This document shows positions 1 through 64,000 of a stretch of 64,000 nt of DNA, one piece after another. A program made the translations under genes and the position numbers. This stretch comes from Chloroflexota bacterium (lineage in GTDB: Bacteria > Chloroflexota > Anaerolineae > Promineifilales > Promineifilaceae). Position 1 is the first letter of the stretch. Every line of letters starts with the position of its first letter. Location: assembly GCA_017993775.1 (NCBI GenBank), contig JAGOMA010000007.1, forward strand, positions 62,001 to 126,000. The letters are read 5' to 3'. Below the pieces are notes generated by a model. That model worked only from the letters and a program-made list of their open reading frames with translations. It was not told the origin of the DNA and made no database searches.

Positions 1-1
1 T

Positions 2-979
2 CCTTCCATCACCCTGCGGAATCCGCACACCCAATCTATTCTGGCCAACGGCCTGCGACCTAAAAATGGCGTCGCCTTTCGCCGCCAGCGACTGGACACG
101 CCCGATGGCGACTTTGTCGATCTGGACTTCGCCGACGTAAACGGCGCAACCTGGGCCGACCTGGGCGACGACGCGCCTATCGTCCTGCTGCTCCACGGCC
201 TGGAAGGGTCTGCCCGACGCGGCTATGCCCACGAAACCTACCGCCAACTGGCAGCCCGCGGCATACGCGCCGCCGGTCTCAATTTTCGCTCGTGCAGCGG
301 CGAAATGAACCGCACCGCCCACCTGTACCACGCCGGCGCCACCGGCGATGTGGCTCTGGTGATGGATTGGCTGACCGCCCAATTTCCCACCGCGCCCAAA
401 GGCATGATCGGCTTTTCGCTGGGCGGCAATGTTTTGCTTAAATATCTCGGCGAGCAAGGCGCCAATCTCACCGGCAGCGTGCAAACGGCCGTGGCCATTT
501 CCCCACCCTTCGACATAGTCGCCGGCTCCCTGGCCTTCAACCATGGCCCGGGCCGCCTCTACGCCCGCCTCTTTTTGCGCACCCTCAAAGAAAAAACCCG
601 CGCCCACGCCGCCATCATCGGCGATAAAGTCGATGTGACGCGCGTGCTTAACGCCCAAACCGTCGCCGAATTCGACGACGCGCTGACCGCACCCCTGCAC
701 GGCTTCCAAAACGCCCACGACTATTACGTCCAATGCGGCTCCGGGCGCTTTTTGCCCGACATTCGCGTGCCTACTCTGCTCATCCGCGCGTTAGACGATC
801 CCTTTTTTGGCGACGATCTGCCGCTGGTGGCCCAGGCTGACAATCCGTTTCTCGTGCCTGGTTTCATCGCCCACGGCGGCCACGTTGGGTTCCTGGAAAG
901 CCTGCGCCCGCGCCGCTTTTGGGCCGAGCGTCAGGCCGCTCGTTTTCTGTCCCATCACCTGAAGGATGCCCGATCATGA
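2..979 (+). CDS. YheT-family alpha/beta hydrolase, 5' truncated
   Basis: The open frame runs in from the left edge, so the N-terminus is missing. The visible part begins with the family-typical segment NPHTQSILANGL. It continues with the oxyanion-region HGLEGS, the segment NFRSCSGEMNR, the nucleophile elbow GFSLGGN, an acid-region segment ALDDPFF and the C-terminal AHGGHVGFL carrying the catalytic His. This order matches the COG0429 (YheT/ABHD) hydrolases, whose substrates are mostly unknown but are probably esters or lipids. The stop overlaps the next start as ATGA, so the two genes are translationally coupled. The internal ATG at 305 is not the start, because conserved motifs lie upstream of it. 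The family assignment is secure and the substrate is unknown. Confidence 0.85.
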   Translation, partial: PSITLRNPHTQSILANGLRPKNGVAFRRQRLDTPDGDFVDLDFADVNGATWADLGDDAPIVLLLHGLEGSARRGYAHETYRQLAARGIRAAGLNFRSCSGEMNRTAHLYHAGATGDVALVMDWLTAQFPTAPKGMIGFSLGGNVLLKYLGEQGANLTGSVQTAVAISPPFDIVAGSLAFNHGPGRLYARLFLRTLKEKTRAHAAIIGDKVDVTRVLNAQTVAEFDDALTAPLHGFQNAHDYYVQCGSGRFLPDIRVPTLLIRALDDPFFGDDLPLVAQADNPFLVPGFIAHGGHVGFLESLRPRRFWAERQAARFLSHHLKDARS

Positions 980-1869
980 CCCATTCTCTGCCTCCAGCCG
1001 ACTTTTACTGCTCGCAGCTATCCGCTGCACAAGATGAACCTATGGCCGGCACGGCCGTTTCCGCTCCCATTTGGGTTTTGTTGGAATATCGCCAGCCCTG
1101 GCTCGCTCAGGCCACCAACGACAATAGCCTACCCACGGCCGTGCAGGCATGGCTGGCCGCGCAGTTAAGCGCCGTTAACGGCCGTCTGCAATTCATCCGC
1201 CAGATGCCCACGCCAAATGATCTGGCCTGTTTTATCGCCGTGTTAGACGAGCAGCAGCCGCGCCTCTACCGGTTTACGCTGGAAACCTATGAAGAGCTGT
1301 TGGCGCTTTCTCTCGCCGATGTGGTGGCGGATGACGGCCGTTTCGCCGCCAACCTGCACCCCGACCCGCTGTTTCTCGTCTGCACCAATGGCAAACGCGA
1401 CCGCTGCTGCGCCTTGTTTGGTGCGGCGTTATACCGCGAACTGGCCGCCCAGGTCGGCACGGCCGTCTGGCAAACCACCCATCTTGGCGGCCATCGCTTC
1501 GCCCCAACCTTGCTCACGTTTCCCGATGGGGTGAGTTACGGCCGTGTCGCCCCCACCGACGTTCCCAACCTCCTGGCCGCCCAAAACCAGGGCGAACTAC
1601 TGCTCGGCCATCTGCGCGGCCGTCTGATCTACGACGCGCCCACCCAGGCCGCCGACTATTTCTTGCGCCAGCAGATCGGCCAACCACAGCTAACCGCCTT
1701 CCAGCACCTCCAAACCGAACCCACCGCCGAAGGCCAATGGCAAATTCTTTTCCGCGCCGCCAACGGCCAAACCCATACAATTCACCTGCAAACCACTGAT
1801 CCCCAACCCATTTGGGCCTCTTGTGGCGGCCCCCAACCCAAACCAATCCGCTCTTTTATCTTGCGTTAA
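976..1869 (+). CDS. Sucrase/ferredoxin-like family protein
   Basis: This is a 297-aa protein starting at the ATG that overlaps the upstream stop (ATGA). An in-frame start at 919 would lie entirely inside the neighbour and is rejected. The core CTNGKRDRCC, followed by THLGGHRFAPTLL, matches the sucrase/ferredoxin-like family. Members are thioredoxin-fold proteins thought to bind a [2Fe-2S] cluster through the paired cysteines and the following His region. Its biochemical role is not established. Coupling to a YheT hydrolase is a context clue only. The sequence carries several ACGGCCGT octamers, read as TAV and NGR. Confidence 0.75.
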   Translation: MTHSLPPADFYCSQLSAAQDEPMAGTAVSAPIWVLLEYRQPWLAQATNDNSLPTAVQAWLAAQLSAVNGRLQFIRQMPTPNDLACFIAVLDEQQPRLYRFTLETYEELLALSLADVVADDGRFAANLHPDPLFLVCTNGKRDRCCALFGAALYRELAAQVGTAVWQTTHLGGHRFAPTLLTFPDGVSYGRVAPTDVPNLLAAQNQGELLLGHLRGRLIYDAPTQAADYFLRQQIGQPQLTAFQHLQTEPTAEGQWQILFRAANGQTHTIHLQTTDPQPIWASCGGPQPKPIRSFILR

Positions 1870-1955
1870 CCTCACGCCTCGCCTGCCAAACAGGCATTCA
1901 GGCGCAAAATTCAAGCCCGGAAATCGCCCATTCCCCTTGCCAAATTGCAGACGAA

Positions 1956-1979
1956 ATGTCACATCGATTAGATGACATC
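1956..1979. promoter_or_regulatory. Imperfect inverted repeat upstream of the radical SAM gene
   Basis: ATGTCACATC and GATGACAT flank a short AT spacer about 55 bp upstream of a good promoter. The arms pair except for one extra base. It resembles an operator, for example of a CRP/FNR-type or Rrf2-type regulator, but matches none of those consensus sites well. Confidence 0.25.
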
Positions 1980-2032
1980 TGTCATTTTCCTAACCAGACC
2001 GATCCCGTTATAGTAAAACCCGTTGCATAGAT

Positions 2033-2062
2033 TTGCATAGATTTACATTCTTTTGCTATGAT
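2033..2062 (+). promoter_or_regulatory. Sigma-70-like promoter of the heme cluster
   Basis: TTGCAT (2033-2038), an 18-bp spacer, then TATGAT (2057-2062) preceded by TG two bases upstream (extended -10). It lies about 40 bp before the start at 2103. A TTGCATAGATT-like unit is repeated just upstream. The start has a clear AAGGAG ribosome site at 2092-2097. Confidence 0.6.
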
Positions 2063-2102
2063 TACGCCCGGCTTCGGCCCCTGACGTAAATAAGGAGATC
2101 GT

Positions 2103-3305
2103 ATGGAAGCAGCACCCTACCCGTCACCACGACTTATCTTTTGGGAAACCACTGCCGGCTGTAACCTGGCCTGCATCCACTGCCGCCGCATCACCGTCGC
2201 GGACCAGCTGATGCCCCAAGACCTGACCACGGCCGAAGCATTTGACCTGATCGATCAGGTGGCGGCATTTGGCAGCCCAATTTTTGTGCTGTCCGGCGGC
2301 GAACCTCTGTTTCGCCCCGACATTTTCGACATTGCCCGCCACGCCACCGACGCCGGGCTGATTGTCGCCCTGGCGACCAACGGCACGCTCATCAACGCGG
2401 AGGTCGCCCGCAAAATCAAGGATTCGGGCGTCAAGCGGGTGAGCGTCAGTTTTGATGGCGCCGATGCGCCGACGCACGATATTTTCCGTGGCCCCGGCGC
2501 GTTTGACGCCGCAATGCGCGGCATTGGCCACCTGCGCGACGTGGGGCTGCCGTTCCAAATCAACACGACTGTCGCCCGCCACAACGTCCACCAGATGCCG
2601 GAAACGCTGGCCCTGGCCAAAGAAATTGGCGCGGTGGCGCTGCATCTTTTCCTGCTGGTTCCGGTGGGCTGCGGCGTAGAAATTGCCCCCGACCAGCAAA
2701 TTTTGCCCGGTGAGTATGAGGCGGTGCTGAACTGGATGTACGACGCGGAAATGGAAGGCGACATTGAGTTAAAAGCTACCTGCGCGCCCCATTATTTCCG
2801 CATTGCCCGGCAGCGTCAGGCGGAAGAACGGCGGAATGGCATTGTGCGCGAACGGCCGTCTTCCATGCAGCGGCAGCAGCACGGCGGCAACACCGCTACG
2901 GGCGGCCACCCCGCCACAAGCGGCCACCCCGCCACAAGCGGCCACCCGGGCAGCAACGGCCAGGGCCGCCACGCCATGAATGCCATGACCAAAGGCTGCC
3001 TCGCCGGAACCGGCGTCAGCTTCATCAGCCATCGCGGCGAAGTATTCCCCTGCGGCTACCTGCCGGTAGAAGCCGGCCACATTCGCCAGCAGGGCTTCCA
3101 GGACATCTGGGAAAACTCGCCCCTCTTCGCCGAACTGCGTGATGTGGACTTGTTGGGCGGCAAATGCGGGGTCTGCGAATTCAAAAAGCTGTGCAGCGGC
3201 TGCCGCGCCCGTTCCTTTGGCATGACCGGCGACTATCTGGCCGAAGAGCCATTTTGCACCTACGAACCCCATGCGCTGCGCGTGGATGAGCTTCAGTTGA
3301 ACTGA
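2103..3305 (+). CDS. AhbD/NirJ-like radical SAM-SPASM tetrapyrrole enzyme
   Basis: This 400-aa protein has the radical SAM cysteine motif CNLACIHC near residue 20, the GGEPLFRPD motif near residue 65, a family-typical CAPHYFR segment near residue 225, and a C-terminal SPASM region with CGVCEFKKLCSGC for auxiliary Fe-S clusters. HCRR after the first motif and CAPHYFR are seen in AhbD and NirJ proteins, which act on siroheme-derived or coproheme intermediates. AhbD decarboxylates coproheme to heme b anaerobically. Its position at the head of a heme operon supports a porphyrin role. A low-complexity insert of about 30 residues (a GHPATS repeat near residue 270) is unusual. NirJ-like or other heme-modifying activity cannot be excluded. 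Confidence 0.8.
   Translation: MEAAPYPSPRLIFWETTAGCNLACIHCRRITVADQLMPQDLTTAEAFDLIDQVAAFGSPIFVLSGGEPLFRPDIFDIARHATDAGLIVALATNGTLINAEVARKIKDSGVKRVSVSFDGADAPTHDIFRGPGAFDAAMRGIGHLRDVGLPFQINTTVARHNVHQMPETLALAKEIGAVALHLFLLVPVGCGVEIAPDQQILPGEYEAVLNWMYDAEMEGDIELKATCAPHYFRIARQRQAEERRNGIVRERPSSMQRQQHGGNTATGGHPATSGHPATSGHPGSNGQGRHAMNAMTKGCLAGTGVSFISHRGEVFPCGYLPVEAGHIRQQGFQDIWENSPLFAELRDVDLLGGKCGVCEFKKLCSGCRARSFGMTGDYLAEEPFCTYEPHALRVDELQLN
2904..2947 (+). repeat. 18-bp tandem repeat inside the radical SAM gene
   Basis: GGCCACCCCGCCACAAGC occurs at 2904-2921 and 2922-2939 with a partial third copy, and encodes GHPATS units. Because 18 is a multiple of three, copy-number change would keep the frame. It lies between the core barrel and the SPASM domain. 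Confidence 0.8.
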
Positions 3306-3427
3306 AAACGGCCGTGAACAACACCCACGCCTCACTTCCCCCAATCGCTGTTCGCCCGTTACTTTTTGTATCCGTTCCCGACACGCCTATGCAGTAGGCT
3401 GCCATCCAGGCAGCTCAAGACGATGCG

Positions 3428-4927
3428 ATGACAAATTTTCACGTAGCAATTATTGGCGGCGGCATCAGCGGCTTAAGCGCCGCCTACTATCTACAGCAAG
3501 CCGCCAGCTCAGGTCTGACCTACACCTTGTTGGAACAATCTGACCGCTGGGGCGGCAAAATCGCCACCGAAACGGTGACCGATCTGGCCGACGAGCCGTT
3601 TATTGTCGAGGCTGGACCCGATTCCTTCATCACGCAAAAGCCGTGGGGTTTGCAACTGGCCCGTGAACTGGGACTGACTGACGAACTGCTGCCGACCAAC
3701 GACGGCCGTCGCCAAACCTTCGTCCTCCATAAAGGCAAGCCCACCCCGCTGCCAGACGGCGTGATGATGATTGTGCCCACCAAAATGACACCCTTTGCCC
3801 TTTCCCCGCTGCTATCCCCGCTGGGCAAACTGCGCATGGGCCTGGACCTCTTCATCCCGCCCAAAACCGACGGCGCCGACGAAACCCTGGCCGAATTTAT
3901 CGAGCGCCGCCTGGGCGCAGAAGCCCTGGACAAAATCGCCGAACCGCTGATGTCCGGCATTTACAACGCCGAAGCCGAACGCCAAAGCCTGCTGGCTACG
4001 TTCCCCCGCTTCCGCGACATCGAAGAAAAACATGGCAGCCTGATCAAGGGCATGTTGGCCGGCAAAAAAGCCCGCGCGTCGCAGCCACCGGCAGCCAACG
4101 GGAACGGCCGTCCCCCAACCTCCATGTTCGTCTCCATGAAAGCGGGCATGAACGACCTGGTAACAACCCTGCGAGCGCAGTTGACCGGCGAATGTTTGCT
4201 GGAAACGGCCGTGACCAGAATAGAGACTAGAGACTGGAGGCCAGAGAGCAAACCATCCATCTCCAGTCTCCAATCTCCCAGCACCTATACCCTGACGCTG
4301 GATAACGGCCGTACCCTCACCGCCAACGCCATCATCCTGGCCGTGCCCGCCTACATCGCCGCCCGGCTGATTGGCGACCTGGCCCCGGACGCCGCCGCCG
4401 AACTAGACGCCATCCGCTATGTCAGCACCGGCACCATCTCCCTGGCCTACCGCCGCGACGAAATCGACCATCCGCTGAACGGTTTTGGCGTGGTCATTCC
4501 GCGCAGCGAAAACCGCGCCATCAACGCCATCACCTGGACCTCCACCAAATTTGATCAGCGCGCCCCGGAAGGCTACGCCTTAGTGCGCGTCTTTTTCGGC
4601 GGCTCGCGCACCCCGCAAATGATGGACATACCAGATGGCGAACTGCTGCACCAGGTACGCCGGGAATTGGCGGCGATTATGGGCCTAACGGCCGTGCCCG
4701 TTTTCCATCGCATTTACCGCTGGCCGCAAGCCAATCCCCAATACGACGTCGGCCATCTGGATCGCGTCGTGGCCATCGAAGCTGCCCTGCCAGCCGGCAT
4801 TCACGTCACCGGCAGCCCCTACCGCGGCATCGGCATTCCCGACTGCATCCATCAGGCGCAAGACACAGCCCGTCTGGTGATCGCAGAACACAAATCACGA
4901 ATCACGGATTACGAAACCGCCCTATGA
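3428..4927 (+). CDS. hemY: FAD-dependent protoporphyrinogen/coproporphyrinogen III oxidase
   Basis: This 499-aa protein opens with the FAD dinucleotide motif IIGGGISGLSAAYYL and ends with the family-typical GIGIPDCIHQAQDTA FAD contact. It belongs to the HemY/HemG/CgoX oxidases. Because chdC and a ferrochelatase lie downstream, the likely reaction is six-electron oxidation of coproporphyrinogen III to coproporphyrin III (CgoX role), not protoporphyrinogen oxidation. Residues about 265-284 derive from an in-frame low-complexity hairpin (4220-4278). Most other family members should lack this segment. The stop overlaps the next gene as ATGA, giving translational coupling. No strong ribosome site precedes the start, so the start is moderately certain. 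Confidence 0.9.
   Translation: MTNFHVAIIGGGISGLSAAYYLQQAASSGLTYTLLEQSDRWGGKIATETVTDLADEPFIVEAGPDSFITQKPWGLQLARELGLTDELLPTNDGRRQTFVLHKGKPTPLPDGVMMIVPTKMTPFALSPLLSPLGKLRMGLDLFIPPKTDGADETLAEFIERRLGAEALDKIAEPLMSGIYNAEAERQSLLATFPRFRDIEEKHGSLIKGMLAGKKARASQPPAANGNGRPPTSMFVSMKAGMNDLVTTLRAQLTGECLLETAVTRIETRDWRPESKPSISSLQSPSTYTLTLDNGRTLTANAIILAVPAYIAARLIGDLAPDAAAELDAIRYVSTGTISLAYRRDEIDHPLNGFGVVIPRSENRAINAITWTSTKFDQRAPEGYALVRVFFGGSRTPQMMDIPDGELLHQVRRELAAIMGLTAVPVFHRIYRWPQANPQYDVGHLDRVVAIEAALPAGIHVTGSPYRGIGIPDCIHQAQDTARLVIAEHKSRITDYETAL
4220..4278. repeat. GAGACT/GAGATTGG-type hairpin inside hemY
   Basis: The left arm near 4223-4239 (GAGACTAGAGACTGGAG) pairs with CTCCAGTCTCCAATCTC at 4261-4277 with two mismatches. 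It is read in frame as a Ser/Pro/Gln-rich stretch. It is the same family as the hairpins at 6891, 8158, 10594, 54907 and 56823. Confidence 0.85.
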
Positions 4928-5571
4928 TCGACTCCACACCTGAAACCGAACGCTGGCTCTCCCTCAGCCAGGCCGCCCAAGAGCTGGGCGTACATCTCAC
5001 CACCCTGCGCCGCTGGGCCGACAATGGCGACATCCCCGTCATGCTCACCCCCGGCGGGCATCGCCGCTTTGCCGCCTCCGACATTGCGCGCTTCGCTCAA
5101 AACCATCGCACCCACCCCAACAACAGCCTGGAAAGCGCCTTTGCCGACAAAGCGCTCATCCAAACGCGCCAGGAAATTATTGTGCAAAAAGATCAGACCT
5201 GGATCAGTTCGTTTGACGATGCCGCGCGTATGCGTTACCGGGTTCTGGGCCGACAGCTTTTAGGGCTGACGCTGCAATATCTGTCCGACGAAAACGGCGG
5301 CGCGATTGTGGCCGAAGCGGCGCACATTGGCCGCCAATATGGCGAAATTGGTCTGCAAAACAATCTGCCGCTCACTGAAGCCCTGGAAGCGTCGATGTTT
5401 TTCCGCGACATGATCATGGAAACGGCGCTGCAACTGCCCGAAAATACCCGTATCCGCCCGGAAGCCAACGTGCGCCTGCTGCGGCGGGTGAATAAGCTCC
5501 TCAATACTGTTCAACTGGCCATTGCCGAGGTGTATGATGCCGCATCAACAAATAGCCTGTCTCGGCCTTAG
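4924..5571 (+). CDS. MerR/BldC-like helix-turn-helix regulator in the heme cluster
   Basis: This is a 215-aa protein. The N-terminal segment LSQAAQELGVHLTTLRRWAD, followed by GGHRRFAASDIARF, is a MerR/excisionase-type winged helix DNA-binding domain (residues about 10-60). Residues about 95-205 form a predicted all-helical domain without Cys-rich or known metal motifs, which could sense a ligand or mediate dimerisation. It overlaps hemY by 4 bp and hemA by 35 bp, so it is co-transcribed and probably regulates the cluster (inference). I do not recognise the C-terminal domain with confidence. It faintly resembles RsbR-type sensor helices. Confidence 0.75.
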   Translation: MIDSTPETERWLSLSQAAQELGVHLTTLRRWADNGDIPVMLTPGGHRRFAASDIARFAQNHRTHPNNSLESAFADKALIQTRQEIIVQKDQTWISSFDDAARMRYRVLGRQLLGLTLQYLSDENGGAIVAEAAHIGRQYGEIGLQNNLPLTEALEASMFFRDMIMETALQLPENTRIRPEANVRLLRRVNKLLNTVQLAIAEVYDAASTNSLSRP

Positions 5572-6898
5572 CCACCGCACCGCGCCAGTGGCCGTGCGCG
5601 AGCAGTTGCGCTGTTCGCTGCTGGATGTCGGCCAGATGCTGCCGGCGTTTGAGGCCGATCATCTGGAAAGCGACGCCTTAACCCGCCTGTCTGTTGAGTC
5701 GTTGGCTGCAAGCTGGCAAAGTCGGGCCGAATTTACGGCCGTTCGTGAACTGGTCATCTTGTCTACCTGCAACCGGCTGGAATTGTACGCCCTGCTGTCT
5801 GGCGAAGTGGACGACCCGCGCGCTTTGTTAACGGCCGTTCTGGCCACCGTCCACCAGACTGACCTGTCACCATTTCAAACCCACCTGTACCACTTCGTTG
5901 GCGAAACGGCCGTTACCCACCTCCTGAGCGTCGCCGCCGGACTGGATTCCCTGGTTCTGGGCGAGCCACAAATTTTAGGCCAGGTCACCAGCGCCTACAT
6001 GGCCGCCGTAGAGGCGCGCACCATCGGCCCAGCCCTCGACGCGCTCTTTCGCGCCGCCATTCGCACTGGCAAACGCACGCGCACCGAGACGGCCATCAGC
6101 AGCAGTCCGGCCAGCGTCAGTTCCGTGGCGATTACCCTGGCGCAAGAAATCGTCGGCGATTTGAACGGCCGTCATACCCTGGTGATTGGGCTGGGCGAGA
6201 TGGGCCGCCTGGCGCTGAAGGCGCTGGGGCATCGCGGCGTCACGGCCGTCAGCGTGGCCAATCGCACCTGGGTACGGGCGGAAACGGCCGTCGCCCCCTT
6301 CAACGGCCGTCCCTACGCCCTGGAACAACTGCCCGACGCCCTGCTCGTCGCCGACGTGGTCATCAGCGCCACCGCTTCACCCATTCCGGTCATCACCGCC
6401 GGCATGGTCCGGCAGGCGATGGCGCTGCGCGGCGCACGGCCGTTAGTCCTTATCGATTTGGCCGTCCCCCGCGACATTGACCCGGCGATTAAGACGATGC
6501 CCAACGTGCGCCTCTACGACGTGGACGATCTGCAAAGCAGCCTGGACAAATCGCTGGCGGCGCGGCAGGCGGCCGTGCCGCTGGTGGAAACAATTGTGGC
6601 CGAGGAAACGGCCGTGCTGGACAAAGAATTGCAGCAGTTGGCCGTCCAACCGCTGATCGCCGACCTGCACCAAAAAGCGGAAGCCATTCGCCAGCGCGAA
6701 CTGGAACGCACGCTGCGCCATCTGGGCGACATTGACCCGCAAACCCTGGAACATTTACAGCATCTCACCCGCTCATTAGTCAACAAACTTCTCCATGAAC
6801 CCACCAGGCAACTGCGCACCCAGGCCGGCACGGAAACGGCCGTCACCTACGCCAGCGCCGTGCGCGAATTGTTTGGGCTGGGAGCGCCTGGAGATTAG
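5537..6898 (+). CDS. hemA: Glutamyl-tRNA reductase
   Basis: This 453-aa protein starts at the ATG at 5537, five bases after GAGG. An adjacent ATG at 5534 and a TTG at 5522 are alternatives. Diagnostic segments are GLSHRTAPVAVRE at the N-terminus, the catalytic-Cys motif STCNRLELY near residue 78, LVLGEPQILGQV, the NADPH-binding GLGEMG and the C-terminal dimerisation helices. It reduces glutamyl-tRNA to glutamate-1-semialdehyde, the first step of C5 heme synthesis. HemL, the next enzyme, is at 13464. The stop TAG lies inside a perfect 44-bp palindrome, so the last residues come from the repeat. The gene is densely packed with ACGGCCGT octamers. Confidence 0.95.
   Translation: MPHQQIACLGLSHRTAPVAVREQLRCSLLDVGQMLPAFEADHLESDALTRLSVESLAASWQSRAEFTAVRELVILSTCNRLELYALLSGEVDDPRALLTAVLATVHQTDLSPFQTHLYHFVGETAVTHLLSVAAGLDSLVLGEPQILGQVTSAYMAAVEARTIGPALDALFRAAIRTGKRTRTETAISSSPASVSSVAITLAQEIVGDLNGRHTLVIGLGEMGRLALKALGHRGVTAVSVANRTWVRAETAVAPFNGRPYALEQLPDALLVADVVISATASPIPVITAGMVRQAMALRGARPLVLIDLAVPRDIDPAIKTMPNVRLYDVDDLQSSLDKSLAARQAAVPLVETIVAEETAVLDKELQQLAVQPLIADLHQKAEAIRQRELERTLRHLGDIDPQTLEHLQHLTRSLVNKLLHEPTRQLRTQAGTETAVTYASAVRELFGLGAPGD
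6242..6310. repeat. Dense cluster of ACGGCCGT octamers within hemA
   Basis: Copies lie at 6242-6249, 6284-6291 and 6303-6310, in different reading frames (TAV, TAV, NGR). This is one example of the window-wide iterated palindrome described in the findings. Confidence 0.9.
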
Positions 6899-6934
6899 AG
6901 ATTAGAGATTGCGCAATCTCTAATCTCTAATCTC
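6891..6934. repeat. Perfect 44-bp palindrome at the hemA 3' end
   Basis: Arms of 20 bp, GAGATTAGAGATTAGAGATT and its exact complement, are joined by GCGC. It contains the hemA stop codon at 6896-6898. A further CTCCAATCTCC follows to 6942. There is no T-tract, so it is not a classical terminator, but it could protect the mRNA end or attenuate transcription before hemCD. Confidence 0.95.
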
Positions 6935-6972
6935 CAATCTCCCAATTCCACCCCATACACCAGAAATCATTT

Positions 6973-8733
6973 ATGACAACTACCACCCACTTCCTCAAAA
7001 TTGGTTCGCGCACGTCGGATCTGGCCATGTGGCAAACCAACCATGTGATTGCCCGGCTGCAAGCCGCCTGGCTGGGGCTGGAATGCCACGTAGAACCGTT
7101 TATCACCCAGGGCGATAAGACCCTGGACAAACCCTTGCCGCAAATTGGCGGCAAAGGGCTGTTTACGGCCGAATTGGAAAGCGCGCTGCGCGACGGCCGT
7201 ATCGACCTTGCCGTCCATTCGCTCAAAGATTTGCCCGTCGAAGACGCCCCCGGCCTGACGCTCGGCGCGATTCTGAACCGCGCGCCCGTGGCTGATGGCC
7301 TGGTAGCCCGCCACGGCTGGACGCTGGCCACGCTGCCGCCGGGCGCCGTCGTCGGCACCAGCAGCAACCGCCGCCGGGCGCAGCTTCTGGCCGTGCGGCC
7401 CGATTTGCGCGTGGAGTCCATTCGCGGCAACGTGCAAACCCGCGCCCGCAAAGTGGCCGACGGCCAATACGACGCCACCATCCTGGCCGAAGCCGGCCTG
7501 CGCCGCCTGGAAATGGCCGATCTGGCAACCGAATGGCTGCCGCTGGCCACCATGCTGCCCGCACCGGGGCAGGGCGCGCTGGCCGTGCAGTGCCGCGCCG
7601 ACGACACGGCCACCCTGGCCCTGTTGGCAGCGATTGAAGATGAAGGGGTGCGCACGGCCGTTACCGCCGAACGCGCCTTCCTGCAAGCCCTGGGTGGCGG
7701 CTGCTCCGCGCCCATCGCCGCCTATGCAGAAGTTAACCGCGGAGAGGCGGAGGGCGCGGAGATTTTTTTGCGCGGGCTGGTGGGGAGCGTGGACGGCCGT
7801 GCGCTCATCCGCGTGCAAGGGTCCGGCCCTGATCCGCTGGCCTTGGCGCAGCAGTTGGCCGCCGAGGCGCTGGCCCAGGGCGCGGCAGCTCTTTTGGAGA
7901 ATGGTCAATGGTCAATGGTCAATCGTCAATCGCCAATCGCCAATCGCCAATCCCCCCTTTCCGGCAAACGCATCCTGGTCACCCGTTCCCCGGAACAGGC
8001 GCAAGAGTTTGCCGACAAATTGGCGGCGCTGGGCGCGGAACCGGTGGTCTTTCCCGTCATCCAATTCGAGCCGCTGCCCGCCGAACTGCCCGACCCGGCG
8101 GGCTATGACTGGCTAATTTTTACCAGCGCGAATGCGGTGGATTTCTTTTTTGAACGACTAGAGACTGGCGACTGGAGACTGAAAACAGTCTCTAATCTCC
8201 AGTCGCCAGTCGCCAGTCGCCCCAAGATTGCGGCTGTCGGTTCGGCCACGGCCGTTAAACTAACCGCTTTAGGCGTGCCGGTGGATTTTATGCCTGATGA
8301 ATTCACCGGGGAGCAGTTGGTGCTGGGATTGGGCGACGTGGCAGGCCAGCGCGTACTGCTGCCCCGCGCCAAAATTGGCCGCCCGGAGATTGTGAATTTG
8401 CTGCGCGAGCGGGGGGCTGAGGTGGACGACGTGGCCTTGTATGACACGGTAACGGCCGTGCCTACCCCCGCCGCCCTGGCCGATCTGGAAATGGGCGTGG
8501 ACGCCATCACCTTCACCAGCCCGTCCAGCGTGCGCAACTTTTTGCAGATTATATCGTCCAGACCCCAAGGGTTTTTAAAACCCTTGGGGTCTACGGCCGT
8601 CATCGCCTGCATCGGCCCCGTCACCGCCGCCGAAGCTCGCCAATCGGGCTTCACCGTCAGCGTCACGCCTGAAGAATACACGATTGATGGCCTGGTAGAA
8701 GCGCTTTTCCGATATTGGGAGATTAGAGATTGA
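6973..8733 (+). CDS. hemCD: HemC-HemD fusion: hydroxymethylbilane synthase / uroporphyrinogen III synthase
   Basis: This is a 586-aa protein. Residues about 1-310 are hydroxymethylbilane synthase: IGSRTSDLAMWQTN, the active-site region HSLKDLP, and GGGCSAP with the dipyrromethane-cofactor Cys near residue 242. From about residue 332 (GKRILVTRSPEQAQEF) a uroporphyrinogen III synthase follows. The fusion would make and cyclise the linear tetrapyrrole in one chain. Four low-complexity hairpins interrupt it in frame: near 7733 in the HemC C-domain, near 7901 in the linker, near 8158 in HemD and at 8560-8592 in HemD. The stop lies in a fifth. Intactness of the frame through all of them suggests that the protein is functional. 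Confidence 0.93.
   Translation: MTTTTHFLKIGSRTSDLAMWQTNHVIARLQAAWLGLECHVEPFITQGDKTLDKPLPQIGGKGLFTAELESALRDGRIDLAVHSLKDLPVEDAPGLTLGAILNRAPVADGLVARHGWTLATLPPGAVVGTSSNRRRAQLLAVRPDLRVESIRGNVQTRARKVADGQYDATILAEAGLRRLEMADLATEWLPLATMLPAPGQGALAVQCRADDTATLALLAAIEDEGVRTAVTAERAFLQALGGGCSAPIAAYAEVNRGEAEGAEIFLRGLVGSVDGRALIRVQGSGPDPLALAQQLAAEALAQGAAALLENGQWSMVNRQSPIANRQSPLSGKRILVTRSPEQAQEFADKLAALGAEPVVFPVIQFEPLPAELPDPAGYDWLIFTSANAVDFFFERLETGDWRLKTVSNLQSPVASRPKIAAVGSATAVKLTALGVPVDFMPDEFTGEQLVLGLGDVAGQRVLLPRAKIGRPEIVNLLRERGAEVDDVALYDTVTAVPTPAALADLEMGVDAITFTSPSSVRNFLQIISSRPQGFLKPLGSTAVIACIGPVTAAEARQSGFTVSVTPEEYTIDGLVEALFRYWEIRD
7733..7768. repeat. GCGGAGGGCGCGGAG-type repeat inside hemC
   Basis: A purine-rich unit, related to the hairpin at 58903-58978, is read in frame as Asn-Arg-Gly-Glu-Ala-Glu-Gly-Ala-Glu right after the cofactor-Cys region. 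Only one arm is present here. Confidence 0.6.
7901..7953. repeat. GGTCAATC/GCCAATC tandem repeat in the HemC-HemD linker
   Basis: Seven-base units (GGTCAAT, CGTCAAT, CGCCAAT) are tandemly repeated and translated as a Ser/Gln/Asn/Arg-rich linker between the two enzymatic domains. Confidence 0.85.
8158..8222. repeat. GAGACTGGCGACTGG-type hairpin inside hemD
   Basis: The left arm TAGAGACTGGCGACTGGAGA (8159-8178) pairs with a complementary right arm at about 8187-8219 around an AAAA turn. It is read in frame and interrupts the HemD domain after the FFFERL segment. Confidence 0.85.
8560..8592. repeat. AGACCCCAAGGGTTTT palindrome inside hemD
   Basis: Perfect 16-bp arms flank a single T at 8576. 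It is read in frame as Arg-Pro-Gln-Gly-Phe-Leu-Lys-Pro-Leu-Gly-Ser. It is the same type as the intergenic hairpins at 21220, 28950, 32288 and 44791. Confidence 0.9.
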
Positions 8734-8790
8734 TGCGTGATGCGTGATGAGAGACATCATAGTCTCCAGTCTCCAGCCTCCCGTCTCCAA
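8717..8790. repeat. Composite low-complexity repeat between hemCD and hemB
   Basis: GAGATTAGAGATT is followed by tandem GATGCGT units and then by CTCCAGTCTCCAGCCTCC. It joins two of the repeat families, contains the hemCD stop (8731-8733) and ends 8 bp before hemB. No ribosome site is visible between it and the hemB ATG. Confidence 0.85.
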
Positions 8791-8798
8791 AACTGACC

Positions 8799-9822
<1,024 letters not shown>

Positions 9823-9827
<5 letters not shown>

Positions 9828-9871
9828 TGCGTGATGTGTGATGCGTGACAATTTCACGTATCACGCATCAA
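9823..9871. repeat. GCGTGAT / ATCACGC hairpin after hemB
   Basis: Tandem GCGTGAT units (9823-9847) pair with TCACGTATCACGCATCA (9852-9868). The hemB stop TGA (9825-9827) is part of the left arm. Confidence 0.88.
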
Positions 9872-9881
9872 AAGAGAAATT

Positions 9882-10676
9882 ATGAAACCCGAAGCCGAAA
9901 AAGTAGACGTAACCGAGAAGGGGCGCGGAACGGATGGCGAAACGATTGCCATCGACCGGCGGTTGTTTGTGCAGCTGCTGGCGTTTGGCGGGGTGAAGGA
10001 CACGGCCGTTCTCATCCGCGCTCTGGAAGACAACCACATTCAAGGCGCGCTGTACGCCGACATCAACGACCCGCAGGGCGTGGCCCTGGCCACCTTCAGC
10101 GAAGACCCCGATTATTTTGTGAGTGACATGCGCGCCTTTTACAACCAACGGCCGTTCAGCAAACTCGCGCCCAAGCCGGAATACACCATGCTCGGCCGCA
10201 CCTACTCCCTGGGCTACGAAGCCGACCTGGAAGACACGCTCATTCACCGGCCGATTCGCCGGATTTTGGACCCGGAACTGGCCTGGGTGGTCTATTACCC
10301 GCTGCGGCGCGCCGGTTCGTTTGAGCAGTTGTCGGCGCAGGAGCAGCGGGTGGTGCTGATGGAACACGGCGGCATTGGCATGGCTTACGGCCGTGCCGGT
10401 CTGGGCCACGATTTGCGCCTGGCCTGCCACGGCCTGGACAAAAACGACAACGATTTTGTCGTCGGGCTGATTGGGCCGCAGCTGGCGCCGCTGTCCATGA
10501 TTGTCCAGCGTATGCGCAAAACCAAACAAACCTCGCTCCACCTGGAGCGGCTGGGACCATTTTTCATCGGCAAAGTGGCCTGGCAAAGTAAATTAGAGAC
10601 TGGAGATTGGAGACTGGCGGAACATGAACAGTCTCCAGTCCCCAGTCTCAAATCTCTGGAGATACCCAACTCATGA
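9882..10676 (+). CDS. chdC: Coproheme decarboxylase (HemQ/chlorite-dismutase fold)
   Basis: This 264-aa protein has the HemQ hallmark block YYPLRR (with the Tyr matching the catalytic tyrosine of ChdC, near residue 140), then EHGGIGMAYG, CHGLDKNDNDFVV and a C-terminal GPFFIGKVAW. ChdC converts iron-coproporphyrin III to heme b by two peroxide-dependent decarboxylations. The residues after GPFFIGKVAWQ come from a hairpin repeat (10594-10658), giving a tail of about 28 residues not expected in the family. The stop overlaps hemE as ATGA. The His region is HDLRLACHG, which would need structural alignment to identify the iron ligand. Confidence 0.9.
   Translation: MKPEAEKVDVTEKGRGTDGETIAIDRRLFVQLLAFGGVKDTAVLIRALEDNHIQGALYADINDPQGVALATFSEDPDYFVSDMRAFYNQRPFSKLAPKPEYTMLGRTYSLGYEADLEDTLIHRPIRRILDPELAWVVYYPLRRAGSFEQLSAQEQRVVLMEHGGIGMAYGRAGLGHDLRLACHGLDKNDNDFVVGLIGPQLAPLSMIVQRMRKTKQTSLHLERLGPFFIGKVAWQSKLETGDWRLAEHEQSPVPSLKSLEIPNS
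10594..10658. repeat. GAGACTGGAGATTGG hairpin at the chdC 3' end
   Basis: The left arm TAGAGACTGGAGATTGGAGA (10594-10613) pairs with CAGTCTCCAGTCCCCAGTCT (10629-10648). It is translated in frame as the C-terminal tail of ChdC. Confidence 0.88.
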
Positions 10677-11722
10677 CCGAACCAACCTCCCGTTTCCTCC
10701 GCGCCTGCCGCGGCCTGCCCACCGACCGCACGCCCATCTGGCTGATGCGCCAGGCGGGCCGCTATATGGCCGAATACCGCGCCCTGCGCGCCCAACATTC
10801 CATGCTGGAATGCATCCACACGCCCGAACTGGCCGCCGAAATCACTTTGCAGCCCATCAACGCCTTTGGCTTCGACGCGGCCATCATCTTCTCCGATATT
10901 TTGCCGCCGCTGGCGGGCATGGGCCTGAACCTGGAGTTTGTGAAAGGCGAAGGACCGGTGCTGCACAACCGCATCGACGCCAGCCGCGACGTGGATATGC
11001 TGGCCACACCGCCAGCCGAAGAAACGATGGGCGGCACGCTGCAAGCCATCGAACTGGTCACGGCCGAACTCGCGCCGCGCGACATTCCGCTGATTGGGTT
11101 TGCCGGTGCGCCATTTACGCTGGCCAGCTACGCCATCGAAGGCGGCGGCACCAAGACCTATCAGCGCGTGAAAAGCTTCATGGTCCGCGAACCGGCGGCC
11201 TGGAAACGCCTGATGAACAAACTGGTGACCGTGCAGGGCGATTACCTGCTCAAACAGGCCCAGGCGGGCGCGTCGGCACTGCAACTGTTTGATTCCTGGG
11301 CGGGGCACGCTTTGAGCAAGCAGGATTACGTGCGCTATGTGCAGCCTTATAACACGGCGCTGTTTGGCCTGCTGGCCAAGTCCGGCGTGCCGGTTATCAA
11401 CTTCAGCACGGGCACGACGCCCTACATAGAAGCGGTGGCGGCGTGCGGCGGCGACGTGATCGGCGTGGATTGGCACCTGCCGCTGGATGAAGTGTGGGCG
11501 CGCATTGGCTTTGACCGGCCGATTCAGGGTAATCTGGACCCCATCGCCCTGCTGGCTCCCTGGCGGGAACTGGCGGCGCGGGTGGATGATGTGTTGATGC
11601 GGGCAAACGGCCGTCCCGGCCACATCTTCAACCTCGGCCATGGCATCTACAAAGAGACGCCGGTGGAAAATGTGCAGCGGCTGGTGGATTATGTGCGCGA
11701 GAAGACGAGTCGTGATGCGTGA
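10673..11722 (+). CDS. hemE: Uroporphyrinogen decarboxylase
   Basis: This 349-aa protein has the signature WLMRQAGRYMAEYRALR near residue 23, ILPPLAGMGL, GFAGAPFTLASY and QLFDSWAG. It removes four carboxyl groups from uroporphyrinogen III to give coproporphyrinogen III, the branch metabolite for the coproporphyrin pathway. Its start overlaps the chdC stop (ATGA). The final residues and stop (11720-11722) fall within a GCGTGAT repeat. Length and motifs are normal. Confidence 0.96.
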   Translation: MTEPTSRFLRACRGLPTDRTPIWLMRQAGRYMAEYRALRAQHSMLECIHTPELAAEITLQPINAFGFDAAIIFSDILPPLAGMGLNLEFVKGEGPVLHNRIDASRDVDMLATPPAEETMGGTLQAIELVTAELAPRDIPLIGFAGAPFTLASYAIEGGGTKTYQRVKSFMVREPAAWKRLMNKLVTVQGDYLLKQAQAGASALQLFDSWAGHALSKQDYVRYVQPYNTALFGLLAKSGVPVINFSTGTTPYIEAVAACGGDVIGVDWHLPLDEVWARIGFDRPIQGNLDPIALLAPWRELAARVDDVLMRANGRPGHIFNLGHGIYKETPVENVQRLVDYVREKTSRDA

Positions 11723-11762
11723 GTCGTGATGCGTGAGGGGCTTATACGCATCACGCATCAAT
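11708..11762. repeat. GTCGTGATGCGTGA / ATCACGCATCA hairpin between hemE and hemH
   Basis: Two copies of GAGTCGTGATGCGT are followed by a spacer and ACGCATCACGCATCA. It holds the hemE stop and ends 13 bp before hemH. Confidence 0.88.
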
Positions 11763-11775
11763 TAAGGACTGAACT

Positions 11776-12720
11776 ATGACCAAGACAGCAATCGGCGTTT
11801 TAATTATGGCCTATGGCGGGCCGAACAGTTTAGACGAAATTCCGGGCTACCTGGCGGATATCCGCAACGGCCGTGTCACCACCCCCGCCGTCCTCAAAGA
11901 AATCAGCCGCAATTACCGGCTCATCGGCGGCAAATCGCCGCTGTTGGAAATTAGCACGCGCCAGGTGACGGCCGTGCGCGCCCGGCTAGACCCTGACCGG
12001 TTCAAGGTGTACATGGGCATGCGCCACTGGTCGCCCTGGATTGAAGACGTGGTGGGCCAGATGATCGACGACGGCATCACGCAGGCCATCGCCCTGGTGC
12101 TCGCGCCCCACTACAGCCAGCTCAGCGTCGCCAAATACCACGCCAAAGTCGCCGATGGCCTGGAGATGTATCGCGGCCACATCGACTTTGACTTCATCGA
12201 CAGCTACCACGACGCGCCCCAACTCATTCAGGCGTTGGCCAACCGGGTGGACGAAGGGCTAAGCCGCTGGCCGGAAGCGGAGCGCGACGAGGTGCATATC
12301 ATCTTCAGCGCCCACAGCCTGCCGGTGCGCATCATGAAGATGGGCGATCCGTACGACAGCCAGCTCCGCGAAACGGCGCAGTTGGTAGCCGACAAAGCCG
12401 GGCTGTCCAAGACCCGCTGGTCGTGGTGCTACCAATCGGCGGGACGCAGCCCGGAGCCGTGGCTGGGGCCGCAAATTCAGGACCACATCCCGGCGCTGGC
12501 GGCGCAAGGCATCCGCGACATGATCAGCATCCCGGTCGGGTTTGTGTCGGACCATGTGGAGATTTTGTACGACATTGACATTCAGGCGCAGGCGGTGGCG
12601 CGGGAATTGGGGGTGAGATTGGAACGGCCGTCGGCCCTCAACGACGACACGCTTTATATCCAGACTTTGGTCGATTTAATTGAGCAGCGAACGGAAAAGA
12701 TCACTGCCCCGGCACTTTAA
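11776..12720 (+). CDS. hemH: Ferrochelatase (coproporphyrin or protoporphyrin)
   Basis: This 314-aa protein has MAYGGPNSLDEIPGYL, the PHYSQLSVAKY segment, IFSAHSLPVRI with the conserved His, YQSAGRSPEPWLGP and PVGFVSDHVEILYDID with the conserved acidic residue. It inserts ferrous iron into the porphyrin. Given ChdC and the CgoX-type oxidase in the same cluster, the probable substrate is coproporphyrin III (CpfC role). Its last 20 bases overlap the end of the convergent PIN toxin gene. Confidence 0.94.
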   Translation: MTKTAIGVLIMAYGGPNSLDEIPGYLADIRNGRVTTPAVLKEISRNYRLIGGKSPLLEISTRQVTAVRARLDPDRFKVYMGMRHWSPWIEDVVGQMIDDGITQAIALVLAPHYSQLSVAKYHAKVADGLEMYRGHIDFDFIDSYHDAPQLIQALANRVDEGLSRWPEAERDEVHIIFSAHSLPVRIMKMGDPYDSQLRETAQLVADKAGLSKTRWSWCYQSAGRSPEPWLGPQIQDHIPALAAQGIRDMISIPVGFVSDHVEILYDIDIQAQAVARELGVRLERPSALNDDTLYIQTLVDLIEQRTEKITAPAL

Positions 12721-13117
12721 CATCGATCCCCGTAACACGGGAGAAATGGCGTTGGTCAAAGGTGTAAACGGTCTTGATTTGGCGCGCGTGCATCCAGGAA
12801 GCGTTATAGGCGTCAATAAAATCGATGTTTTTAATCGCATAAATATCGATAGCTGTGCCAATGAGATTGGCATCATCTACCTGGATACCATTTGTATTCA
12901 AAAGCGACCAAATTGCATCACGAATCAGTTCCCTGGCGCTCCCTAATCCTTCCATCACCCAAACAATTTCAGCAATGACAGTTGAATTTGTTACCAGAGT
13001 GAATTCGCCATTTCCTGCTCTTTGCAACAAAGCCAAAACGTGCTCGAGTTGCTCCGGATCGTCTTTCGTGAAAATGCGGATGAACAGATTGGTGTCAGCA
13101 AAGATACGTTCACTCAT
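12701..13117 (-). CDS. vapC: PIN-domain toxin (VapC-like)
   Basis: This is a 138-aa protein from the ATG at 13117, which overlaps the antitoxin stop by 8 bp. A longer reading from 13198 would overlap the antitoxin. The N-terminal FADTNLFIRIF carries the first acidic residue of the PIN nuclease, EIVWVMEG the second, and DFIDAYNASW plus TFDQRHFSR the remaining active-site region. VapC toxins cleave tRNA or rRNA. It is paired with an AbrB-type antitoxin on the strand opposite to the heme genes, and the region is more AT-rich than its flanks, which suggests acquisition. Confidence 0.88.
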   Translation of the reverse strand: MSERIFADTNLFIRIFTKDDPEQLEHVLALLQRAGNGEFTLVTNSTVIAEIVWVMEGLGSARELIRDAIWSLLNTNGIQVDDANLIGTAIDIYAIKNIDFIDAYNASWMHARQIKTVYTFDQRHFSRVTGIDVKVPGQ

Positions 13118-13364
13118 CTTCCATCCCCCGCATGACTTTTTCGACGACGTAGCGCCTGGTTTCTTCCCGCAGCGCTTGAAAATCAATGGGTCCATCAACC
13201 GGATGAATGCCGATCATATCAAACAGCGTAGCTGTCACCGGGCGCAATTCAAGATGATCGTCAACCCGGGTAATGGCTATGCTGTCCCCAGGCTGAATGT
13301 TTAACGCTTCTCTTACATCCTTGGGCAGCGTGATCTGCCCTTTTGCGCTTACTTTTACCAACAT
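13110..13364 (-). CDS. vapB: AbrB/SpoVT-type antitoxin (VapB-like)
   Basis: This 84-aa protein starts at the second of two ATGs (13364). It is preceded by GGAG at normal spacing, while the upstream ATG at 13376 would use that GGAG as its own second codon. LVKVSAKGQITLPKDVREAL is the swapped-hairpin AbrB DNA-binding motif. The C-terminal RRYVVEKVMRGMED part probably occupies the toxin active site. It likely represses its own promoter at 13417-13446. Confidence 0.88.
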   Translation of the reverse strand: MLVKVSAKGQITLPKDVREALNIQPGDSIAITRVDDHLELRPVTATLFDMIGIHPVDGPIDFQALREETRRYVVEKVMRGMEDE

Positions 13365-13416
13365 GTCATACTCCATATAGATTAGTCGGAATTTTCGATA
13401 ATTTCCTACTAAAAAA

Positions 13417-13446
13417 ACTATGGCATATATTTTGTATGTTTGTCAA
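13417..13446 (-). promoter_or_regulatory. Promoter of the vapBC pair
   Basis: Reading leftward: TTGACA (13446-13441), an 18-bp spacer, then CATAGT (13422-13417). It lies about 55 bp upstream of the antitoxin start. The same AT-rich 65 bp must also serve the rightward hemL gene, so the two may influence each other. Confidence 0.5.
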
Positions 13447-13463
13447 GAAAACAGGAGCAATTC

Positions 13464-14753
13464 ATGCTAACTATTGAAAAATCAATCGCCTACTTTAATG
13501 AAGCCAAAGAGCTGCTGCCCGGCGGCGTGGATTCGCCGGTGCGGGCGTTTAAGGCGGTGGGCGGACAGCCGCTTTTCATCCAAAAGGGCGAGGGCGCGTA
13601 TCTGACCGACGTAGACGGCAACCGCTACGTGGATTACGTGCTTTCCTGGGGGCCGTTGATTTTGGGCCATGCGCATCCGCGAGTGGTGGCGGCTTTGCAA
13701 ACGGCCGTTACCCTCGGTACCAGCTACGGCGCGCCCAGCCCCCTGGAAAACGAACTCGCCCGGCAAGTCATGGGCCTGATGCCAAATATCGAGATGATCC
13801 GCTTTGTCAATTCCGGCACGGAAGCCACCATGAGCGCCCTGCGTCTGGCCCGCGCCTTTACCGGGCGCAGCAAAATCATCAAATTCCAGGGCAACTACCA
13901 CGGCCATGCCGACATGCTCCTGGTGCAGGCCGGTTCCGGCGTGGCCACTTTGGGCCTGCCCGACTCGCCCGGCGTGCCCGCAGCCACCACCGCCGACACC
14001 CTCGTCGCGCCTTACAACGACCTGGAAGCAGTCGCCCAGTTGTTTGATCAATTCCCAGGCCAAATCGCCGCTGTCATTGTGGAGCCTGTGGCCGGGAACA
14101 TGGGCCTGGTTCTGCCGGTAGACGGCTTTTTGGCCGGCCTGCGTGATCTGACCGCCGCCGACCAGTCGCTGTTGATTTTTGACGAAGTGATGACCGGCTT
14201 CCGCGTACATCCCGGCGGGGCGCAGATGTTGTACGGCATTCAGCCAGACCTGACGGCCCTGGGCAAAGTGATTGGCGGCGGGCTGCCGGTTGGGGCGTAT
14301 GGCGGGCGGCGCGACATCATGGCGCTGGTGGCTCCGATGGGGCCGATGTATCAGGCGGGTACGTTGTCGGGCAATCCGCTGGCGATGACGGCCGGAATTG
14401 AGACATTGAAAGCGATTCAAGAACCTGGCGTCTGGACCAAATTGGAAGACATCGGCGCACAGCTCATCGACGGGCTGACTGGGGCGGCAAAAAAGGCGGG
14501 AATTCCCATCAGCATAGGTCGAGTAGGCACGATGTTTGGGCTTTTTTTTCAGCCTGGCCCGGTGATCAATTGGGAAACGGCCGTGCAGTCCGATACGAAG
14601 CGTTTTGGGCGTTATTTTCAGGCTATGTTAGACACGGGGGTTTATTTGGCTCCGTCACAGTTTGAGGCGGGTTTTATATCCACAGCGCACGGTCTCAAGG
14701 AAATCGAAACCACCATCGCCGCCGCGGAACAGATTTTTGCCAGTCTGGGCTGA
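13464..14753 (+). CDS. hemL: Glutamate-1-semialdehyde 2,1-aminomutase
   Basis: This 429-aa protein starts at the ATG at 13464, seven bases after AGGAG. An in-frame alternative at 13440 has no ribosome site. Motifs are [13 protein letters not shown], the PLP-phosphate region [27 protein letters not shown] and the Schiff-base lysine in [13 protein letters not shown] near residue 268. It isomerises glutamate-1-semialdehyde to 5-aminolevulinate, the step between HemA and HemB. The vapBC islet separates it from the rest of the heme operon, so it is probably transcribed separately. Confidence 0.95.
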
Positions 14754-14763
14754 TTTTGTCTGA

Positions 14764-15354
14764 TCAGTCGGGGAGTTGGTGAATGAGGAATACCAGGGCC
14801 AGCAGAATAAGCTGGGGTTGGCGGAAACGGCCGTCTGGCATAATCACCTCATAATTTTCAGCGCCCGTTTGCCGCTGGATTTGACCGACAGGGGCGGCCT
14901 GACATTCATCCAGGAATTGTACATGCGGCTCTAACACGGCCGGGGCATTGTCGCAGAGAACAAATTGGTTAGGCAGGGAACGGCCGTTTACTTGCTGGCT
15001 CAAAGCTGCCCAGCGCTGTCCCTCTGCCTCAATCATAAAATAGGGCGCAGCGTCTGCGTCGTCTAAATTCGGCCAGGTATGCTGGGTAATGATGGCGTAG
15101 ACAGCATGATCATAGATCAGCGCGTAACTGATGCGCGGAACGCCGCCCTTGCTGGTGGTTTTGAGGCCAGGGAATTCCAGCGAAGCCAGCGCTTCGCCAG
15201 ACGGCCGTGCCAGCTGAACTTTGCCAGGATTGCCAGGCAGCAGCCAGGGCGTGCCAAAATCAGCCACCAGTGACAGACGATTTTGCCCGACGTATAGATG
15301 GGCTTGCTGTCCATTTTCGGCTAACGGCCGTAAAAACCTGATGCCATATTCCAT
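14764..15354 (-). CDS. Uncharacterised protein, beta-rich with C-terminal hydrophobic segment
   Basis: This is a 196-aa protein from the ATG at 15354. An in-frame upstream ATG at 15423 would pass through the putative promoter. I do not recognise a family with confidence. The N-terminal half (FLRPLAENGQQAHLYVG, LEFPGLKTTSKGGVPRISYA) alternates short strands in a way reminiscent of tubby/LURP/scramblase-like beta-barrels. The C-terminus has a single hydrophobic stretch (LILLALVFLIHQL) that may anchor it in the membrane. It is convergent to hemL with a 10-bp gap. TACAAT sits 8 bp before the start, suggesting a leaderless or very short leader mRNA. Confidence 0.6.
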   Translation of the reverse strand: MEYGIRFLRPLAENGQQAHLYVGQNRLSLVADFGTPWLLPGNPGKVQLARPSGEALASLEFPGLKTTSKGGVPRISYALIYDHAVYAIITQHTWPNLDDADAAPYFMIEAEGQRWAALSQQVNGRSLPNQFVLCDNAPAVLEPHVQFLDECQAAPVGQIQRQTGAENYEVIMPDGRFRQPQLILLALVFLIHQLPD

Positions 15355-15362
15355 AAGCCAGC

Positions 15363-15368
15363 ATTGTA
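15363..15368 (-). promoter_or_regulatory. Candidate -10 element for a leaderless gene
   Basis: TACAAT on the reverse strand ends 8 bases before the ATG at 15354, with no Shine-Dalgarno between them. The same geometry is seen at 25160, 43416 and 50351. Confidence 0.4.
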
Positions 15369-15481
15369 CAGACCATCGGACAAACGAACAAACCAGACGC
15401 CGGGGGGCACGGCCGTTTACCACCAGACGGCCGTGTCAGACCAAATCCATCCTTAAAATTTCTCTCACAGAAAGTCCCGTG

Positions 15482-15490
15482 TGATATACT
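15482..15490 (+). promoter_or_regulatory. Extended -10 promoter upstream of dnaE
   Basis: TG, one base, TATACT at 15485-15490, without a convincing -35 box. It would give a leader of about 100 bases for dnaE. The rest of 15355-15600 holds no gene that I can see. Confidence 0.4.
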
Positions 15491-15600
15491 TTGATGCGGG
15501 ATAACACAACAAATTTGCGGGAGGCCAGAAGCAAGCTGCACACCAATCATCACGCCCTACCGCCGCCCGTACCCACCACACAACAAGACAAACAAACCTT

Positions 15601-18600
15601 ATGACCGATCAACAACCCTTTGTCCATTTGCACGTCCACAGCGAGTTCTCCTTGCTCGATGGCTTAAGCCGCATCAACGATCTGGTACAGCGCGCCGTCG
15701 AACTAAACCAACCGGCCATCGCCCTCACCGACCACGGCGCGATGTATGGCACCATGCCATTTTACCGCGCCGCCAAAAGCGCCGGCGTCAAGCCCATCAT
15801 CGGCATCGAGACATACCTGGCGACCCGCACCATGCAAGACAAAGACGCGCAGCTAGACAAAGAGCGTTTCCACATGCTGCTGCTGGCCCAAAACCAGACC
15901 GGTTACCTGAATTTGCTGCAAATCGCCAGCGCGGCGCAGCTAGATGGCTACTATTACAAACCGCGCATCGACCGGGCATTCATGGCGCGTTACAGCGAAG
16001 GTCTCATCGCCACCACCGGCTGCATGGCCGGAGAGATTCCCCGGGCTATCGGCGCGGGCAAAATGAAGCTGGCCCACGAGTTGATGGGCGAATACCTGGA
16101 TATTTTTGGCAAAGATCGCCTCTTCATCGAGCTGCAAGAGCACCACATCCCCGAACTGACCGACATCAACAAAAAGCTCATCGAGATGGCGGGGCATTAC
16201 GGCCTGGAAAACAACTTCCTGGCGACCAACGATGTCCACTATACCCGCGCCGAAGACGCCAATCCACACGAAGTGCTGCTGTGCATCCAAACCGGCTCTA
16301 CCATCGCCGCCCCCAAACTCACCTTCTCCGACAAAGAGTATTACCTCAAATCGCACAGCGAAATGGCCACGCTCTTCGGCGAAATCCCGGGCGCACTACG
16401 CAACAGCCTGCTCATCGCCGAAATGTGCGACATCAACCTGGATCATGAAGGCTACCATTTGCCGGAATTTGAAACCCCGGAGGGGTTCACGGCCGATAGT
16501 TACCTGCGCCAACTATGCGAGAAAGGTCTAATCTGGCGTTATGGCGATACCCGCGCCCAAAGCGACGAGGCGCTGCGCGCTCGGCTGGACCATGAGCTGA
16601 ACATTATTGGCCGGATGGGGTTTGCCACCTACTTCCTCATTGTGTGGGATTTATGTGAGTGGGCCGCGCGCAGCGACGCCTGGTGGGAAATGCATCAGGA
16701 TTCATTCCCCCACGACAACTACCAGGAGTGGAAAGACAACGACATCTGGTGGAATGTGCGCGGTTCCGGCGCAGGATCGGTGGTGGCTTATACGCTGGGC
16801 ATCACCAGCATCGACCCGCTGGTGAACGGCCTGATTTTTGAACGGTTCCTGAATCCTGGACGTGTGTCTATGCCCGACATTGACCTGGATTATCCCGATG
16901 ACGTGCGCGGGCTGATGGTGGCCTATACCAAACGGCGGTATGGCGCGGAAAAGGTGGCGCAGATCATCACATTTGGCACGTTGGGGGCGCGGGCGGCCAT
17001 CCGCGATGTGGGGCGGGCAATGGACATGCCGCTGCCAGAGGTAGATAGCATTGCGCGCTTGGTTCCGGCAGTTCCGGGCAAGCCGGTGAAAATTGAAAAT
17101 GTGCTGGATAAGGACCATGAGTTTTATTCGGCGGAATTGGAGGAGCGGTATAAGGGGGAGACGGCCGTTAAAACCCTTCTGGACACCGCCCGCAACCTGG
17201 AAGGGGTGGCCCGCCATGCTTCCAGCCACGCCGCCGGCGTCATTGTCTCCGACCGGCCGCTGCAAGAATACGTGCCCCTGAACAAACCCACCAGCGGCGA
17301 CGAAGGGCTGGGCGGGGTGGACCGCGTGACACAGTGGCCGATGGAAATTGTCGAATCCATTGGTCTGCTTAAAGTGGACTTCCTGGGCCTTAGCACCCTC
17401 ACGGTGATGCGCCTGGCCGCCCGTCTGATTGAGGAACGTTACGGCACAATCTACACCATGGACAACATTCCCTACGACGAGGGGCAAGTTGGCCCGGACC
17501 CCACCAAAAAGGCGGAAGCGCTGTTCGATATGCTGAGTCGGGGCGTCGTGGCCGGGGTGTTCCAGGTAGAAGGGGCCGGCATGCGCCGCCTGATGATGGA
17601 AATGAAGCCCCGCCGCTTCGACCACATCATCGCCGCCATCTCGCTGTATCGTCCCGGCCCGATGGACAACATTCCCGAATATATTCGGCGCATGCACGCC
17701 GAAATTTACGACCACAAAAACATCGTCGAATACCACACCCCGGCCTTAGAACCCATCCTCAAAGATACCTACGGCATTCTGGTCTACCAGGAGCAAATCA
17801 TCCGCATTGCGTCGGATCTGGCGGGCTACGAGCCAGGCGAAGCGGACATGATCCGCAAAGCGGTGGCCAAGAAGAAAAAGAAGCTGATGGAAGAGCATCA
17901 GATTCAGTTTACCGAAGGGGCGATGGCCCGTGGCTTTAGCCAGCAGGTATGCGACGCAATTTGGGGCGATATTGAATTTTTTGCGCGGTATGGATTTAAC
18001 AAGGCCCACGCGGCCGATTATGCCAAGGTTACCTGCCAGACGGCCTTCCTGAAGGCCCATTACCCGGTGGAATATCTAACCGCCATGCTTTCGGTGGAAC
18101 GGGACAACACAGACAAGGTGCGGCGTTATTTTGCCGAGGCCAAGAACCTGGGCATTGATGTGGCCCCGCCGGATGTGAACCACTCCGGCCTGGATTTTAC
18201 GATTGAAGATGAGCAGGAACGGCCGTTAATCCGCTTTGGCCTGGGCGCGATCAAAAATGCTGGGGCAGCGGCGCTGAACCTGATTTTGGAAGAGCGGCAG
18301 GCGAACGGCCGTTTCACCAGCCTGCAAGACCTCTGCGACCGGGTAGATTTGCGGCGCGTGGGCAAACGGCCGTTAGAATACATGATCAAAGGGCGGGCTT
18401 TCGATGAATGGGGCACGCCGGCGCAGTTTATGGATGCGCTGGACCGCATCGTTGGGTACAGCAGCAGCACCCACAACGCCGCCGCCCAGGGACAGATGAG
18501 CCTGTTTGGCGGCCTGACCGGCGCGCCGGCGCTGCAATTAGCCGTCGATTTACTGCATCCGGCGGACAGCGTGGAGAAAATAGACCACAAAACTTTGTTA

Positions 18601-19587
18601 GAATGGGAGAAAGAAGCTTTGGGCGTACACGTTTCGGAACATCCATTGGAACGGCCGTTGGCCCAACTCCAACCGCACACCAGCGGCCCTATCGGCGAAA
18701 TTCAGGCGACCGACAACGGCAAAACCGTCAAAGTCGCCGGCATGATCAGCACTTTGCGCACCCTGACAACCAAAAAGGGCGATCCCATGGCCTTTGGCAC
18801 GCTGGAAGACCTGGACCACAAGATCGATGTGGTCTTTTTCCCACGTACCTGGAAGGAGTTCCGCGATTTGGTGAGCGTAGACCAGGTGATGCTGGTGACG
18901 GGCAAAGTGCAAACCAAAGGCGACGACGTAAACATCATTGTGGATCGGGTGCAAACGAAGGTGGAAAACGGCGTCGCCGCCGACGATGAGGGGCATTTGC
19001 TGGGTAATGGCCGACGACCGGGGAACGGGAACGGCCGTTTGCATGAACCCACCCTCGCCTACACCCCGCCGGCCGAACCCGATTATCTCGACGACGGCGA
19101 CCAAGACGCCGACGATGATTTTGGCGGACCGCCACCGCCGCCCAATTTCGACGAGGATAGTGTGGCACGGCCGTTGTCGAACCTGCAACCAGCCGCAGCC
19201 AGACGTGAACGGGAAACGGCCGTGGCCCCGCCGCCGCTAACCAACCAACCAACCGCCAAACCAGCAAATCAACCACCAACCAACCAAACCGCCAAACCGG
19301 CAGCCCCGCCCGCCTCGCCCATCGTCTTTGGCGACAAACAGGCCAGCCGAATAGCCAACAACGTCAAAACGGTCGTGGTAGAAATTAAGCCGGTGGGAAA
19401 TTGGAAGGATGTGTGCCGCCGCGCTCTGGAAGAAGCGGCTAAATACGAAGGCGAAGACGCCCTTACCCTGGAATTGGCCGGGCATGGCTGGGCCATAGAT
19501 TTCCCCAACCAACACACCAAAATTTGCCAGGACCTGATCGGCAGCCTGCGCCGCCTATCAGGCGTTGCCAACGTGAAGGCAGTCTAA
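15601..19587 (+). CDS. dnaE: DNA polymerase III alpha subunit
   Basis: This is a 1328-aa protein. The N-terminal PHP domain (LHVHSEFSLLDG, ALTDHGAMYG) is followed by the polymerase core with MPDIDLDYPDD near residue 425 holding catalytic aspartates, SLYRPGPMDNIPEYIRR, and YGFNKAHAADYA. The helix-hairpin-helix and OB-fold (GMISTLRTLTTKKGDP) come next, then a Pro/Asp/Gln-rich disordered linker (about residues 1130-1245) and a C-terminal domain ending in SGVANVKAV. The segment before VRGSGAGSVVAY holds about 20 extra Trp/Asp-rich residues (SDAWWEMHQDSFPHDNYQEW) not typical of E. coli DnaE. The linker contains CCAACCAACC-type repeat DNA. No ribosome site precedes the ATG. Confidence 0.96.
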   Translation: MTDQQPFVHLHVHSEFSLLDGLSRINDLVQRAVELNQPAIALTDHGAMYGTMPFYRAAKSAGVKPIIGIETYLATRTMQDKDAQLDKERFHMLLLAQNQTGYLNLLQIASAAQLDGYYYKPRIDRAFMARYSEGLIATTGCMAGEIPRAIGAGKMKLAHELMGEYLDIFGKDRLFIELQEHHIPELTDINKKLIEMAGHYGLENNFLATNDVHYTRAEDANPHEVLLCIQTGSTIAAPKLTFSDKEYYLKSHSEMATLFGEIPGALRNSLLIAEMCDINLDHEGYHLPEFETPEGFTADSYLRQLCEKGLIWRYGDTRAQSDEALRARLDHELNIIGRMGFATYFLIVWDLCEWAARSDAWWEMHQDSFPHDNYQEWKDNDIWWNVRGSGAGSVVAYTLGITSIDPLVNGLIFERFLNPGRVSMPDIDLDYPDDVRGLMVAYTKRRYGAEKVAQIITFGTLGARAAIRDVGRAMDMPLPEVDSIARLVPAVPGKPVKIENVLDKDHEFYSAELEERYKGETAVKTLLDTARNLEGVARHASSHAAGVIVSDRPLQEYVPLNKPTSGDEGLGGVDRVTQWPMEIVESIGLLKVDFLGLSTLTVMRLAARLIEERYGTIYTMDNIPYDEGQVGPDPTKKAEALFDMLSRGVVAGVFQVEGAGMRRLMMEMKPRRFDHIIAAISLYRPGPMDNIPEYIRRMHAEIYDHKNIVEYHTPALEPILKDTYGILVYQEQIIRIASDLAGYEPGEADMIRKAVAKKKKKLMEEHQIQFTEGAMARGFSQQVCDAIWGDIEFFARYGFNKAHAADYAKVTCQTAFLKAHYPVEYLTAMLSVERDNTDKVRRYFAEAKNLGIDVAPPDVNHSGLDFTIEDEQERPLIRFGLGAIKNAGAAALNLILEERQANGRFTSLQDLCDRVDLRRVGKRPLEYMIKGRAFDEWGTPAQFMDALDRIVGYSSSTHNAAAQGQMSLFGGLTGAPALQLAVDLLHPADSVEKIDHKTLLEWEKEALGVHVSEHPLERPLAQLQPHTSGPIGEIQATDNGKTVKVAGMISTLRTLTTKKGDPMAFGTLEDLDHKIDVVFFPRTWKEFRDLVSVDQVMLVTGKVQTKGDDVNIIVDRVQTKVENGVAADDEGHLLGNGRRPGNGNGRLHEPTLAYTPPAEPDYLDDGDQDADDDFGGPPPPPNFDEDSVARPLSNLQPAAARRERETAVAPPPLTNQPTAKPANQPPTNQTAKPAAPPASPIVFGDKQASRIANNVKTVVVEIKPVGNWKDVCRRALEEAAKYEGEDALTLELAGHGWAIDFPNQHTKICQDLIGSLRRLSGVANVKAV

Positions 19588-19591
19588 GACC

Positions 19592-19685
19592 GGGAGACGC
19601 GAGAACAGAAGCCAGGGAGACTTGGAGACTTGGAGACTTGATTGATTGGCTCTGAATCTCCAATCTCCAATCTCGAGTCCCCAGC
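19592..19685. repeat. GGAGACTT / AATCTCC low-complexity hairpin between dnaE and the dipeptidase gene
   Basis: Tandem GGAGACTT units (19616-19638) face TCTCCAATCTCCAATCTC (19657-19674). It lies between convergent genes and may separate their transcripts. There is no T-tract. Confidence 0.8.
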
Positions 19686-19696
19686 CCCCTTCTGGT

Positions 19697-20761
19697 TCAG
19701 GGAAGCGCGCGCCGCAGAATGCGCAGCCAGTTGCCGCTCATAATGCCTGCCACATCCGACGTTTCGTAGCCTCGCGCCAGCAGCGCATCCCCAATTTTGC
19801 CCAGGTCGGCGATGCTGCCCAATTCGGCGGGAATATGTTCTGCGCCAAACCCGCCGTCCAGGTCGCTGCCAATGCCTACGCTGCGGGCACTGCCCAACAC
19901 CTGACAAACGTGGTCGATGTTGGCCACCACATGGTCCAATGTCACCGCCGCTTTGCGATCCCCCTTACGCCAGCCGGGCTGCAAAAAAGCGTTGTATAAC
20001 ACCGTGCCGATCACCCCATCCCGCTCGCCTATCAGGCGAATTTGCGTGTCGCTGAGTTGGCGCGTGCCGGGAACCAGCGCTCGACAGTTGCTGTGCGTGG
20101 CCACGGTCACGCCTTCGTAGCGTTCCAACGCTTCGATAGTTGATTTCTCGCTCATGTGGGTCAGGTCCAGAATAAAACCCAGATCGGCCATCACTTCCAG
20201 CAAGCGGTAGCCCTCTTTGGTCAGACCGTCGTCGGTGCGGGTCCAGCCGCCGGTCGCGTAGCGCGTGTCGTCCCAGGCCAGGCCGATCAGTCGCAAGCCG
20301 CGTTCGTACCACATTTCGGCCTCTTCCGGCTCGCGGATAGGGTCGGCGCCTTCCATGAGCGGCACAATGCCCAGGAGTGGGGCAGGATTATCGTCTGTAC
20401 AACTTTGCAATACTTCATCCAGCAAGGTCTGATTGGTGACCAGGCGGAGGGATTGATTTTCATCAACCAGGCGATGGTAATAATCGAGTTGTTTCATGCC
20501 ATAAGCAAAGGCTTCGTTGGCGTTGTGGTAGACCATTTTGTCGGCCAGGGTGGGGATTTTGGCGTGGCTGGGGGTGACAAACAGCGTGCCAAAGACCAAT
20601 CCAACGCCGCCCTGGCGCATGTCTGGGAATGAGACGGTGGCTTGACCCCGTTCGCCATCTGGCTGTTCTTGGGCGCGTGTGTAAGAAATGGGATGAAGGG
20701 GGGAACGGCCGTGATTCAGCGCGTTATAAGCAATATCCAAATGGGCGTCAACAATCATCAT
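19697..20761 (-). CDS. Membrane dipeptidase family (peptidase M19)
   Basis: This 354-aa protein opens with VDAHLDIAYN, the first zinc-ligand segment of renal-dipeptidase-like enzymes. It continues with LDLTHMSEKS, VATHSNCRAL and GIGSDLDGGFG, which carry the remaining metal and substrate residues. It has no signal peptide, so it is probably cytosolic. M19 enzymes hydrolyse dipeptides, often with D-residues or unusual amino acids. The start has GGAA at suitable spacing. It lies downstream of a DUF1801 gene on the same strand. Confidence 0.9.
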   Translation of the reverse strand: MMIVDAHLDIAYNALNHGRSPLHPISYTRAQEQPDGERGQATVSFPDMRQGGVGLVFGTLFVTPSHAKIPTLADKMVYHNANEAFAYGMKQLDYYHRLVDENQSLRLVTNQTLLDEVLQSCTDDNPAPLLGIVPLMEGADPIREPEEAEMWYERGLRLIGLAWDDTRYATGGWTRTDDGLTKEGYRLLEVMADLGFILDLTHMSEKSTIEALERYEGVTVATHSNCRALVPGTRQLSDTQIRLIGERDGVIGTVLYNAFLQPGWRKGDRKAAVTLDHVVANIDHVCQVLGSARSVGIGSDLDGGFGAEHIPAELGSIADLGKIGDALLARGYETSDVAGIMSGNWLRILRRALP

Positions 20762-20798
20762 AAAAGGGTTCCTTGTCTATACGGGGCCGGTCAATCGG

Positions 20799-21203
20799 CT
20801 ATTTTTTCGATTTGGCCGCCGCTCTTTGTGCATTTTCCGCTACCCGGTAATGAACAATTTTGCGTATCAGATCCAACGGCAGCGGTTGGTCAATGGGAAA
20901 CTGCACCGAACCCTTGCCTGTCTTATAGACCGACAATTCTTCCTGAAACGCTTCCAGACCTGTGGGCGCAGGGTATAAACCAATATGGTTTTTAAAGGCC
21001 GCAAAATGAACCAGATTCCCATTTAGGGCAAAAGTGGGCATTTGATAGCTGATTTTTTCTTCTGCGGCCGGCGCGGCTGCCTGGATAGTCGCCCTGAGTT
21101 CGGCCAACATCACCTGGACATCTTCGGGAAATGTAGCGATATACTCATCAATATTCTTAGGTTTTGGTTTGTCGTCCATCATGTATTTCTCTTTTGTCGC
21201 CAT
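20799..21203 (-). CDS. DUF1801 / YdhG-like small protein
   Basis: This 134-aa protein has IDEYIATFPEDVQVMLAELRATI, EKISYQMPTFALNGNLVHFAAFKNHIGLYP and FPIDQPLPLDLIRKIV, the pattern of the DUF1801 (frataxin-like fold) family. Function is unknown; some relatives are proposed to bind iron. The start may instead be the ATG at 21182 or 21179. TAGATA lies seven bases before 21203, compatible with a leaderless start. Confidence 0.8.
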   Translation of the reverse strand: MATKEKYMMDDKPKPKNIDEYIATFPEDVQVMLAELRATIQAAAPAAEEKISYQMPTFALNGNLVHFAAFKNHIGLYPAPTGLEAFQEELSVYKTGKGSVQFPIDQPLPLDLIRKIVHYRVAENAQRAAAKSKK

Positions 21204-21219
21204 ACGAAAGTATCTACAC

Positions 21220-21278
21220 GGACCCTAAGGGTTTGCTCTTGAGAAGCCAGATTATCTGGAACTTAAACCCTTAGAGCC
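21220..21278. repeat. GACCCTAAGGGTTTG hairpin between DUF1801 and serine dehydratase genes
   Basis: GGACCCTAAGGGTTTG (21220-21235) pairs with TTAAACCCTTAGAGCC (21263-21278) around a 27-base loop that itself holds CCAGATTATCTGG. It lies in the gap downstream of the serine dehydratase gene and may act as its 3' end. Confidence 0.8.
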
Positions 21279-21315
21279 TTCCCAGAGAGACCCGAACTGT
21301 TACAGACAAAATGCC

Positions 21316-22875
21316 TTAACAGTTTCTCAACTGCTGCAAGCGTTTTTCCACGGCAATAGCCGATGGCGTGATGGCCAATCCGCCCAGTCCTGTGCAGCGC
21401 AGTTCGTGGGTCATGCTGTTGCCCACGTCCAGCATCGTCGCCACCACTTCATCAAACGTAATGACCGGATCATAATTAGCCAGGGCCATGTTGGCGCAGG
21501 AGAGCGCGTTGGAAGCTGCCATGACGTTGCGCCCCAGGCAAGGCGCTTCCACGCGCTTGCCAATCGGATCGCAGATCATGCCCAATGAATTTTGCAGCGC
21601 CAGCGAAGCCGCCGCAACCGATTGTTCCAATGTGCCGCCAGCCAAAACGACCAGACCGGCCGCGGCCATGGCCGAGCCGGCGCCGCATTCCGCCTGGCAG
21701 CCGCCCACTTCAGCGGAAAAAGTGGCGTGCTCAGAAATGAAGACGCCGATCATGCCGGCGGCCAGCATGGCGTGGACGATGTCTTCTTCGCCTTTGCCCA
21801 TGACGGCCGCTGCGCCCAGAATAGCGCCGGGTAATGCGCCGCAAGACCCGGCTGTCGGCGCGGCCACAATGACGCCCATCGAGCTTTTTATTTCCATCAT
21901 GGCCGTGACGTACAGGATCATGGTGTTCAACGGTTCGCCGTTGATGAGTGTTTGGCTGACCATCCGTTCTCTAAAGCCAACGGATTGGCAGGGCAGGATG
22001 CGATCTTCGTAGTAGGTGCCGCGTAATCCTTGTTGGATGGAATTGTCCATCAGGCGGACGATGTAGCTCATTCGCTGGCACACTTCGGCTTCGGTGATGC
22101 CGCCGCGCGCGCTTTCATAGCGCACGGCCAATTCCCACAGGTTCAGGCCGTGGTTACGGCCGTATGCCAACATATCCTCGCCGTAAATAAATGGAACCTC
22201 TAAATCCTTGCGCGATAAGATGGGTAGAACCGGCTGTAAGTAGCGGACGAAATCCACATCTTTCAGCGCTTCTATGGTCGCTATATCGTCGACGGAAAAG
22301 GGAGCAGCGCTTTTGAGTTCGATAAACTGCCTGTCGCCGATGTGGTGTTCGAGGAAATCGTACGCCAGGGCGGCCGGCAGGTGCGCCGGGATGGCGGGCA
22401 GGTTACGGCCGTATATCAACAGTTCATGGTAATCGCCGTTAATGGAAACGGCCGTGCCGTCTATCTCTTGCACCTCAATCATGCCGCCGCCGGTAGAAAT
22501 GGCCGTGAACGTATGCGAAACCCGCGAGTTAGAAATTCGAATGCGGTACATGTTGGGGTGAGTCGCCCCGTAGCTCAAATAATTCACCTGAATGGCGATG
22601 CCGGCCGCCTGAATGCCTTCCCTATACGATTCCATGCGCGCATCATCGGCCTGCCAGCCGAGAAGACCGCCATATAGGCCCATGTCGGTCCCCTGGCTTT
22701 CGTGCGTGGTCACCAGGGAGCCGTTGGGATCATAATCGATGATCACTTCCTCGATTTCGCCACCGATCAGGTCGCGCAGGAGCAGGCCCATGCGACACCC
22801 GGCGGCGCTGTGTGAGCTGGAAGGGCCGCGCATGACCGGGCCAATGGCATCATTAAAGATACTGGAAACTGCCAT
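21316..22875 (-). CDS. sdaA: L-serine dehydratase, iron-sulfur type, beta and alpha regions in one chain
   Basis: In this 519-aa protein the N-terminal half (VMRGPSSSHSAAGCRMG) is the beta region. The C-terminal half (SSMGVIVAAPTAGSCGALPG, EVGGCQAECGAGSAMAA, CDPIGKRVEAPCLGRN) is the catalytic alpha region with the cysteines that hold the [4Fe-4S] cluster. It deaminates L-serine to pyruvate. GAGG precedes the start. The nfo gene ends 34 bp upstream on the same strand, so they may share a transcript. The chain is somewhat longer than E. coli SdaA. Confidence 0.93.
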   Translation of the reverse strand: MAVSSIFNDAIGPVMRGPSSSHSAAGCRMGLLLRDLIGGEIEEVIIDYDPNGSLVTTHESQGTDMGLYGGLLGWQADDARMESYREGIQAAGIAIQVNYLSYGATHPNMYRIRISNSRVSHTFTAISTGGGMIEVQEIDGTAVSINGDYHELLIYGRNLPAIPAHLPAALAYDFLEHHIGDRQFIELKSAAPFSVDDIATIEALKDVDFVRYLQPVLPILSRKDLEVPFIYGEDMLAYGRNHGLNLWELAVRYESARGGITEAEVCQRMSYIVRLMDNSIQQGLRGTYYEDRILPCQSVGFRERMVSQTLINGEPLNTMILYVTAMMEIKSSMGVIVAAPTAGSCGALPGAILGAAAVMGKGEEDIVHAMLAAGMIGVFISEHATFSAEVGGCQAECGAGSAMAAAGLVVLAGGTLEQSVAAASLALQNSLGMICDPIGKRVEAPCLGRNVMAASNALSCANMALANYDPVITFDEVVATMLDVGNSMTHELRCTGLGGLAITPSAIAVEKRLQQLRNC

Positions 22876-22909
22876 GGAAACCTCGCTTTGTTGGTTTAGA
22901 TTTGCGGAT

Positions 22910-23785
22910 TTAGCTTATTATCAAACTGCGTAATGTCGCCAGATTAACCGGATCCATTTCGATGTCACGGCCGTCTTCACCCTCTTCCGTCTTCGGCGTT
23001 TCCAGGTGGGCGGCATGATTGGCCCAACGCGGATCGTTTACAAAGTTGGCAAAACCAGCCTCGCCAATGAATCCTCGGCCGATATGCTCGTGGCGGTCTT
23101 TGTTGGATCCCAGCTCGTGTTTGCTGTCGTTGAAGTGGAAAAACTTGATTCGATCCAGGCCGATCAGCCGATCGAACTCGGCCATGGTGGCTGCGTAGGC
23201 TTCCGGCGTGCGGATGTCATAACCGGCGGCAAAGACGTGGCAGGTATCGAAACAAACGCCCAGGCGTTCATCTGGGCCGGTCTCGTTCAAAATCCAGGCC
23301 AACTGGGCAAAGGTGCAGCCCAGATTGGTTCCCTGCCCGGCCATTGTTTCGGGGCAGATGGTGACGTGAGGGGCGGAAACGGCCGTTTCCGCCAACAATC
23401 GCTGCAAAGCCCGGGCAATATGCGCCAGCCCGGTCGCCTCATCACCGCCCACAAAAGAACCAGGGTGAAACGTCAACAGGGGAATGCCCAATTGCCCGCA
23501 GCGTTCCACCTCAATCTTCAATGCCTGGTAAGATTTCTCCCACAGCGCTTCATCTGCCGAAGCCACATTAATTAAATAACTGGCATGCACAGCCACCGGG
23601 GAAATGTGGTCGTATGCCTGCGCCGCTTCGCGGTATTGGGCAATGTCTTGGTCGGTAAGCGGCTTCGCCTGCCATTGGCGATTGCTTTTGGTAAAGATCA
23701 GCATGGTTTCGCAGCCGGTTTCATCGCCGCGTTTGAAGGCCGTGTATGCTCCGCCGGCCGTACTCATGTGTGCGCCTAATCGCAT
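22910..23785 (-). CDS. nfo: Endonuclease IV (AP endonuclease)
   Basis: This 291-aa protein has the start RLGAHMSTAGG, LLTFHPGSFVGG, ICPETMAGQGTNLG, GVCFDTCHVFAAGYDI and FFHFNDSKHELGSNKDRHEHIG. These are the ordered zinc-binding signatures of the Nfo family. It cleaves DNA at abasic sites during base-excision repair. GGAAA precedes the start. Length and motifs are normal, with no sign of disruption. Confidence 0.96.
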   Translation of the reverse strand: MRLGAHMSTAGGAYTAFKRGDETGCETMLIFTKSNRQWQAKPLTDQDIAQYREAAQAYDHISPVAVHASYLINVASADEALWEKSYQALKIEVERCGQLGIPLLTFHPGSFVGGDEATGLAHIARALQRLLAETAVSAPHVTICPETMAGQGTNLGCTFAQLAWILNETGPDERLGVCFDTCHVFAAGYDIRTPEAYAATMAEFDRLIGLDRIKFFHFNDSKHELGSNKDRHEHIGRGFIGEAGFANFVNDPRWANHAAHLETPKTEEGEDGRDIEMDPVNLATLRSLIIS

Positions 23786-23853
23786 GGGGTTTCCTTTTTG
23801 AGGGGGTGGCTGAGCGGGTCATAATCTGTTGACCCGCTCAACCAATATCTAAT

Positions 23854-24078
23854 TTACCACGTCATTTTTTCTGGCATATCGCTGCCAAAATAGCCAATAG
23901 ATTCTGACCCATCTAGCGTATATACGCCATCGCCAACGATACGCCAGACCCGTTTGCCGGCCAGATCGACAATAAAATCGCCTTCACGCTTGCCGGTTGC
24001 CACATCTTCCAGATCGTACAATACTTGCCCGCGCAACACGGCAAACTGCTCGCCCTTTTTATCTACCAAACCACGCAT
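23854..24078 (-). CDS. Small uncharacterised protein
   Basis: This is a 74-aa protein with a good ribosome site (AAGGAGAG) before the ATG. It has no membrane segment and no Cys. The sequence alternates short beta-like stretches (FAVLRGQVLYDL, DFIVDLAGKRVWRI, GVYTLDG), suggesting a compact barrel. I do not recognise it. A low-complexity repeat separates it from the LysM gene upstream, so co-transcription is possible but not shown. Confidence 0.6.
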   Translation of the reverse strand: MRGLVDKKGEQFAVLRGQVLYDLEDVATGKREGDFIVDLAGKRVWRIVGDGVYTLDGSESIGYFGSDMPEKMTW

Positions 24079-24096
24079 GCGTTTCTCTCCTTCGGT

Positions 24097-24170
24097 TGTT
24101 AGTTGTTAGTTGGGAGTTGTTGGGTTGAATTGTTGGTTGGTTAGAACTGCCTACTATTAACTAACCACCG
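24097..24170. repeat. GTTGTTAGTTG / TTGGTTGG low-complexity repeat
   Basis: Units of TTAGTTG and GTTGGTTGG, followed by AACTAACCACC at 24161-24170, form imperfect complementary arms between two same-strand genes. The family resembles the hairpin at 59897-59982. Confidence 0.65.
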
Positions 24171-24171
24171 A

Positions 24172-24963
24172 TCAGGGAATCGTAAAGGTATCCTGGACAG
24201 ACCCGGCATCGTCGGTAAGCGTAACGGTCTCTCCAGATTCCCAAACAGACGATTCCAAACCCCAAAATAAATCAGTCGGGCTGTTAATGCCGGTTTCGGT
24301 GTGGATGAGGATGCCCGCGCCTTCGCCAAAGAGCGTAACCTGAGCAAATCGGTACACAAAACCACTTTCGTCGCTGAGGGTCCAGCCGAGCAGGTTGATC
24401 TGGCGTGTGCCGGAGTTGATGATCTGCACGGCTTCATCGGCGATGGAGCCGGCGCCGATCACGTCGGCGATCTGGAGAATGGCTTCTCCCTGGGTAGCGG
24501 CGGCTTCGGTGGGGATGGGCGTGGGCGGCACGCCAGGCGGTGGGGTGTTGGTGGGTACGGCCGTTGGCGTTGCCAATCCGCCGATGGGGATGATGAGCTG
24601 CTGGCCGACACTCAGAAAGTTGGGGTTATCGATTCCGTTGGCGGCCATGATATCTTCTATGGAAACTTCGTAGCGGGTGCTGATGCTGCCGAGGGTTTCA
24701 CCCGACTGTACGGTGTGGGTGGCGGGGCCGTCGCTAACGGCCGTTGCCTCTACCACGCCTGCTCCATCTTCGGCTGCCGGAGCCGCCGCCTCGCCAAGTT
24801 GGACGCTGATGTCTGGTGTGGGGACCACGGCCGTTGCCGTTGCCACCACTATCCTATCACCGCCGCCATTGCGACCATCCCACCAATACAAAATCGCCAG
24901 CACCACGGCCGCCGACACCAGAATGTTCAACAAAAGGAAAGGCACCATCCGACGAAAAGACAT
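24172..24963 (-). CDS. Membrane-anchored LysM and lamin-tail domain protein
   Basis: This is a 263-aa protein. Residues about 8-28 form an N-terminal membrane anchor (LLLNILVSAAVVLAILYWW). A Thr/Ala/Pro-rich spacer is followed by a LysM domain (HTVQSGETLGSISTRYEV to LSVGQQLIIP, residues about 85-130) for peptidoglycan or glycan binding. After another Pro/Thr spacer comes a C-terminal beta-sandwich of the lamin-tail (LTD) type (INLLGWTLSDESGFVYRF). It is predicted to be extracytoplasmic and wall-associated. AGGAG precedes the start. Function beyond binding is unknown. Confidence 0.85.
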   Translation of the reverse strand: MSFRRMVPFLLLNILVSAAVVLAILYWWDGRNGGGDRIVVATATAVVPTPDISVQLGEAAAPAAEDGAGVVEATAVSDGPATHTVQSGETLGSISTRYEVSIEDIMAANGIDNPNFLSVGQQLIIPIGGLATPTAVPTNTPPPGVPPTPIPTEAAATQGEAILQIADVIGAGSIADEAVQIINSGTRQINLLGWTLSDESGFVYRFAQVTLFGEGAGILIHTETGINSPTDLFWGLESSVWESGETVTLTDDAGSVQDTFTIP

Positions 24964-25174
24964 CTCATTCTCCTGAGTGAATTAAACTTATTGTACAGGA
25001 AGCGGAGAGCTAGAGCTAGAGGTGGGAGCGATGTGGGGAGCGGTGTCATTCCGGGCGAGGATGGTATTGGGTTGGTTTTGTCCCGATCTTCTTTTCTACG
25101 CCCCGCCCTCTACGTGCTGCGCTCAAGCTCCGGCTCTCGCTATCGTTCTCGCTATATGTTAGAATTTCTGCGGC
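24964..25174. promoter_or_regulatory. Divergent intergenic region with GAGCTAGAG repeat and -10 element
   Basis: It contains AGAGCTAGAGCTAGAGG near 25007 and a complementary-type stretch CTCAAGCTCCGGCTCTCGC near 25121. An extended -10 (TG, T, TAGAAT at 25160-25165) lies nine bases before the PfkB ATG. No other gene is apparent here. Confidence 0.5.
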
Positions 25175-25999
25175 ATGACACACATCGATTACCTGGCAAT
25201 TGGTCACATTAGCGAAGATATTACCCCAACCGGGCCACAACTAGGCGGTACGGTTTCCTTTTCCGGGCGGCTGGCGCAGGCGTTGGGCTGTAAAACGGCC
25301 GTACTCACCAGCAGCAGCGCCAATTTTTCCTGGCAGCGCCACCTGGAAGGCATCCGCCTGCACACCATCGTGGCCAACCAAACAACCGCTTTTGAAAATG
25401 TGTACACCGCCAACGGCCGTAGCCAAACCCTGCACGCCCAGGCCGCGCCCATCCTGCCCGCCCACGTTCCCAATGATTGGCAGCGCGCCGACATCGTTCA
25501 CCTGGCCCCCATCGCCAACGAAATCGACCCGGCCGTCATTCGCCACTTCAGCAACAGCCTGGTGGGGCTGACACCGCAGGGCTGGATGCGCCGCTGGGAT
25601 AAGAACGGCCGTGTCTACCCCGCCGACTGGCCCGAAGCGCGCGAAGTTCTTCCCCTGGCCGCGGCCGTCATCCTCAGCCACGAAGATTTGCGCGATGACA
25701 TTCAGCTAGACCAATTTCGCCAATGGTCGCGCCTGCTGGTAGTCACCAGAGGCCACGATGGCTGCACCATCTATTTCGAAGACGAAATTCGCCACCTGCC
25801 CACACGCCGCGCCCAAGAAATCAACGCCACCGGCGCGGGCGACATCTTTGCCGCCGCCTTTTTTATTCGTCTGCACCAGACCGGCGGCAACCCCTGGGAA
25901 GCAGGCCGCTTTGCCAACGACATCGCCGCCTGCTCCGTAGAACTGGATGGTATCGACGAAAAATTAAACGCCATCCAACAACTCATCAAAAATTCCTAG
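25175..25999 (+). CDS. PfkB-family carbohydrate kinase
   Basis: This 274-aa protein has the N-terminal YLAIGHISEDITPTGPQLGGTVSF and the C-terminal anion-hole signature INATGAGDIFAAAFF with the catalytic Asp, typical of ribokinase/PfkB sugar or nucleoside kinases. The middle lid region is short. The substrate cannot be read from the sequence. TAGAAT nine bases before the ATG suggests a very short leader. It is followed by parA after 13 bp, so the three genes may form an operon. Confidence 0.85.
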   Translation: MTHIDYLAIGHISEDITPTGPQLGGTVSFSGRLAQALGCKTAVLTSSSANFSWQRHLEGIRLHTIVANQTTAFENVYTANGRSQTLHAQAAPILPAHVPNDWQRADIVHLAPIANEIDPAVIRHFSNSLVGLTPQGWMRRWDKNGRVYPADWPEAREVLPLAAAVILSHEDLRDDIQLDQFRQWSRLLVVTRGHDGCTIYFEDEIRHLPTRRAQEINATGAGDIFAAAFFIRLHQTGGNPWEAGRFANDIAACSVELDGIDEKLNAIQQLIKNS

Positions 26000-26012
26000 C
26001 CGAGAGCTATTT

Positions 26013-26798
26013 ATGACCAAGATTTATGCGATTGTGAACCAAAAAGGTGGCGTAGGAAAGACCACCAGCGTCATCAACCTGTGCGCCTACCTGGCCGGCA
26101 GCGGCCGGCGCACGCTGTTGGTCGACATTGACCCGCAAGCAAACGCCACCTCCGGGTTAGGCGTAGATAAAACGGCCGTCCCCGTCTCCATTTACGAACT
26201 GCTCTTAGAAGAGGCATCGGTCGACAGCGTGCGCATCAGCCTGCCGGAATTTAAGCTGGATATTGTGCCTTCCAGCCCGGGCCTGTCTGGCGCGGAAGTG
26301 GAACTGGTCAATGCAATTGGGCGCGAGTACCGGCTACAAAAGGCGCTGGATGGGCTGAACGGCCGTTACGACTACATCCTCATCGACTGCCCGCCCAGCC
26401 TGAGCCTGCTCACCGTCAACGCCCTCACCGCCGCTCGCGACGGCGTTCTCATCCCCGTGCAGTGCGAATATCTGGCCCTGGAAGGTCTATCGCAGCTCAC
26501 CCAAACCATCGACCTGGTGCGCAAATATCTCAACCCCGCCCTGTCTATTCGCGGCCTGATTATGACCATGTACGACAGCCGCACCAATCTGAGCCGACAG
26601 GTGGTGGAAGAGGTGCGCAACTACTTTCCCGGCAAAGTTTTTCGCACGATCGTGCCGCGCAATGTGCGCCTGAGCGAAGCGCCCAGCTTCGGGCAGCCCA
26701 TCAACATTTACGCGCCCACTTCCCCCGGCGCGCTGGCCTACAAAGTCCTGACGTCCGAAATTCTGAAAGGCGACCAGGTAAAGGAAACAACGGCATGA
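26013..26798 (+). CDS. parA: Chromosome-partitioning ATPase ParA/Soj
   Basis: This 261-aa protein has the deviant Walker A NQKGGVGKTTSVINL at residues 7-21, VDIDPQANATSGLG, and LIDCPPSLSLLTVNAL as Walker B. Its length and lack of an N-terminal helix-turn-helix indicate a chromosomal Soj-type protein. It positions ParB-bound origin DNA. Its stop overlaps the parB start as ATGA. I found no consensus parS 16-mer in this window. Confidence 0.95.
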   Translation: MTKIYAIVNQKGGVGKTTSVINLCAYLAGSGRRTLLVDIDPQANATSGLGVDKTAVPVSIYELLLEEASVDSVRISLPEFKLDIVPSSPGLSGAEVELVNAIGREYRLQKALDGLNGRYDYILIDCPPSLSLLTVNALTAARDGVLIPVQCEYLALEGLSQLTQTIDLVRKYLNPALSIRGLIMTMYDSRTNLSRQVVEEVRNYFPGKVFRTIVPRNVRLSEAPSFGQPINIYAPTSPGALAYKVLTSEILKGDQVKETTA

Positions 26799-27652
26799 CC
26801 AAGAAACACGGACTGGGGCGCGGATTAGGCGCACTGATACCGACGGCGGATACGGCCGTTTCCAACGACGACATCCGCCTGATTCCTGTCGCCGAAATCT
26901 ATCCCAATCCCCATCAACCCCGCACCGCCTTCAACGACGAACAGTTAGCCGAATTGGCTGCTTCCATCACCGAACACGGCCTCATCCAACCGCTCGTCGT
27001 CACCCAACAAGACGGCAAATACGTGCTCATCGCCGGGGAACGCCGCTGGCGCGCCTCGCAGCTTGCCGGTCTGGAAAAGCTCCCGGCGATCATCAAAGAA
27101 GCCACCCCCCAGGCCATGCTGGAACTGGCGATCATCGAAAACATCCAACGCGCCGACCTCAACGCCCTGGAAGAAGCCTTCGCCTACCAGCAGCTCATGG
27201 AAGAGTTTGGCCTGACCCAGGAAGAGGTGGCCAAACGAGTCGGGAAAGGGCGCTCCACTGTGGCCAACCTGCTGCGCCTGCTCACCCTGCCGCCCAATAT
27301 CCAACAGGCGGTGAGTGATGGGCAAATCAGCGGGGCACACGGCCGTGCGCTCCTCCCACTTCCCACGCCGGAAATGCAAACCAACGCCATGAAACAAATC
27401 ATGAAGCTGGATTTAAGCGTGCGCCAAACCGAGCAGCACGTCAAAAACCTGCTGGCCGAGGAAAAACCGGCACCCAAACCCAAGAAAAAACTACCGCCGG
27501 AACTGGCCGACCTGCAAACCCAGTTTGAGCATTCCCTGGGAACCCGCGTCACCATCAACAAAAAGCGCAAAGGCGGCCAGGTGGTCATCCACTACTACTC
27601 CGACGAAGAGCTGCAATCCATCTATGAAACCATCGTTGGCGAAGAAGAATAA
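26795..27652 (+). CDS. parB: Chromosome-partitioning protein ParB
   Basis: This is a 285-aa protein from the ATG overlapping the parA stop. An in-frame upstream start at 26462 would lie inside parA. KHGLGRGLGALIP at the N-terminus is typical. The CTP-binding region NPHQPR through GERRWRAS and ENIQRADLNALEEA follows, then the helix-turn-helix (LTQEEVAKRVGKGRSTVANLLRL, shown here in part) and the C-terminal dimerisation domain. It binds parS and loads condensin. Confidence 0.95.
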   Translation: MTKKHGLGRGLGALIPTADTAVSNDDIRLIPVAEIYPNPHQPRTAFNDEQLAELAASITEHGLIQPLVVTQQDGKYVLIAGERRWRASQLAGLEKLPAIIKEATPQAMLELAIIENIQRADLNALEEAFAYQQLMEEFGLTQEEVAKRVGKGRSTVANLLRLLTLPPNIQQAVSDGQISGAHGRALLPLPTPEMQTNAMKQIMKLDLSVRQTEQHVKNLLAEEKPAPKPKKKLPPELADLQTQFEHSLGTRVTINKKRKGGQVVIHYYSDEELQSIYETIVGEEE

Positions 27653-27754
27653 GCGCTGCCTGACACAACGCCTTCGCTTTGTCTTCATCGCCGCATACCT
27701 GATGTACAATGAGACCTTTAATCCCACACCTAAAAACAGGCATACCGCATTCGT

Positions 27755-28948
27755 ATGAATAACATGCAACTGATCCAAGAAAAACTAGCCCAGGCCACCG
27801 CCATCCTCGCTGAACTAAACGTAGACGTGTGGCTCACCTTTGTGCGCGAAACCAGCCTCCAGCCCGACCCGGCGCTGGAACTTATTGCCGATATTGACGT
27901 GACCTGGAAAACAGCCTTCATCGTCAGCCGTTCTGGCCGCCATGCGTGCATCATCGGTCACTTCGATGCCGAAAACGCGCGCAATCTGGGCGTTTACGAC
28001 GTCATCGACTACCACCAGGGCATCAGCCAGCCCCTGCGCGAGGCGCTGGCAAAATTGGACCCGGCGCAGATCGCCATCAACTATTCCGAAAACGACGTGG
28101 CCGCCGATGGCTTGAGCCTGGGCATGTACCGCTCTCTACAGGTCATGCTTGCCGGCACACCCTACGCCGACCGCCTGATTTCGGCCGAGAAAATCATCGC
28201 CGCCCTGCGCGGCCGCAAGAGCCAGGCGGAAATTGAGCGGGTGCGGCAGGCGGTGGCCACCACGGAAACGTTATTCGATGAAGTGGAAGACTTTGTCCGG
28301 CCGGGGATGACACAGCGGGAAATTGCGGAATTTGTACACGGCCGTATCGATTCCCTGGGCCTTGGGTATGCCTGGCCTAAACCGTTCAATCCTATCGTCA
28401 CCTGCGGGCCGGAATCCGCCTCCGGGCACGCCGCGCCGGGTGATGTAGCTCTGCAAAAAGGCCACACCCTGCACATGGACCTGGGCGTCAAGCAAAACGA
28501 TTACTGTTCAGACATCCAGCGCATGTGGTACGTACTGGCAGAAGGCGAAACGGCCGCGCCGCCCGAAGTACAGCACGCCTTCGAAGTCGTCCTGGGAGCC
28601 ATCAAAGCCGGCGAAGCTGCCCTGCGCCCCGGCGTCCCTGGCTGGCAAGTAGACGCCGCCGCCCGCGCCCACATCGTCGCAAACGGCTACCCGGAATACA
28701 TGCACGCTTTTGGCCACCTGCTGGGCCGAGTCGCCCACGACGGCGCCACGGTGCTGGGGCCACGTTGGGAACGTTATGCCGGTATTTGCGATCTGCCGGT
28801 AGAAGTGGGTAACATATTCACCCTGGAGCTGCACGTGGTGGTGCCGGAACGGGGGATGATGAGTCTGGAAGAAGATGTGCTGGTGACGGCTGACGGCGTC
28901 GAATATCTGAGCGAGCCGCAAATGTCGCTGCGGTACATTCGGAGCTAA
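27755..28948 (+). CDS. M24 metallopeptidase (Xaa-Pro aminopeptidase-like)
   Basis: This is a 397-aa protein. The N-terminal creatinase-like domain (residues about 1-155) is followed by the pita-bread domain with metal-ligand segments HMDLGVKQNDYCSDIQRMW (two Asp), HAFGHLLGRVAHDG (His), FTLELHV (Glu) and SLEEDVLVT (Glu). It probably removes N-terminal residues before proline, although creatinase-like activities share this fold. It lies about 100 bp after parB. TACAAT near 27705 may be its -10. Confidence 0.88.
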   Translation: MNNMQLIQEKLAQATAILAELNVDVWLTFVRETSLQPDPALELIADIDVTWKTAFIVSRSGRHACIIGHFDAENARNLGVYDVIDYHQGISQPLREALAKLDPAQIAINYSENDVAADGLSLGMYRSLQVMLAGTPYADRLISAEKIIAALRGRKSQAEIERVRQAVATTETLFDEVEDFVRPGMTQREIAEFVHGRIDSLGLGYAWPKPFNPIVTCGPESASGHAAPGDVALQKGHTLHMDLGVKQNDYCSDIQRMWYVLAEGETAAPPEVQHAFEVVLGAIKAGEAALRPGVPGWQVDAAARAHIVANGYPEYMHAFGHLLGRVAHDGATVLGPRWERYAGICDLPVEVGNIFTLELHVVVPERGMMSLEEDVLVTADGVEYLSEPQMSLRYIRS

Positions 28949-28949
28949 A

Positions 28950-29010
28950 TAGACCCTCAGGGTTTGCCCGTGAAAGGTTAGGCCTTTTGGAAATCAAACC
29001 CTTACGGTCT
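28950..29010. repeat. AGACCCTCAGGGTTTG hairpin after the M24 peptidase gene
   Basis: AGACCCTCAGGGTTTG (28950-28965) pairs with CAAACCCTTACGGTCT (28995-29010) around a 29-base loop. It starts one base after the stop codon. Confidence 0.85.
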
Positions 29011-29033
29011 TACGCATCAGGAAGAAACAAATC

Positions 29034-29705
29034 ATGTGGTTGTTACAAGAAAAACCCAGTTGGAAAAATCCGTTTTATACCCGTAACGAAGAAATCGCCA
29101 ACAGCATCACGCATGGCATTGGCGCGGCTTTAAGCGTCGCCGGCCTTGTTGTGCTTGTGGTTTTGGCTGTTGTTTACGGCGACATCTGGCGCATTATCAG
29201 TTTTAGCATTTACGGCAGCAGCCTGCTTTTGCTCTATCTGGCTTCAACGCTTTATCACAGCCTGCAAAGCCCGCGCGCTAAAGCCGCGCTGCGCAAATTT
29301 GATCATGCCTCTATTTATGTGCTCATTGCCGGCACGTACACGCCCTTTTTGTTGGTGAGCTTGCGCGGCACGGCCGTTGGCTGGACCTTTTTTGCGCTGG
29401 TCTGGGGCATGGCCGCCGCCGGCATCGTCTGGAAAATGTTCTTTCTAGGCAAATTGGAGATCATCGCCACCATTATCTACGTTCTCATGGGCTGGATGTG
29501 CGTCCTGGTCTTTAAACAAATGATGGCCGCCATTCCGCCAACAGGCGTTATTATGCTGGTGGCGGGCGGCGTGGTATATACCCTGGGCGTCATCTTCTAC
29601 GCCTGGCAAAAATTACCTTATAATCACGCCATCTGGCATCTTTTTGTGCTGGGCGGCAGTATTTGTCACTTTTTCTCTATCATCACTTTGCTCCAACCGC
29701 ATTAA
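29034..29705 (+). CDS. Hemolysin III / TrhA (PAQR-like) membrane protein
   Basis: This 223-aa protein has about seven hydrophobic helices. NEEIANSITHGIGAALS at the N-terminus, STLYHSL, FDHASIYVLIAGTYTPF and the C-terminal IWHLFVLGGSICHFF supply the His and Asp residues thought to hold zinc in the PAQR superfamily. Bacterial members influence membrane energetics, although the hemolysin name is historical. AGGA precedes the start. It lies between a hairpin and a response regulator gene. Confidence 0.9.
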   Translation: MWLLQEKPSWKNPFYTRNEEIANSITHGIGAALSVAGLVVLVVLAVVYGDIWRIISFSIYGSSLLLLYLASTLYHSLQSPRAKAALRKFDHASIYVLIAGTYTPFLLVSLRGTAVGWTFFALVWGMAAAGIVWKMFFLGKLEIIATIIYVLMGWMCVLVFKQMMAAIPPTGVIMLVAGGVVYTLGVIFYAWQKLPYNHAIWHLFVLGGSICHFFSIITLLQPH

Positions 29706-29729
29706 CGGGGTAAATCGGGTGGTTGTGTC

Positions 29730-30416
29730 ATGCAAGCCATTCTGGTTGTTTCTAATCCTGACGAACGCGATATTCTGAGTTTTGTTCTGAAACATGCAGG
29801 GCTGTCGGTGGCCAACGGCCGTGATCTGCATGCCATCGCCGTCAAATGGTTAGAACACCCGGCCGATCTTGTTGTGGTGGCGATCAAAGACGGCCGTCAA
29901 CTGCCAAACGACCTCCTCGAACTGCGCAACGTCACCCAAATCCCCTGCCTGGTCATTGTCGAAAACCCCTCCGAAGACGAACTCTGCCAGCTGCTTCACG
30001 CCGGCGCCGATTTGGTCCTCTCCCGCCCCGTCGCCCCGCGCGTCCTCCACGAATACATCCTCGCGCTCCTGCGACGCACACGCACCATCCCCACCTTCGT
30101 CTTGCCACAGCTAGACGTTAACGAAGTCAAGCTAGACCCCGACACACGCACCGTCACCATCCTCGGCCAAAAACCACGCCGCCTGACCCAACTGGAATTC
30201 CGCCTGCTCTACATCCTCATGGTCAACCGCGAACAAGTTGTGCCCGTAGATTTGATCGTCGAGCGCGTGTGGGGCTACACCGGCCAGGGCAGCCGCGAAC
30301 TGGTGCGCGGACTGATCAGCCGCCTGCGGCGCAAGATGGAACCAGACAGTTCAACACCTCAATTCATCCAAAATGTGCCCGGTGTCGGCTACCGATTTAC
30401 CCTGGAGAACACCTGA
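29730..30416 (+). CDS. OmpR-type response regulator with degenerate receiver
   Basis: This is a 228-aa protein. The N-terminal domain (1-120) has receiver-like spacing, but the position expected to hold the phosphorylated Asp reads DLVVVAIKDG, giving Ala. The conserved Lys near the end is replaced in LSRPVAP. The C-terminal winged helix (residues about 130-225; RRLTQLEFRLLYIL, VERVWGY, RGLISRLRRKM, VPGVGYRF) is intact. It therefore probably binds DNA without classic phosphorylation control. No histidine kinase is adjacent. It starts 25 bp after the TrhA-like gene. Confidence 0.85.
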   Translation: MQAILVVSNPDERDILSFVLKHAGLSVANGRDLHAIAVKWLEHPADLVVVAIKDGRQLPNDLLELRNVTQIPCLVIVENPSEDELCQLLHAGADLVLSRPVAPRVLHEYILALLRRTRTIPTFVLPQLDVNEVKLDPDTRTVTILGQKPRRLTQLEFRLLYILMVNREQVVPVDLIVERVWGYTGQGSRELVRGLISRLRRKMEPDSSTPQFIQNVPGVGYRFTLENT

Positions 30417-30595
30417 AAGCCGTTTTGGCACGCAATTGAAACATTTTCGCCTGTATTTGTACGCATTTTAAACACGTATGCCCCAAACTTTCGCACACGA
30501 ATCTTGTATTTTGGCCGAATATGTAAGTACGCTGCTCCTAAAACCAACACCCAAAATGAACGGAGCAGACGAGTTGTTAGTGTGAGGTTGAAAGG

Positions 30596-30841
30596 ATGAC
30601 CGTAAAGAAAGAATTTAGTTATTGTCCTGAATGCGACTCCCGGATAAGACTGCGCACCCCAAGGCTGGGCCAGCGGATTCAATGCCGGGAATGTGGGACC
30701 GCTTTGGAGGTTGTTGATCTGACACCGCTGGAACTCGACTGGGCGTTTGAAGATCTCTCTTATGAGGAAGAACCACGCCACACCCGTACCCGAAGCCCCC
30801 AAAACAGCTACGAGGATTTCCCCGCCGCCTACGACGATTAA
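30596..30841 (+). CDS. Small LysW-like zinc-ribbon protein
   Basis: This is an 81-aa protein with an AAGG ribosome site. YCPECDSRIRLRTPRLGQRI and QCRECGTALEVVDLTPLEL give two CxxC pairs and the VVxLxPLEL segment seen in LysW, the amino-group carrier of lysine/arginine biosynthesis. Unlike LysW, the acidic tail does not end in the EDWGE motif whose terminal Glu carries substrate. It is longer and ends in Tyr-Asp-Asp. No lysine biosynthesis genes are nearby. It may be a carrier with another partner or simply a zinc-ribbon regulator. Confidence 0.7.
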   Translation: MTVKKEFSYCPECDSRIRLRTPRLGQRIQCRECGTALEVVDLTPLELDWAFEDLSYEEEPRHTRTRSPQNSYEDFPAAYDD

Positions 30842-30919
30842 ACCCACCTGACAATTCCCATTTGTTCTGCCGATAACCCGGTTATTGGTTTCACAAACTA
30901 CTACTCATAAATTTTTCGG

Positions 30920-30945
30920 GGGCAACCAATCAGGTTGCCCTTTTT
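30920..30945 (+). terminator. Rho-independent terminator after the LysW-like gene
   Basis: GGGCAACC (30920-30927), loop AATCA, GGTTGCCC (30933-30940), then TTTTT. The remainder up to 31142 is non-coding leader for the next gene, which has AAGGAG before its ATG. Confidence 0.9.
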
Positions 30946-31142
30946 GCTGCGGTTAGGCTACGGCCGTTTCCTCTCCCATCCCCCCTGCCCTGATAAATTG
31001 ATGAGCAAAGTCTGTCACAAAGCATCTAAGTGTGGTGTTTAAGGGGTGAACGTTCTAAAATCTAAATGAGGCATTCTCAAACACGCGCTTAAGACAAGGC
31101 ACTCACGGGAATGCGTTTTAAGCGCCACACAAGGAGTCACCT

Positions 31143-32276
31143 ATGCAAAACAAAAAACTATTGATCGGTTCTATTGTCTTACTGCTGCTGGTCAGCCTGG
31201 GCCTGGCCGCTTTTGCCATGCAGCCCACCGCCGAAGACCTGCTGGTGCAAGCCATGGAAACCATGCAAACCGTTACCGACGGGCACACCGTGGCCACGTT
31301 TACCCTAAGCACGCCGGATATGAGCGCCAGCGGAACCGTGGAGATGTGGGGCAAACTGGCCGTAGGACCAAACGGCGAACCTGCCTTCCGCGCCCAAGTG
31401 CTAGATGCGACCGAAAGCGCGATGGTGGGGACAACGGCCGTTACCGATGGCTACAACTTCTGGCTTTGGAATCCACAAGAAAACAAAGTCCTCGTCGGCA
31501 ACGCTGACGAAGCCGCCGCCTACATCGCCGAGCAAATGGCCGGTCAACAATTCGAGGCTGATCCCAACTTCAACCCCGACGAAATGAACCATCCCGAAAC
31601 ACCGGAAGAAGCTGTCGCCAAACTGCTGGAATACTTCACCGCCGAACGCATCACCGATGCCCAAATCGGCAGCACCAACGCCCACGGCCTGCGCCTGATC
31701 CCCATCCCGGAACAAATGCCCGATGAGGTCCGCGCCGCCGGTGGCTTCCTGAAAGTTTTCGTGCGCCCTGAAGACGGCGCGCCGCTGTCCGTGGAATACG
31801 CCGAAGGCGCGATGGGTTCCGGCAGCGCCACGGCCACAACCCTGGACCTCAACCAGGGCGTCGATGACAGCCTCTTCACCTTTGTCATTCCCGAAGGCGC
31901 AGAAGTGGTTCGCCTGGCCGACCTTAAACCGCAAGAATTAACGGCCGAACAAACCGCCAACCTGGACGCCCTTTCTCCGGCAGCTCTGCCCACCGATGCC
32001 ACCTTTGTTGGCGCGACAGAAATACGCGGGGCCGTTGTGCAGCGCTACACGCGCACCGATGGCGGCTTTACGGTGGCTCAAGGTCCGGCAACGGCCGTGC
32101 CCGAACGTGACCAAACCGGCGAAACCGTGAGTGTACGCGGCGTAGACGGAACCCTCTACCGCGACGAAAACGGCACACAAAGCCTGCTCACCTGGACCGA
32201 AGGCAACACCTCCTACTGGATTGGCGGCGACCTGACCCCGGCCGAAGCACTCGCCTTAGCCGAAGCGCTGCAATAG
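31143..32276 (+). CDS. Secreted LolA/RseB-like lipoprotein-sorting-fold protein
   Basis: This is a 377-aa protein. Residues 1-26 form a signal peptide (LLIGSIVLLLLVSLGLAAFA) with no lipobox Cys. The following domain (AEDLLVQAMETMQTVTDGHT, VTDGYNFWLWNPQENKV) resembles the LolA/LppX half-barrel used to bind lipids or lipoproteins. The second half is unrecognised. It lies directly upstream of a MacB-like ABC transporter, so it may be the extracytoplasmic partner that carries the exported substrate (inference). AAGGAG precedes the start. Confidence 0.7.
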   Translation: MQNKKLLIGSIVLLLLVSLGLAAFAMQPTAEDLLVQAMETMQTVTDGHTVATFTLSTPDMSASGTVEMWGKLAVGPNGEPAFRAQVLDATESAMVGTTAVTDGYNFWLWNPQENKVLVGNADEAAAYIAEQMAGQQFEADPNFNPDEMNHPETPEEAVAKLLEYFTAERITDAQIGSTNAHGLRLIPIPEQMPDEVRAAGGFLKVFVRPEDGAPLSVEYAEGAMGSGSATATTLDLNQGVDDSLFTFVIPEGAEVVRLADLKPQELTAEQTANLDALSPAALPTDATFVGATEIRGAVVQRYTRTDGGFTVAQGPATAVPERDQTGETVSVRGVDGTLYRDENGTQSLLTWTEGNTSYWIGGDLTPAEALALAEALQ

Positions 32277-32287
32277 ACTGACTAACT

Positions 32288-32349
32288 AAAGACCCTGAGG
32301 GTTTGGCCTCGAGAAATTCAACTTTACGCTCGTTCAAACCCTTAGGTCT
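32288..32349. repeat. AAAGACCCTGAGGGTTTG hairpin
   Basis: The left arm at 32288-32305 pairs with CAAACCCTTAGGTCT (32335-32349). It is followed by a second small repeat (GAGCTTGGAG / AAGCTCCAAACTCC, 32367-32401) that reaches to the MacB start. Confidence 0.85.
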
Positions 32350-32414
32350 CTTGAGTCAACACAATGGAGCTTGGAGATAGCACCAAGCTCCAAACTCCAA
32401 ACTCTTTCAACTCC

Positions 32415-34469
32415 ATGGACAATACAATTCAAATATCAAACCTCGAACGCCACTTTCAGCGCGGCGAGATGGACGTGTGGGCGCTGCGCGGCATCGATCT
32501 AACCATCACGCCGGGCGAGTTTGTCGCTCTCGTCGGACCGTCTGGGTCTGGCAAATCCACCTTGCTCAACCTGCTTGGCGGCCTGGACAGGCCGTCTTCG
32601 GGTGAGCTGTGGGTGGCCGGCCTGCCCCTGCACAACGCCGACGGCAAAGCGCGCACGGCCCATCGCCGCCACCGCGTCGGTTTCATTTTTCAGAGTTTTA
32701 ACCTGCTGCCCCGACTAACGGCCGTCGAAAACGTCGCCATACCCCTCACCCTCGCCGGCGTCAACCCGGCCGAACGCGCCGAACGCGCCGCCGCCATGCT
32801 GCAAAAAGTAGGCCTGGGCCACCGCCTGGACCATTACCCCACAGAACTATCGGGCGGCGAGCAGCAGCGCACGGCCGTCGCCCGCGCCCTCATCCACAAC
32901 CCCTCGCTCATTTTGGCCGACGAACCGACCGGCAACCTGGACTCAGCCACCGGCGCCGAAGTCATGGGCTTGCTGCAAACGCTCAACAAAGAGCAAGGCA
33001 TCACCCTCATCGTCGTCACCCACGACGCCGACGTGGCCGCCTACGCCGATCGGGTTGTCCATCTGAAGGACGGGCAGGTGGCCAAGGAAGAACGCAGAAC
33101 GCAGAAAGCAGAACGCGAAAGGCGGCCGGACGCCGATACTTCGCACGCCCCACAACCTATTCCCCACTCCGCCTCCAGCCGTCTTTCCTTTGCCGATATT
33201 GCCCGCACGGCGTTACGCAACCTGGGGCGGCGGCCAGTACGTAATATGCTCACGGCGGGCGGCGTGTTGATTGGCATCATCACCCTGGTAGCCATGGTCT
33301 CGTTTGGCGTGGGCGTGCAAAAGGAAGTGCAGCGCAACTTCGAGACCATCGGCCTGGAGAACATTTTTGTCAACCCGATGTATGACGAAGCGGCGTTGGA
33401 CAGTTTTGATCCATTTGCCCCGCCAAAACCCCAGCAGCCCATCACGCCAGACATTGTGGCCAGGCTGCGAGCGATTCCGGGGGTAACGGCCGTTACCCCT
33501 CAGCTCCAACTCCCCAGCGGCGTCGATCTCACCATGACGCTGCAAGACCAATCGCTGCCAGTGCGCGTCTCGTCCGACATGGGCGAGCGCAACTTCCAGT
33601 TTGGCGGCGTCAACGAACCGCTGGCCGGCCAACTTTTTGGTGATGGCGAAAACGCCGGCATGGTTCTGACGTCTGGGTTGGCCGACCGCCTGCTGGCCGA
33701 CGGCCTGCTGGCCGACGGCCAGGGGTATGCCGATCTGGTGGGTCAGACGGCGACGCTCACAGTCAAGCTGCCACGCGGCGAATCGCAAACCTTCACAACA
33801 GAGATTGTCGGCGTGCGCGAAAGTTTCAGCAGCCGCACCATTGATCTGGGGTTGGGCGAAACAGCGGCGATTTTGGCCTGGTGGTATGACCGCCCCAACA
33901 TTTTAGCTGAGGACGGATACAACATGGTTGTGGTGCGCGCGCAAAATTTGGGAATGGTAACGGCCGTGTCCGAAGCCATCCAAGAACTCGACCTGCAAGC
34001 CCAATCGCTGGAAACCATCCTCGACGCCGCCAACCAGGTACTCTCACTGCTGCAAGCCTTGTTGGGTTCGGTGGGCGCGCTGGCGCTGCTGGTGGCGGCG
34101 CTGGGCGTGGCCAATACCATGATGATGGCCATTTACGAGCGCACGCGGGAAATCGGCGTACTGAAGGCGTTGGGGGCCGCGTCAGGTGAAATCCGCTTGA
34201 TGTTTACCACAGAAGCGGCCCTGATCGGCCTGATTGGCGGTGCGTTTGGCCTGATTTTAGGTACGCTGCTGGGGCGCGTGGTCGATTGGGCTGCCCACCG
34301 CTACCTGATCAACCAGGGCGTGACCGGAATTGGGCAGCTTTCGGTGGTGCCACCGTGGCTGGCCATCGGCTCACTCATTTTTGCGGCGCTGATTGGCCTG
34401 CTGGCCGGTTTGTATCCGGCGGCGCGGGCGGCGCGCCTGGACCCGGTACAAGCGCTGCGCCACGAATAA
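32415..34469 (+). CDS. MacB-like ABC transporter, ATPase fused to permease
   Basis: This is a 684-aa protein from the ATG at 32415. An in-frame ATG at 32364 would translate repeat DNA. Residues about 1-225 are the nucleotide-binding domain: GPSGSGKSTLLNLLGGLD (Walker A), LSGGEQQRTAVARAL (signature) and LILADEPTGNLD (Walker B). After a charged linker built from AGAACGC-type repeat DNA, the FtsX/MacB permease follows with one N-terminal and three C-terminal membrane helices and a large extracytoplasmic domain between them. MacB-type machines transfer mechanical force across the membrane to export lipoproteins or peptides. The upstream secreted protein is a candidate partner. Confidence 0.9.
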   Translation: MDNTIQISNLERHFQRGEMDVWALRGIDLTITPGEFVALVGPSGSGKSTLLNLLGGLDRPSSGELWVAGLPLHNADGKARTAHRRHRVGFIFQSFNLLPRLTAVENVAIPLTLAGVNPAERAERAAAMLQKVGLGHRLDHYPTELSGGEQQRTAVARALIHNPSLILADEPTGNLDSATGAEVMGLLQTLNKEQGITLIVVTHDADVAAYADRVVHLKDGQVAKEERRTQKAERERRPDADTSHAPQPIPHSASSRLSFADIARTALRNLGRRPVRNMLTAGGVLIGIITLVAMVSFGVGVQKEVQRNFETIGLENIFVNPMYDEAALDSFDPFAPPKPQQPITPDIVARLRAIPGVTAVTPQLQLPSGVDLTMTLQDQSLPVRVSSDMGERNFQFGGVNEPLAGQLFGDGENAGMVLTSGLADRLLADGLLADGQGYADLVGQTATLTVKLPRGESQTFTTEIVGVRESFSSRTIDLGLGETAAILAWWYDRPNILAEDGYNMVVVRAQNLGMVTAVSEAIQELDLQAQSLETILDAANQVLSLLQALLGSVGALALLVAALGVANTMMMAIYERTREIGVLKALGAASGEIRLMFTTEAALIGLIGGAFGLILGTLLGRVVDWAAHRYLINQGVTGIGQLSVVPPWLAIGSLIFAALIGLLAGLYPAARAARLDPVQALRHE
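33090..33122 (+). repeat. AGAACGCAGAACGCAGAAAG repeat in the MacB linker
   Basis: Tandem AGAACGC/AGAAAGC units are read in frame as Glu-Arg-Arg-Thr-Gln-Lys-Ala-Glu-Arg between the ATPase and permease domains. Confidence 0.7.
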
Positions 34470-34480
34470 ACCAAACCCCA

Positions 34481-34526
34481 AACCGTCACCCGCCGAAGAT
34501 ACCACTGCGACGGGTGACGGTTTTCT
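34481..34526 (+). terminator. Rho-independent terminator after the MacB-like gene
   Basis: AACCGTCACCCG (34481-34492) pairs with CGGGTGACGGTT (34511-34522) and is followed by TTCT. The rest of 34527-34719 shows no gene; it is the upstream region of the desaturase. Confidence 0.85.
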
Positions 34527-34719
34527 GTGCCAGTATGAACAGAAGGTAAACGGCCGTAGGCCCTCCATTTGCTAATTCTACTGCCCGTGTTACAGTCAGA
34601 TGATTGAACCGCTTTGGCCGCAAAATGGTTTTACTTTCCCCAGCGGCGGCCAAAACTATTAGCCCCCTGCATACCCAAACAGGTTCCGTCTAAAACCAGC
34701 ATGGAGAAAAATTAGCGTT

Positions 34720-35754
34720 ATGTACGTTTCCCAAACAGAAACACCCGGACAATTGAATTGGAAGAGTATGGTACGGCCGTTTCAAAACGCCGACACCAAA
34801 AAGAGCACATGGCAAATTCTTAACACCTTCGCGCCATTTTTTATATTGTGGCTGGCCATGTATTACAGTCTGCGGATTGGGTACTGGCTAACCTTGTTGC
34901 TGGCTTTACCCACCGCCGGATTAATGGTGCGCATGTTCATCATTCAGCACGACTGCGGGCATGGCTCGTTCTTCAAATCGCGTAAACTCAACGACTCTCT
35001 GGGAAACGTTTGCAGTCTGTTCACCCTGACCCCCTTTTACCAATGGCGCAAAAGCCATGCCGTCCACCACGCCACCTCCGGCAATCTGGCCCGGCGTGAC
35101 GTCCACGATGTGTACACCATGACAGTAAAGGAATATAATACTTCCCCGCTGAAAACTCGGCTGCGATACCGGCTTTATCGCAACCCGATCACCCTGTTTT
35201 TAATTTTGCCGTTGACGCTTTTTTTGGTGCTCTACCGCTTCCCCGGACCACTTTCACGCCGCAAAGAACGTGTCAATGTATTGTTAAACGATCTGGCACT
35301 GGTGTTATTGGTATTGGTGATAAGTTTGATCATTGGGTTTCGGCCGTTCCTGATGGTGCATTTGCCGCTGTTGTTCATCGCCTCCACCGTGGGAACGTGG
35401 CTCTTTTTCGTCCAGCACCAATTTGAGGACACCTATTGGGCCGGCGGCGAAGAGTGGGATTATGCCACAGCCGCTTTACAAGGCAGTTCGTTTTACAAGC
35501 TGCCCAAAGTGTTGCAATGGTTTACCGGCAACATCGGCTTTCACCACATCCATCACCTCAGCCCGAAGATCCCCAATTACCAGCTGGAAGCGTGCCACAA
35601 ACAAAACCCGGAATTGCAGCAGGTGTCCACGCTGACGCTTTCGTCTAGTTTGCGAACAACCTTTTTAAGTTTGTGGGATGAAGACAGAAAGAAACTGGTG
35701 AGTTTTCGCACGGCGCGGCGCTTGTCGGCCGCAAAAAGTGGGAATGGGGCGTAG
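34720..35754 (+). CDS. Membrane fatty acid desaturase
   Basis: This 344-aa protein has the three histidine boxes of the DesA-type di-iron desaturases: HDCGH near residue 75, HAVHH near residue 112 and HHIHH near residue 275. It has about four membrane helices around residues 28-68 and 147-220. It introduces a double bond into acyl chains of membrane lipids, using oxygen. The stop (35752-35754) is in the left arm of a hairpin. Ferredoxin or cytochrome b5 partners are not adjacent. Confidence 0.93.
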   Translation: MYVSQTETPGQLNWKSMVRPFQNADTKKSTWQILNTFAPFFILWLAMYYSLRIGYWLTLLLALPTAGLMVRMFIIQHDCGHGSFFKSRKLNDSLGNVCSLFTLTPFYQWRKSHAVHHATSGNLARRDVHDVYTMTVKEYNTSPLKTRLRYRLYRNPITLFLILPLTLFLVLYRFPGPLSRRKERVNVLLNDLALVLLVLVISLIIGFRPFLMVHLPLLFIASTVGTWLFFVQHQFEDTYWAGGEEWDYATAALQGSSFYKLPKVLQWFTGNIGFHHIHHLSPKIPNYQLEACHKQNPELQQVSTLTLSSSLRTTFLSLWDEDRKKLVSFRTARRLSAAKSGNGA

Positions 35755-35792
35755 TAAACCCCAAGGGTCTAAAAAACCTTAGGGCTTACTAC
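35751..35792. repeat. GTAGTAA...TTACTAC hairpin with CCAAGGGT core
   Basis: GTAGTAA (35751-35757) pairs with TTACTAC (35786-35792). Inner CCCAAGG and CCTTAGGG also pair. It lies between convergent genes and contains the desaturase stop, so it may end both transcripts. Confidence 0.85.
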
Positions 35793-35803
35793 GATTTGCA
35801 CCC

Positions 35804-36397
35804 CTAAAAAACGAGGCTCAAAATCGGGCCAATTAAGAATGCGTTGATGATAATGACAACAATAATACTCAAGAGGATGGTCACCAGCGACTTGCCGCCG
35901 TCCAGATCCAATCCTTCTTGAATGGCGATGAAGCTGGCGACAATTGCCCAAACCCAGCCGACAAAACTGAGCAATGCGCCGAGACAGGGAATAAATACAA
36001 ACGCGCTCAAAAGTCTGGGAGCCTGAGCATAACCGATCACGCGCAGCATCTCACCGACGGTTGCTTCCCCGTGAAATAATTTGACGCCGATCACGTAAGT
36101 CACTAAAGACCAGACTATCCAGGATATAAACGTGACGATAAACGCATTAAAAAATGCGCCAAGGGCGCCAAACGAGGGCATCATCAGGGCCGGCAAGTTT
36201 GCATCACCGGCCAGCTCGGCCAGGCTTTGGGCGGCCGTTGCCCCCATGACCACGCCTATGGCCGCGCCAGCCCCCGCCAAAAGCGCTACCGCCAAGACAA
36301 TAAGCGCTGCCTGACCGGTCGCCGACTCATCTTCCTCGATCTCTCGAAGCACGTCTCGCGTTAAACCAAAGACACCTTTAATCCGTTGCAAAATCAT
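35804..36397 (-). CDS. Yip1-like membrane protein
   Basis: This 197-aa protein has five to six hydrophobic segments and the Yip1-family pattern GVKLFHGEATVGEMLRVIGYAQAP followed by CLGALLSFVGWVWAIVASFIAIQEGLDLD. The N-terminal cytosolic part reads IKGVFGLTRDVLREIEEDE. Function of bacterial Yip1 proteins is unknown. AGGAGG precedes the start. It lies 15 bp downstream of the DUF4126 gene in a run of reverse-strand membrane genes. Confidence 0.8.
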   Translation of the reverse strand: MILQRIKGVFGLTRDVLREIEEDESATGQAALIVLAVALLAGAGAAIGVVMGATAAQSLAELAGDANLPALMMPSFGALGAFFNAFIVTFISWIVWSLVTYVIGVKLFHGEATVGEMLRVIGYAQAPRLLSAFVFIPCLGALLSFVGWVWAIVASFIAIQEGLDLDGGKSLVTILLSIIVVIIINAFLIGPILSLVF

Positions 36398-36412
36398 TTA
36401 AGCCTCCTGTTT

Positions 36413-37003
36413 TTAATGAAACACAATACCTTCTTTTTTCTTCCGTCGGCGATAGAGCCTGACGGCGAAGAACAAAGCCACGGCCGCAGCAATGCCGGTA
36501 ATGATAGGCAGCAGCAGGGCCAAAATTGAGGTGAAAAAGGCCACCACATCTTCGACGATGCTGACAGCCCAGTTGCCTGTTCCGGCTGTTGCCGCCGTGA
36601 TCAACGGCCGGGTAACGGCCTTGGTCGTGTGGACGCTGCCGGCCACCAATAAGCCCGCGGCCAGAGTAATCACCGGGCTGATATCGGTGATGACATTGGC
36701 GCTGGCGGCAAACAAAATCGCCCCTGCCGCCGGCCGGATGAAGGTCTGAATGCCGTCATTGAGGGTATCGACGGCCGGTATTTTGTCTACCAGCATTTCG
36801 ATGATCAGCAAAACCGACAACAGGATGATGATCCAGGGATTGGTTAATATGTCATACGGGGCTGATAATTTGAGTACGGGGTCGGCTAATGGGTAACGAG
36901 CCGCAACGGCCACAATGAGCAGGGGAATGTAGGCATTTAACCCGGCGCTGCCTGCCAATCCAAAGGCAGCCCCAATGCCGCCTAATGCTTCTATCATAGT
37001 CAA
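36413..37003 (-). CDS. DUF4126 membrane protein
   Basis: This 196-aa protein has several hydrophobic helices and the characteristic N-terminal segment AFGLAGSAGLNAYIPLL, then IEMLVDKIPAVDTLNDGIQTFIRPAAGAILFAA, the DUF4126 pattern. It ends in a basic YRRRKKKEG tail. Its role is unknown. GAGGAGTG lies before the ATG. It is probably co-transcribed with the neighbouring DUF2085 and Yip1 genes. Confidence 0.82.
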   Translation of the reverse strand: MTMIEALGGIGAAFGLAGSAGLNAYIPLLIVAVAARYPLADPVLKLSAPYDILTNPWIIILLSVLLIIEMLVDKIPAVDTLNDGIQTFIRPAAGAILFAASANVITDISPVITLAAGLLVAGSVHTTKAVTRPLITAATAGTGNWAVSIVEDVVAFFTSILALLLPIITGIAAAVALFFAVRLYRRRKKKEGIVFH

Positions 37004-37039
37004 ATCACTCCTCTTCCTCTTAAATTTTTTTATTTTGCT

Positions 37040-37885
37040 TTATAAACCCGGGAAACCGGTCATCGTTCCGGTGAAGTGGAAGCGAACCAGGCTGATGGCG
37101 CTGAGTTCTGCGATGGAGAGTAAGAGGCCTGCCAGAAGCGGCACGGCCGTTTCCCGCCAACCTACCGCTCGTCCATCGCGCCGCAGCACAATCAACACCA
37201 CCACCGTGTTCAAGGCTACCACAATCAGCAAAAGGCCAGCCGTGCTGGCCAATGCTAATACGTACAAAATAGTGGGTTGGTTGCTCAACAGCAGCAAAAC
37301 GGCCGTGCCAACCACCGCTATCAACCCTGACAACTCACGAAAATTACCAACCACCGGCTGCCAAACCGGCGACTGCCATAAAGTTTGCGCCAACATGGGT
37401 AGGGTGATCAGCCCCATCGCCAATCCGGTCCCCATGCCGGTCAGCAAGCGCAGCCAGTTACGCGGCTCATAAACATGCGGGGCGTTGGGGAAAAAATGAA
37501 GGTAGGAATTCACGCCATCAATGCCCATAAGACCCACAAAAACCATCAGGGTTAACAAAATGGGGAACGGCGGCAGCAAACTCCAGCGCTGCCGCCCGGT
37601 GAGCCACAACATCAAAAAGACCAGGAACGCGCCAAGGTACATGCCTGTGCAGCGGGCGCAAAGGGGGAATTGACGGCCGTTTATCGTAAAAGACCGCGCC
37701 GTAATTCGATGGCATACGGCATACCCCAGCCAATCCGCGCCGTTCAGGGTGTGGTTGTGCACCAGGTGGGCGGTGTCTGTCACACTGTAAAAGCCCATAA
37801 CCAGCAGCACGCCGGCCACACTGAACAACGCCAGCAGGCGGCGGCGAGATGGCGGCCAGGCGTGTAAAGGTACGATCCGGTTCAT
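37040..37885 (-). CDS. DUF2085 membrane protein
   Basis: This 281-aa protein has about seven hydrophobic helices. The block YAVCHRITARSFTINGRQ followed by FPLCARCTGMYLGAFL is the DUF2085 signature, with a CxxC and an upstream CH that could bind metal. Function is unknown. Its ATG overlaps the stop of the upstream kinase-like gene (ATGA), implying coupled translation and perhaps a joint membrane sensing role (inference). Confidence 0.82.
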   Translation of the reverse strand: MNRIVPLHAWPPSRRRLLALFSVAGVLLVMGFYSVTDTAHLVHNHTLNGADWLGYAVCHRITARSFTINGRQFPLCARCTGMYLGAFLVFLMLWLTGRQRWSLLPPFPILLTLMVFVGLMGIDGVNSYLHFFPNAPHVYEPRNWLRLLTGMGTGLAMGLITLPMLAQTLWQSPVWQPVVGNFRELSGLIAVVGTAVLLLLSNQPTILYVLALASTAGLLLIVVALNTVVVLIVLRRDGRAVGWRETAVPLLAGLLLSIAELSAISLVRFHFTGTMTGFPGL

Positions 37886-38592
37886 GGCGCACCTGCGGGC
37901 AGCGTGAAGTGCATCACCGTTCCTGCTTCGCCGTCGGATTCAAGCCAGATACGGCCGTTTTGCGCCAATACCGCCTGTTGGCAAAAGGTCAGACCCAACC
38001 CGCTGCCACCAGCCACTCGGCCCTTCTGCCTCCCAACCTGCCGGTATTTGGCGAACACCTGGCTTTGCCACTTGGCCGGAATACCCGGCCCCTGATCCGC
38101 AATGGCAAACCGGACGGTGGCCTCCGGGCCGCCAACCGATTGCTCAAGCAGTTCCAAAGCCGTCAACATATTGCCTAACGGCGAACGAATATCATGCACA
38201 ACAAAAGTCAACAAATCGTCCTGGCGCTGCCGGCTGGTGCGCAACGAGGCAAGCGCGATCACCACCACAATAAAAAAACCCAACCGAACCCCCGCATTCC
38301 AAAAAGGAATAAGCGGCGAGCGAAGGGCTGAGTTTGTTAACAAATCAATCGCCAACCAGGCCCCCGCGCCGATCAGTGCCAACGCCAGGCCTGCACGACG
38401 ATTCATATACCACGAGCCCAAAGCAATGGGCAGCAGAAAAAAGATAGAGGTAGAAATATCTGGTCCGGTCACCCAGTCAAGAATGACAACTATCAGAATC
38501 AATAACGCCGCCAAAGCCCCTAAAAATCGCTGCGAACGTGCCTCCAGATAACCCGATAAATTGAAATGACGCAGTTTTTGGCGAGCCACCAT
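37882..38592 (-). CDS. Membrane histidine-kinase-like protein with internal deletion
   Basis: This is a 236-aa protein from the ATG at 38592 (GAGAG upstream). Four hydrophobic segments lie in residues about 20-125. The dimerisation H-box FVVHDIRSPLGNMLTALELL follows. Within ten residues the sequence jumps to VRFAIADQGPGIPAKW (G1 region) and GGSGLGLTFCQQAVLAQNG (G2 region). The second half of HisKA and the N-box with its Mg-ATP ligands, normally about 70-80 residues, are absent. The frame is intact. It may be a non-catalytic partner, a deletion allele, or a subunit that needs another ATPase. Confidence 0.75.
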   Translation of the reverse strand: MVARQKLRHFNLSGYLEARSQRFLGALAALLILIVVILDWVTGPDISTSIFFLLPIALGSWYMNRRAGLALALIGAGAWLAIDLLTNSALRSPLIPFWNAGVRLGFFIVVVIALASLRTSRQRQDDLLTFVVHDIRSPLGNMLTALELLEQSVGGPEATVRFAIADQGPGIPAKWQSQVFAKYRQVGRQKGRVAGGSGLGLTFCQQAVLAQNGRIWLESDGEAGTVMHFTLPAGAP

Positions 38593-38615
38593 CACACTCT
38601 CTTTACAGAAAAAAA

Positions 38616-38645
38616 TTATTGGGGAATCGATACCTCGCATATTAT
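38616..38645 (+). promoter_or_regulatory. Promoter of the PAS histidine kinase gene
   Basis: TTATTG (38616-38621), an 18-bp spacer, then TATTAT (38640-38645). This argues against the in-frame ATG at 38619, which would lie inside the promoter. Confidence 0.4.
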
Positions 38646-38753
38646 ACCTATTTGCCATCCCTATTGCTTACCGCAAAACAAGGGGCTTTCCCTTCACGTC
38701 CCCTTCACGATGAATTTACGGCAAGCATACGGACGATGGGGCAGCGGTCGCGT

Positions 38754-39959
38754 ATGCTACTAACAGTTCGCGAAGACGAACTGAAAGTCCGCTTATACGG
38801 ACGAAAGATGCTCGGAATGAGGATTATGCCGATGATGAACCCCCTGGTGGCTGAAAAAACCGATTCAACTGCGCAGTTTTTTAACCACCTGCTGCAACAC
38901 ATGTCTTCAGGCACACTGGTGATCGATCATGAAGGGATGATTACCTCGGCCAACCAAACATCGGCCACGATGCTTGGCATGGCGATGCGTGATCTGGTTG
39001 GCTGCCATTTTCACACCTTTTGGCCGGAACATTTGCTGCCGTTGGAACTGCCGGGTGATGTGGAGATTCAGCGAGAGACTGTTTTGCGCCGGAGCGACGG
39101 CCGTTCCTTTCCCGTCGCCCTCACCATCACGCCCATCGCCACCGAAACCGGCACTCAAAACCTCATCGCTCTCACCAGCCTGCGCGATGTGGAACGACTG
39201 AACGAATCCCTTACCCACACCCAACGCCTGGCCGGCATGGGCACCCTCACCGCCAGCATCGCCCACGAGCTAAACAACCCCATCAGCATCATCACCGCAG
39301 CCTGCGCCAATCTAAACCTGGACGTTGACGACAACGCCCTCAGCCTGGATCGCTTGCAACATTACATCGCCATGATCGAACAAAGCGCCTGGCGCTGCGT
39401 GCGGATTGTGGAAGTGCTGCGGAATTATTCGCTGGACGGCCTGCCGCAAATCGCCGTCACAGTTTGGAATCGCATCGTCGAAGATTCATTGACGCTGGTA
39501 AAACAGCAGTTTCAGGGGCAGTTCAACGTGAGGATAGAGACCGATCTGTCGCCTAACATGAAATCTATCGTCTGCGACCACAATCGGCTAACCCAGGTAG
39601 TCATCAACTTACTCACCAATGCACGAGACGCCATGCAGCCCAACGGCGGCACGATCCAGGTGAAAACCTGGTCCATCCCACAAGGCGTGCTGCTGCCGGG
39701 GCCGCTAGAATTTTTCCCGTCGGAACTGGCGACCACCGATTATTTTGCCCTGTCGGTCCACGACACAGGGCAGGGCATTGATCCGGAAATTCTAGACCGG
39801 ATTTTTGAACCTTTTTTTACAACCAAAACGAACGGCTCTGGCACAGGGCTGGGTTTGTTTATTACCCGGCGAATTGTGGAGCAGCACAACGGCCGTATCT
39901 GGGCCGAAAACAACCCCACCAGCGGCGCGACCTTCACCGTGCTGCTCCCGCGACAATAA
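38754..39959 (+). CDS. PAS-domain sensor histidine kinase, soluble
   Basis: This is about 401 aa with an uncertain start. ATGs at 38736, 38754, 38808 and 38832 are possible, the last having GAGG nine bases upstream. A PAS domain spans TLVIDHEGMITSANQTSATMLG to DGRSFPVALTITPI. The H-box is IAHELNNPISIITAAC, the N-box VVINLLTNARDAM, and the G-boxes HDTGQGIDPEIL and GSGTGLGLFITRRIVEQHNG. It lacks a membrane helix, so it senses an internal signal. No response regulator is adjacent. It is divergent from the deleted kinase at 37882-38592 and has complete catalytic boxes. Confidence 0.88.
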   Translation: MLLTVREDELKVRLYGRKMLGMRIMPMMNPLVAEKTDSTAQFFNHLLQHMSSGTLVIDHEGMITSANQTSATMLGMAMRDLVGCHFHTFWPEHLLPLELPGDVEIQRETVLRRSDGRSFPVALTITPIATETGTQNLIALTSLRDVERLNESLTHTQRLAGMGTLTASIAHELNNPISIITAACANLNLDVDDNALSLDRLQHYIAMIEQSAWRCVRIVEVLRNYSLDGLPQIAVTVWNRIVEDSLTLVKQQFQGQFNVRIETDLSPNMKSIVCDHNRLTQVVINLLTNARDAMQPNGGTIQVKTWSIPQGVLLPGPLEFFPSELATTDYFALSVHDTGQGIDPEILDRIFEPFFTTKTNGSGTGLGLFITRRIVEQHNGRIWAENNPTSGATFTVLLPRQ

Positions 39960-40547
39960 CTACGCCGCCAACTTCAAAAAATATTTATGAAACCGATTAT
40001 CGCCCGTTAGCTCCGGATGGAATGAAGTAACCAGCCACTTGCCTTCCTGAGCGGCAACGGCCGTGCCGTCCGCCAGCCTGGCGATAACCTGCGTGTCCCC
40101 TTTCGCCGCCACCAATCGGGGTGCGCGAATAAATACCGCCGGAAATGGGGCCACTGCGCCATTGTTGATAACCGGCACATCCAGGTCCACTTCAAAACTA
40201 TCCACCTGCCGACCAAAGGCGTTGCGATCCACCAAAATGTCCATGATAGCCAGCAGCGGTTGGCCATGATTGGAACGGCCGTCGCCAATCTCCTTGGCCA
40301 TAAAAATCATGCCCGCGCACGTGCCCCACATCGCCTTCCGCGCCGCAAACTCGCGCAGCGGCTCCATAAAATGATACATCGTCGCCAGTTTGCCAATCGT
40401 CGTGCTTTCGCCGCCAGGGATGATCAGACCATCCAGCCCTTCCAGGTCTTCCGGCAGCCGCACTTCCACTGCCTCCACGCCCAACTCGCGCAGAATCTTA
40501 ATATGCTCGATGAATGCGCCTTGCAGCGCCAGAACCCCAATCTTCAT
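39960..40547 (-). CDS. pdxT: Pyridoxal 5'-phosphate synthase glutaminase subunit
   Basis: This is a 195-aa protein from the ATG at 40547, with GGAGT upstream; an in-frame ATG at 40586 lies in repeat DNA. KIGVLALQGAFIEHIKIL, IPGGESTTIGKL, the nucleophile region WGTCAGMIFMA and the C-terminal TSFHPELTGD identify the class I glutaminase PdxT. It supplies ammonia to PdxS. It lies downstream of pdxS on the same strand. Its stop abuts the stop of the convergent kinase gene with no gap. Confidence 0.95.
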   Translation of the reverse strand: MKIGVLALQGAFIEHIKILRELGVEAVEVRLPEDLEGLDGLIIPGGESTTIGKLATMYHFMEPLREFAARKAMWGTCAGMIFMAKEIGDGRSNHGQPLLAIMDILVDRNAFGRQVDSFEVDLDVPVINNGAVAPFPAVFIRAPRLVAAKGDTQVIARLADGTAVAAQEGKWLVTSFHPELTGDNRFHKYFLKLAA

Positions 40548-40562
40548 ACTCACTCCAACATA

Positions 40563-40622
40563 AAGCGAGAGCGATAGGCAGCCCAAACCGCCGCTCGCTC
40601 TCGCTCTGCCTCTTGCTCTAGC
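40563..40622. repeat. AGCGAGAGCG / CGCTCTCGCT hairpin between pdxS and pdxT
   Basis: GCGAGAGCGATAGGCAG (40564-40580) pairs with CGCTCTCGCTCTGCC (40594-40608). It could lower or delay pdxT expression relative to pdxS. Confidence 0.75.
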
Positions 40623-40625
40623 CGA

Positions 40626-41537
40626 TTACCAACCGCGCACGGCCAATTGTTCGCTTTCCGGCAGGCTGCTGACGTTAATGCCCACCATCGGCTCGCCCAA
40701 ATTTTCGCTGACGCGGGCCAAAATTTCCGGGTTATTGTAATGCGTGGTCGCTTCCACGATGGCTTTGGCGCGCGGCGCCGGATCGGCGCTCTTGAAAATG
40801 CCGGACCCCACAAACACGCCATCGACGCCAATTTGCATCATCAACGCCGCGTCGGCCGGGGTGGCAATGCCGCCAGCGGCAAAATTAACCACCGGCAAGC
40901 GTCCTAAATCCTTGGTTTCCTTCACCAACGCATAGGGCGCGCCGATGGTTTTGGCATAACTCATCAGCTCTTCGTCGGGCATCAGCTGCAAGCGGCGAAT
41001 TTCGCCCAACACGGTGCGCGCATGGCGCACCGCTTCGACCACGTCGCCGGTTCCTGCTTCGCCCTTGGTGCGAATCATGGCCGCGCCTTCGCCAATGCGC
41101 CGCAGCGCTTCGCCCAAATTGCGGCAGCCGCAGACAAACGGCACTTTAAAGGGGTGCTTGTAAATGTGGTGCTCTTCGTCGGCCGGGGTCAGCACTTCGC
41201 TCTCGTCGATGTAGTCCACGCCGATGGCTTCCAAAATTTGCGCTTCCACAAAGTGGCCGATACGCGCTTTGGCCATCACCGGAATCGTCACCGATTGAAT
41301 GATCTCTTTGATCAGGCCGGGGTCAGACATACGCGCTACGCCGCCCTGCGCGCGGATGTCGGCGGGCACACGCTCCAGAGCCATCACGGCTACTGCGCCT
41401 GCCTGTTCGGCGATAATGGCTTGTTCCGGTGTCACCACGTCCATAATCACGCCGCCTTTTAGCATTTGCGCCAACCCTGTTTTTACTTTGAAGCTGCCAA
41501 CACCACCCTGGGTGCTATGTCCATTTTTATTGCTCAT
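40626..41537 (-). CDS. pdxS: Pyridoxal 5'-phosphate synthase subunit
   Basis: This is a 303-aa protein from the ATG at 41537 with a strong GGAGG; a start at 41579 lacks one. [62 protein letters not shown] and [18 protein letters not shown] match PdxS (SNZ family). The TIM-barrel dodecamer makes PLP from ribose 5-phosphate, glyceraldehyde 3-phosphate and ammonia. PLP is needed by HemL and the aminotransferase in this window. Confidence 0.97.
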
Positions 41538-41744
41538 GTGTTCCTCCAGAATTTGAACCGTGCCGAGCGCAGAAGCCATTGGGGCGCCCCGCGTTCGGAC
41601 ACGGCCGTTTATATCATCTTATTTTTGATTGTAATGATGGGTGGGGGGTAAAACAAGGGAATTGGACCTGGTGTATGGTAATGTATTTACTTATTTATAG
41701 GGCCAATTGGAGGAAACGGCCGTTTCCCAACCACCAGACGCCCA

Positions 41745-43409
41745 TTACCACACTTTGCGCGCCGGAAATATCTGGCAGTAGAAGGCTTCGCCGGCGGTAT
41801 CTACCATGCAAAACTCAACGCTGTCGCTGGTGTAGGGTGCGCTGCCGGTGCGCGTAAACTGCACAATACGCAGCCCCAGGCCCAAATCATTGCCGTTCAG
41901 ATAAGCGGGCTGCACCTGATCGGTCTCCGGCAGGAGGCGGGCGCGCAAGAATGCTTCTTCGCCGCGTGTGCCCACATAGGCATGATAAACTTGCGCAATG
42001 AGCGTGCTGCCCGTATCCTGAGCAAAAAAATCGTAAAACTCGTTGACCGGAGCCGGGATGGTGGCGGCAACCGGCAAGGCTGGCCCGGCGGCGATATCTG
42101 CCGGGCGAATGACGTCGGTATAAATCCAGCCGGATGTGCCATTGGCCAAAACGACGTTGTACCAGGTGGCGTCGCTGTTGCGGGCCACGGCCGTTACCGG
42201 TGTGCCTTGCAGCGGAAAGCCGATGATCTTGTAATTGACGCCCGGTCCGGCGCGTAAGAAGGCCGCCTCGGCGGTAATCTGCATCTGGATGGGCGCGGCG
42301 GTTGGCGTGGCCGTCGGCACGGATGTTGCCGTTGCCGATGACGTGGGCGTGGCCGTAACCGATGGCGTCCGGGTGGGTGAAACCGTCGCCGACGGCAGCG
42401 TGGTTGGCGTGAACGACGGCGCGGGAGAAGGGGTCGGGGTTTGAGGAGGCGTGCGTGTTGGGGTGGGTGCTGCCGGTGTCGTTGGTGTGGCGGGCACGGC
42501 CGTTAGGCTCGGTTCTTCGGTGGCGGGCACGGCCGTTTCTGTCACTCTGGCAATCCCCGCCGCCTCGCTGGTTGGCGTCGGCGGCAGCGCCGGCGCAAAG
42601 CCGCCCCGCGCATATACCGCGCCCAAACCAAGCAGCAAAATGAGGAGCAGAACCGGCAGCAGATAACTGCGCCGTTTTGATGGCATGGCCGCCGGAATGG
42701 GCGGCGGCGGCAGGAGTTTGTCGGGGGAAACGGCCGTAATCACCCAGCCATCCTGGGACTCGTCGGCCACTTTTTGCCAGGGCGCGTTGTCAGTTTGGGC
42801 AGCGGCAAACCATTCCTGGAGGGTTAAACGGCCGTCCTGATTCCTGTCTGCGGCCATACCACGCAAGCCAATGGTCAGCGCCTGGGTAAATGAGGATGGT
42901 TCCGGCAGCGGCGCGGATGCCGCCGCCAAAAAAATCGCCTGCCCCGGCCCGCCAAACGCCTGCGCCAAAACCGCAAGCGCGTCCGGCGCAGACGCGCCAT
43001 CAAACCGGCTGACGCAGCAGTCCAAAACCACTACTTTTTGCGCCGGGCAGTAGGCCAACCGCCGCCGGATAAAATCGGCGTCGATGGTGGTGGCGTCCAG
43101 GTAGGTTTCGGTGAAGGTATCGGCCGCTGCCAGATAGACGGCGCGCTTGTCGAGCAGGCAGTGGCCGGCAAAATAGAGCAAGATCAGGTCGTCGGGAGCG
43201 AGGGGCTGTTCCAAAAAAGCAGCGATGGCCAGCTGGACATCGACGGCCGTTTTATCTAGCAAAACATGGACGTTATCGAAACGGCCGTGCTGCCGGTCAC
43301 GCAGCGTTTCGGCCAGGGCGGTAACGTCGCCGCTGCCGGTATGGGGAATCGTAAGCCGGTCATCCTGGTAACTGCTGTGGCCGATCAGGAGTGCCAATCG
43401 TTTGGACAT
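41745..43409 (-). CDS. Caspase-like protease with EF-hand, membrane helix and SH3 domain
   Basis: This is a 554-aa protein. The N-terminal caspase/metacaspase domain has LALLIGHSSY, the catalytic His in LLYFAGHCLLD near residue 103 and the catalytic Cys in VVVLDCCVSRF near residue 151. DRNQDGRLTLQEW (about residues 210-222) matches an EF-hand calcium loop. A membrane helix (LLPVLLLILLLGLGAVYA) follows near residue 275, then a long Pro/Thr/Ala linker, an SH3b-like domain (AAFLRAGPGVNYKIIG) and an unrecognised C-terminal domain. The protease side would be cytosolic and the SH3 side outside. TAAACT six bases before the ATG suggests a leaderless mRNA. Confidence 0.85.
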   Translation of the reverse strand: MSKRLALLIGHSSYQDDRLTIPHTGSGDVTALAETLRDRQHGRFDNVHVLLDKTAVDVQLAIAAFLEQPLAPDDLILLYFAGHCLLDKRAVYLAAADTFTETYLDATTIDADFIRRRLAYCPAQKVVVLDCCVSRFDGASAPDALAVLAQAFGGPGQAIFLAAASAPLPEPSSFTQALTIGLRGMAADRNQDGRLTLQEWFAAAQTDNAPWQKVADESQDGWVITAVSPDKLLPPPPIPAAMPSKRRSYLLPVLLLILLLGLGAVYARGGFAPALPPTPTSEAAGIARVTETAVPATEEPSLTAVPATPTTPAAPTPTRTPPQTPTPSPAPSFTPTTLPSATVSPTRTPSVTATPTSSATATSVPTATPTAAPIQMQITAEAAFLRAGPGVNYKIIGFPLQGTPVTAVARNSDATWYNVVLANGTSGWIYTDVIRPADIAAGPALPVAATIPAPVNEFYDFFAQDTGSTLIAQVYHAYVGTRGEEAFLRARLLPETDQVQPAYLNGNDLGLGLRIVQFTRTGSAPYTSDSVEFCMVDTAGEAFYCQIFPARKVW

Positions 43410-43415
43410 AGATAT

Positions 43416-43421
43416 AGTTTA
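43416..43421 (-). promoter_or_regulatory. Candidate -10 element of the caspase-like gene
   Basis: TAAACT on the reverse strand lies six bases before the ATG at 43409 with no Shine-Dalgarno, implying that transcription starts at or near the A of ATG. Confidence 0.4.
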
Positions 43422-43793
43422 CTGGACTTTTTGTTTGTCGTTAAAGGTGAATGGTTTCTGTTGATGATTCATCAGCCAGGCCAGGAGCAGGGGCAGAAAG
43501 GCCAACCGCTCCACACCCCAACCCTGGGCCGCGCGATCCATGGTTTCGACGGTAAATTCAAACGCCTGGGCCGCTGTGCCCACCGTTTTCTGGCGCGGCG
43601 GTTCGTAATAGCCGCAAAACGTACAGGTCAGGCCGCCGTTCTCCGCGCTGTAAGCCGTCACGCCATCACACTGCGGGCAGTGAAAATCGACCATTTCTTG
43701 ATGGGTTTCGGCCGGCAGGCGAGGCATGTACACGTCGATGCCCGGCACGGCGGATGTAGTACGAATGAAATCGGGAGGCAGAAAGTTTGTCAT
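43419..43793 (-). CDS. Uncharacterised zinc-ribbon protein
   Basis: This 124-aa protein has CPQCDGVTAYSAENGGLTCT and the following CGYYE, forming a CxxC...CxxC zinc ribbon at residues about 39-63. Then come a helical region and a Trp/Leu-rich segment (RLAFLPLLLAWLMNH). I do not recognise the full-length family. It lies just upstream of the caspase-like gene on the same strand, with the putative caspase promoter overlapping its end. Confidence 0.65.
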   Translation of the reverse strand: MTNFLPPDFIRTTSAVPGIDVYMPRLPAETHQEMVDFHCPQCDGVTAYSAENGGLTCTFCGYYEPPRQKTVGTAAQAFEFTVETMDRAAQGWGVERLAFLPLLLAWLMNHQQKPFTFNDKQKVQ

Positions 43794-43845
43794 AGGCGCT
43801 CGCTTGCTGGTTTATTCTACCAAAAAACGGTACAAATCTCTCACT

Positions 43846-44772
43846 ATGTTGGTATCGTCTAACGTTCCGGCCGGGTTTGCGCCGGCCACCGTTGCTGAAT
43901 ATCTGGCGGCGCGGTTTACCTATTTGCCGCTGCGAGAGTGGGAAGGATTGGTGACAGACGGCCGTATTACCCACAATCACGCGCCCGCCACGTTAACCAC
44001 CTGCGTCTCGCCCGGCGACGTAGTCACCTGCGACCTGCCCGATTTCGCGCCGCCCGCCGTCAATCTGGATTACACCCTTCTTTACCAGGATGATTGGCTG
44101 CTGGGCGTGAACAAGCCGCCCGGATTGCGCGTTCACAGCCAGGGCCGATTTGTAACTGCCAACCTCATCTACCACCTGCGCCATCAACACCAACCGCCTT
44201 ACCCCGAAGCCCATCTGGTCAACCGGCTGGATGCCGACACATCCGGCGTGGTGGTGCTGGCGCGAGACAAGGCGACACTGGCGGCGCTGGCGCGCCAGTT
44301 TGAACTGGGCGAAGTGACCAAAACGTATCTGGCGGTGGTCACTGGCGTGCCATTAACGCAAGCTGGGGTAATTGATTTGCCGATTGGCAAGGTGGCCGGG
44401 GAGGTAATGCGGCATGGCGTGGTGGATGGTGGGAAAACGGCCGTTACCCACTACCACGTTCAGCAAACATTTGGCGACGCGTATGCTTTGTTGACATTGC
44501 GACCGGAACACGGCCGTACGCACCAACTGCGCGTCCACTGCGCGGCTCTCGGCCACCCCATCGTGGGCGACGCGCTGTACACCATGGATGATGAAGCCTA
44601 TTTGGCATGGCGGCGCGAAGGCCGCCATGCCGGGCAAATGGATTTGATGGCTCGGCAGGCGTTACACTGCGCGCAAACTGAATTTGTGCATCCGGTCAGC
44701 GGCACGGCCGTGCGGTTAACGGCCCCTTTACCGGCGGATATGCAAACGCTGCTTGCCAATTTGAACAAATAG
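43846..44772 (+). CDS. RluA/RluD-family pseudouridine synthase
   Basis: This is a 308-aa protein from the ATG at 43846. An upstream in-frame start at 43726 would overlap the divergent gene. An S4-like RNA-binding domain occupies residues about 15-65. The catalytic motif VNRLDADTSGVVVLARD has the essential Asp, with Asn where most relatives have His. The C-terminal RPEHGRTHQLRVHCAALGHPIVGDALY is typical. It isomerises uridines in rRNA or tRNA; the exact target is unknown. TACAAA lies about nine bases before the start. Confidence 0.9.
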   Translation: MLVSSNVPAGFAPATVAEYLAARFTYLPLREWEGLVTDGRITHNHAPATLTTCVSPGDVVTCDLPDFAPPAVNLDYTLLYQDDWLLGVNKPPGLRVHSQGRFVTANLIYHLRHQHQPPYPEAHLVNRLDADTSGVVVLARDKATLAALARQFELGEVTKTYLAVVTGVPLTQAGVIDLPIGKVAGEVMRHGVVDGGKTAVTHYHVQQTFGDAYALLTLRPEHGRTHQLRVHCAALGHPIVGDALYTMDDEAYLAWRREGRHAGQMDLMARQALHCAQTEFVHPVSGTAVRLTAPLPADMQTLLANLNK

Positions 44773-44790
44773 CTGATGTTAAGCGACCAA

Positions 44791-44821
44791 AACCCTAAGG
44801 GTTTTTCAAACCCTTAGGGTT
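44791..44821. repeat. AACCCTAAGGGTTT perfect hairpin
   Basis: 14-bp arms, AACCCTAAGGGTTT (44791-44804) and AAACCCTTAGGGTT (44808-44821), surround TTC. It begins 18 bp after the pseudouridine synthase stop. It is the shortest, cleanest member of its family. Confidence 0.92.
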
Positions 44822-44844
44822 CCTGATATGCGTAATTAAAAGGG

Positions 44845-44881
44845 AAACCCGGCAGGCAGACCCCTCGACCTGCCGGGTTTT
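44845..44881. terminator. Bidirectional rho-independent terminator
   Basis: AAACCCGGCAGG (44845-44856) and CCTGCCGGGTTT (44869-44880) form a 12-bp stem between convergent genes, with short T-runs on both sides (TTTT rightward, CCCTTTTAATT leftward). Confidence 0.8.
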
Positions 44882-44902
44882 GCAAGGGGAGGAAATGAGA
44901 CG

Positions 44903-46840
44903 TTACTCCTTAACAGCGTAAAAATACGCCGTAAAAGACTCGTTGCTGGCGGCGATACGGCCGTGTATCGCCCACGCCGGAATGAACTGCTGCTCCGCAG
45001 TCTGGTTGACCGCCGGGTCGTAAAAATAAACCAGCTCCATGTGGTCAATCACCACCTGCGCCAATTCACCCGCGCTGCCAAGCGGCACGGCTTGCACCGC
45101 CAGAGGCGTGGCATTTGCCGAGGCCAGTTCTTCGGGCAGGCCGGGATAAGGGTCGGGCGGCGCAGGATAGCTGCTTTCGGCGGCGGGGTAAGCCGGCTGA
45201 TGGGCGGGGTAGGCCGCCAAATCGGACAGAGCCGGCGGAGTAGGCAGCGCCGCGCCCTCGTCATACAGGACCAGCCCCGGTTCGGCGGCCGGAAATTCTG
45301 AAGCGGGCGGCTGGGTAATAGACTGCCAACTGAGAGATAGGCCATCGGCCGGGTAGGTTTCGGCGCAAACTTCGATGCGCTCGCCAGTTTGTAATTCGGT
45401 GGGCGCGTTGGGGAGGGCGTAACGGCCGTTATCCCCTTCTACCGTCAGCCAACCTTCGCCAGCCACCCAGGCAAACACGCCAATCTGGCAGGAAAATGGA
45501 GCATACGAACTGGTTAACGGCTGACCAGCTTCCCAAGAAGCCAGGTCCAGCGCCCACAAATTACCGCTCAGGGCATCACGAATGGTTCCCTGGACGTGGT
45601 AAGAACTGACAAGGGGCGTGGCGCGAAAGTCGGTCAGGAAGGCATCGAGCCGTAACCCTTGCAGCCGGTAGGCCGCGCCGTCAACGCTGCTGTAGAGGGT
45701 GATTTGGGTGATACGGCCGTTGGCGCTTTGCAGCGCATTCACCCAACCGCTCACCGTGACAACCTCGCCAGACGTATGGGTGGGCAGCGGCGGCGTAAAT
45801 TGACGGAAGGACAGGCCGGCGGCTGGTGTGTTGTCGCCAACCAGAGAGAGGTGAAACGGCCGTGTCTCGCCATCAACAAAAGCCTGGTACACCTCGGCGG
45901 CCGGAATAATGGCCGCCGACTCTGCCGACAGCGCGATGGCTGCCGGAAGAAAGGCCGCTTGCAGCACAGCGCCATCCGGACCAACGGCCACCAACATGCC
46001 CGGCACAACCCCGCCAGTCGCCAACGGATAACCGCCTGTGGGCGGCGAAATTTGCACCAACCGCACGGCCGCAGCGGGTGGAATGGGGCCTTGCCCATTG
46101 TTTTCGCTGACAACTGCTCGTTCGGCCGGGCGCAGTCCATGCTCCGCCAAAAAGGCGATGGCAATATCCGCCGCCTCGTCGAAGGGCAGCGGCACGCCCA
46201 GGGTAGGTTGGAAAGGTTGGCGGGTATATTGGATGGCGCTGCCAGAAGTCCAGGGGAAAACAAGTTGTTGGCCATCGCTGCCCAGAACAAGGCGAGCGGT
46301 GGGCGTAGGCTGAGACAAGTCGGTGAACAGTTGGGGATCCATCAAGCCAAATTCTTTGGCCCAGGCTAAAGCAGCCTGATCTGTATCGGGCAGCGGTTCC
46401 AATATCAGTTGGTAGATGGGCAGTTGGGCGGGCGAGTCTGGCAGATTGAATGCTTGACTGTTTGGCGCGCCGGCGGCGGTTTGGGAAATGGCTAATTGCT
46501 CGACGGCCGGTTCGACGGCCGTTTGTTGGCGCAAGATTTGCGGCAGTCCCCAGAGCAGGAGGGCGAGAACGGCCGTAACCGCTCCCACCCACAACAGACG
46601 AGGCACCAGCCGGATTACCAGCCAATCGAGGCCGGTAGGCGGAGCCGTGCGCTGGTTGGCGGCGGTTTGCAGACGCGCGGAAAGCTGGTTGACAAAGCGG
46701 GGATCCGGGCTGATTTGTTCGACCTGGCTTTGCAAGCTGTCGATGACGCGGCGAGCGGCCGGATCGGGAGTCGCGTCGGCGGGAAGACGGCCGTCGATGT
46801 AACTGTTTAGGGTTTCGGCTTCTTGTTTAGAGTTACCCAT
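44903..46840 (-). CDS. Membrane anti-sigma-like protein with large extracytoplasmic domain
   Basis: This is a 645-aa protein from the ATG at 46840, eight bases inside the end of the sigma gene; a start at 47149 would overlap the sigma gene extensively. Residues 1-80 are cytosolic (LNSYIDGRLPADATPDPAARR, DPRFVNQLSARLQ) and resemble zinc-less anti-sigma N-termini. A single helix spans about 82-103. The outer 540 residues are a long domain with Pro/Ala/Tyr-rich stretches near residue 565 that I do not recognise. Coupling to an ECF sigma factor indicates a surface-signal relay. Confidence 0.75.
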   Translation of the reverse strand: MGNSKQEAETLNSYIDGRLPADATPDPAARRVIDSLQSQVEQISPDPRFVNQLSARLQTAANQRTAPPTGLDWLVIRLVPRLLWVGAVTAVLALLLWGLPQILRQQTAVEPAVEQLAISQTAAGAPNSQAFNLPDSPAQLPIYQLILEPLPDTDQAALAWAKEFGLMDPQLFTDLSQPTPTARLVLGSDGQQLVFPWTSGSAIQYTRQPFQPTLGVPLPFDEAADIAIAFLAEHGLRPAERAVVSENNGQGPIPPAAAVRLVQISPPTGGYPLATGGVVPGMLVAVGPDGAVLQAAFLPAAIALSAESAAIIPAAEVYQAFVDGETRPFHLSLVGDNTPAAGLSFRQFTPPLPTHTSGEVVTVSGWVNALQSANGRITQITLYSSVDGAAYRLQGLRLDAFLTDFRATPLVSSYHVQGTIRDALSGNLWALDLASWEAGQPLTSSYAPFSCQIGVFAWVAGEGWLTVEGDNGRYALPNAPTELQTGERIEVCAETYPADGLSLSWQSITQPPASEFPAAEPGLVLYDEGAALPTPPALSDLAAYPAHQPAYPAAESSYPAPPDPYPGLPEELASANATPLAVQAVPLGSAGELAQVVIDHMELVYFYDPAVNQTAEQQFIPAWAIHGRIAASNESFTAYFYAVKE

Positions 46841-47393
46841 CGTGTAAACACCTCGTTTGTAAGTCGGAAATGGCCCGCGCAACGAGCATTTTGACGGCGC
46901 TTTGGCCACGGCGCATGGCAACGGCCGTGTCGCGCACGCTGAGTCCGCCCCAAAAACGCAGTTGGAGCGCTTCGCGCCTGTCCGGGCTGAGCTGGCGGAG
47001 GGCTTGCCGCAGGCAGTCGAGCAGCCTGGCCTGGTCGATGCGGTCGTCGGGGTGGGTGTCGGGCGCGGTGAGGGTAACGGCCGTGTCGATGGCAACTTCT
47101 GGGTTTTGGTATTGGCGGCGGTGGTAGTCGGCGCATTTATGGCGGGCAATGCCCATCAGCCAGGCGGCAAACGGACCACGACTCCGGTAGCTGGGCAGGG
47201 TTTCCAGAGCAGTCAGAAAGACCTGGGAAGTAATTTCCTCTGCCTCAGCCTGGTGGCCGATGTGGACTAAGCAGTAACGATAGACGGCCGTTACGTGCCG
47301 GCGGTACAACCCATCAAACGCCTGAGCATCGCGTAGGGCCGCCCTGGCCAGGGCCTGGTCATCTATTTCGGTGTAAGGTGGTTCCAGTACCAT
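46833..47393 (-). CDS. ECF-type RNA polymerase sigma factor
   Basis: This is a 186-aa protein from the ATG at 47393 with GGAG seven bases upstream; an in-frame ATG at 47420 has none. Region 2 is visible as FDGLYRRHVTAVYRYCLVH, ITSQVFLTALETLPSYR and FAAWLMGIARHKCADYHRR. Region 4 is LSPDRREALQLRFWGGLSVR followed by MRRGQSAVKMLVARAISDL. It directs RNA polymerase to a small regulon and is followed by its probable membrane anti-sigma factor. Confidence 0.93.
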   Translation of the reverse strand: MVLEPPYTEIDDQALARAALRDAQAFDGLYRRHVTAVYRYCLVHIGHQAEAEEITSQVFLTALETLPSYRSRGPFAAWLMGIARHKCADYHRRQYQNPEVAIDTAVTLTAPDTHPDDRIDQARLLDCLRQALRQLSPDRREALQLRFWGGLSVRDTAVAMRRGQSAVKMLVARAISDLQTRCLHDG

Positions 47394-47520
47394 AAAAATC
47401 TCCAACCCGGGTGGTTTCATGTAATATGTCGGCCAATTCAGCCGTTGGTCACACCCAATTTAGAGTGTAACGGGAAATTGGCCATGGCGCATGATGGTTT
47501 GGCGGCGATCGATGCACGCG

Positions 47521-47551
47521 GGGCACGGCCGTTCCCCGCACGGCCGTGCCC
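47521..47551. repeat. Hairpin formed by two ACGGCCGT octamers
   Basis: GGGCACGGCCGT (47521-47532) and ACGGCCGTGCCC (47540-47551) form a perfect 12-bp stem with a 7-base loop in the divergent region between the sigma gene and the transglutaminase-like gene. It has no T-tract beyond CTTTCT. Confidence 0.8.
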
Positions 47552-47555
47552 TTTC

Positions 47556-47564
47556 TGATATAAT
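47556..47564 (+). promoter_or_regulatory. Extended -10 promoter in the divergent region
   Basis: TG, A, TATAAT (47559-47564) is a perfect extended -10 directed rightward. It would transcribe the inverted-repeat element at 47627-47818 and then the transglutaminase-like gene. Confidence 0.5.
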
Positions 47565-47626
47565 TATGGTCAAACAGTGCCTGGTTTAGAGCAGATGTTT
47601 GCCGGCAAGTGTCTGCCAAGCGAACC

Positions 47627-47818
47627 AGTAATTCTCAATTTAGATCAGGCATTCGTGCGAACAAGGTAATTTCTTTGCAATTGACGCTGAACTGTCATGC
47701 TGAGCGGAGTCTTCGGCCCTGAGCAACGTCGAACGGGGAAGCATCCCGCTCCACCAGAAGAAGGGGATGCTTCGGAGGACCTTAGCATGACACATTTCTG
47801 GTTAAATTGAGAATTACT
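47627..47818. mobile_element. MITE-like element with nested inverted repeats
   Basis: The outer 16-bp perfect inverted repeats are AGTAATTCTCAATTTA (47627-47642) and its complement (47803-47818). Nested inside are TGTCATGCT (47693-47701) and AGCATGACA (47784-47792), and within those GAAGCATCCC / GGGATGCTTC. The 192-bp unit has no open frame and ends 18 bp before the next start. The GTCATGCTGAG...GAAGCATCCC inner part looks like a palindromic intergenic element. Confidence 0.6.
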
Positions 47819-47836
47819 ACAAGAGAACGGGGAGTC

Positions 47837-48445
47837 ATGAAATTAAACAACCAATTGCATGCAGAAGCGGTAAAGCGAGGGCTGTTGGATGAAAAGGCAG
47901 CGATCGATGAGGCGACGGCTTTTTATCTGGTACGCGATATGCCGTATATTCGGGCCAGTTCGCGGGAACCGGCGACCATCATTCGTGAATGGCGCGGCAC
48001 GTGTTCCGGCAAGCATTATTTGCTGAAAGCGTTGTATGCCGAGATGGGCATACCCTCGCGGTTGATCGCCTGCACGTCGGTGACGGAGATTGCGCCGGAG
48101 AGCCTGGACCCACTTTTACAACCCATCATGGAACGGGGGAACGGCCGTTTTGTAGACGTCCATAACTATCTTATTCTGGAACTGCCTGATGGTGACATGG
48201 TGGTAGATGCGACCTGGCCCGCGAGCGCGAAAGACACCGGGCTGGTGGTAAACGAAGTGTTTATTTCCGGACAAGATCAGAGCCTTGCCTGCACGCCAAT
48301 ACAAAACTGGGTTGTGCCAGACGACCAGGACCCACAAGATTTTAAAGATTACCTGTTGGCCGCCCACTTTTCGCCGGAAGAATTAGCTGTGCGAGATGAT
48401 TTTGTGCTGGCTCTGGGCCAGATGTTTACGCAGAAAAAGGAATGA
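47837..48445 (+). CDS. Transglutaminase-like cysteine protease-fold protein
   Basis: This is a 202-aa protein from the ATG at 47837 with GGGGAG upstream; a frame start at 47807 lies within the repeat element. The catalytic triad pattern of the transglutaminase superfamily is visible: Cys in RGTCSGKHYLLKAL, His in VDVHNYLILEL and Asp in VVDATWP. Substrates are unknown; members act as proteases, amidases or cross-linkers. There is no signal peptide. It is followed by a YhhN gene after 5 bp. Confidence 0.85.
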   Translation: MKLNNQLHAEAVKRGLLDEKAAIDEATAFYLVRDMPYIRASSREPATIIREWRGTCSGKHYLLKALYAEMGIPSRLIACTSVTEIAPESLDPLLQPIMERGNGRFVDVHNYLILELPDGDMVVDATWPASAKDTGLVVNEVFISGQDQSLACTPIQNWVVPDDQDPQDFKDYLLAAHFSPEELAVRDDFVLALGQMFTQKKE

Positions 48446-48450
48446 ATTGA

Positions 48451-49104
48451 ATGAGTATTTTGATTTTAACGGTAGTAGGCGTGGTAACGGCCGTGTTAGC
48501 CACGCAAGGCGAATATAAACCCACTCGCAGGCAAGTTTACATCTTCAAACCCGTCACCACAGGGCTGATTATCCTCATCGCCTTATTGGGAACCGGCGTA
48601 ACGCCCCCGCTCTACAAAGGGCTGATTATCGCCGGTCTACTCTTTTGCCTCGGCGGCGACATCTTGCTCATGCTGCCAGCGCGATACTTCATTGGCGGAT
48701 TGATCAGTTTTCTTGTTGGGCACCTGCTATACATCGTCGCCTTTGTCACAGACGCCGGCTTTCAGTTTTCGCCGTTGTGGCTTCTGCCGCTGTTGGTGTA
48801 TGGGAGCGTCATTTACAGCCTGCTTAATCCCCATTTGGGCAGCATGCGTTTGCCGGTCATCATTTACATGATAACCATCCTGACAATGGCCTGGCAAGCA
48901 TTGGGGCGTTGGTCAGTTCAGCCAACCAGCAGCGCTTTATTGGCGGCGGTGGGCGCAGTTTTATTTGTCCTGTCGGATTCGACCTTAGCGCTGGATCGTT
49001 TTCGGGCAAAATTCCGCAGCGCGCGCGTGATCGTGTTGAGTACTTATTGGCTGGCGCAATGGCTCATCGCGCTGTCGGTGGGCGGGTACCTGGCGTTAGT
49101 GTAA
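48451..49104 (+). CDS. YhhN-family membrane protein
   Basis: This 217-aa protein has about eight hydrophobic helices and the family pattern KPVTTGLIILIAL, LFCLGGDILLMLP, FLVGHLLYIVAF and FVLSDSTLALDRF. The family includes TMEM86 lysoplasmalogenases in animals; bacterial function is unclear. AAGGA precedes the start. It is followed by a strong terminator. Confidence 0.9.
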   Translation: MSILILTVVGVVTAVLATQGEYKPTRRQVYIFKPVTTGLIILIALLGTGVTPPLYKGLIIAGLLFCLGGDILLMLPARYFIGGLISFLVGHLLYIVAFVTDAGFQFSPLWLLPLLVYGSVIYSLLNPHLGSMRLPVIIYMITILTMAWQALGRWSVQPTSSALLAAVGAVLFVLSDSTLALDRFRAKFRSARVIVLSTYWLAQWLIALSVGGYLALV

Positions 49105-49135
49105 CTGTTTCGATTTTTTCCGTCTTTAAACAAGA

Positions 49136-49167
49136 GAAAGCCCAGTCTTAGCTGGGCTTTCTTTTTT
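49136..49167 (+). terminator. Rho-independent terminator after the YhhN gene
   Basis: GAAAGCCCAG, loop TCTTAG, CTGGGCTTTC then TTTTTT. Read leftward it also has a modest T-run (TCTTGTTT), so it could end the reverse transcript proposed at 49137-49496. Confidence 0.9.
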
Positions 49168-49496
49168 CACAAAATTTGTGTTTCTTCAAAAACTTTTTCT
49201 TAACTTTCTAAATCTTAACTTTCTAACTTTGTCTAGTCCTAGATTTAACTTTAACTATTTTTCTGTCTTCTGAATCTAACTTCTACAAAACTCATTAACA
49301 CATTATCAATTTTCTAACGGCTAACTAAACGCTACCGTCTTCACCAGGTTTGTGTTGGTCAGAGGCTTGAACTAATCTACCTGACCCTACTTGAGGCCGC
49401 TTTTGTTAGCCGGTTCGGAATGCACTCGATCGCTTCTATAGGCGCCTCCTTGTCTGATATGGAACGAAACTTTGTAAATGTGTAGGTTAACCTGAA
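49137..49496 (-). ncRNA. Candidate non-coding RNA of about 360 nt
   Basis: A gene-free, AT-rich stretch follows a near-consensus reverse promoter (TTGACG, 17 bp, TATGAT). The predicted transcript contains a helix pair CGGCTAAC / GTTAGCCG enclosing GGTCAG...CTGACC. A long purine-rich tail with AAGTTAGA/AAGTTAAG units follows, then the terminator at 49136-49167. No ribosome site with a start codon is present. It does not show the conserved cores that I know of RNase P RNA, tmRNA, SRP RNA or 6S RNA. The assignment is an inference from promoter, structure and terminator only. Confidence 0.35.
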
Positions 49497-49501
49497 AACA
49501 T

Positions 49502-49530
49502 CATAACGGTTTAAAGGGGTCACGTCAATA
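49502..49530 (-). promoter_or_regulatory. Strong promoter directed into the gene-free region
   Basis: On the reverse strand TTGACG (49530-49525) and TATGAT (49507-49502) are separated by 17 bp. No coding sequence lies downstream on that strand before the terminator at 49136. Confidence 0.6.
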
Positions 49531-49576
49531 GGTCATTTGGGTAATTTTAATCAACGGTTTACCTACGCGGGGCGGG

Positions 49577-50245
49577 TCAGAACCCATCACCAGAGGTAGC
49601 GAAACTATTGAGCGGCAAGATGGTTTCTTCGTTGGTGCCGATAATTTCAGCTTCTAAAGAGCCGTGAGTCATTTCTTGCAAGGCGACCTGGAAGGCCGGG
49701 AACCGGGTGACGGTGAATTGGGCAGTGAGGGTGATGTCGGCGGCAAATTCTTCTTCGATGACACGGCCGTCGTGCGCCTCCACCAACAAGCGAATCCGAT
49801 CCAGGTGGCTGTAGGGCAAGGCCAACAGTACCAGATGGGTGGGAACCTTCTCCGCCAGGGGCAGCACGGCAAGGACGGCTTTAACGGCATCCCCATAAGC
49901 GCGTACCAGACCGCCCGTGCCCAATTTGGTCCCGCCAAAATAGCGCGTCACCACCACTGCCAGATCGCCCAGACCGCTGCCCTGAATGACGGCCAACATG
50001 GGCCGCCCGGCCGTACCGGACGGCTCGCCGTCGTCGTTGCAGTGGGCGGTGACAGACGCGCCGAAGCCGATCTGGTAGGCGGGTACGTTGTGGCTGGCGT
50101 CGGTGAATTCTTCTTTGATGCGTTTGATGAAGGTTTTGGCCTCGTCGACACTGAAAACTGGCGCGGCGGTGGCGATGAAACGGGAGTTTTTCACCTCGAT
50201 TTCGGCGCGGGTTTCGGCGGCGGGGATGGGGTAGCGGATGCTCAT
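49577..50245 (-). CDS. YigZ/IMPACT-family protein
   Basis: This is a 222-aa protein. The N-terminal UPF0029 domain is recognised by EVKNSRFIATAAPV, HNVPAYQIG, NDDGEPSGTAGRPML and VVVTRYFGGTKLGTGGLVRAYG. The C-terminal part (about residues 140-205) is the usual DUF1949-like ferredoxin fold. Eukaryotic IMPACT relatives modulate the GCN2 pathway; bacterial function is uncertain. It is divergent from the lipoprotein gene at 50363. Confidence 0.93.
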   Translation of the reverse strand: MSIRYPIPAAETRAEIEVKNSRFIATAAPVFSVDEAKTFIKRIKEEFTDASHNVPAYQIGFGASVTAHCNDDGEPSGTAGRPMLAVIQGSGLGDLAVVVTRYFGGTKLGTGGLVRAYGDAVKAVLAVLPLAEKVPTHLVLLALPYSHLDRIRLLVEAHDGRVIEEEFAADITLTAQFTVTRFPAFQVALQEMTHGSLEAEIIGTNEETILPLNSFATSGDGF

Positions 50246-50347
50246 GAAGATATTGTAACGGCCGTTCCCCCGCCCGACCAGAACGTCATTGAGGTTCGGT
50301 GAAAAAATGAGCTTTTGCTCGGAATGTGTCGTGGCGTGGTGGCTGGC

Positions 50348-50356
50348 TGCTAAAAT
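50348..50356 (+). promoter_or_regulatory. Extended -10 element of a leaderless gene
   Basis: TG, C, TAAAAT (50351-50356) ends six bases before the ATG at 50363. The predicted transcript would start at or beside the start codon, and no Shine-Dalgarno exists. Confidence 0.5.
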
Positions 50357-50362
50357 GAGGCG

Positions 50363-51658
50363 ATGCGAATTTTGATGTTTTCTCTGATGCTACTTCTGTT
50401 GGCCGGCTGCCAGCAGGGAGATCCGACGGTGACGGTAACGGCCGTTCCCTTTCCCACACCACCGCCGGCCATAACCATCGTCCCGCTGCCCACGCAGACG
50501 TTGGGGGCAACGGCCGTGCCAGCCACTGCGACCCCCTTGCCCACAATACCCCCTGTACCCACAACCCTGCCATCGCCAACGCCTGCCTTTCCGATCTACA
50601 CAGGCGCGCCTCTGGATCGAAGCAAAATGGGTGTCCAGATACACATTCACAATGAAGACATAAACGCCATCATGACCCATCTGCAAACGCTAGGCATAGG
50701 CTGGGTAAAAGTGCAAGTCTCCTGGAAACTGTACCAGCCTGCGCCAGACCGATACGACGACGTGCTGCTGGCGGAACTGGACGCCCTGGTTTCCGCCGCG
50801 CAAGCCCGTCAGGTAGCCGTTTTGCTGAACGTGGCTAAAGCGCCGGAATGGAGCCGTCCGACAACCGAATTGGACGGCCCGCCTTCAGAGTATGATCTTT
50901 TTGCGGCGTTTATGGCGTTTTTAGCCCAGCGTTACCAGGGGCGAGTGGCGGCTTACGAATTATGGAACGAGGCCAATTTGCAGCGCGAATGGAACGGCGC
51001 GCCGCTGAATGCCGCCGATCTGGTCGAATTGATACGCGCCGGGGCTGCCGGTGTACGGGCCAATGACCCGGCGGCGCTGCTAATTAGCGGCGCGCCGGCG
51101 ACAACGGGCATCAACGACGGTCTGGTCGCCATCGACGACCGAGTGTTTTTGCGGCAACTATTGGCGGCGGGCGTGGCTGAGGTGGTGGATGGCATTGGCG
51201 CGCATCCGTATGGGTGGGCTAATTCGCCGGACAGCAGTGTGATGGATGGGGAAACGGCCGTACCCTCCCACAACAACCACCCCAGCTTCTTTTTCAAGGA
51301 CACCCTCGCCGACTATTGGGCTTTATTAGACGAATTTGGGGCCGCCAATCCTTTGTGGGTAACGGAATTTGGCTGGGGCAGCTTTGACGGCTTTTTTGAT
51401 GAGACCGGAAACCCGGCGTCGCCGCCTGCCGGAGCCGAATTCATGGCCTACGTGTCCGCCTGGCAGCAGGCGGAATACATTACCCGCGCCTTCGAAATAG
51501 GCCAGGCATCGGAACGGATGGGGCCGATGGTGCTGTGGAATCTCAATTTTGGCCCGTTGTTGGGGTCGGCGTTCTCTGAATCCGGGTACAGTTTGCTCAA
51601 TCGGGCTGGCGAACCGCGCCCGGCTTATCTGACACTGCAACACGCCGTTAAGGAGTAA
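50363..51658 (+). CDS. Lipoprotein with TIM-barrel glycoside hydrolase-like domain
   Basis: This is a 431-aa protein. The signal peptide ends in the lipobox LLAGC at residue 18, so it is lipid-anchored outside the membrane. A Pro/Thr linker runs to about residue 75. The barrel domain has GVQIHIHNEDINAIMTHLQ, VSWKLYQPAPDRYD, AYELWNEANLQ (candidate acid/base Glu) and WVTEFGWGSFDG (candidate nucleophile Glu), the arrangement of clan A glycosidases such as GH39/GH5. The substrate is unknown. Many relatives are annotated only as cellulase-family or beta-xylosidase-like. Confidence 0.82.
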   Translation: MRILMFSLMLLLLAGCQQGDPTVTVTAVPFPTPPPAITIVPLPTQTLGATAVPATATPLPTIPPVPTTLPSPTPAFPIYTGAPLDRSKMGVQIHIHNEDINAIMTHLQTLGIGWVKVQVSWKLYQPAPDRYDDVLLAELDALVSAAQARQVAVLLNVAKAPEWSRPTTELDGPPSEYDLFAAFMAFLAQRYQGRVAAYELWNEANLQREWNGAPLNAADLVELIRAGAAGVRANDPAALLISGAPATTGINDGLVAIDDRVFLRQLLAAGVAEVVDGIGAHPYGWANSPDSSVMDGETAVPSHNNHPSFFFKDTLADYWALLDEFGAANPLWVTEFGWGSFDGFFDETGNPASPPAGAEFMAYVSAWQQAEYITRAFEIGQASERMGPMVLWNLNFGPLLGSAFSESGYSLLNRAGEPRPAYLTLQHAVKE

Positions 51659-51853
51659 CAGGCCCAAATCATCCAGCGGTGTGGGCGAATCTGGGCGAAT
51701 TTTTGTGATTTTTTTGACAAAAATAGGGGTTGGTGGGTATCCTTGAAAATGAAAGGCGTGTCTATGTTCCCAACTTCTCCATTCTCCTCGACGCGCTGTT
51801 TACCCATTTGGAAGTCCAATTTGTCATGCATCTGAATTATGGAGGAAATACGT

Positions 51854-52198
51854 ATGTCCAGATTTACCCCTAAGCAGCTTGGTATTATTGTTCTGACAGT
51901 CCTGACGGCGCTTATTCACCTTTTTTTGGGAATTGGCAGTCTGGGTGATGGCTTTTTTGGCGCCATTTTTATTTTGAATGCGTTAGGCTATTTGGCGCTG
52001 CTGGCCGGTTTGTATTTTATTCCGCAGTTGGCCGGGCAACGGCCGTTGATCCGCTGGGCGTTTATGGGGTTTACGGCCGTTACCATCATCCTCTACTTTG
52101 TCTTCAACTGGCCAAACATCTGGGGTGTGATTGGCCTGGTCGACAAAGCCATTGAAATCGTCCTGGTTGCTTTGTTATGGCTGGAAAAGGCGGACTAG
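51854..52198 (+). CDS. Small four-helix membrane protein
   Basis: This is a 114-aa protein from the ATG at 51854 with a strong GGAGGAA; an in-frame ATG at 51839 is too close to that site. Four hydrophobic helices are visible (IIVLTVLTALIHLFLGI, AIFILNALGYLALLAGL, WAFMGFTAVTIILYFVF, VIGLVDKAIEIVLVALL). I do not recognise a characterised family. The end overlaps the rhomboid gene by 22 bp, so the two are translationally linked. The gene-free 51659-51853 shows no other feature. Confidence 0.7.
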   Translation: MSRFTPKQLGIIVLTVLTALIHLFLGIGSLGDGFFGAIFILNALGYLALLAGLYFIPQLAGQRPLIRWAFMGFTAVTIILYFVFNWPNIWGVIGLVDKAIEIVLVALLWLEKAD

Positions 52199-52890
52199 AC
52201 CAACTGTTTGTCCGGGCGCAAAAGGCAGCCAATGTTTTGCTGCTGGCTGTCGTGCTGATCTGGCTGACGCTGCGCTTTGTAAACAGCGCGGCGCTGGATG
52301 GCTGGGTGGCGCAAACTGCGCCGGATTATCCCGTTGTGACTAATATGGGCACGGCCGTTTGGGTAACGGCCGTTCTCTTCTTCCTGCTCATCACCATCTT
52401 CTTCCTCAATCGAACCGTCTACAAAAATCGCCTCAACGCCGAATATAGCCTGAAACCCGGCGCGCCACGGCCGGCCCAATTTGCCGCCTACCCTCTGCTG
52501 CACGGCGATTCTAAACACTTATGGGGCAATCTCTCGGCTTTGCTGCTTCTGGCGGCGCTGGCCGTCGTCATCACGCCCAATCTCCAGGCCTTTCTGTTAG
52601 CCTCGTTTGTCATTTTGCTTGTGCAAGGTGTGGGCATCTGGTGGTTTGGCGGCAAAAAAACCAGCCATCTGGGCGCGAGTGGGTTTGTCACCGGCTATTT
52701 TAGTTTTGTGGTTGTGTATGGTCTGGCGCTCCACAGTTGGCAAAGCCTGATCGCCATTCTGGCGTTTGTGGTTTACTGGCAAAGCATTTTAGCAACGTTA
52801 CGAAATCGCCAAAATGCGTCGGTTGCTGGTCACTTTTGGGGCTTTATCAGCGGCATACTGGCGGCCGCACTGCTGTTTTATATGAGTTAG
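52177..52890 (+). CDS. Rhomboid-family intramembrane protease
   Basis: This 237-aa protein has about six hydrophobic helices. YPLLHGDSKHLWGNLSALLLL matches the rhomboid L1/helix-2 region, HLGASGFVTGYF carries the catalytic Ser (GxSG), and SVAGHFWGFISGIL the catalytic His in the GHxxGxxxG pattern. It cleaves membrane protein segments; targets are unknown. It overlaps the preceding four-helix protein, which could be a substrate or partner (inference). Confidence 0.88.
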   Translation: MAGKGGLDQLFVRAQKAANVLLLAVVLIWLTLRFVNSAALDGWVAQTAPDYPVVTNMGTAVWVTAVLFFLLITIFFLNRTVYKNRLNAEYSLKPGAPRPAQFAAYPLLHGDSKHLWGNLSALLLLAALAVVITPNLQAFLLASFVILLVQGVGIWWFGGKKTSHLGASGFVTGYFSFVVVYGLALHSWQSLIAILAFVVYWQSILATLRNRQNASVAGHFWGFISGILAAALLFYMS

Positions 52891-52912
52891 GAGATTGCCG
52901 TCTGGCGCAGAG

Positions 52913-53779
52913 CTAAAGCAGCCGGCCTAAAAAATCCAGTTGGTGGGCGATGTAAACCAGTTCACCGGCTTCGATTTGGGCATGGCGATGGGCAATCCAG
53001 GCGTCGAAATAGGTTGTATCCAGTTCAGGATGACCACTTAAAGCATCGTGCATGGTATGGACGATGAAGTGCAGGAAGTAGGCTTCATCTCCCTCGTAGC
53101 CATTTTCACCGGCAAACACAACCCAATCGGAGCTGCCGGCCGCCAATAGTTGGCCGCCAGCGCGGCGCAACTCGCTAAAAAGATGGCGGCCGGTGCGGCT
53201 GTCGCCGGAGGCACGGCCGTTTACCAGCCGTTCGTCCATCGTGCGGTGATACAGCGCCTCGATCTGCGCGTCGAAAACCGGGTCAATGGTCGGCTGCACT
53301 ATCGTCGCCCCATCAAAATTGAGCGTGAAATAAAACAATCCGCCCGGCCGCAGCAGCGAAAACAACTGCGGCAGCGCCGTGGGCACGTCCAACAAGTCCA
53401 AAAAGGCGTGGGCGATGAGCAAATCGCAGGTTTGCTGTGCCTGGGGAATGAAATCGAAGATATCGACGGCCGTTACCTCCACCAACCCACGCGCCACCAA
53501 CGGCCCCAATCGCCCGCGAGCAGCAGCCACATTTTCCGGCAAGGCGTCCACGGCCGTATAACTCCCCACCGGCCACAAACCACGCTCCTGCCACCGTTCG
53601 ACCATCGTGCCAATGCCTGCGCCCACCTCCAAGACGTGCAAATCGGCCAACGGCGCGGCGGCCTGCGCCATCGCCTGCCAAACCTGCGCGTTCAGGGCAC
53701 GGTCATCGACGGTTTTTTTGGCGGCCAGATAGCGCGGGAACGAAGGAGTGAAGGGCATGTGGGTTTTGTTTTCCATCAA
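52913..53779 (-). CDS. Class I SAM-dependent methyltransferase
   Basis: This 288-aa protein has motif I as [16 protein letters not shown] near residue 50, followed by [15 protein letters not shown], and the post-motif region [14 protein letters not shown], then [15 protein letters not shown]. The C-terminal 110 residues are not a standard extension. It follows a glycosyltransferase gene with a 4-bp overlap, so the two products probably act on the same molecule. The acceptor is unknown. Confidence 0.85.
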
Positions 53780-54882
53780 TCGGCTTGCTGCAGGGCGCGA
53801 TTTTGGCTGACAACTTCCTGCAAAAACACACGCACAGACATCATGCTCTCATCCCAGGTGGGATGCGCCAGGTATCGTTTTTGCGCTGCCAGCCCCTGCC
53901 GCAGCAGCAAACGCCGGTCCTGGCTGAGCAAATGAAGGTGTTTGGCCAGAGATAGCACGTTATTGGGCGGCAAAAGGAAGCCGTTTTTGCCATGTTGAAT
54001 GATTTCGCTGGCTGCTCCGGCCGTTGAACCAATCACCGGCAGGCCAAAACCCATCGCTTCAATGTACACAATCCCAAAGCCCTCGTACTCCGAAGGAACC
54101 GCCAGGACGTGGCTCTGCGCGTACAATGCCGACAAGGCCCAGTTGGAGGTGACTCCATGCAGTGTGATTTGTCCCTGGTTGACCTGCCGGATGGCCGGCG
54201 TGACGGAACGCTTCACGTATGCCGGGTCTACGTCCGGGTCGCCCACGATGTCTAACTGCCAGCTTCGCGGCGGCAAATAACTGAGCGCCGCCAACAAGGT
54301 GTGCAGCCCTTTGCGCCGGATAAGGTTGCCCACGAAGAGGATGCGCAGCGGACCGGGTTGTTGGGCGCGGGCCACAATGGTGTGCGGGCTGACGTCCGGG
54401 TTGAAACGGTCGCCGCCAGGGTAGGCGACCATCGTTGGGCGCTGGTCGGGTAATAAATTTTCCACGCGAATGCGGGTGGTGCGGCTGTTGGCGATGAAGG
54501 CATCGACGCTAGCCAGATAGCGCTGCTCGATGGCCCGATAGAGGGGCAGCAGCCAGGGGGAATGGCGTTCGTCGCTGCGCAGGTGGTGGACAATGCTGAC
54601 GACGGGGTAACGAACCAACGGCCGTATCTGCCGATTCAGGTAAAACAGCGACGGATGATTGAGTTCGTCCTGAAGCAGCAAATCATAATCGGCGTCGCGC
54701 AAATGATTGAAGACAGTATTGTCGAAGTTGTGGGTGAGGTGACGGCCGTAACTAGACGGCTTCAACGACACGATCTGCACCTCGTCGCCATGCCGCTGCA
54801 GCATATCCACCAACTTGCGGTCATACAAATAACCGCCAGAGAGGGTGTCTAAACGGCCGTAAATAACCAAACCAATGCGCAT
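53776..54882 (-). CDS. GT4-family glycosyltransferase
   Basis: This is a 368-aa protein. The N-terminal [20 protein letters not shown] and C-terminal [27 protein letters not shown] (given in two overlapping parts: [20 protein letters not shown] and [14 protein letters not shown]) are hallmarks of GT-B retaining transferases of family 4. The [11 protein letters not shown] segment holds the nucleotide-sugar Glu residues. The acceptor is unknown. It couples to the downstream methyltransferase (ATGA) and lies downstream of the PTPS-like gene with a hairpin repeat between them. Confidence 0.9.
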
Positions 54883-54906
54883 TGTTCTATGGAGAGCAGA
54901 CTGGCG

Positions 54907-54951
54907 GTTAGAGATTGGAGAGTACGATACACATAATCTCCAATCTCTAAC
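54907..54951. repeat. GTTAGAGATTGGAGA perfect hairpin
   Basis: Perfect 15-bp arms lie at 54907-54921 and 54937-54951, followed by further CTAATCTCTAATCC units to 54966. It separates the PTPS-like gene from the glycosyltransferase gene on the same strand. Confidence 0.9.
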
Positions 54952-54969
54952 CTCTAATCTCTAATCCTC

Positions 54970-55347
54970 TTACAATCCCTGTTCATAACTCGCCCAGGCA
55001 ATATCGTTCTCCCAAATCTTGATGATCATCCGGTTCAAGTTGGGAGCCTGAATGCGGCCGGCCATTGCCTGACAAAAAATGCGGGAAAAATGCTCAATGC
55101 TAGGATTCAGGCCGGCAAATTCCGGCAGATCGTTGAGCGTTTTATCCCGAAAATAAGCCGCTAACAAGTTCAAGTTCGTTTCAATATCAACAATATCAAC
55201 CAGATACCCATGTTGGTCCAGCGATTCGCCCACTAACTGTACTTCCACCTGGTAATGGTGCGAATGCCAGTCGTTTTCCGCTCCCCAATCGCCGCCGATT
55301 AAAAAATGTTGGGCGACAAAATCTCGTTTAACAGCTACAGTGTACAT
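54970..55347 (-). CDS. 6-pyruvoyltetrahydropterin synthase/QueD-like protein
   Basis: This is a 125-aa protein, likely from the second of two adjacent ATGs (GAGG four bases upstream). Zinc-ligand histidines are present in KRDFVAQHFL and in the HSHHYQVEV segment that corresponds to the family HGHxY motif. The residue normally a catalytic Cys just before it reads Asn-Asp-Trp. The C-terminal NPSIEHFSRIFCQ and IWENDIAWASY (Glu) match substrate-binding positions. Typical QueD or PTPS activity is doubtful without the Cys. A pterin-related role in the adjacent glycosyltransferase/methyltransferase cluster is an inference. TATAAT lies 27 bases upstream. Confidence 0.78.
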   Translation of the reverse strand: MYTVAVKRDFVAQHFLIGGDWGAENDWHSHHYQVEVQLVGESLDQHGYLVDIVDIETNLNLLAAYFRDKTLNDLPEFAGLNPSIEHFSRIFCQAMAGRIQAPNLNRMIIKIWENDIAWASYEQGL

Positions 55348-55424
55348 CATGCCTCGCTTGGAAATATACCTCTGATTATAAGACGCTTATTTGTATCAGG
55401 AAAAAGAGCACACGGCGAGGCCAC

Positions 55425-55457
55425 AGATTGGTCCAATCTGGGAGATTGGTCCAATCT
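55425..55457. promoter_or_regulatory. Two copies of AGATTGGTCCAATCT in tandem
   Basis: Each is an inverted repeat with 7-bp arms around T, at 55425-55439 and 55443-55457, start-to-start 18 bp. They sit in the divergent region between the PTPS-like and ATP-grasp genes. They may be an operator pair or a small member of the GATTGG repeat family. Confidence 0.4.
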
Positions 55458-55473
55458 CTCGCTCAACTAGCCG

Positions 55474-55507
55474 GTAGCAACGGTTCAGGAGCCCGTAGCA
55501 GCGGTTC
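55474..55507 (+). repeat. GTAGCAACGGTTC / GTAGCAGCGGTTC direct repeat
   Basis: Two 13-bp near-identical copies with a 21-bp period, in the same divergent region. The stretch 55540-55600 adds CAAACCAACCATCAAACCAA, a repeat of the type seen at 59897. Confidence 0.6.
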
Positions 55508-55612
55508 CGCAGGCAGACGGAATTGTTGGAGAGCATGACATTCAAGGCTACAATTACGGCCGTTCACCAAACCAACCATCAAACCAACCAACTTACCACG
55601 CAGGAGTAAACC

Positions 55613-56827
55613 ATGTCTGACGAACGGCCGTTAACCATCCTCTGTCTCGCCTCAGAATTTAAAGGGCTGCCCTTCATTCACGCCGCCAAAGAAGCCGGCT
55701 GCCGCGTCTTGCTGCTCGCCGCCGAAAAAACCGCCCAGGAAGCCTGGCCCTGGGACAGCATCGACGAACGCTTCTTCATGCCCAACATCTCCACCCAGCC
55801 CGACGTCACCCACGCCGTCAGCTATCTGGCACGCGGCCACAAAATAGACCGCATCGCCGCCCTGGACGACTACGACGTCGCCACGGCCGCTTCCCTGCGC
55901 GAACACATGCGCCTGCCCGGCATCGGCGACAGCCTGGCCCGCCACTTCCGCGACAAGCTGGCCATGCGCGTGCGCGCCCGCCAGGCCGGCCTGCCCGTGC
56001 CCGACTTCGCCCCCATCCTCAACTACGACGATCTGCGCGATTTTATGGCCCGCACGCCCGCGCCCTGGGTGCTCAAACCCCGCTTCGACGCCGGAGCCAT
56101 CGGCATCCGCAAGCTGCACCACAGCGAAGAACTCTGGCGCGCCCTGGACGAATTGGGCGACAAGCAGTCGTTTTATCTCGTCGAGCAGTTCATCCCCGGC
56201 GACGTGTACCACGTGGATTCGCTGGTCTGGGACAACCAGGTGATTTTTGCCAGCCCCAGCAAATATGGCGCGCCGCCACTGGCCGTCTCGCATGGCGGCG
56301 GCATCTTCAGCACCCGCACCCTGGACCCCACCGATCCGGAAACGCAGGCCCTGCTGGCCCTGAACCGCGATCTGCTCACCGGGCTGCAACTGCCACGCGG
56401 CGCGTCCCATTCGGAGTTTATTCGAGGATTGGCCGACGGCCGTTTCTACTTCCTGGAAACAGCCGCCCGCGTCGGCGGAGCCAACATCGACAAGCTCGTC
56501 CAAGCCGCCACCGGCGTCGAACTGTGGGCCGAAGCCGCGCGCATCGAAATCGCCCACGCCCGCAGCCAGCAGTACCAGCTCCCGCCCCTGCGCCACGACT
56601 ACGCCGGGCTGCTCATCTGCCTCTCCCACCAACAGCGCCCCGACCTCTCCGCCTACCAGGAACCGGAAATCGTCTGGCGACTGCCCAAAGACCATCATGC
56701 CGGCCTCATCGCCGTCTCCCCCGACCCTGGCCGCGTCGAATACCTCATGGGCCAATACGCCGACCGCTTCGCCCAAGATTTCCTGGCCGTCCAACCGCCG
56801 AAAAAAGAGGCGCGAACAACATTTTAG
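55613..56827 (+). CDS. ATP-grasp family ligase-like protein
   Basis: This is a 404-aa protein with AGGAG before the ATG. An N-terminal Rossmann-like region (LTILCLASEFKGLPFIHAAK) is followed by the ATP-grasp core: APWVLKPRFDAGAIGI (ATP-binding Lys), YLVEQFIPGDVYHVDSL (Glu), ASHSEFIRGLADGRFYFLE and TAARVGGANI with Mg ligands. Such enzymes join a carboxylate to an amine or thiol through an acyl-phosphate. The substrate is unknown. The stop lies inside a hairpin repeat. It is divergent from the PTPS/GT/MTase cluster. Confidence 0.88.
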   Translation: MSDERPLTILCLASEFKGLPFIHAAKEAGCRVLLLAAEKTAQEAWPWDSIDERFFMPNISTQPDVTHAVSYLARGHKIDRIAALDDYDVATAASLREHMRLPGIGDSLARHFRDKLAMRVRARQAGLPVPDFAPILNYDDLRDFMARTPAPWVLKPRFDAGAIGIRKLHHSEELWRALDELGDKQSFYLVEQFIPGDVYHVDSLVWDNQVIFASPSKYGAPPLAVSHGGGIFSTRTLDPTDPETQALLALNRDLLTGLQLPRGASHSEFIRGLADGRFYFLETAARVGGANIDKLVQAATGVELWAEAARIEIAHARSQQYQLPPLRHDYAGLLICLSHQQRPDLSAYQEPEIVWRLPKDHHAGLIAVSPDPGRVEYLMGQYADRFAQDFLAVQPPKKEARTTF

Positions 56828-56882
56828 AGAGACTGGAGATTGGAGAGTCGTGCAATTCGTAGTCTCTAAACTCCAATCTCCC
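56823..56882. repeat. TTTAGAGAGACTGGAGATTGG hairpin-type repeat (arms in two parts)
   Basis: The left arm at 56823-56846 (core GACTGGAGATTGGAG) and the right arm at 56861-56882 (core AGTCTCTAAACTCCAATCTC) are complementary with gaps. It contains the ATP-grasp stop TAG at 56825-56827 and ends 8 bp before the GNAT gene. Confidence 0.85.
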
Positions 56883-56890
56883 TTCCCACC

Positions 56891-57352
56891 ATGACCTACC
56901 ACTTCACCCCTATGACGGCCGTTTACGCCCAGGCCATCGCCAACTGGCACTACGAAGGCAGCTATGCCTTCTACGACATGGACCAGGACCCCGGCGATCT
57001 GGAAGATTTGCTAGACGCGGCAAACTGGCCGGACGCTTATTTTGCCGTGCTAGACGCAGCGGGCGAACTGGTGGGCTTTTTTGTGTTTTCGCAGGATAGC
57101 GACACGGTGGAGGTGGGCTTAGGCATGGCCCCGGCGTACACCGGGCAAGGGATGGGCGAAGGCTTTGTCCTCGCCGGGCTAGAATTTGCCCGCCAGCGCT
57201 ACTGCCCCTGCGCCTTCCGCCTGCGCGTGGCTCAATTCAACCAGCGCGCCATTCGCGTCTACGAACAAGCCGGCTTTATGCGCGGCAAAACCTACCAGCA
57301 GGCCACCAACGGCGACGTCTACGAATTTATCTGCATGGACCGCCCGGCGTGA
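56891..57352 (+). CDS. GNAT-family N-acetyltransferase
   Basis: This is a 153-aa protein. The acetyl-CoA binding region is VGLGMAPAYTGQGMGEGFVL, followed by FRLRVAQFNQRAIRVYEQAGFM, which is typical of RimJ/RimL-like GNAT proteins. It transfers acetyl groups to an unknown amine. It is preceded by a repeat with no Shine-Dalgarno, so translation may depend on the upstream ATP-grasp gene. Confidence 0.88.
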   Translation: MTYHFTPMTAVYAQAIANWHYEGSYAFYDMDQDPGDLEDLLDAANWPDAYFAVLDAAGELVGFFVFSQDSDTVEVGLGMAPAYTGQGMGEGFVLAGLEFARQRYCPCAFRLRVAQFNQRAIRVYEQAGFMRGKTYQQATNGDVYEFICMDRPA

Positions 57353-57354
57353 GA

Positions 57355-57433
57355 GGATAATTGGACGCGGATAAACGCAGATTTCAGTGATTTTATCCGT
57401 GAAAATCCGCCGCATCCGCGAAAATCCACGTCC
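57355..57433. repeat. ATAATTGGACGCGGATAAACG / ATCCGCG hairpin-type repeat (two arms)
   Basis: GGACGCGGATAAACGCAGAT (57361-57380) pairs imperfectly with AATCCGCCGCATCCGCG (57404-57420) and ATCCACGTCC (57424-57433). Related fragments lie at 62792-62820 next to the ABC exporter gene. It sits between GNAT and the F420-type gene. Confidence 0.75.
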
Positions 57434-57451
57434 CATTAATAAGAGCGACCC

Positions 57452-57949
57452 ATGAATGACTTGCGTTATAACCCCAATCTCATCCAGCGATCCGTGCAGC
57501 GCGTGGCGGCGTTACGGCCGTCTGCCTGGCTTCTCTCTCGCACCCTCCACCACCTCGACCGGCCAGTCTACCGCCTGAGCAATGGGCGGGGCACGGCTAC
57601 CAGCCTGTTAACCGCTCTGCCCATGATCATCCTCACCACCACCGGAGCCAAATCCGGCCAACCCCGCGCCGTGCCCCTCATCGCCATCCCCCACGCCGCC
57701 GGTCTGATGCTCATCGCCTCCAACTGGGGCGGCCAAAGCCACCCCGCCTGGTACCACAACCTGAGAGCCTACCCCGAATGCACGGTGGAAGTCAACGGCC
57801 GTGCCCACCCCCACACCGCCCACGAACTCACCGGCGAGGCCAAAACCGCCGCCTGGCAAACGGCCGTGCGCCTCTACCCCGGCTACGCCGCCTACCAACA
57901 GCGCACCCCCCGCGACATTCCCGTGTTCAAGCTGCTAGCTAACAGCTAA
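57452..57949 (+). CDS. Deazaflavin-dependent (DDN-like) nitroreductase family protein
   Basis: This 165-aa protein has LTTTGAKSGQPRAVPLIAIP, SNWGGQSHPAWYHNLRAYP and VEVNGRAHPHTAHELTGEAK, the ordered signatures of the split-barrel DDN family that uses F420H2. AGAGCGACC precedes the start. The N-terminal 50 residues are basic and could associate with the membrane. F420 biosynthesis genes are not in this window, so cofactor use is inferred from the family. Confidence 0.85.
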   Translation: MNDLRYNPNLIQRSVQRVAALRPSAWLLSRTLHHLDRPVYRLSNGRGTATSLLTALPMIILTTTGAKSGQPRAVPLIAIPHAAGLMLIASNWGGQSHPAWYHNLRAYPECTVEVNGRAHPHTAHELTGEAKTAAWQTAVRLYPGYAAYQQRTPRDIPVFKLLANS

Positions 57950-57967
57950 TCGCTGTTGGCTTCTACC

Positions 57968-57990
57968 TCTCATCACGCATCACGCATCAT
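57968..57990. repeat. CTCATCACGCATCACGCATCA unit upstream of the APH-like gene (two repeats)
   Basis: Tandem ATCACGC units end at 57990, two bases before the ATG at 57992. Only one arm of the usual hairpin is present, and it replaces a ribosome site. Confidence 0.7.
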
Positions 57991-57991
57991 T

Positions 57992-58903
57992 ATGCACATC
58001 CCACCCGATTTCACCGCCCATATGCTGGAAATGTATGGCGAAGCTGGGCGCGACTGGCTGGCCCGCTTGCCCGCCATCCTGGCCGACTGCGCCGCGCGCT
58101 GGCAGCTGACGCTGGCACGGCCGTTCCCCCTTTCCTACAACTACGTCACCGCCGCCACCCGCGCCGACGGCACACCGGTCGTCCTGAAGGTAGGCTACCC
58201 CAATCCCGAACTATTGTCGGAGATCGCCGCGCTGCGGGTGTATAACGGCCGTGGCGTCTGCCGCCTGCTGGCCGCCGACGAAGCCCAGGGCGCGTTTCTG
58301 CTGGAGCGCGTCCTGCCCGGCGTCACCCTGGACACCCTGCCCGACGACGACGCGGCCACCATCATCGCCGCCCAGGTGATGGGGCAGCTCTGGCAGCCCG
58401 CGCCTGCCAATCATGCGTTTCCCAGTTTAGCCCGCTGGACCGAGGCCATTTTGCAGCTGCGGCCGCATTTTGGCGGCGCGACCGGCCCGTTTCCGGCGCA
58501 ATTGGTGGATACGGCCGTTTCCCTCCGCGCCGAACTGCTGGCCGATGACGTAACGCCGCTGCTGCTGCACGGCGACTGCCACCACTACAACGTGCTCACC
58601 GCCCAACGCCAGCCCTGGCTGGCCATCGACCCCAAAGGCGTCGTCGGCGACCCGGCCTACGAACCCGCCTCGCTGCTCTACAACCCCATCCAAACCTTCC
58701 CCACCCGCCCCGACATGCCCCATTTGCTGCGCCGCCGCCTGGACATCCTGGCCGAGACGCTGGCCATCGACCGGGCGCGGCTGCTGCGCTGGGGCATCGT
58801 GCAAAACGTGTTGTCCGTCTGGTGGAGCATGGAAGACAACGAAAGCGGCTGGGAACCGGTCCTGCGCATCGGCGAAGCGCTGCTGGCAGAACTGAGAGGT
58901 TAA
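57992..58903 (+). CDS. APH(6)-like aminoglycoside/hydroxyurea phosphotransferase homologue
   Basis: This is a 303-aa protein from the ATG at 57992; a start at 57956 would translate repeat DNA. YVTAATRADGTPVVLKVGYP holds the ATP-binding Lys, LLHGDCHHYNVL the catalytic loop Asp and AIDPKGVVGDPAYEPASLL the Mg-binding segment, as in streptomycin 6-kinase-like proteins. Resistance cannot be inferred; many homologues phosphorylate unknown small molecules. No Shine-Dalgarno is visible. Confidence 0.85.
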   Translation: MHIPPDFTAHMLEMYGEAGRDWLARLPAILADCAARWQLTLARPFPLSYNYVTAATRADGTPVVLKVGYPNPELLSEIAALRVYNGRGVCRLLAADEAQGAFLLERVLPGVTLDTLPDDDAATIIAAQVMGQLWQPAPANHAFPSLARWTEAILQLRPHFGGATGPFPAQLVDTAVSLRAELLADDVTPLLLHGDCHHYNVLTAQRQPWLAIDPKGVVGDPAYEPASLLYNPIQTFPTRPDMPHLLRRRLDILAETLAIDRARLLRWGIVQNVLSVWWSMEDNESGWEPVLRIGEALLAELRG

Positions 58904-58978
58904 CCGCAGAGGGCGCGGAAGGCGCGGAGTGTGAAGAGCGCCAGAAAAACCTCCGCGATCTCCGCGCCCTCCGCGGTA
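58903..58978. repeat. CCGCAGAGGGCGCGGAAGGC hairpin
   Basis: AACCGCAGAGGGCGCGGAAGG (two parts, 58903-58923) pairs with TCCGCGCCCTCCGCGGT (58961-58977). It lies between convergent genes. A one-armed relative is in frame within hemC at 7733. Confidence 0.85.
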
Positions 58979-58988
58979 AAAATCCTCT

Positions 58989-59873
58989 TCACAACGCAAA
59001 CGTTTGCCCGGTGCAGGCAACCTGTGCCCCGGCGGCGGCAATTTCCGCCCGCGCCGCGCTGCCCGCGTCCAGCGCCGGGTTGGTGTGGTTGAGGTGGGTG
59101 AAGACGAGCTGGCCGGGGATGCTGGCAAAGCGCGCCAGCGTATCGGGGATGAGGGGATGGGCGACGGGGGCACGGCCGTTCAATTCCCCCACACTGTAAA
59201 AACTGGCATCCACCAGGGCCACGTCCACCCCACGCAGCACACGTTCCGCCTCCGGCCACACCTCCCAATTATCAATGTCGGGCAGATAGAGCAGCGAACG
59301 GCGCGGCCCCTGCACACGAAAAGCCAGCGTGCCCGCGCCCCACTCGTCGCGGTGCGGCACGGGAATGGGAGTGATGGTCAGGTCGGCGGCCAGGGCGATG
59401 GGGCGCTGCGGCTCCAGCGTGCGCCAGCGCAGCCCGGCGTTCAGCGGACGGTACAACGCATTGCCACGCAGCACTTCCACCAACCCCGGCAGCGCGTAGA
59501 CCGGCAAATCGCTCACGGCCATCGCTTCAGGCCCCAACTGCGGCAGCCCGCCCACGTGACCCATGTGGGCGTGCGTCAGGAAGATGGCGTCCGGCGGGCG
59601 CAGGCGCTCCAGGCGCTGCGGGTGCGGCCCCAGCCAATCGGCCAGCAGGTTGAGCTGGTATTTGATGTCCGGCGTGGCGTCGAGGACGGTAACGGCCGTT
59701 TCCACCCCCCTGCCATCCACAATCGCCAGACACGCCGCATACTCAGCTCGCCGGGGATCGGCGAACGCGGCCATACACTGCGCACAGCGGCAGCCCGCGT
59801 GTGGCAGCCCGCCATCCTGCATGATGCCCAATACAACGGCCGTTACGCCGTCATTCTCTCCATTTCCAGTCAT
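58989..59873 (-). CDS. PqqB-like metallo-beta-lactamase-fold hydrolase
   Basis: This 294-aa protein has GIMQDGGLPHAGCRCAQC near the N-terminus (the CxxC structural zinc site of PqqB), the metal-binding FLTHAHMGHVGGLPQLG, IPVPHRDEWGAGTLAF, and QLVFTHLNHTNPA. PqqB acts as a hydroxylase in pyrroloquinoline quinone biosynthesis, but no pqqA, C, D or E is nearby, so another substrate is likely. The start is preceded by AGGATTGGA. Confidence 0.85.
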   Translation of the reverse strand: MTGNGENDGVTAVVLGIMQDGGLPHAGCRCAQCMAAFADPRRAEYAACLAIVDGRGVETAVTVLDATPDIKYQLNLLADWLGPHPQRLERLRPPDAIFLTHAHMGHVGGLPQLGPEAMAVSDLPVYALPGLVEVLRGNALYRPLNAGLRWRTLEPQRPIALAADLTITPIPVPHRDEWGAGTLAFRVQGPRRSLLYLPDIDNWEVWPEAERVLRGVDVALVDASFYSVGELNGRAPVAHPLIPDTLARFASIPGQLVFTHLNHTNPALDAGSAARAEIAAAGAQVACTGQTFAL

Positions 59874-59896
59874 TATCCAATCCTGTTAAAATTGTC

Positions 59897-59982
59897 AGAA
59901 GTTGGTTCGTTGGCCAGTTGGTTGGTTCGTTGAAAAACACCAGCCACCTGACAAACCAACCAACCATCAAACCAACCAACCG
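59897..59982. repeat. GTTGGTTCGTTGG / CCAACCAACC hairpin
   Basis: GTTGGTTCGTTGGCCAGTTG plus GTTGGTTCGTTG (59901-59932) face CAAACCAACCAACCATCAAA plus CCAACCAACC (59952-59981). It fills the divergent region and ends 9 bp before the aminotransferase start. Confidence 0.85.
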
Positions 59983-59990
59983 AGGTTCCT

Positions 59991-61169
59991 ATGCAAAACC
60001 TATCCCACCTGCTCCACAATATCCCGTCGTCGCCCACGCTGGCTGTCAACGACAAGGCCAAAGCGCTGCAGCGCGCCGGTCACGACGTCATCGCCCTGGC
60101 CGGGGGCGACCCCGATTTTCCCACGCCGCCGCACATTGTCGAGGCGGCGTACCGCGCCATGCTAGATGGGGCCACCCATTACCCCGCGCCGATGATTGGC
60201 ATTCCGGCGGCGCTCGAAGCCATCGCCGCCAAAATGGAGCGGGAAAACGGCGTGATGGTGGCCGATCCGCGCCACCAGATCATCGTCACGCCGGGGGGGA
60301 AGTGGGGGCTGTTTCTGGCGTTAACGGCCGTGCTCAACCCCGGCGACGAAGTGCTCATCCTCGAACCCCACTGGGTCAGCTACCCGCCGATGGTCACGCT
60401 GGCGGGCGGCGTGCCCGTACCCGTCAGCCTGCCCGCCGACGACAATTTCCGCATCACCGCCGCCGCGCTGCGGGCCAGACTCACCCCGCGCACGAAGGCG
60501 CTGATGGTCAACAACCCGTGCAACCCCACCGGGCGCGTGTTGACGCCTGAAGAATTGGCAGCGATTGTGGCCGTCGCCACGGAAGCCGACCTGTACGTGA
60601 TTGCCGATGAGATTTATGAGAAGCTGGTGTTTGACGGCCGTTCTCACCTCTCCATCGCCGCCGCGCCCGGCATGGCCGAGCGCACCCTCACCGTTAATGG
60701 CCTGACCAAATCCTACGCCATGACCGGCTGGCGGCTGGGCTGGCTGGTTGGCCCCGCACCCATCATCAAGCTGGCGACGCGCCTGAACAGCCAGGCGGTC
60801 TCCTGCGCGGCTACCTTCTCCATGCACGCCTGCGTGGCGGCGCTGAACGGCCCGCAAGACATCATCGCCGAGATGCGCGATGCCTACCAGACGCGGCGCG
60901 ATTTTATGGTGCAGGCGCTGAACGAGATTGAGGGCGTCGCCTGCCGCTCGATTGAGGGGGCGTTTTACCTCTTCCCCAGCTTTCCCGGCAGCGGCAAAAA
61001 CAGCCTGGAACTGGCCGACGCGCTGCTGGACAAGGCGCAAATTGCTGGCGTGCCGGGCATCGCCTTTGGGCAGAGCGGCGAGGGGCATGTGCGTTTTGCC
61101 ATCTCCACGGCCATGCACGACCTGGAGCGGGCGGTGGAGCGGCTGGCAAAGGTGGCGAGGGAGTTGTAG
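59991..61169 (+). CDS. Class I PLP-dependent aminotransferase
   Basis: This 392-aa protein has ALAGGDPDFPTPPHIVEAA, NNPCNPTGRVLTPEELAAI, IADEIYEKLVFDG and the PLP lysine in NGLTKSYAMTGWRLGW near residue 240, the order seen in aspartate/aromatic aminotransferases of subgroup I-gamma. The amino donor cannot be fixed from sequence alone. It begins just after a repeat without a strong ribosome site, although GAGG lies near 59983. Confidence 0.93.
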   Translation: MQNLSHLLHNIPSSPTLAVNDKAKALQRAGHDVIALAGGDPDFPTPPHIVEAAYRAMLDGATHYPAPMIGIPAALEAIAAKMERENGVMVADPRHQIIVTPGGKWGLFLALTAVLNPGDEVLILEPHWVSYPPMVTLAGGVPVPVSLPADDNFRITAAALRARLTPRTKALMVNNPCNPTGRVLTPEELAAIVAVATEADLYVIADEIYEKLVFDGRSHLSIAAAPGMAERTLTVNGLTKSYAMTGWRLGWLVGPAPIIKLATRLNSQAVSCAATFSMHACVAALNGPQDIIAEMRDAYQTRRDFMVQALNEIEGVACRSIEGAFYLFPSFPGSGKNSLELADALLDKAQIAGVPGIAFGQSGEGHVRFAISTAMHDLERAVERLAKVAREL

Positions 61170-61206
61170 GAATGGGCAAAGGACAATTGTTAATGGACAA
61201 TTGTCG
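61165..61206. repeat. GGACAATTG / CAATTGTC low-complexity repeat
   Basis: GGACAATTGTTAATGGACAATTGTC (given as two GGACAATTG units) at 61181-61205 follows the aminotransferase stop. It is related to the GGTCAAT units in the hemCD linker. Confidence 0.6.
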
Positions 61207-61302
61207 ATGAGGGTGACGGCCGTAGCCAAAACCATGTAAAATAGTGACAAAATCATCCTGAGCCGATTTTCGATTTAATGAAAGCGTCATGGGGGAACAA
61301 TA

Positions 61303-61536
61303 GTGAATTTCGAGGTCGTCGGCGAAATAAGGAACATCGAAACCATTGCAACGGGTCAAGGCGTTTATATTCGGCGCTATCTGGTGCGCACTTATGGCCA
61401 GGGACGCTGGCGCAAAATGAAAGGAATCGCTACCGTGCAGCTTGCGGATGGCACGCTGTGTGAAGCTGAAATTCATTGGTTTGAGGCGCACGGCATCGAC
61501 CGTAAAGACTTCAAAATCAAGAAGGTGATCTCATGA
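61303..61536 (+). CDS. Small uncharacterised protein, GTG start
   Basis: This is a 77-aa protein beginning at GTG with GGGGGAA about five bases upstream. The sequence (EVVGEIRNIETIATGQGVYI, RRYLVRTYGQGRWRKMKGIA) is rich in short strands and basic residues and may be a small beta-barrel. I do not recognise it. Its end overlaps the next gene as ATGA, so the pair is a coupled two-gene unit beside hicBA. Confidence 0.6.
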   Translation: MNFEVVGEIRNIETIATGQGVYIRRYLVRTYGQGRWRKMKGIATVQLADGTLCEAEIHWFEAHGIDRKDFKIKKVIS

Positions 61537-61760
61537 GCAAATTTGTCATTTGCATTGATAACGAAGGAAATCCGGCCAGCCTGATTTTGGGTAAGGTTTA
61601 TCGCCTGCTGCCCGACGACAAGGCCGCCAGCCATCATTTGCTGCGCATTCTTGACGAGGACAAATCTGAACCGGAAGGGTATCTTTACCCGGAATCCATG
61701 TTTGTGCCGATTGATCTGCCCAAGCGTGCTGAACAAGCCCTGCTCGCTGAGACCGCTTAA
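61533..61760 (+). CDS. Small uncharacterised protein partnered with the preceding gene
   Basis: This is a 75-aa protein overlapping the preceding gene by 4 bp. It contains KFVICIDNEGNPASLILGKV and a C-terminal acidic/Pro part. I do not recognise a family with confidence. The tight coupling with the 77-aa protein and the nearby hicBA suggest a two-component small system, perhaps toxin-antitoxin-like, but no diagnostic motif supports that. Confidence 0.6.
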   Translation: MSKFVICIDNEGNPASLILGKVYRLLPDDKAASHHLLRILDEDKSEPEGYLYPESMFVPIDLPKRAEQALLAETA

Positions 61761-61916
61761 AATCCGGGCCATCCGAGTTTTTCTGCGTCCCATTTCCCCC
61801 GGTTCGTCTACGGGCATCAACTGGTGAAAGTTGACCGTAACGGCCGTTACCCGTTCTCCGTCTGTCACCATCAATCCATGTTATAATGCCGTGAAACGAT
61901 GGGAGGTTGGCAACTT

Positions 61917-62126
61917 ATGAATCAGCAAGATTTTTACGTGATCATTGAGCGGGATGAAGATGGCATGTATGTTGGCGAAGTGCCGCAGTTGCCGGCCTGT
62001 TACAGCCAGGGCGAAACAATTGACCAACTGATGGCCAACATGCGCGAAGTTATCGCGCTTTGTCTGGAAGAAATGACCGATGTTTCCATTTCTGAGTTTG
62101 TTGGCGTTCAGCGTATCACCATGTAA
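61917..62126 (+). CDS. hicB: HicB-like antitoxin
   Basis: This is a 69-aa protein from the ATG at 61917 (GGAGG about 11 bases upstream). The HicB partial RNase-H fold is seen in FYVIIERDEDGMYVGEVPQL and the following PACYSQGETIDQLMANMREV. The short form lacks a C-terminal DNA-binding domain. Its stop overlaps the hicA start (TAATG), so hicB precedes hicA, an order common in short systems. Confidence 0.85.
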   Translation: MNQQDFYVIIERDEDGMYVGEVPQLPACYSQGETIDQLMANMREVIALCLEEMTDVSISEFVGVQRITM

Positions 62127-62353
62127 TGCCGCCATTACCACTTCTTACGGCCCGTCAGGTTGTGGCGGCGCTTCATCAAGCCGGCTTTGAAAGCGTGCGG
62201 CAAAAAGGGAGCCACATTCGGCTGCGGCATCCAGACGGCCGTGTTGTGACCGTGCCAGATCACCTGGGGCAGAATAGTGGGCGGGGTTTGCTGCGCAAAA
62301 TTTTGCGCGACGCGGACCTGAGCCGCGATGAATTTGTGGCTCTGTTGAAGTAA
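62126..62353 (+). CDS. hicA: HicA-like mRNA interferase toxin
   Basis: This 75-aa protein has the double-stranded RNA-binding-like fold of HicA with LTARQVVAALHQAGFESVRQ and the catalytic-His segment KGSHIRLRHPDGRVVTVPDH. The toxin degrades mRNA until bound by HicB. It overlaps hicB by one base. It lies near an AT-rich membrane gene and an ABC exporter, outside any clear mobile element. Confidence 0.88.
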   Translation: MPPLPLLTARQVVAALHQAGFESVRQKGSHIRLRHPDGRVVTVPDHLGQNSGRGLLRKILRDADLSRDEFVALLK

Positions 62354-62407
62354 CTTTACGGCCGTTTCTCAACAAACAATAGGTAATAACGACCAGAGGA
62401 ACGGCCA

Positions 62408-62767
62408 CTACCTATCAGCACTCATTAGAAAAGGGAGGGGAGAAAGCGCGAGCTCGGTTTCGAACTGATAGCCCCAATGCTTACCAAATATGTTTTTCCA
62501 GTAAAACATCATCCCAAACTGACCTGTGAAAAGAAACAGTTGGAGCCATTTCATTTTAGATCGTCTGTTCATCGTTTGATTGTGATAAAGTTCAACAAAG
62601 TAAAAAATGATTGTGCTTAACGAGATAGCTATTGTCATCACTGGGAAAAGTACAAGTTGATTGAGTGAATAAAAGAGTTCTATAGTCCCACTCAGAACAA
62701 AAATGCATAAATACAGCAGTGGCCATACCGTTAAGCCTAAGATAAAGAGTTTCAAAACTTTTACCAT
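62408..62767 (-). CDS. Small AT-rich membrane protein
   Basis: This is a 119-aa protein with three hydrophobic helices (LFILGLTVWPLLYLCIFVLS, LVLFPVMTIAISLSTIIFYF and LQLFLFTGQFGMMFYW). I do not recognise a family. Its base composition is clearly more AT-rich than its neighbours and it has no ACGGCCGT octamer, both suggestive of recent acquisition. It sits between hicA and the exporter gene. Confidence 0.55.
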   Translation of the reverse strand: MVKVLKLFILGLTVWPLLYLCIFVLSGTIELFYSLNQLVLFPVMTIAISLSTIIFYFVELYHNQTMNRRSKMKWLQLFLFTGQFGMMFYWKNIFGKHWGYQFETELALSPLPFLMSADR

Positions 62768-62808
62768 TTCTTTCCCGTTCCCGCTAATAAGTCCACGATA
62801 ATCCGCGT

Positions 62809-63999
62809 TTAGCCGCGTCCTATTTCCTCCAGTTCGTCTTCACTCATGAACTGGCGCTGGTAGAGTTCATAGTAGAGGCCGCCCTGGGCTAGAAGCTGGT
62901 CGTGACGGCCGTTTTCCACAATCCGCCCCCCATCCACCACACAAATCATATCCGCCTGGCGAATGGTACTCAGCCGGTGGGCAATGACCACGGCCGTGCG
63001 CCCGGCCATCAGCCGCTCTAGCGCTTCCTGAATCAGTACCTCTGTCACCGTGTCGATGCTGGCTGTGGCCTCGTCGAGGATGAGGATGCGTGGGTCCACC
63101 AGCGCGGCGCGGGCGATGCATAACAATTGCCGCTGCCCCACCGACACATTCACCGCCCCTTCCAAAATCGGCGTGTCGTAGCCGAGGGGCAGGTTGCGGA
63201 TGAAGTCGTGGGCGTTGGCTAACTTCGCGGCAGCGACGACTTCTTCGTGGCTGGCGGCGGCACGGCCGTAACGGATATTCTCGGCGATGGTCCCGGCGAA
63301 GAGGAATGGGTCTTGGGGCACCAGCCCAAACTGGCGGCGCAGCGAGGTTTGCGTCACGCCGCGCACGTCGATCCCGTCAATGAGCACCTGCCCTTCGGTG
63401 ACCTCGTAGAAGCGGGGGATGAGGTTGGCGATGGTGGTTTTGCCCGCGCCCGTGGGACCGACCAGGGCGACGGTTTGGCCCGGCTGGATGGCGAGCTGGA
63501 CGGCGTGCAGCACGTCCGGGGCGTCGTCGCGGTAGCGGAAGGTGACGCCCTCCAGGGTGATGGCCCCGGTGATAGGCGTCATCTCGGCGGCGTCGGGGCG
63601 GTCGGTGACGTCGGGGGTGGTGTTGAGCAGGCGCATGACTTGCTCGCCGCCGGCCATGGCCGACTGCATGGTGGTGTAGAGGCGGCTGAGTTCCTGGATG
63701 GGCTGGAAGAAGCGCGTGACGTAGGCCAGAAAGGCGACCATCACCCCCAGCGTGACGGTATCTCCGGCCACGGCCCGGCCGCCGAAGTAGAGGACCACGG
63801 CCGTGGACAACATGCTCAAAAACTCTATCGTCGGCAGGAAAATGAAGGAGAGGCGCATGGCGTTGACGTTGGCGTCGCGGTTGCTGCGGTTGACGGTGTT
63901 GAAGCGGCTTTCGACGGCCGTTTCCTGCGCAAACGCCTGAATGACGCGCATGCCGTTGATGTTTTCCGCCAGGTTGCCCACCAGGGCGGCCACGCTGCG
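62809..63999 (-). CDS. ABC exporter, fused membrane and ATPase domains, truncated by the window edge
   Basis: The visible 396 residues lack the N-terminus, which lies beyond the right edge. The first part (NINGMRVIQAFAQETAVESR) is the end of an exporter membrane domain. The ATPase domain has LVGPTGAGKTTIANLIPRFY (Walker A), NVSVGQRQLLCIARAALVDP (signature, with Val-Ser in place of Leu-Ser) and ILILDEATASIDTVTE (Walker B). This is the MsbA/MdlB class, exporting lipids or drugs as a dimer. No partner is visible on this side. Confidence 0.9.
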   Translation of the reverse strand, partial: RSVAALVGNLAENINGMRVIQAFAQETAVESRFNTVNRSNRDANVNAMRLSFIFLPTIEFLSMLSTAVVLYFGGRAVAGDTVTLGVMVAFLAYVTRFFQPIQELSRLYTTMQSAMAGGEQVMRLLNTTPDVTDRPDAAEMTPITGAITLEGVTFRYRDDAPDVLHAVQLAIQPGQTVALVGPTGAGKTTIANLIPRFYEVTEGQVLIDGIDVRGVTQTSLRRQFGLVPQDPFLFAGTIAENIRYGRAAASHEEVVAAAKLANAHDFIRNLPLGYDTPILEGAVNVSVGQRQLLCIARAALVDPRILILDEATASIDTVTEVLIQEALERLMAGRTAVVIAHRLSTIRQADMICVVDGGRIVENGRHDQLLAQGGLYYELYQRQFMSEDELEEIGRG

Positions 64000-64000
64000 C

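Follow-up and report, generated by a model that had tools for sequence, protein, structure and literature searches.

A conserved, previously uncatalogued candidate RNA of Anaerolineae in which a ribosome-binding site and a short reading frame run into a predicted three-way junction

Within the window, that is, the whole 64-kb stretch of DNA analysed here, the segment 49105-49576 is intergenic and lies between a plus-strand open reading frame of 217 amino acids (48451-49104), which presents its stop to it, and a minus-strand yigZ-like gene (49577-50245), which presents its 3' end. The segment had been described as differing sharply in composition from its flanks and as lacking a repeated octamer. 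Both statements hold: its GC content is 38.6% compared to 58.2% for the window, and the octamer ACGGCCGT has 0 copies in the segment versus 161 in the 64 kb. This octamer is palindromic, would be expected only 1.7 times from base composition and recurs with a median spacing of 258 bp. Loci of the window's own family likewise contain many copies (about 1-3 per kb), whereas none was found in the loci checked from two families, f46 and f42.

On the minus strand we found a sigma70-type promoter, TTGACG-17-TATGAT (49528-49500; -35 at 49523-49528, -10 at 49500-49505), at the place where the preliminary description had put it and with a score of 10/12. As about one such site per 800 bp arises by chance, we take the promoter as real because it is conserved in the homologues: the -35 position reads TTGAC(A/T), TTGGCA or TTGAAA in most of them, and TATGATRTTTTCRGGTTAACCT, at the -10 element, is common to four genomes of the family. 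Judged from the -10 element, transcription would start at about 49491-49494 and enter a 5' leader, AGGTTAACCT... (49452-49493), which contains a covarying hairpin in f46. The purine-rich tail and the hairpin terminator described earlier are likewise both present. The tail (49172-49318) is AT- and purine-rich with a GC content of 24.5% and is the least conserved part of the RNA, while the terminator hairpin AGAAAGCCCAGCTAAGACTGGGCTTTCT (49162-49135) has the same stem in genome G028. Read on the plus strand, this hairpin has the longer T-run, so that it may end transcription of both convergent units and is probably used by the facing plus-strand gene as well.

Is this segment conserved in relatives, as the preliminary description proposed to check? 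Covariance searches recovered about 24 homologues, spread over four Anaerolineae families (f1, f42, f46 and f17), mostly with one copy per genome. Beyond a complete match at 94% in the sister genome G001, a DNA search within the family turned up fragments only; two of these, short and collinear, gave the entry into the family and came from G006 and G028. When their copies and that of G001 are aligned with the window, TATGATRTTTTCRGGTTAACCT, AAGGAGG and two stems are kept and the tail is not. A sequence-only model (R1) led to further members in other families, and a model of nine block-aligned sequences with three named helices, P1 to P3 (R2), matched about 20 copies in the f1 genera g1, g4 and g6, in f42 and in f46. 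A third model added two f17 genera (L066, L135) with weak scores, which nevertheless have the Shine-Dalgarno/UAUCG/frame block, P1-P3, the 3' motif and the terminator. Carriers make up 10 of the 12 genomes in f46 and are patchy in the window's own family (8/52). Among 400 genomes drawn from the phylum, only the window's own copy and L064 matched, the latter being judged spurious. When the GTDB genome collection was scanned for an exact pattern of the RNA, all records that matched were from Chloroflexota/Anaerolineae, and this pattern was unmatched in viral contigs. We rejected the weak model matches L064, L065, L069, L074, L094-L103, L134 and L136 as chance, most of them falling within coding sequence or having no junction. 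One genome, G317, has two copies of the RNA (contigs C1 and C2; L060 and L068), of which L068 is diverged and has its frame shifted relative to P1.

None of 4227 Rfam families matched at the gathering score, the 6S model included, which agrees with the earlier remark that this is no recognised RNase P, tmRNA, SRP or 6S RNA. Weak matches (rimP, BSnc120, SdsR and others) were dismissed as terminator-like hairpins far below gathering scores. tmRNA shares with the Anaerolineae RNA a structured body and a short reading frame but, unlike it, has no Shine-Dalgarno-led frame; it was rejected because the RNA stays below the RF00023 cut-off, no tRNA-like domain was found, and ordinary tmRNA occurs elsewhere in the genomes tested (below cut-off in one). 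The 14 homologous loci compared with Rfam gave no match except a separate, ordinary SRP RNA. A highly diverged member of a known family, e.g. 6S or SRP RNA, would fit an independent small transcript of mostly one copy per genome; with the window and all 14 loci unmatched and with SRP RNA and tmRNA encoded separately, we consider it very improbable. We found no paper in the literature describing the RNA. Near the copy in G006, at a distance of about 1.1 kb, is an ordinary SRP RNA of the bacterial small type (L047, 2685-2783).

The homologues point to a common fold, a three-way junction of P1, P2 and P3. In the window, P1 would pair GGCTAACAAAAGC (49399-49411) with GCGTTTAGTTAGCC (49319-49332), with one further pair between 49412 and 49318, P2 would pair GGTCAG (49381-49386) with CTGACC (49357-49362), and P3 would be the hairpin ACC(T)G-GTGAAGA-CGGT (49334-49349), all on the minus strand and all backed by covariation. 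P1 measures about 14-16 bp across the family, the 7-nt loop of P3 is conserved with the consensus GYGAAAA, and the strand joining P2 to P3 reads AACACAA (49350-49356; consensus ANACRCA). Two of these pairings had already been noticed by eye, namely CGGCTAAC (49412-49405) with GTTAGCCG (49325-49318), which belongs to P1, and the P2 segments (49386-49381 with 49362-49357), and covariation now confirms both. In 14 homologues outside R2, 90.1% of cells are paired and 20 of 24 pairs show compensatory double changes; 0 of 500 shuffles reach the observed values, and slid partners pair at only 19-42%. As the alignment of these 14 sequences was fitted to R2, we ran a separate check with MAFFT and free RNAalifold on nine full f46 transcripts, which returned P1 (16 bp), P2, P3, the terminator and a 5' hairpin, with 26 of 50 pairs covarying. 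A hairpin that follows the Shine-Dalgarno sequence only in f46 is invariant and hence without covariation support. Compared with the sister genome, the window's copy is 99.2% identical in the core and 83-93% identical in the other segments. Thermodynamic folding of one sequence by itself does not stand out significantly (transcript, z = -1.21; core, z = -0.02); thus, the evidence for structure is comparative. The possible unrecognised structured RNA of the preliminary description thereby becomes a well-supported prediction, resting on homologues, covariation in sequences unseen by the model and the absence of an Rfam match: a previously uncatalogued, conserved structured RNA family of Anaerolineae.

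Does the RNA act on the gene that follows it? The neighbours, whose names were read from translations rather than from profile searches, differ between families. In f1 the RNA lies downstream of yigZ, with a convergent gene on its other side; in f42 its upstream neighbour is a fructose-bisphosphatase-like gene, and in seven f46 loci a lacI-type gene follows directly on the same strand. This last arrangement would suit a leader or attenuator that regulates the following gene in cis, yet the RNA's terminator and a separate TTGACA-TATAAT-type promoter stand between the RNA and lacI; moreover, the gene that comes next is convergent in f1, and elsewhere it varies. As a general explanation the lacI attenuator is thus largely refuted, and we give a cis-regulatory leader very little credence. 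Because the downstream genes are either convergent or have their own promoter, the RNA is, by prediction, a separate transcription unit; with its own predicted promoter and terminator and no obligatory downstream gene, it has the layout expected of an independent RNA family. A synteny search with yigZ for diverged copies in other f1 genera found none behind this gene in the 30 loci examined, so that there the RNA has been lost, has moved or has diverged. On either side of the strong promoter of the f46 lacI-type gene, boxes resembling CTTAAAG..TTTTAGT are repeated and may form this gene's own operator (L051 1643-1838; also L052, L056, L057, L060, L062 and L063).

Upstream of P1, the RNA carries a near-invariant Shine-Dalgarno sequence, AAGGAGG (49445-49451), which the preliminary description had not mentioned; it is replaced by CAGGAGG in L059, TAGGAGG in L068 and AGGGAGG or ACGGAGG in f17. 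About 5 nt further on stands AUA or AUC, never AUG. Read from this triplet, or from a GUG or UUG situated one or two codons later, the frame runs uninterrupted for 15-26 codons. The preliminary description had seen no plausible open frame in the region. This holds insofar as the window's own frame has no AUG, GUG or UUG, and fails insofar as 20 codons, ATA GAA GCG ATC ... AGG TAG (IEAIECIPNRLTKAASSRVR*; 49439-49377), follow a perfect Shine-Dalgarno sequence and remain open in the homologues too, e.g. as IEVPDWESKRLAGNHRR* in f46, IGVIEWNIYRRARGGVC* in f42 and IVLECLTETHWLAGNCTK* in g4. The families f1, f42 and f46 have AAGGAGG, UAUMG and the open frame in common, and the f17 copies share the frame. 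A GUG or UUG start is available in about 20 of the 24 copies; near the Shine-Dalgarno sequence of the other four (the window's own, G001, L057 and L059) there is no AUG, GUG or UUG. The AUM triplet is out of frame in G006 and G028 owing to a 1-nt deletion, and GUG is kept there. Behind the presumed start we found one 3-nt length change, and the 1-nt changes lie ahead of it.

Is the short frame translated? In frame 0, 20 of 50 single-nucleotide codon changes are synonymous versus 12.7 expected (p = 0.017), and shuffling codon columns gave p of about 0.04, figures obtained on related sequences whose alignment was made partly by hand, and on bases that P1 also constrains; frames 1 and 2 show no synonymous excess. 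Together, these observations are suggestive of coding. They weigh against a purely non-coding RNA, in which AAGGAGG would be an accessible G-rich seed for C-rich targets or for the 16S 3' end (a decoy) and the frame would be open by chance or through sequence constraint: such an RNA leaves unexplained why the synonymous excess is confined to frame 0 and why the frame is open in nearly all copies with a single 3-nt indel inside. On the other hand, in f46 the block surrounding the Shine-Dalgarno sequence hardly varies at any codon position, suggesting constraint at the RNA level too, the junction is strongly conserved and the window's own copy lacks a start codon, so we regard the non-coding reading as unlikely but a serious competitor. 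At the opposite end, the RNA might be an ordinary mRNA whose product is a microprotein of about 15-26 residues (V-x-D/E-W/C-x-x-x-R-L-A/T), the structure being part of the coding and 3' untranslated regions. The Shine-Dalgarno sequence, the conserved D/E and W/C positions and the synonymous changes would suit such a peptide. However, its C-terminal part and length vary freely, four copies have no canonical start, P1-P3 run past the stop codon and the fold is better conserved than the peptide sequence, which leaves a plain microprotein mRNA improbable and, in our ranking, behind the purely non-coding RNA.

We place first, tentatively and at somewhat less than an even chance, a structured, mRNA-like small RNA that is transcribed on its own and in which the loading of ribosomes and the folding of the junction would compete. 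The layout that comparison of the homologues indicates, i.e. promoter, AAGGAGG, short frame, covarying junction and intrinsic terminator, has one feature on which this mechanism turns: the 5' strand of P1 lies within codons of the frame, so that a ribosome on the frame would have to open P1 and thereby exclude the junction. We infer that a 30S subunit would bind at the Shine-Dalgarno sequence and that ribosomes entering the 15-26-codon frame would unwind P1, making translation and the folded junction mutually exclusive. The junction would be the active form, with the P3 loop and the ANACRCA strand as its likely contact surface, and loading or release of ribosomes would set the amount of RNA in this form. 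Weak points of this reading are the modest coding statistics, the four copies with no canonical start near the Shine-Dalgarno sequence, the shifted frame of L068, the f46 block with its signs of RNA-level constraint, and the patchy presence in the window's own family. A variant of this scheme makes the RNA a 30S trap or sensor, which captures 30S at the near-cognate start until a rare productive initiation unzips the junction; initiation would then depend on IF3 or ribosome supply and the RNA would report initiation status. We speculate along these lines because the Shine-Dalgarno sequence is near-perfect while the triplet 5 nt on is AUA or AUC and never AUG, and hold a trap or sensor to be distinctly improbable.

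Dual-function small RNAs such as SgrS/SgrT, RNAIII and Spot 42 offer the closest likeness in layout, as independent small transcripts with a promoter, an intrinsic terminator, a ribosome-binding site and a short frame. The Anaerolineae RNA is unrelated to them by Rfam search, and its frame forms one strand of a conserved three-way junction. Its predicted layout thus resembles a dual-function small RNA, and we do not count it among the proven ones because a usable start codon, as dual-function small RNAs have, is not conserved in it. The Yfr6 and Downstream-peptide RNAs of cyanobacteria are also structured, with about 250 nt and a short conserved frame (PMC2864571); in these the structure lies in the 5' UTR, whereas in the Anaerolineae RNA it overlaps and follows the frame, and they come from a different phylum and gave no Rfam match. 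Chloroflexi-1 RNA (RF01698), listed for Chloroflexus aggregans (PMC2864571), is likewise a structured RNA candidate from Chloroflexota, and its Rfam model does not match either. With the family described here, a large, little-studied class with poorly described small RNAs would gain a structured RNA that Rfam does not contain. If the conserved ribosome-binding site and frame do share a helix with the fold, it would offer a clean test case for the competition between translation and structure in a free-standing RNA.

One further element recurs in the 3' part of the RNA. In f46 and f17 the motif ACAGAYCCWAUA is found downstream of P1 and ahead of the terminator (L052, L056, L058, L060, L062, L066 and L135), and the tail of the window copy contains a weak match to it, ACAGAAAAATA. 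A loose form of the motif, a pattern picked after inspection of the data, occurs in 10 of 23 copies versus 0.8 expected.
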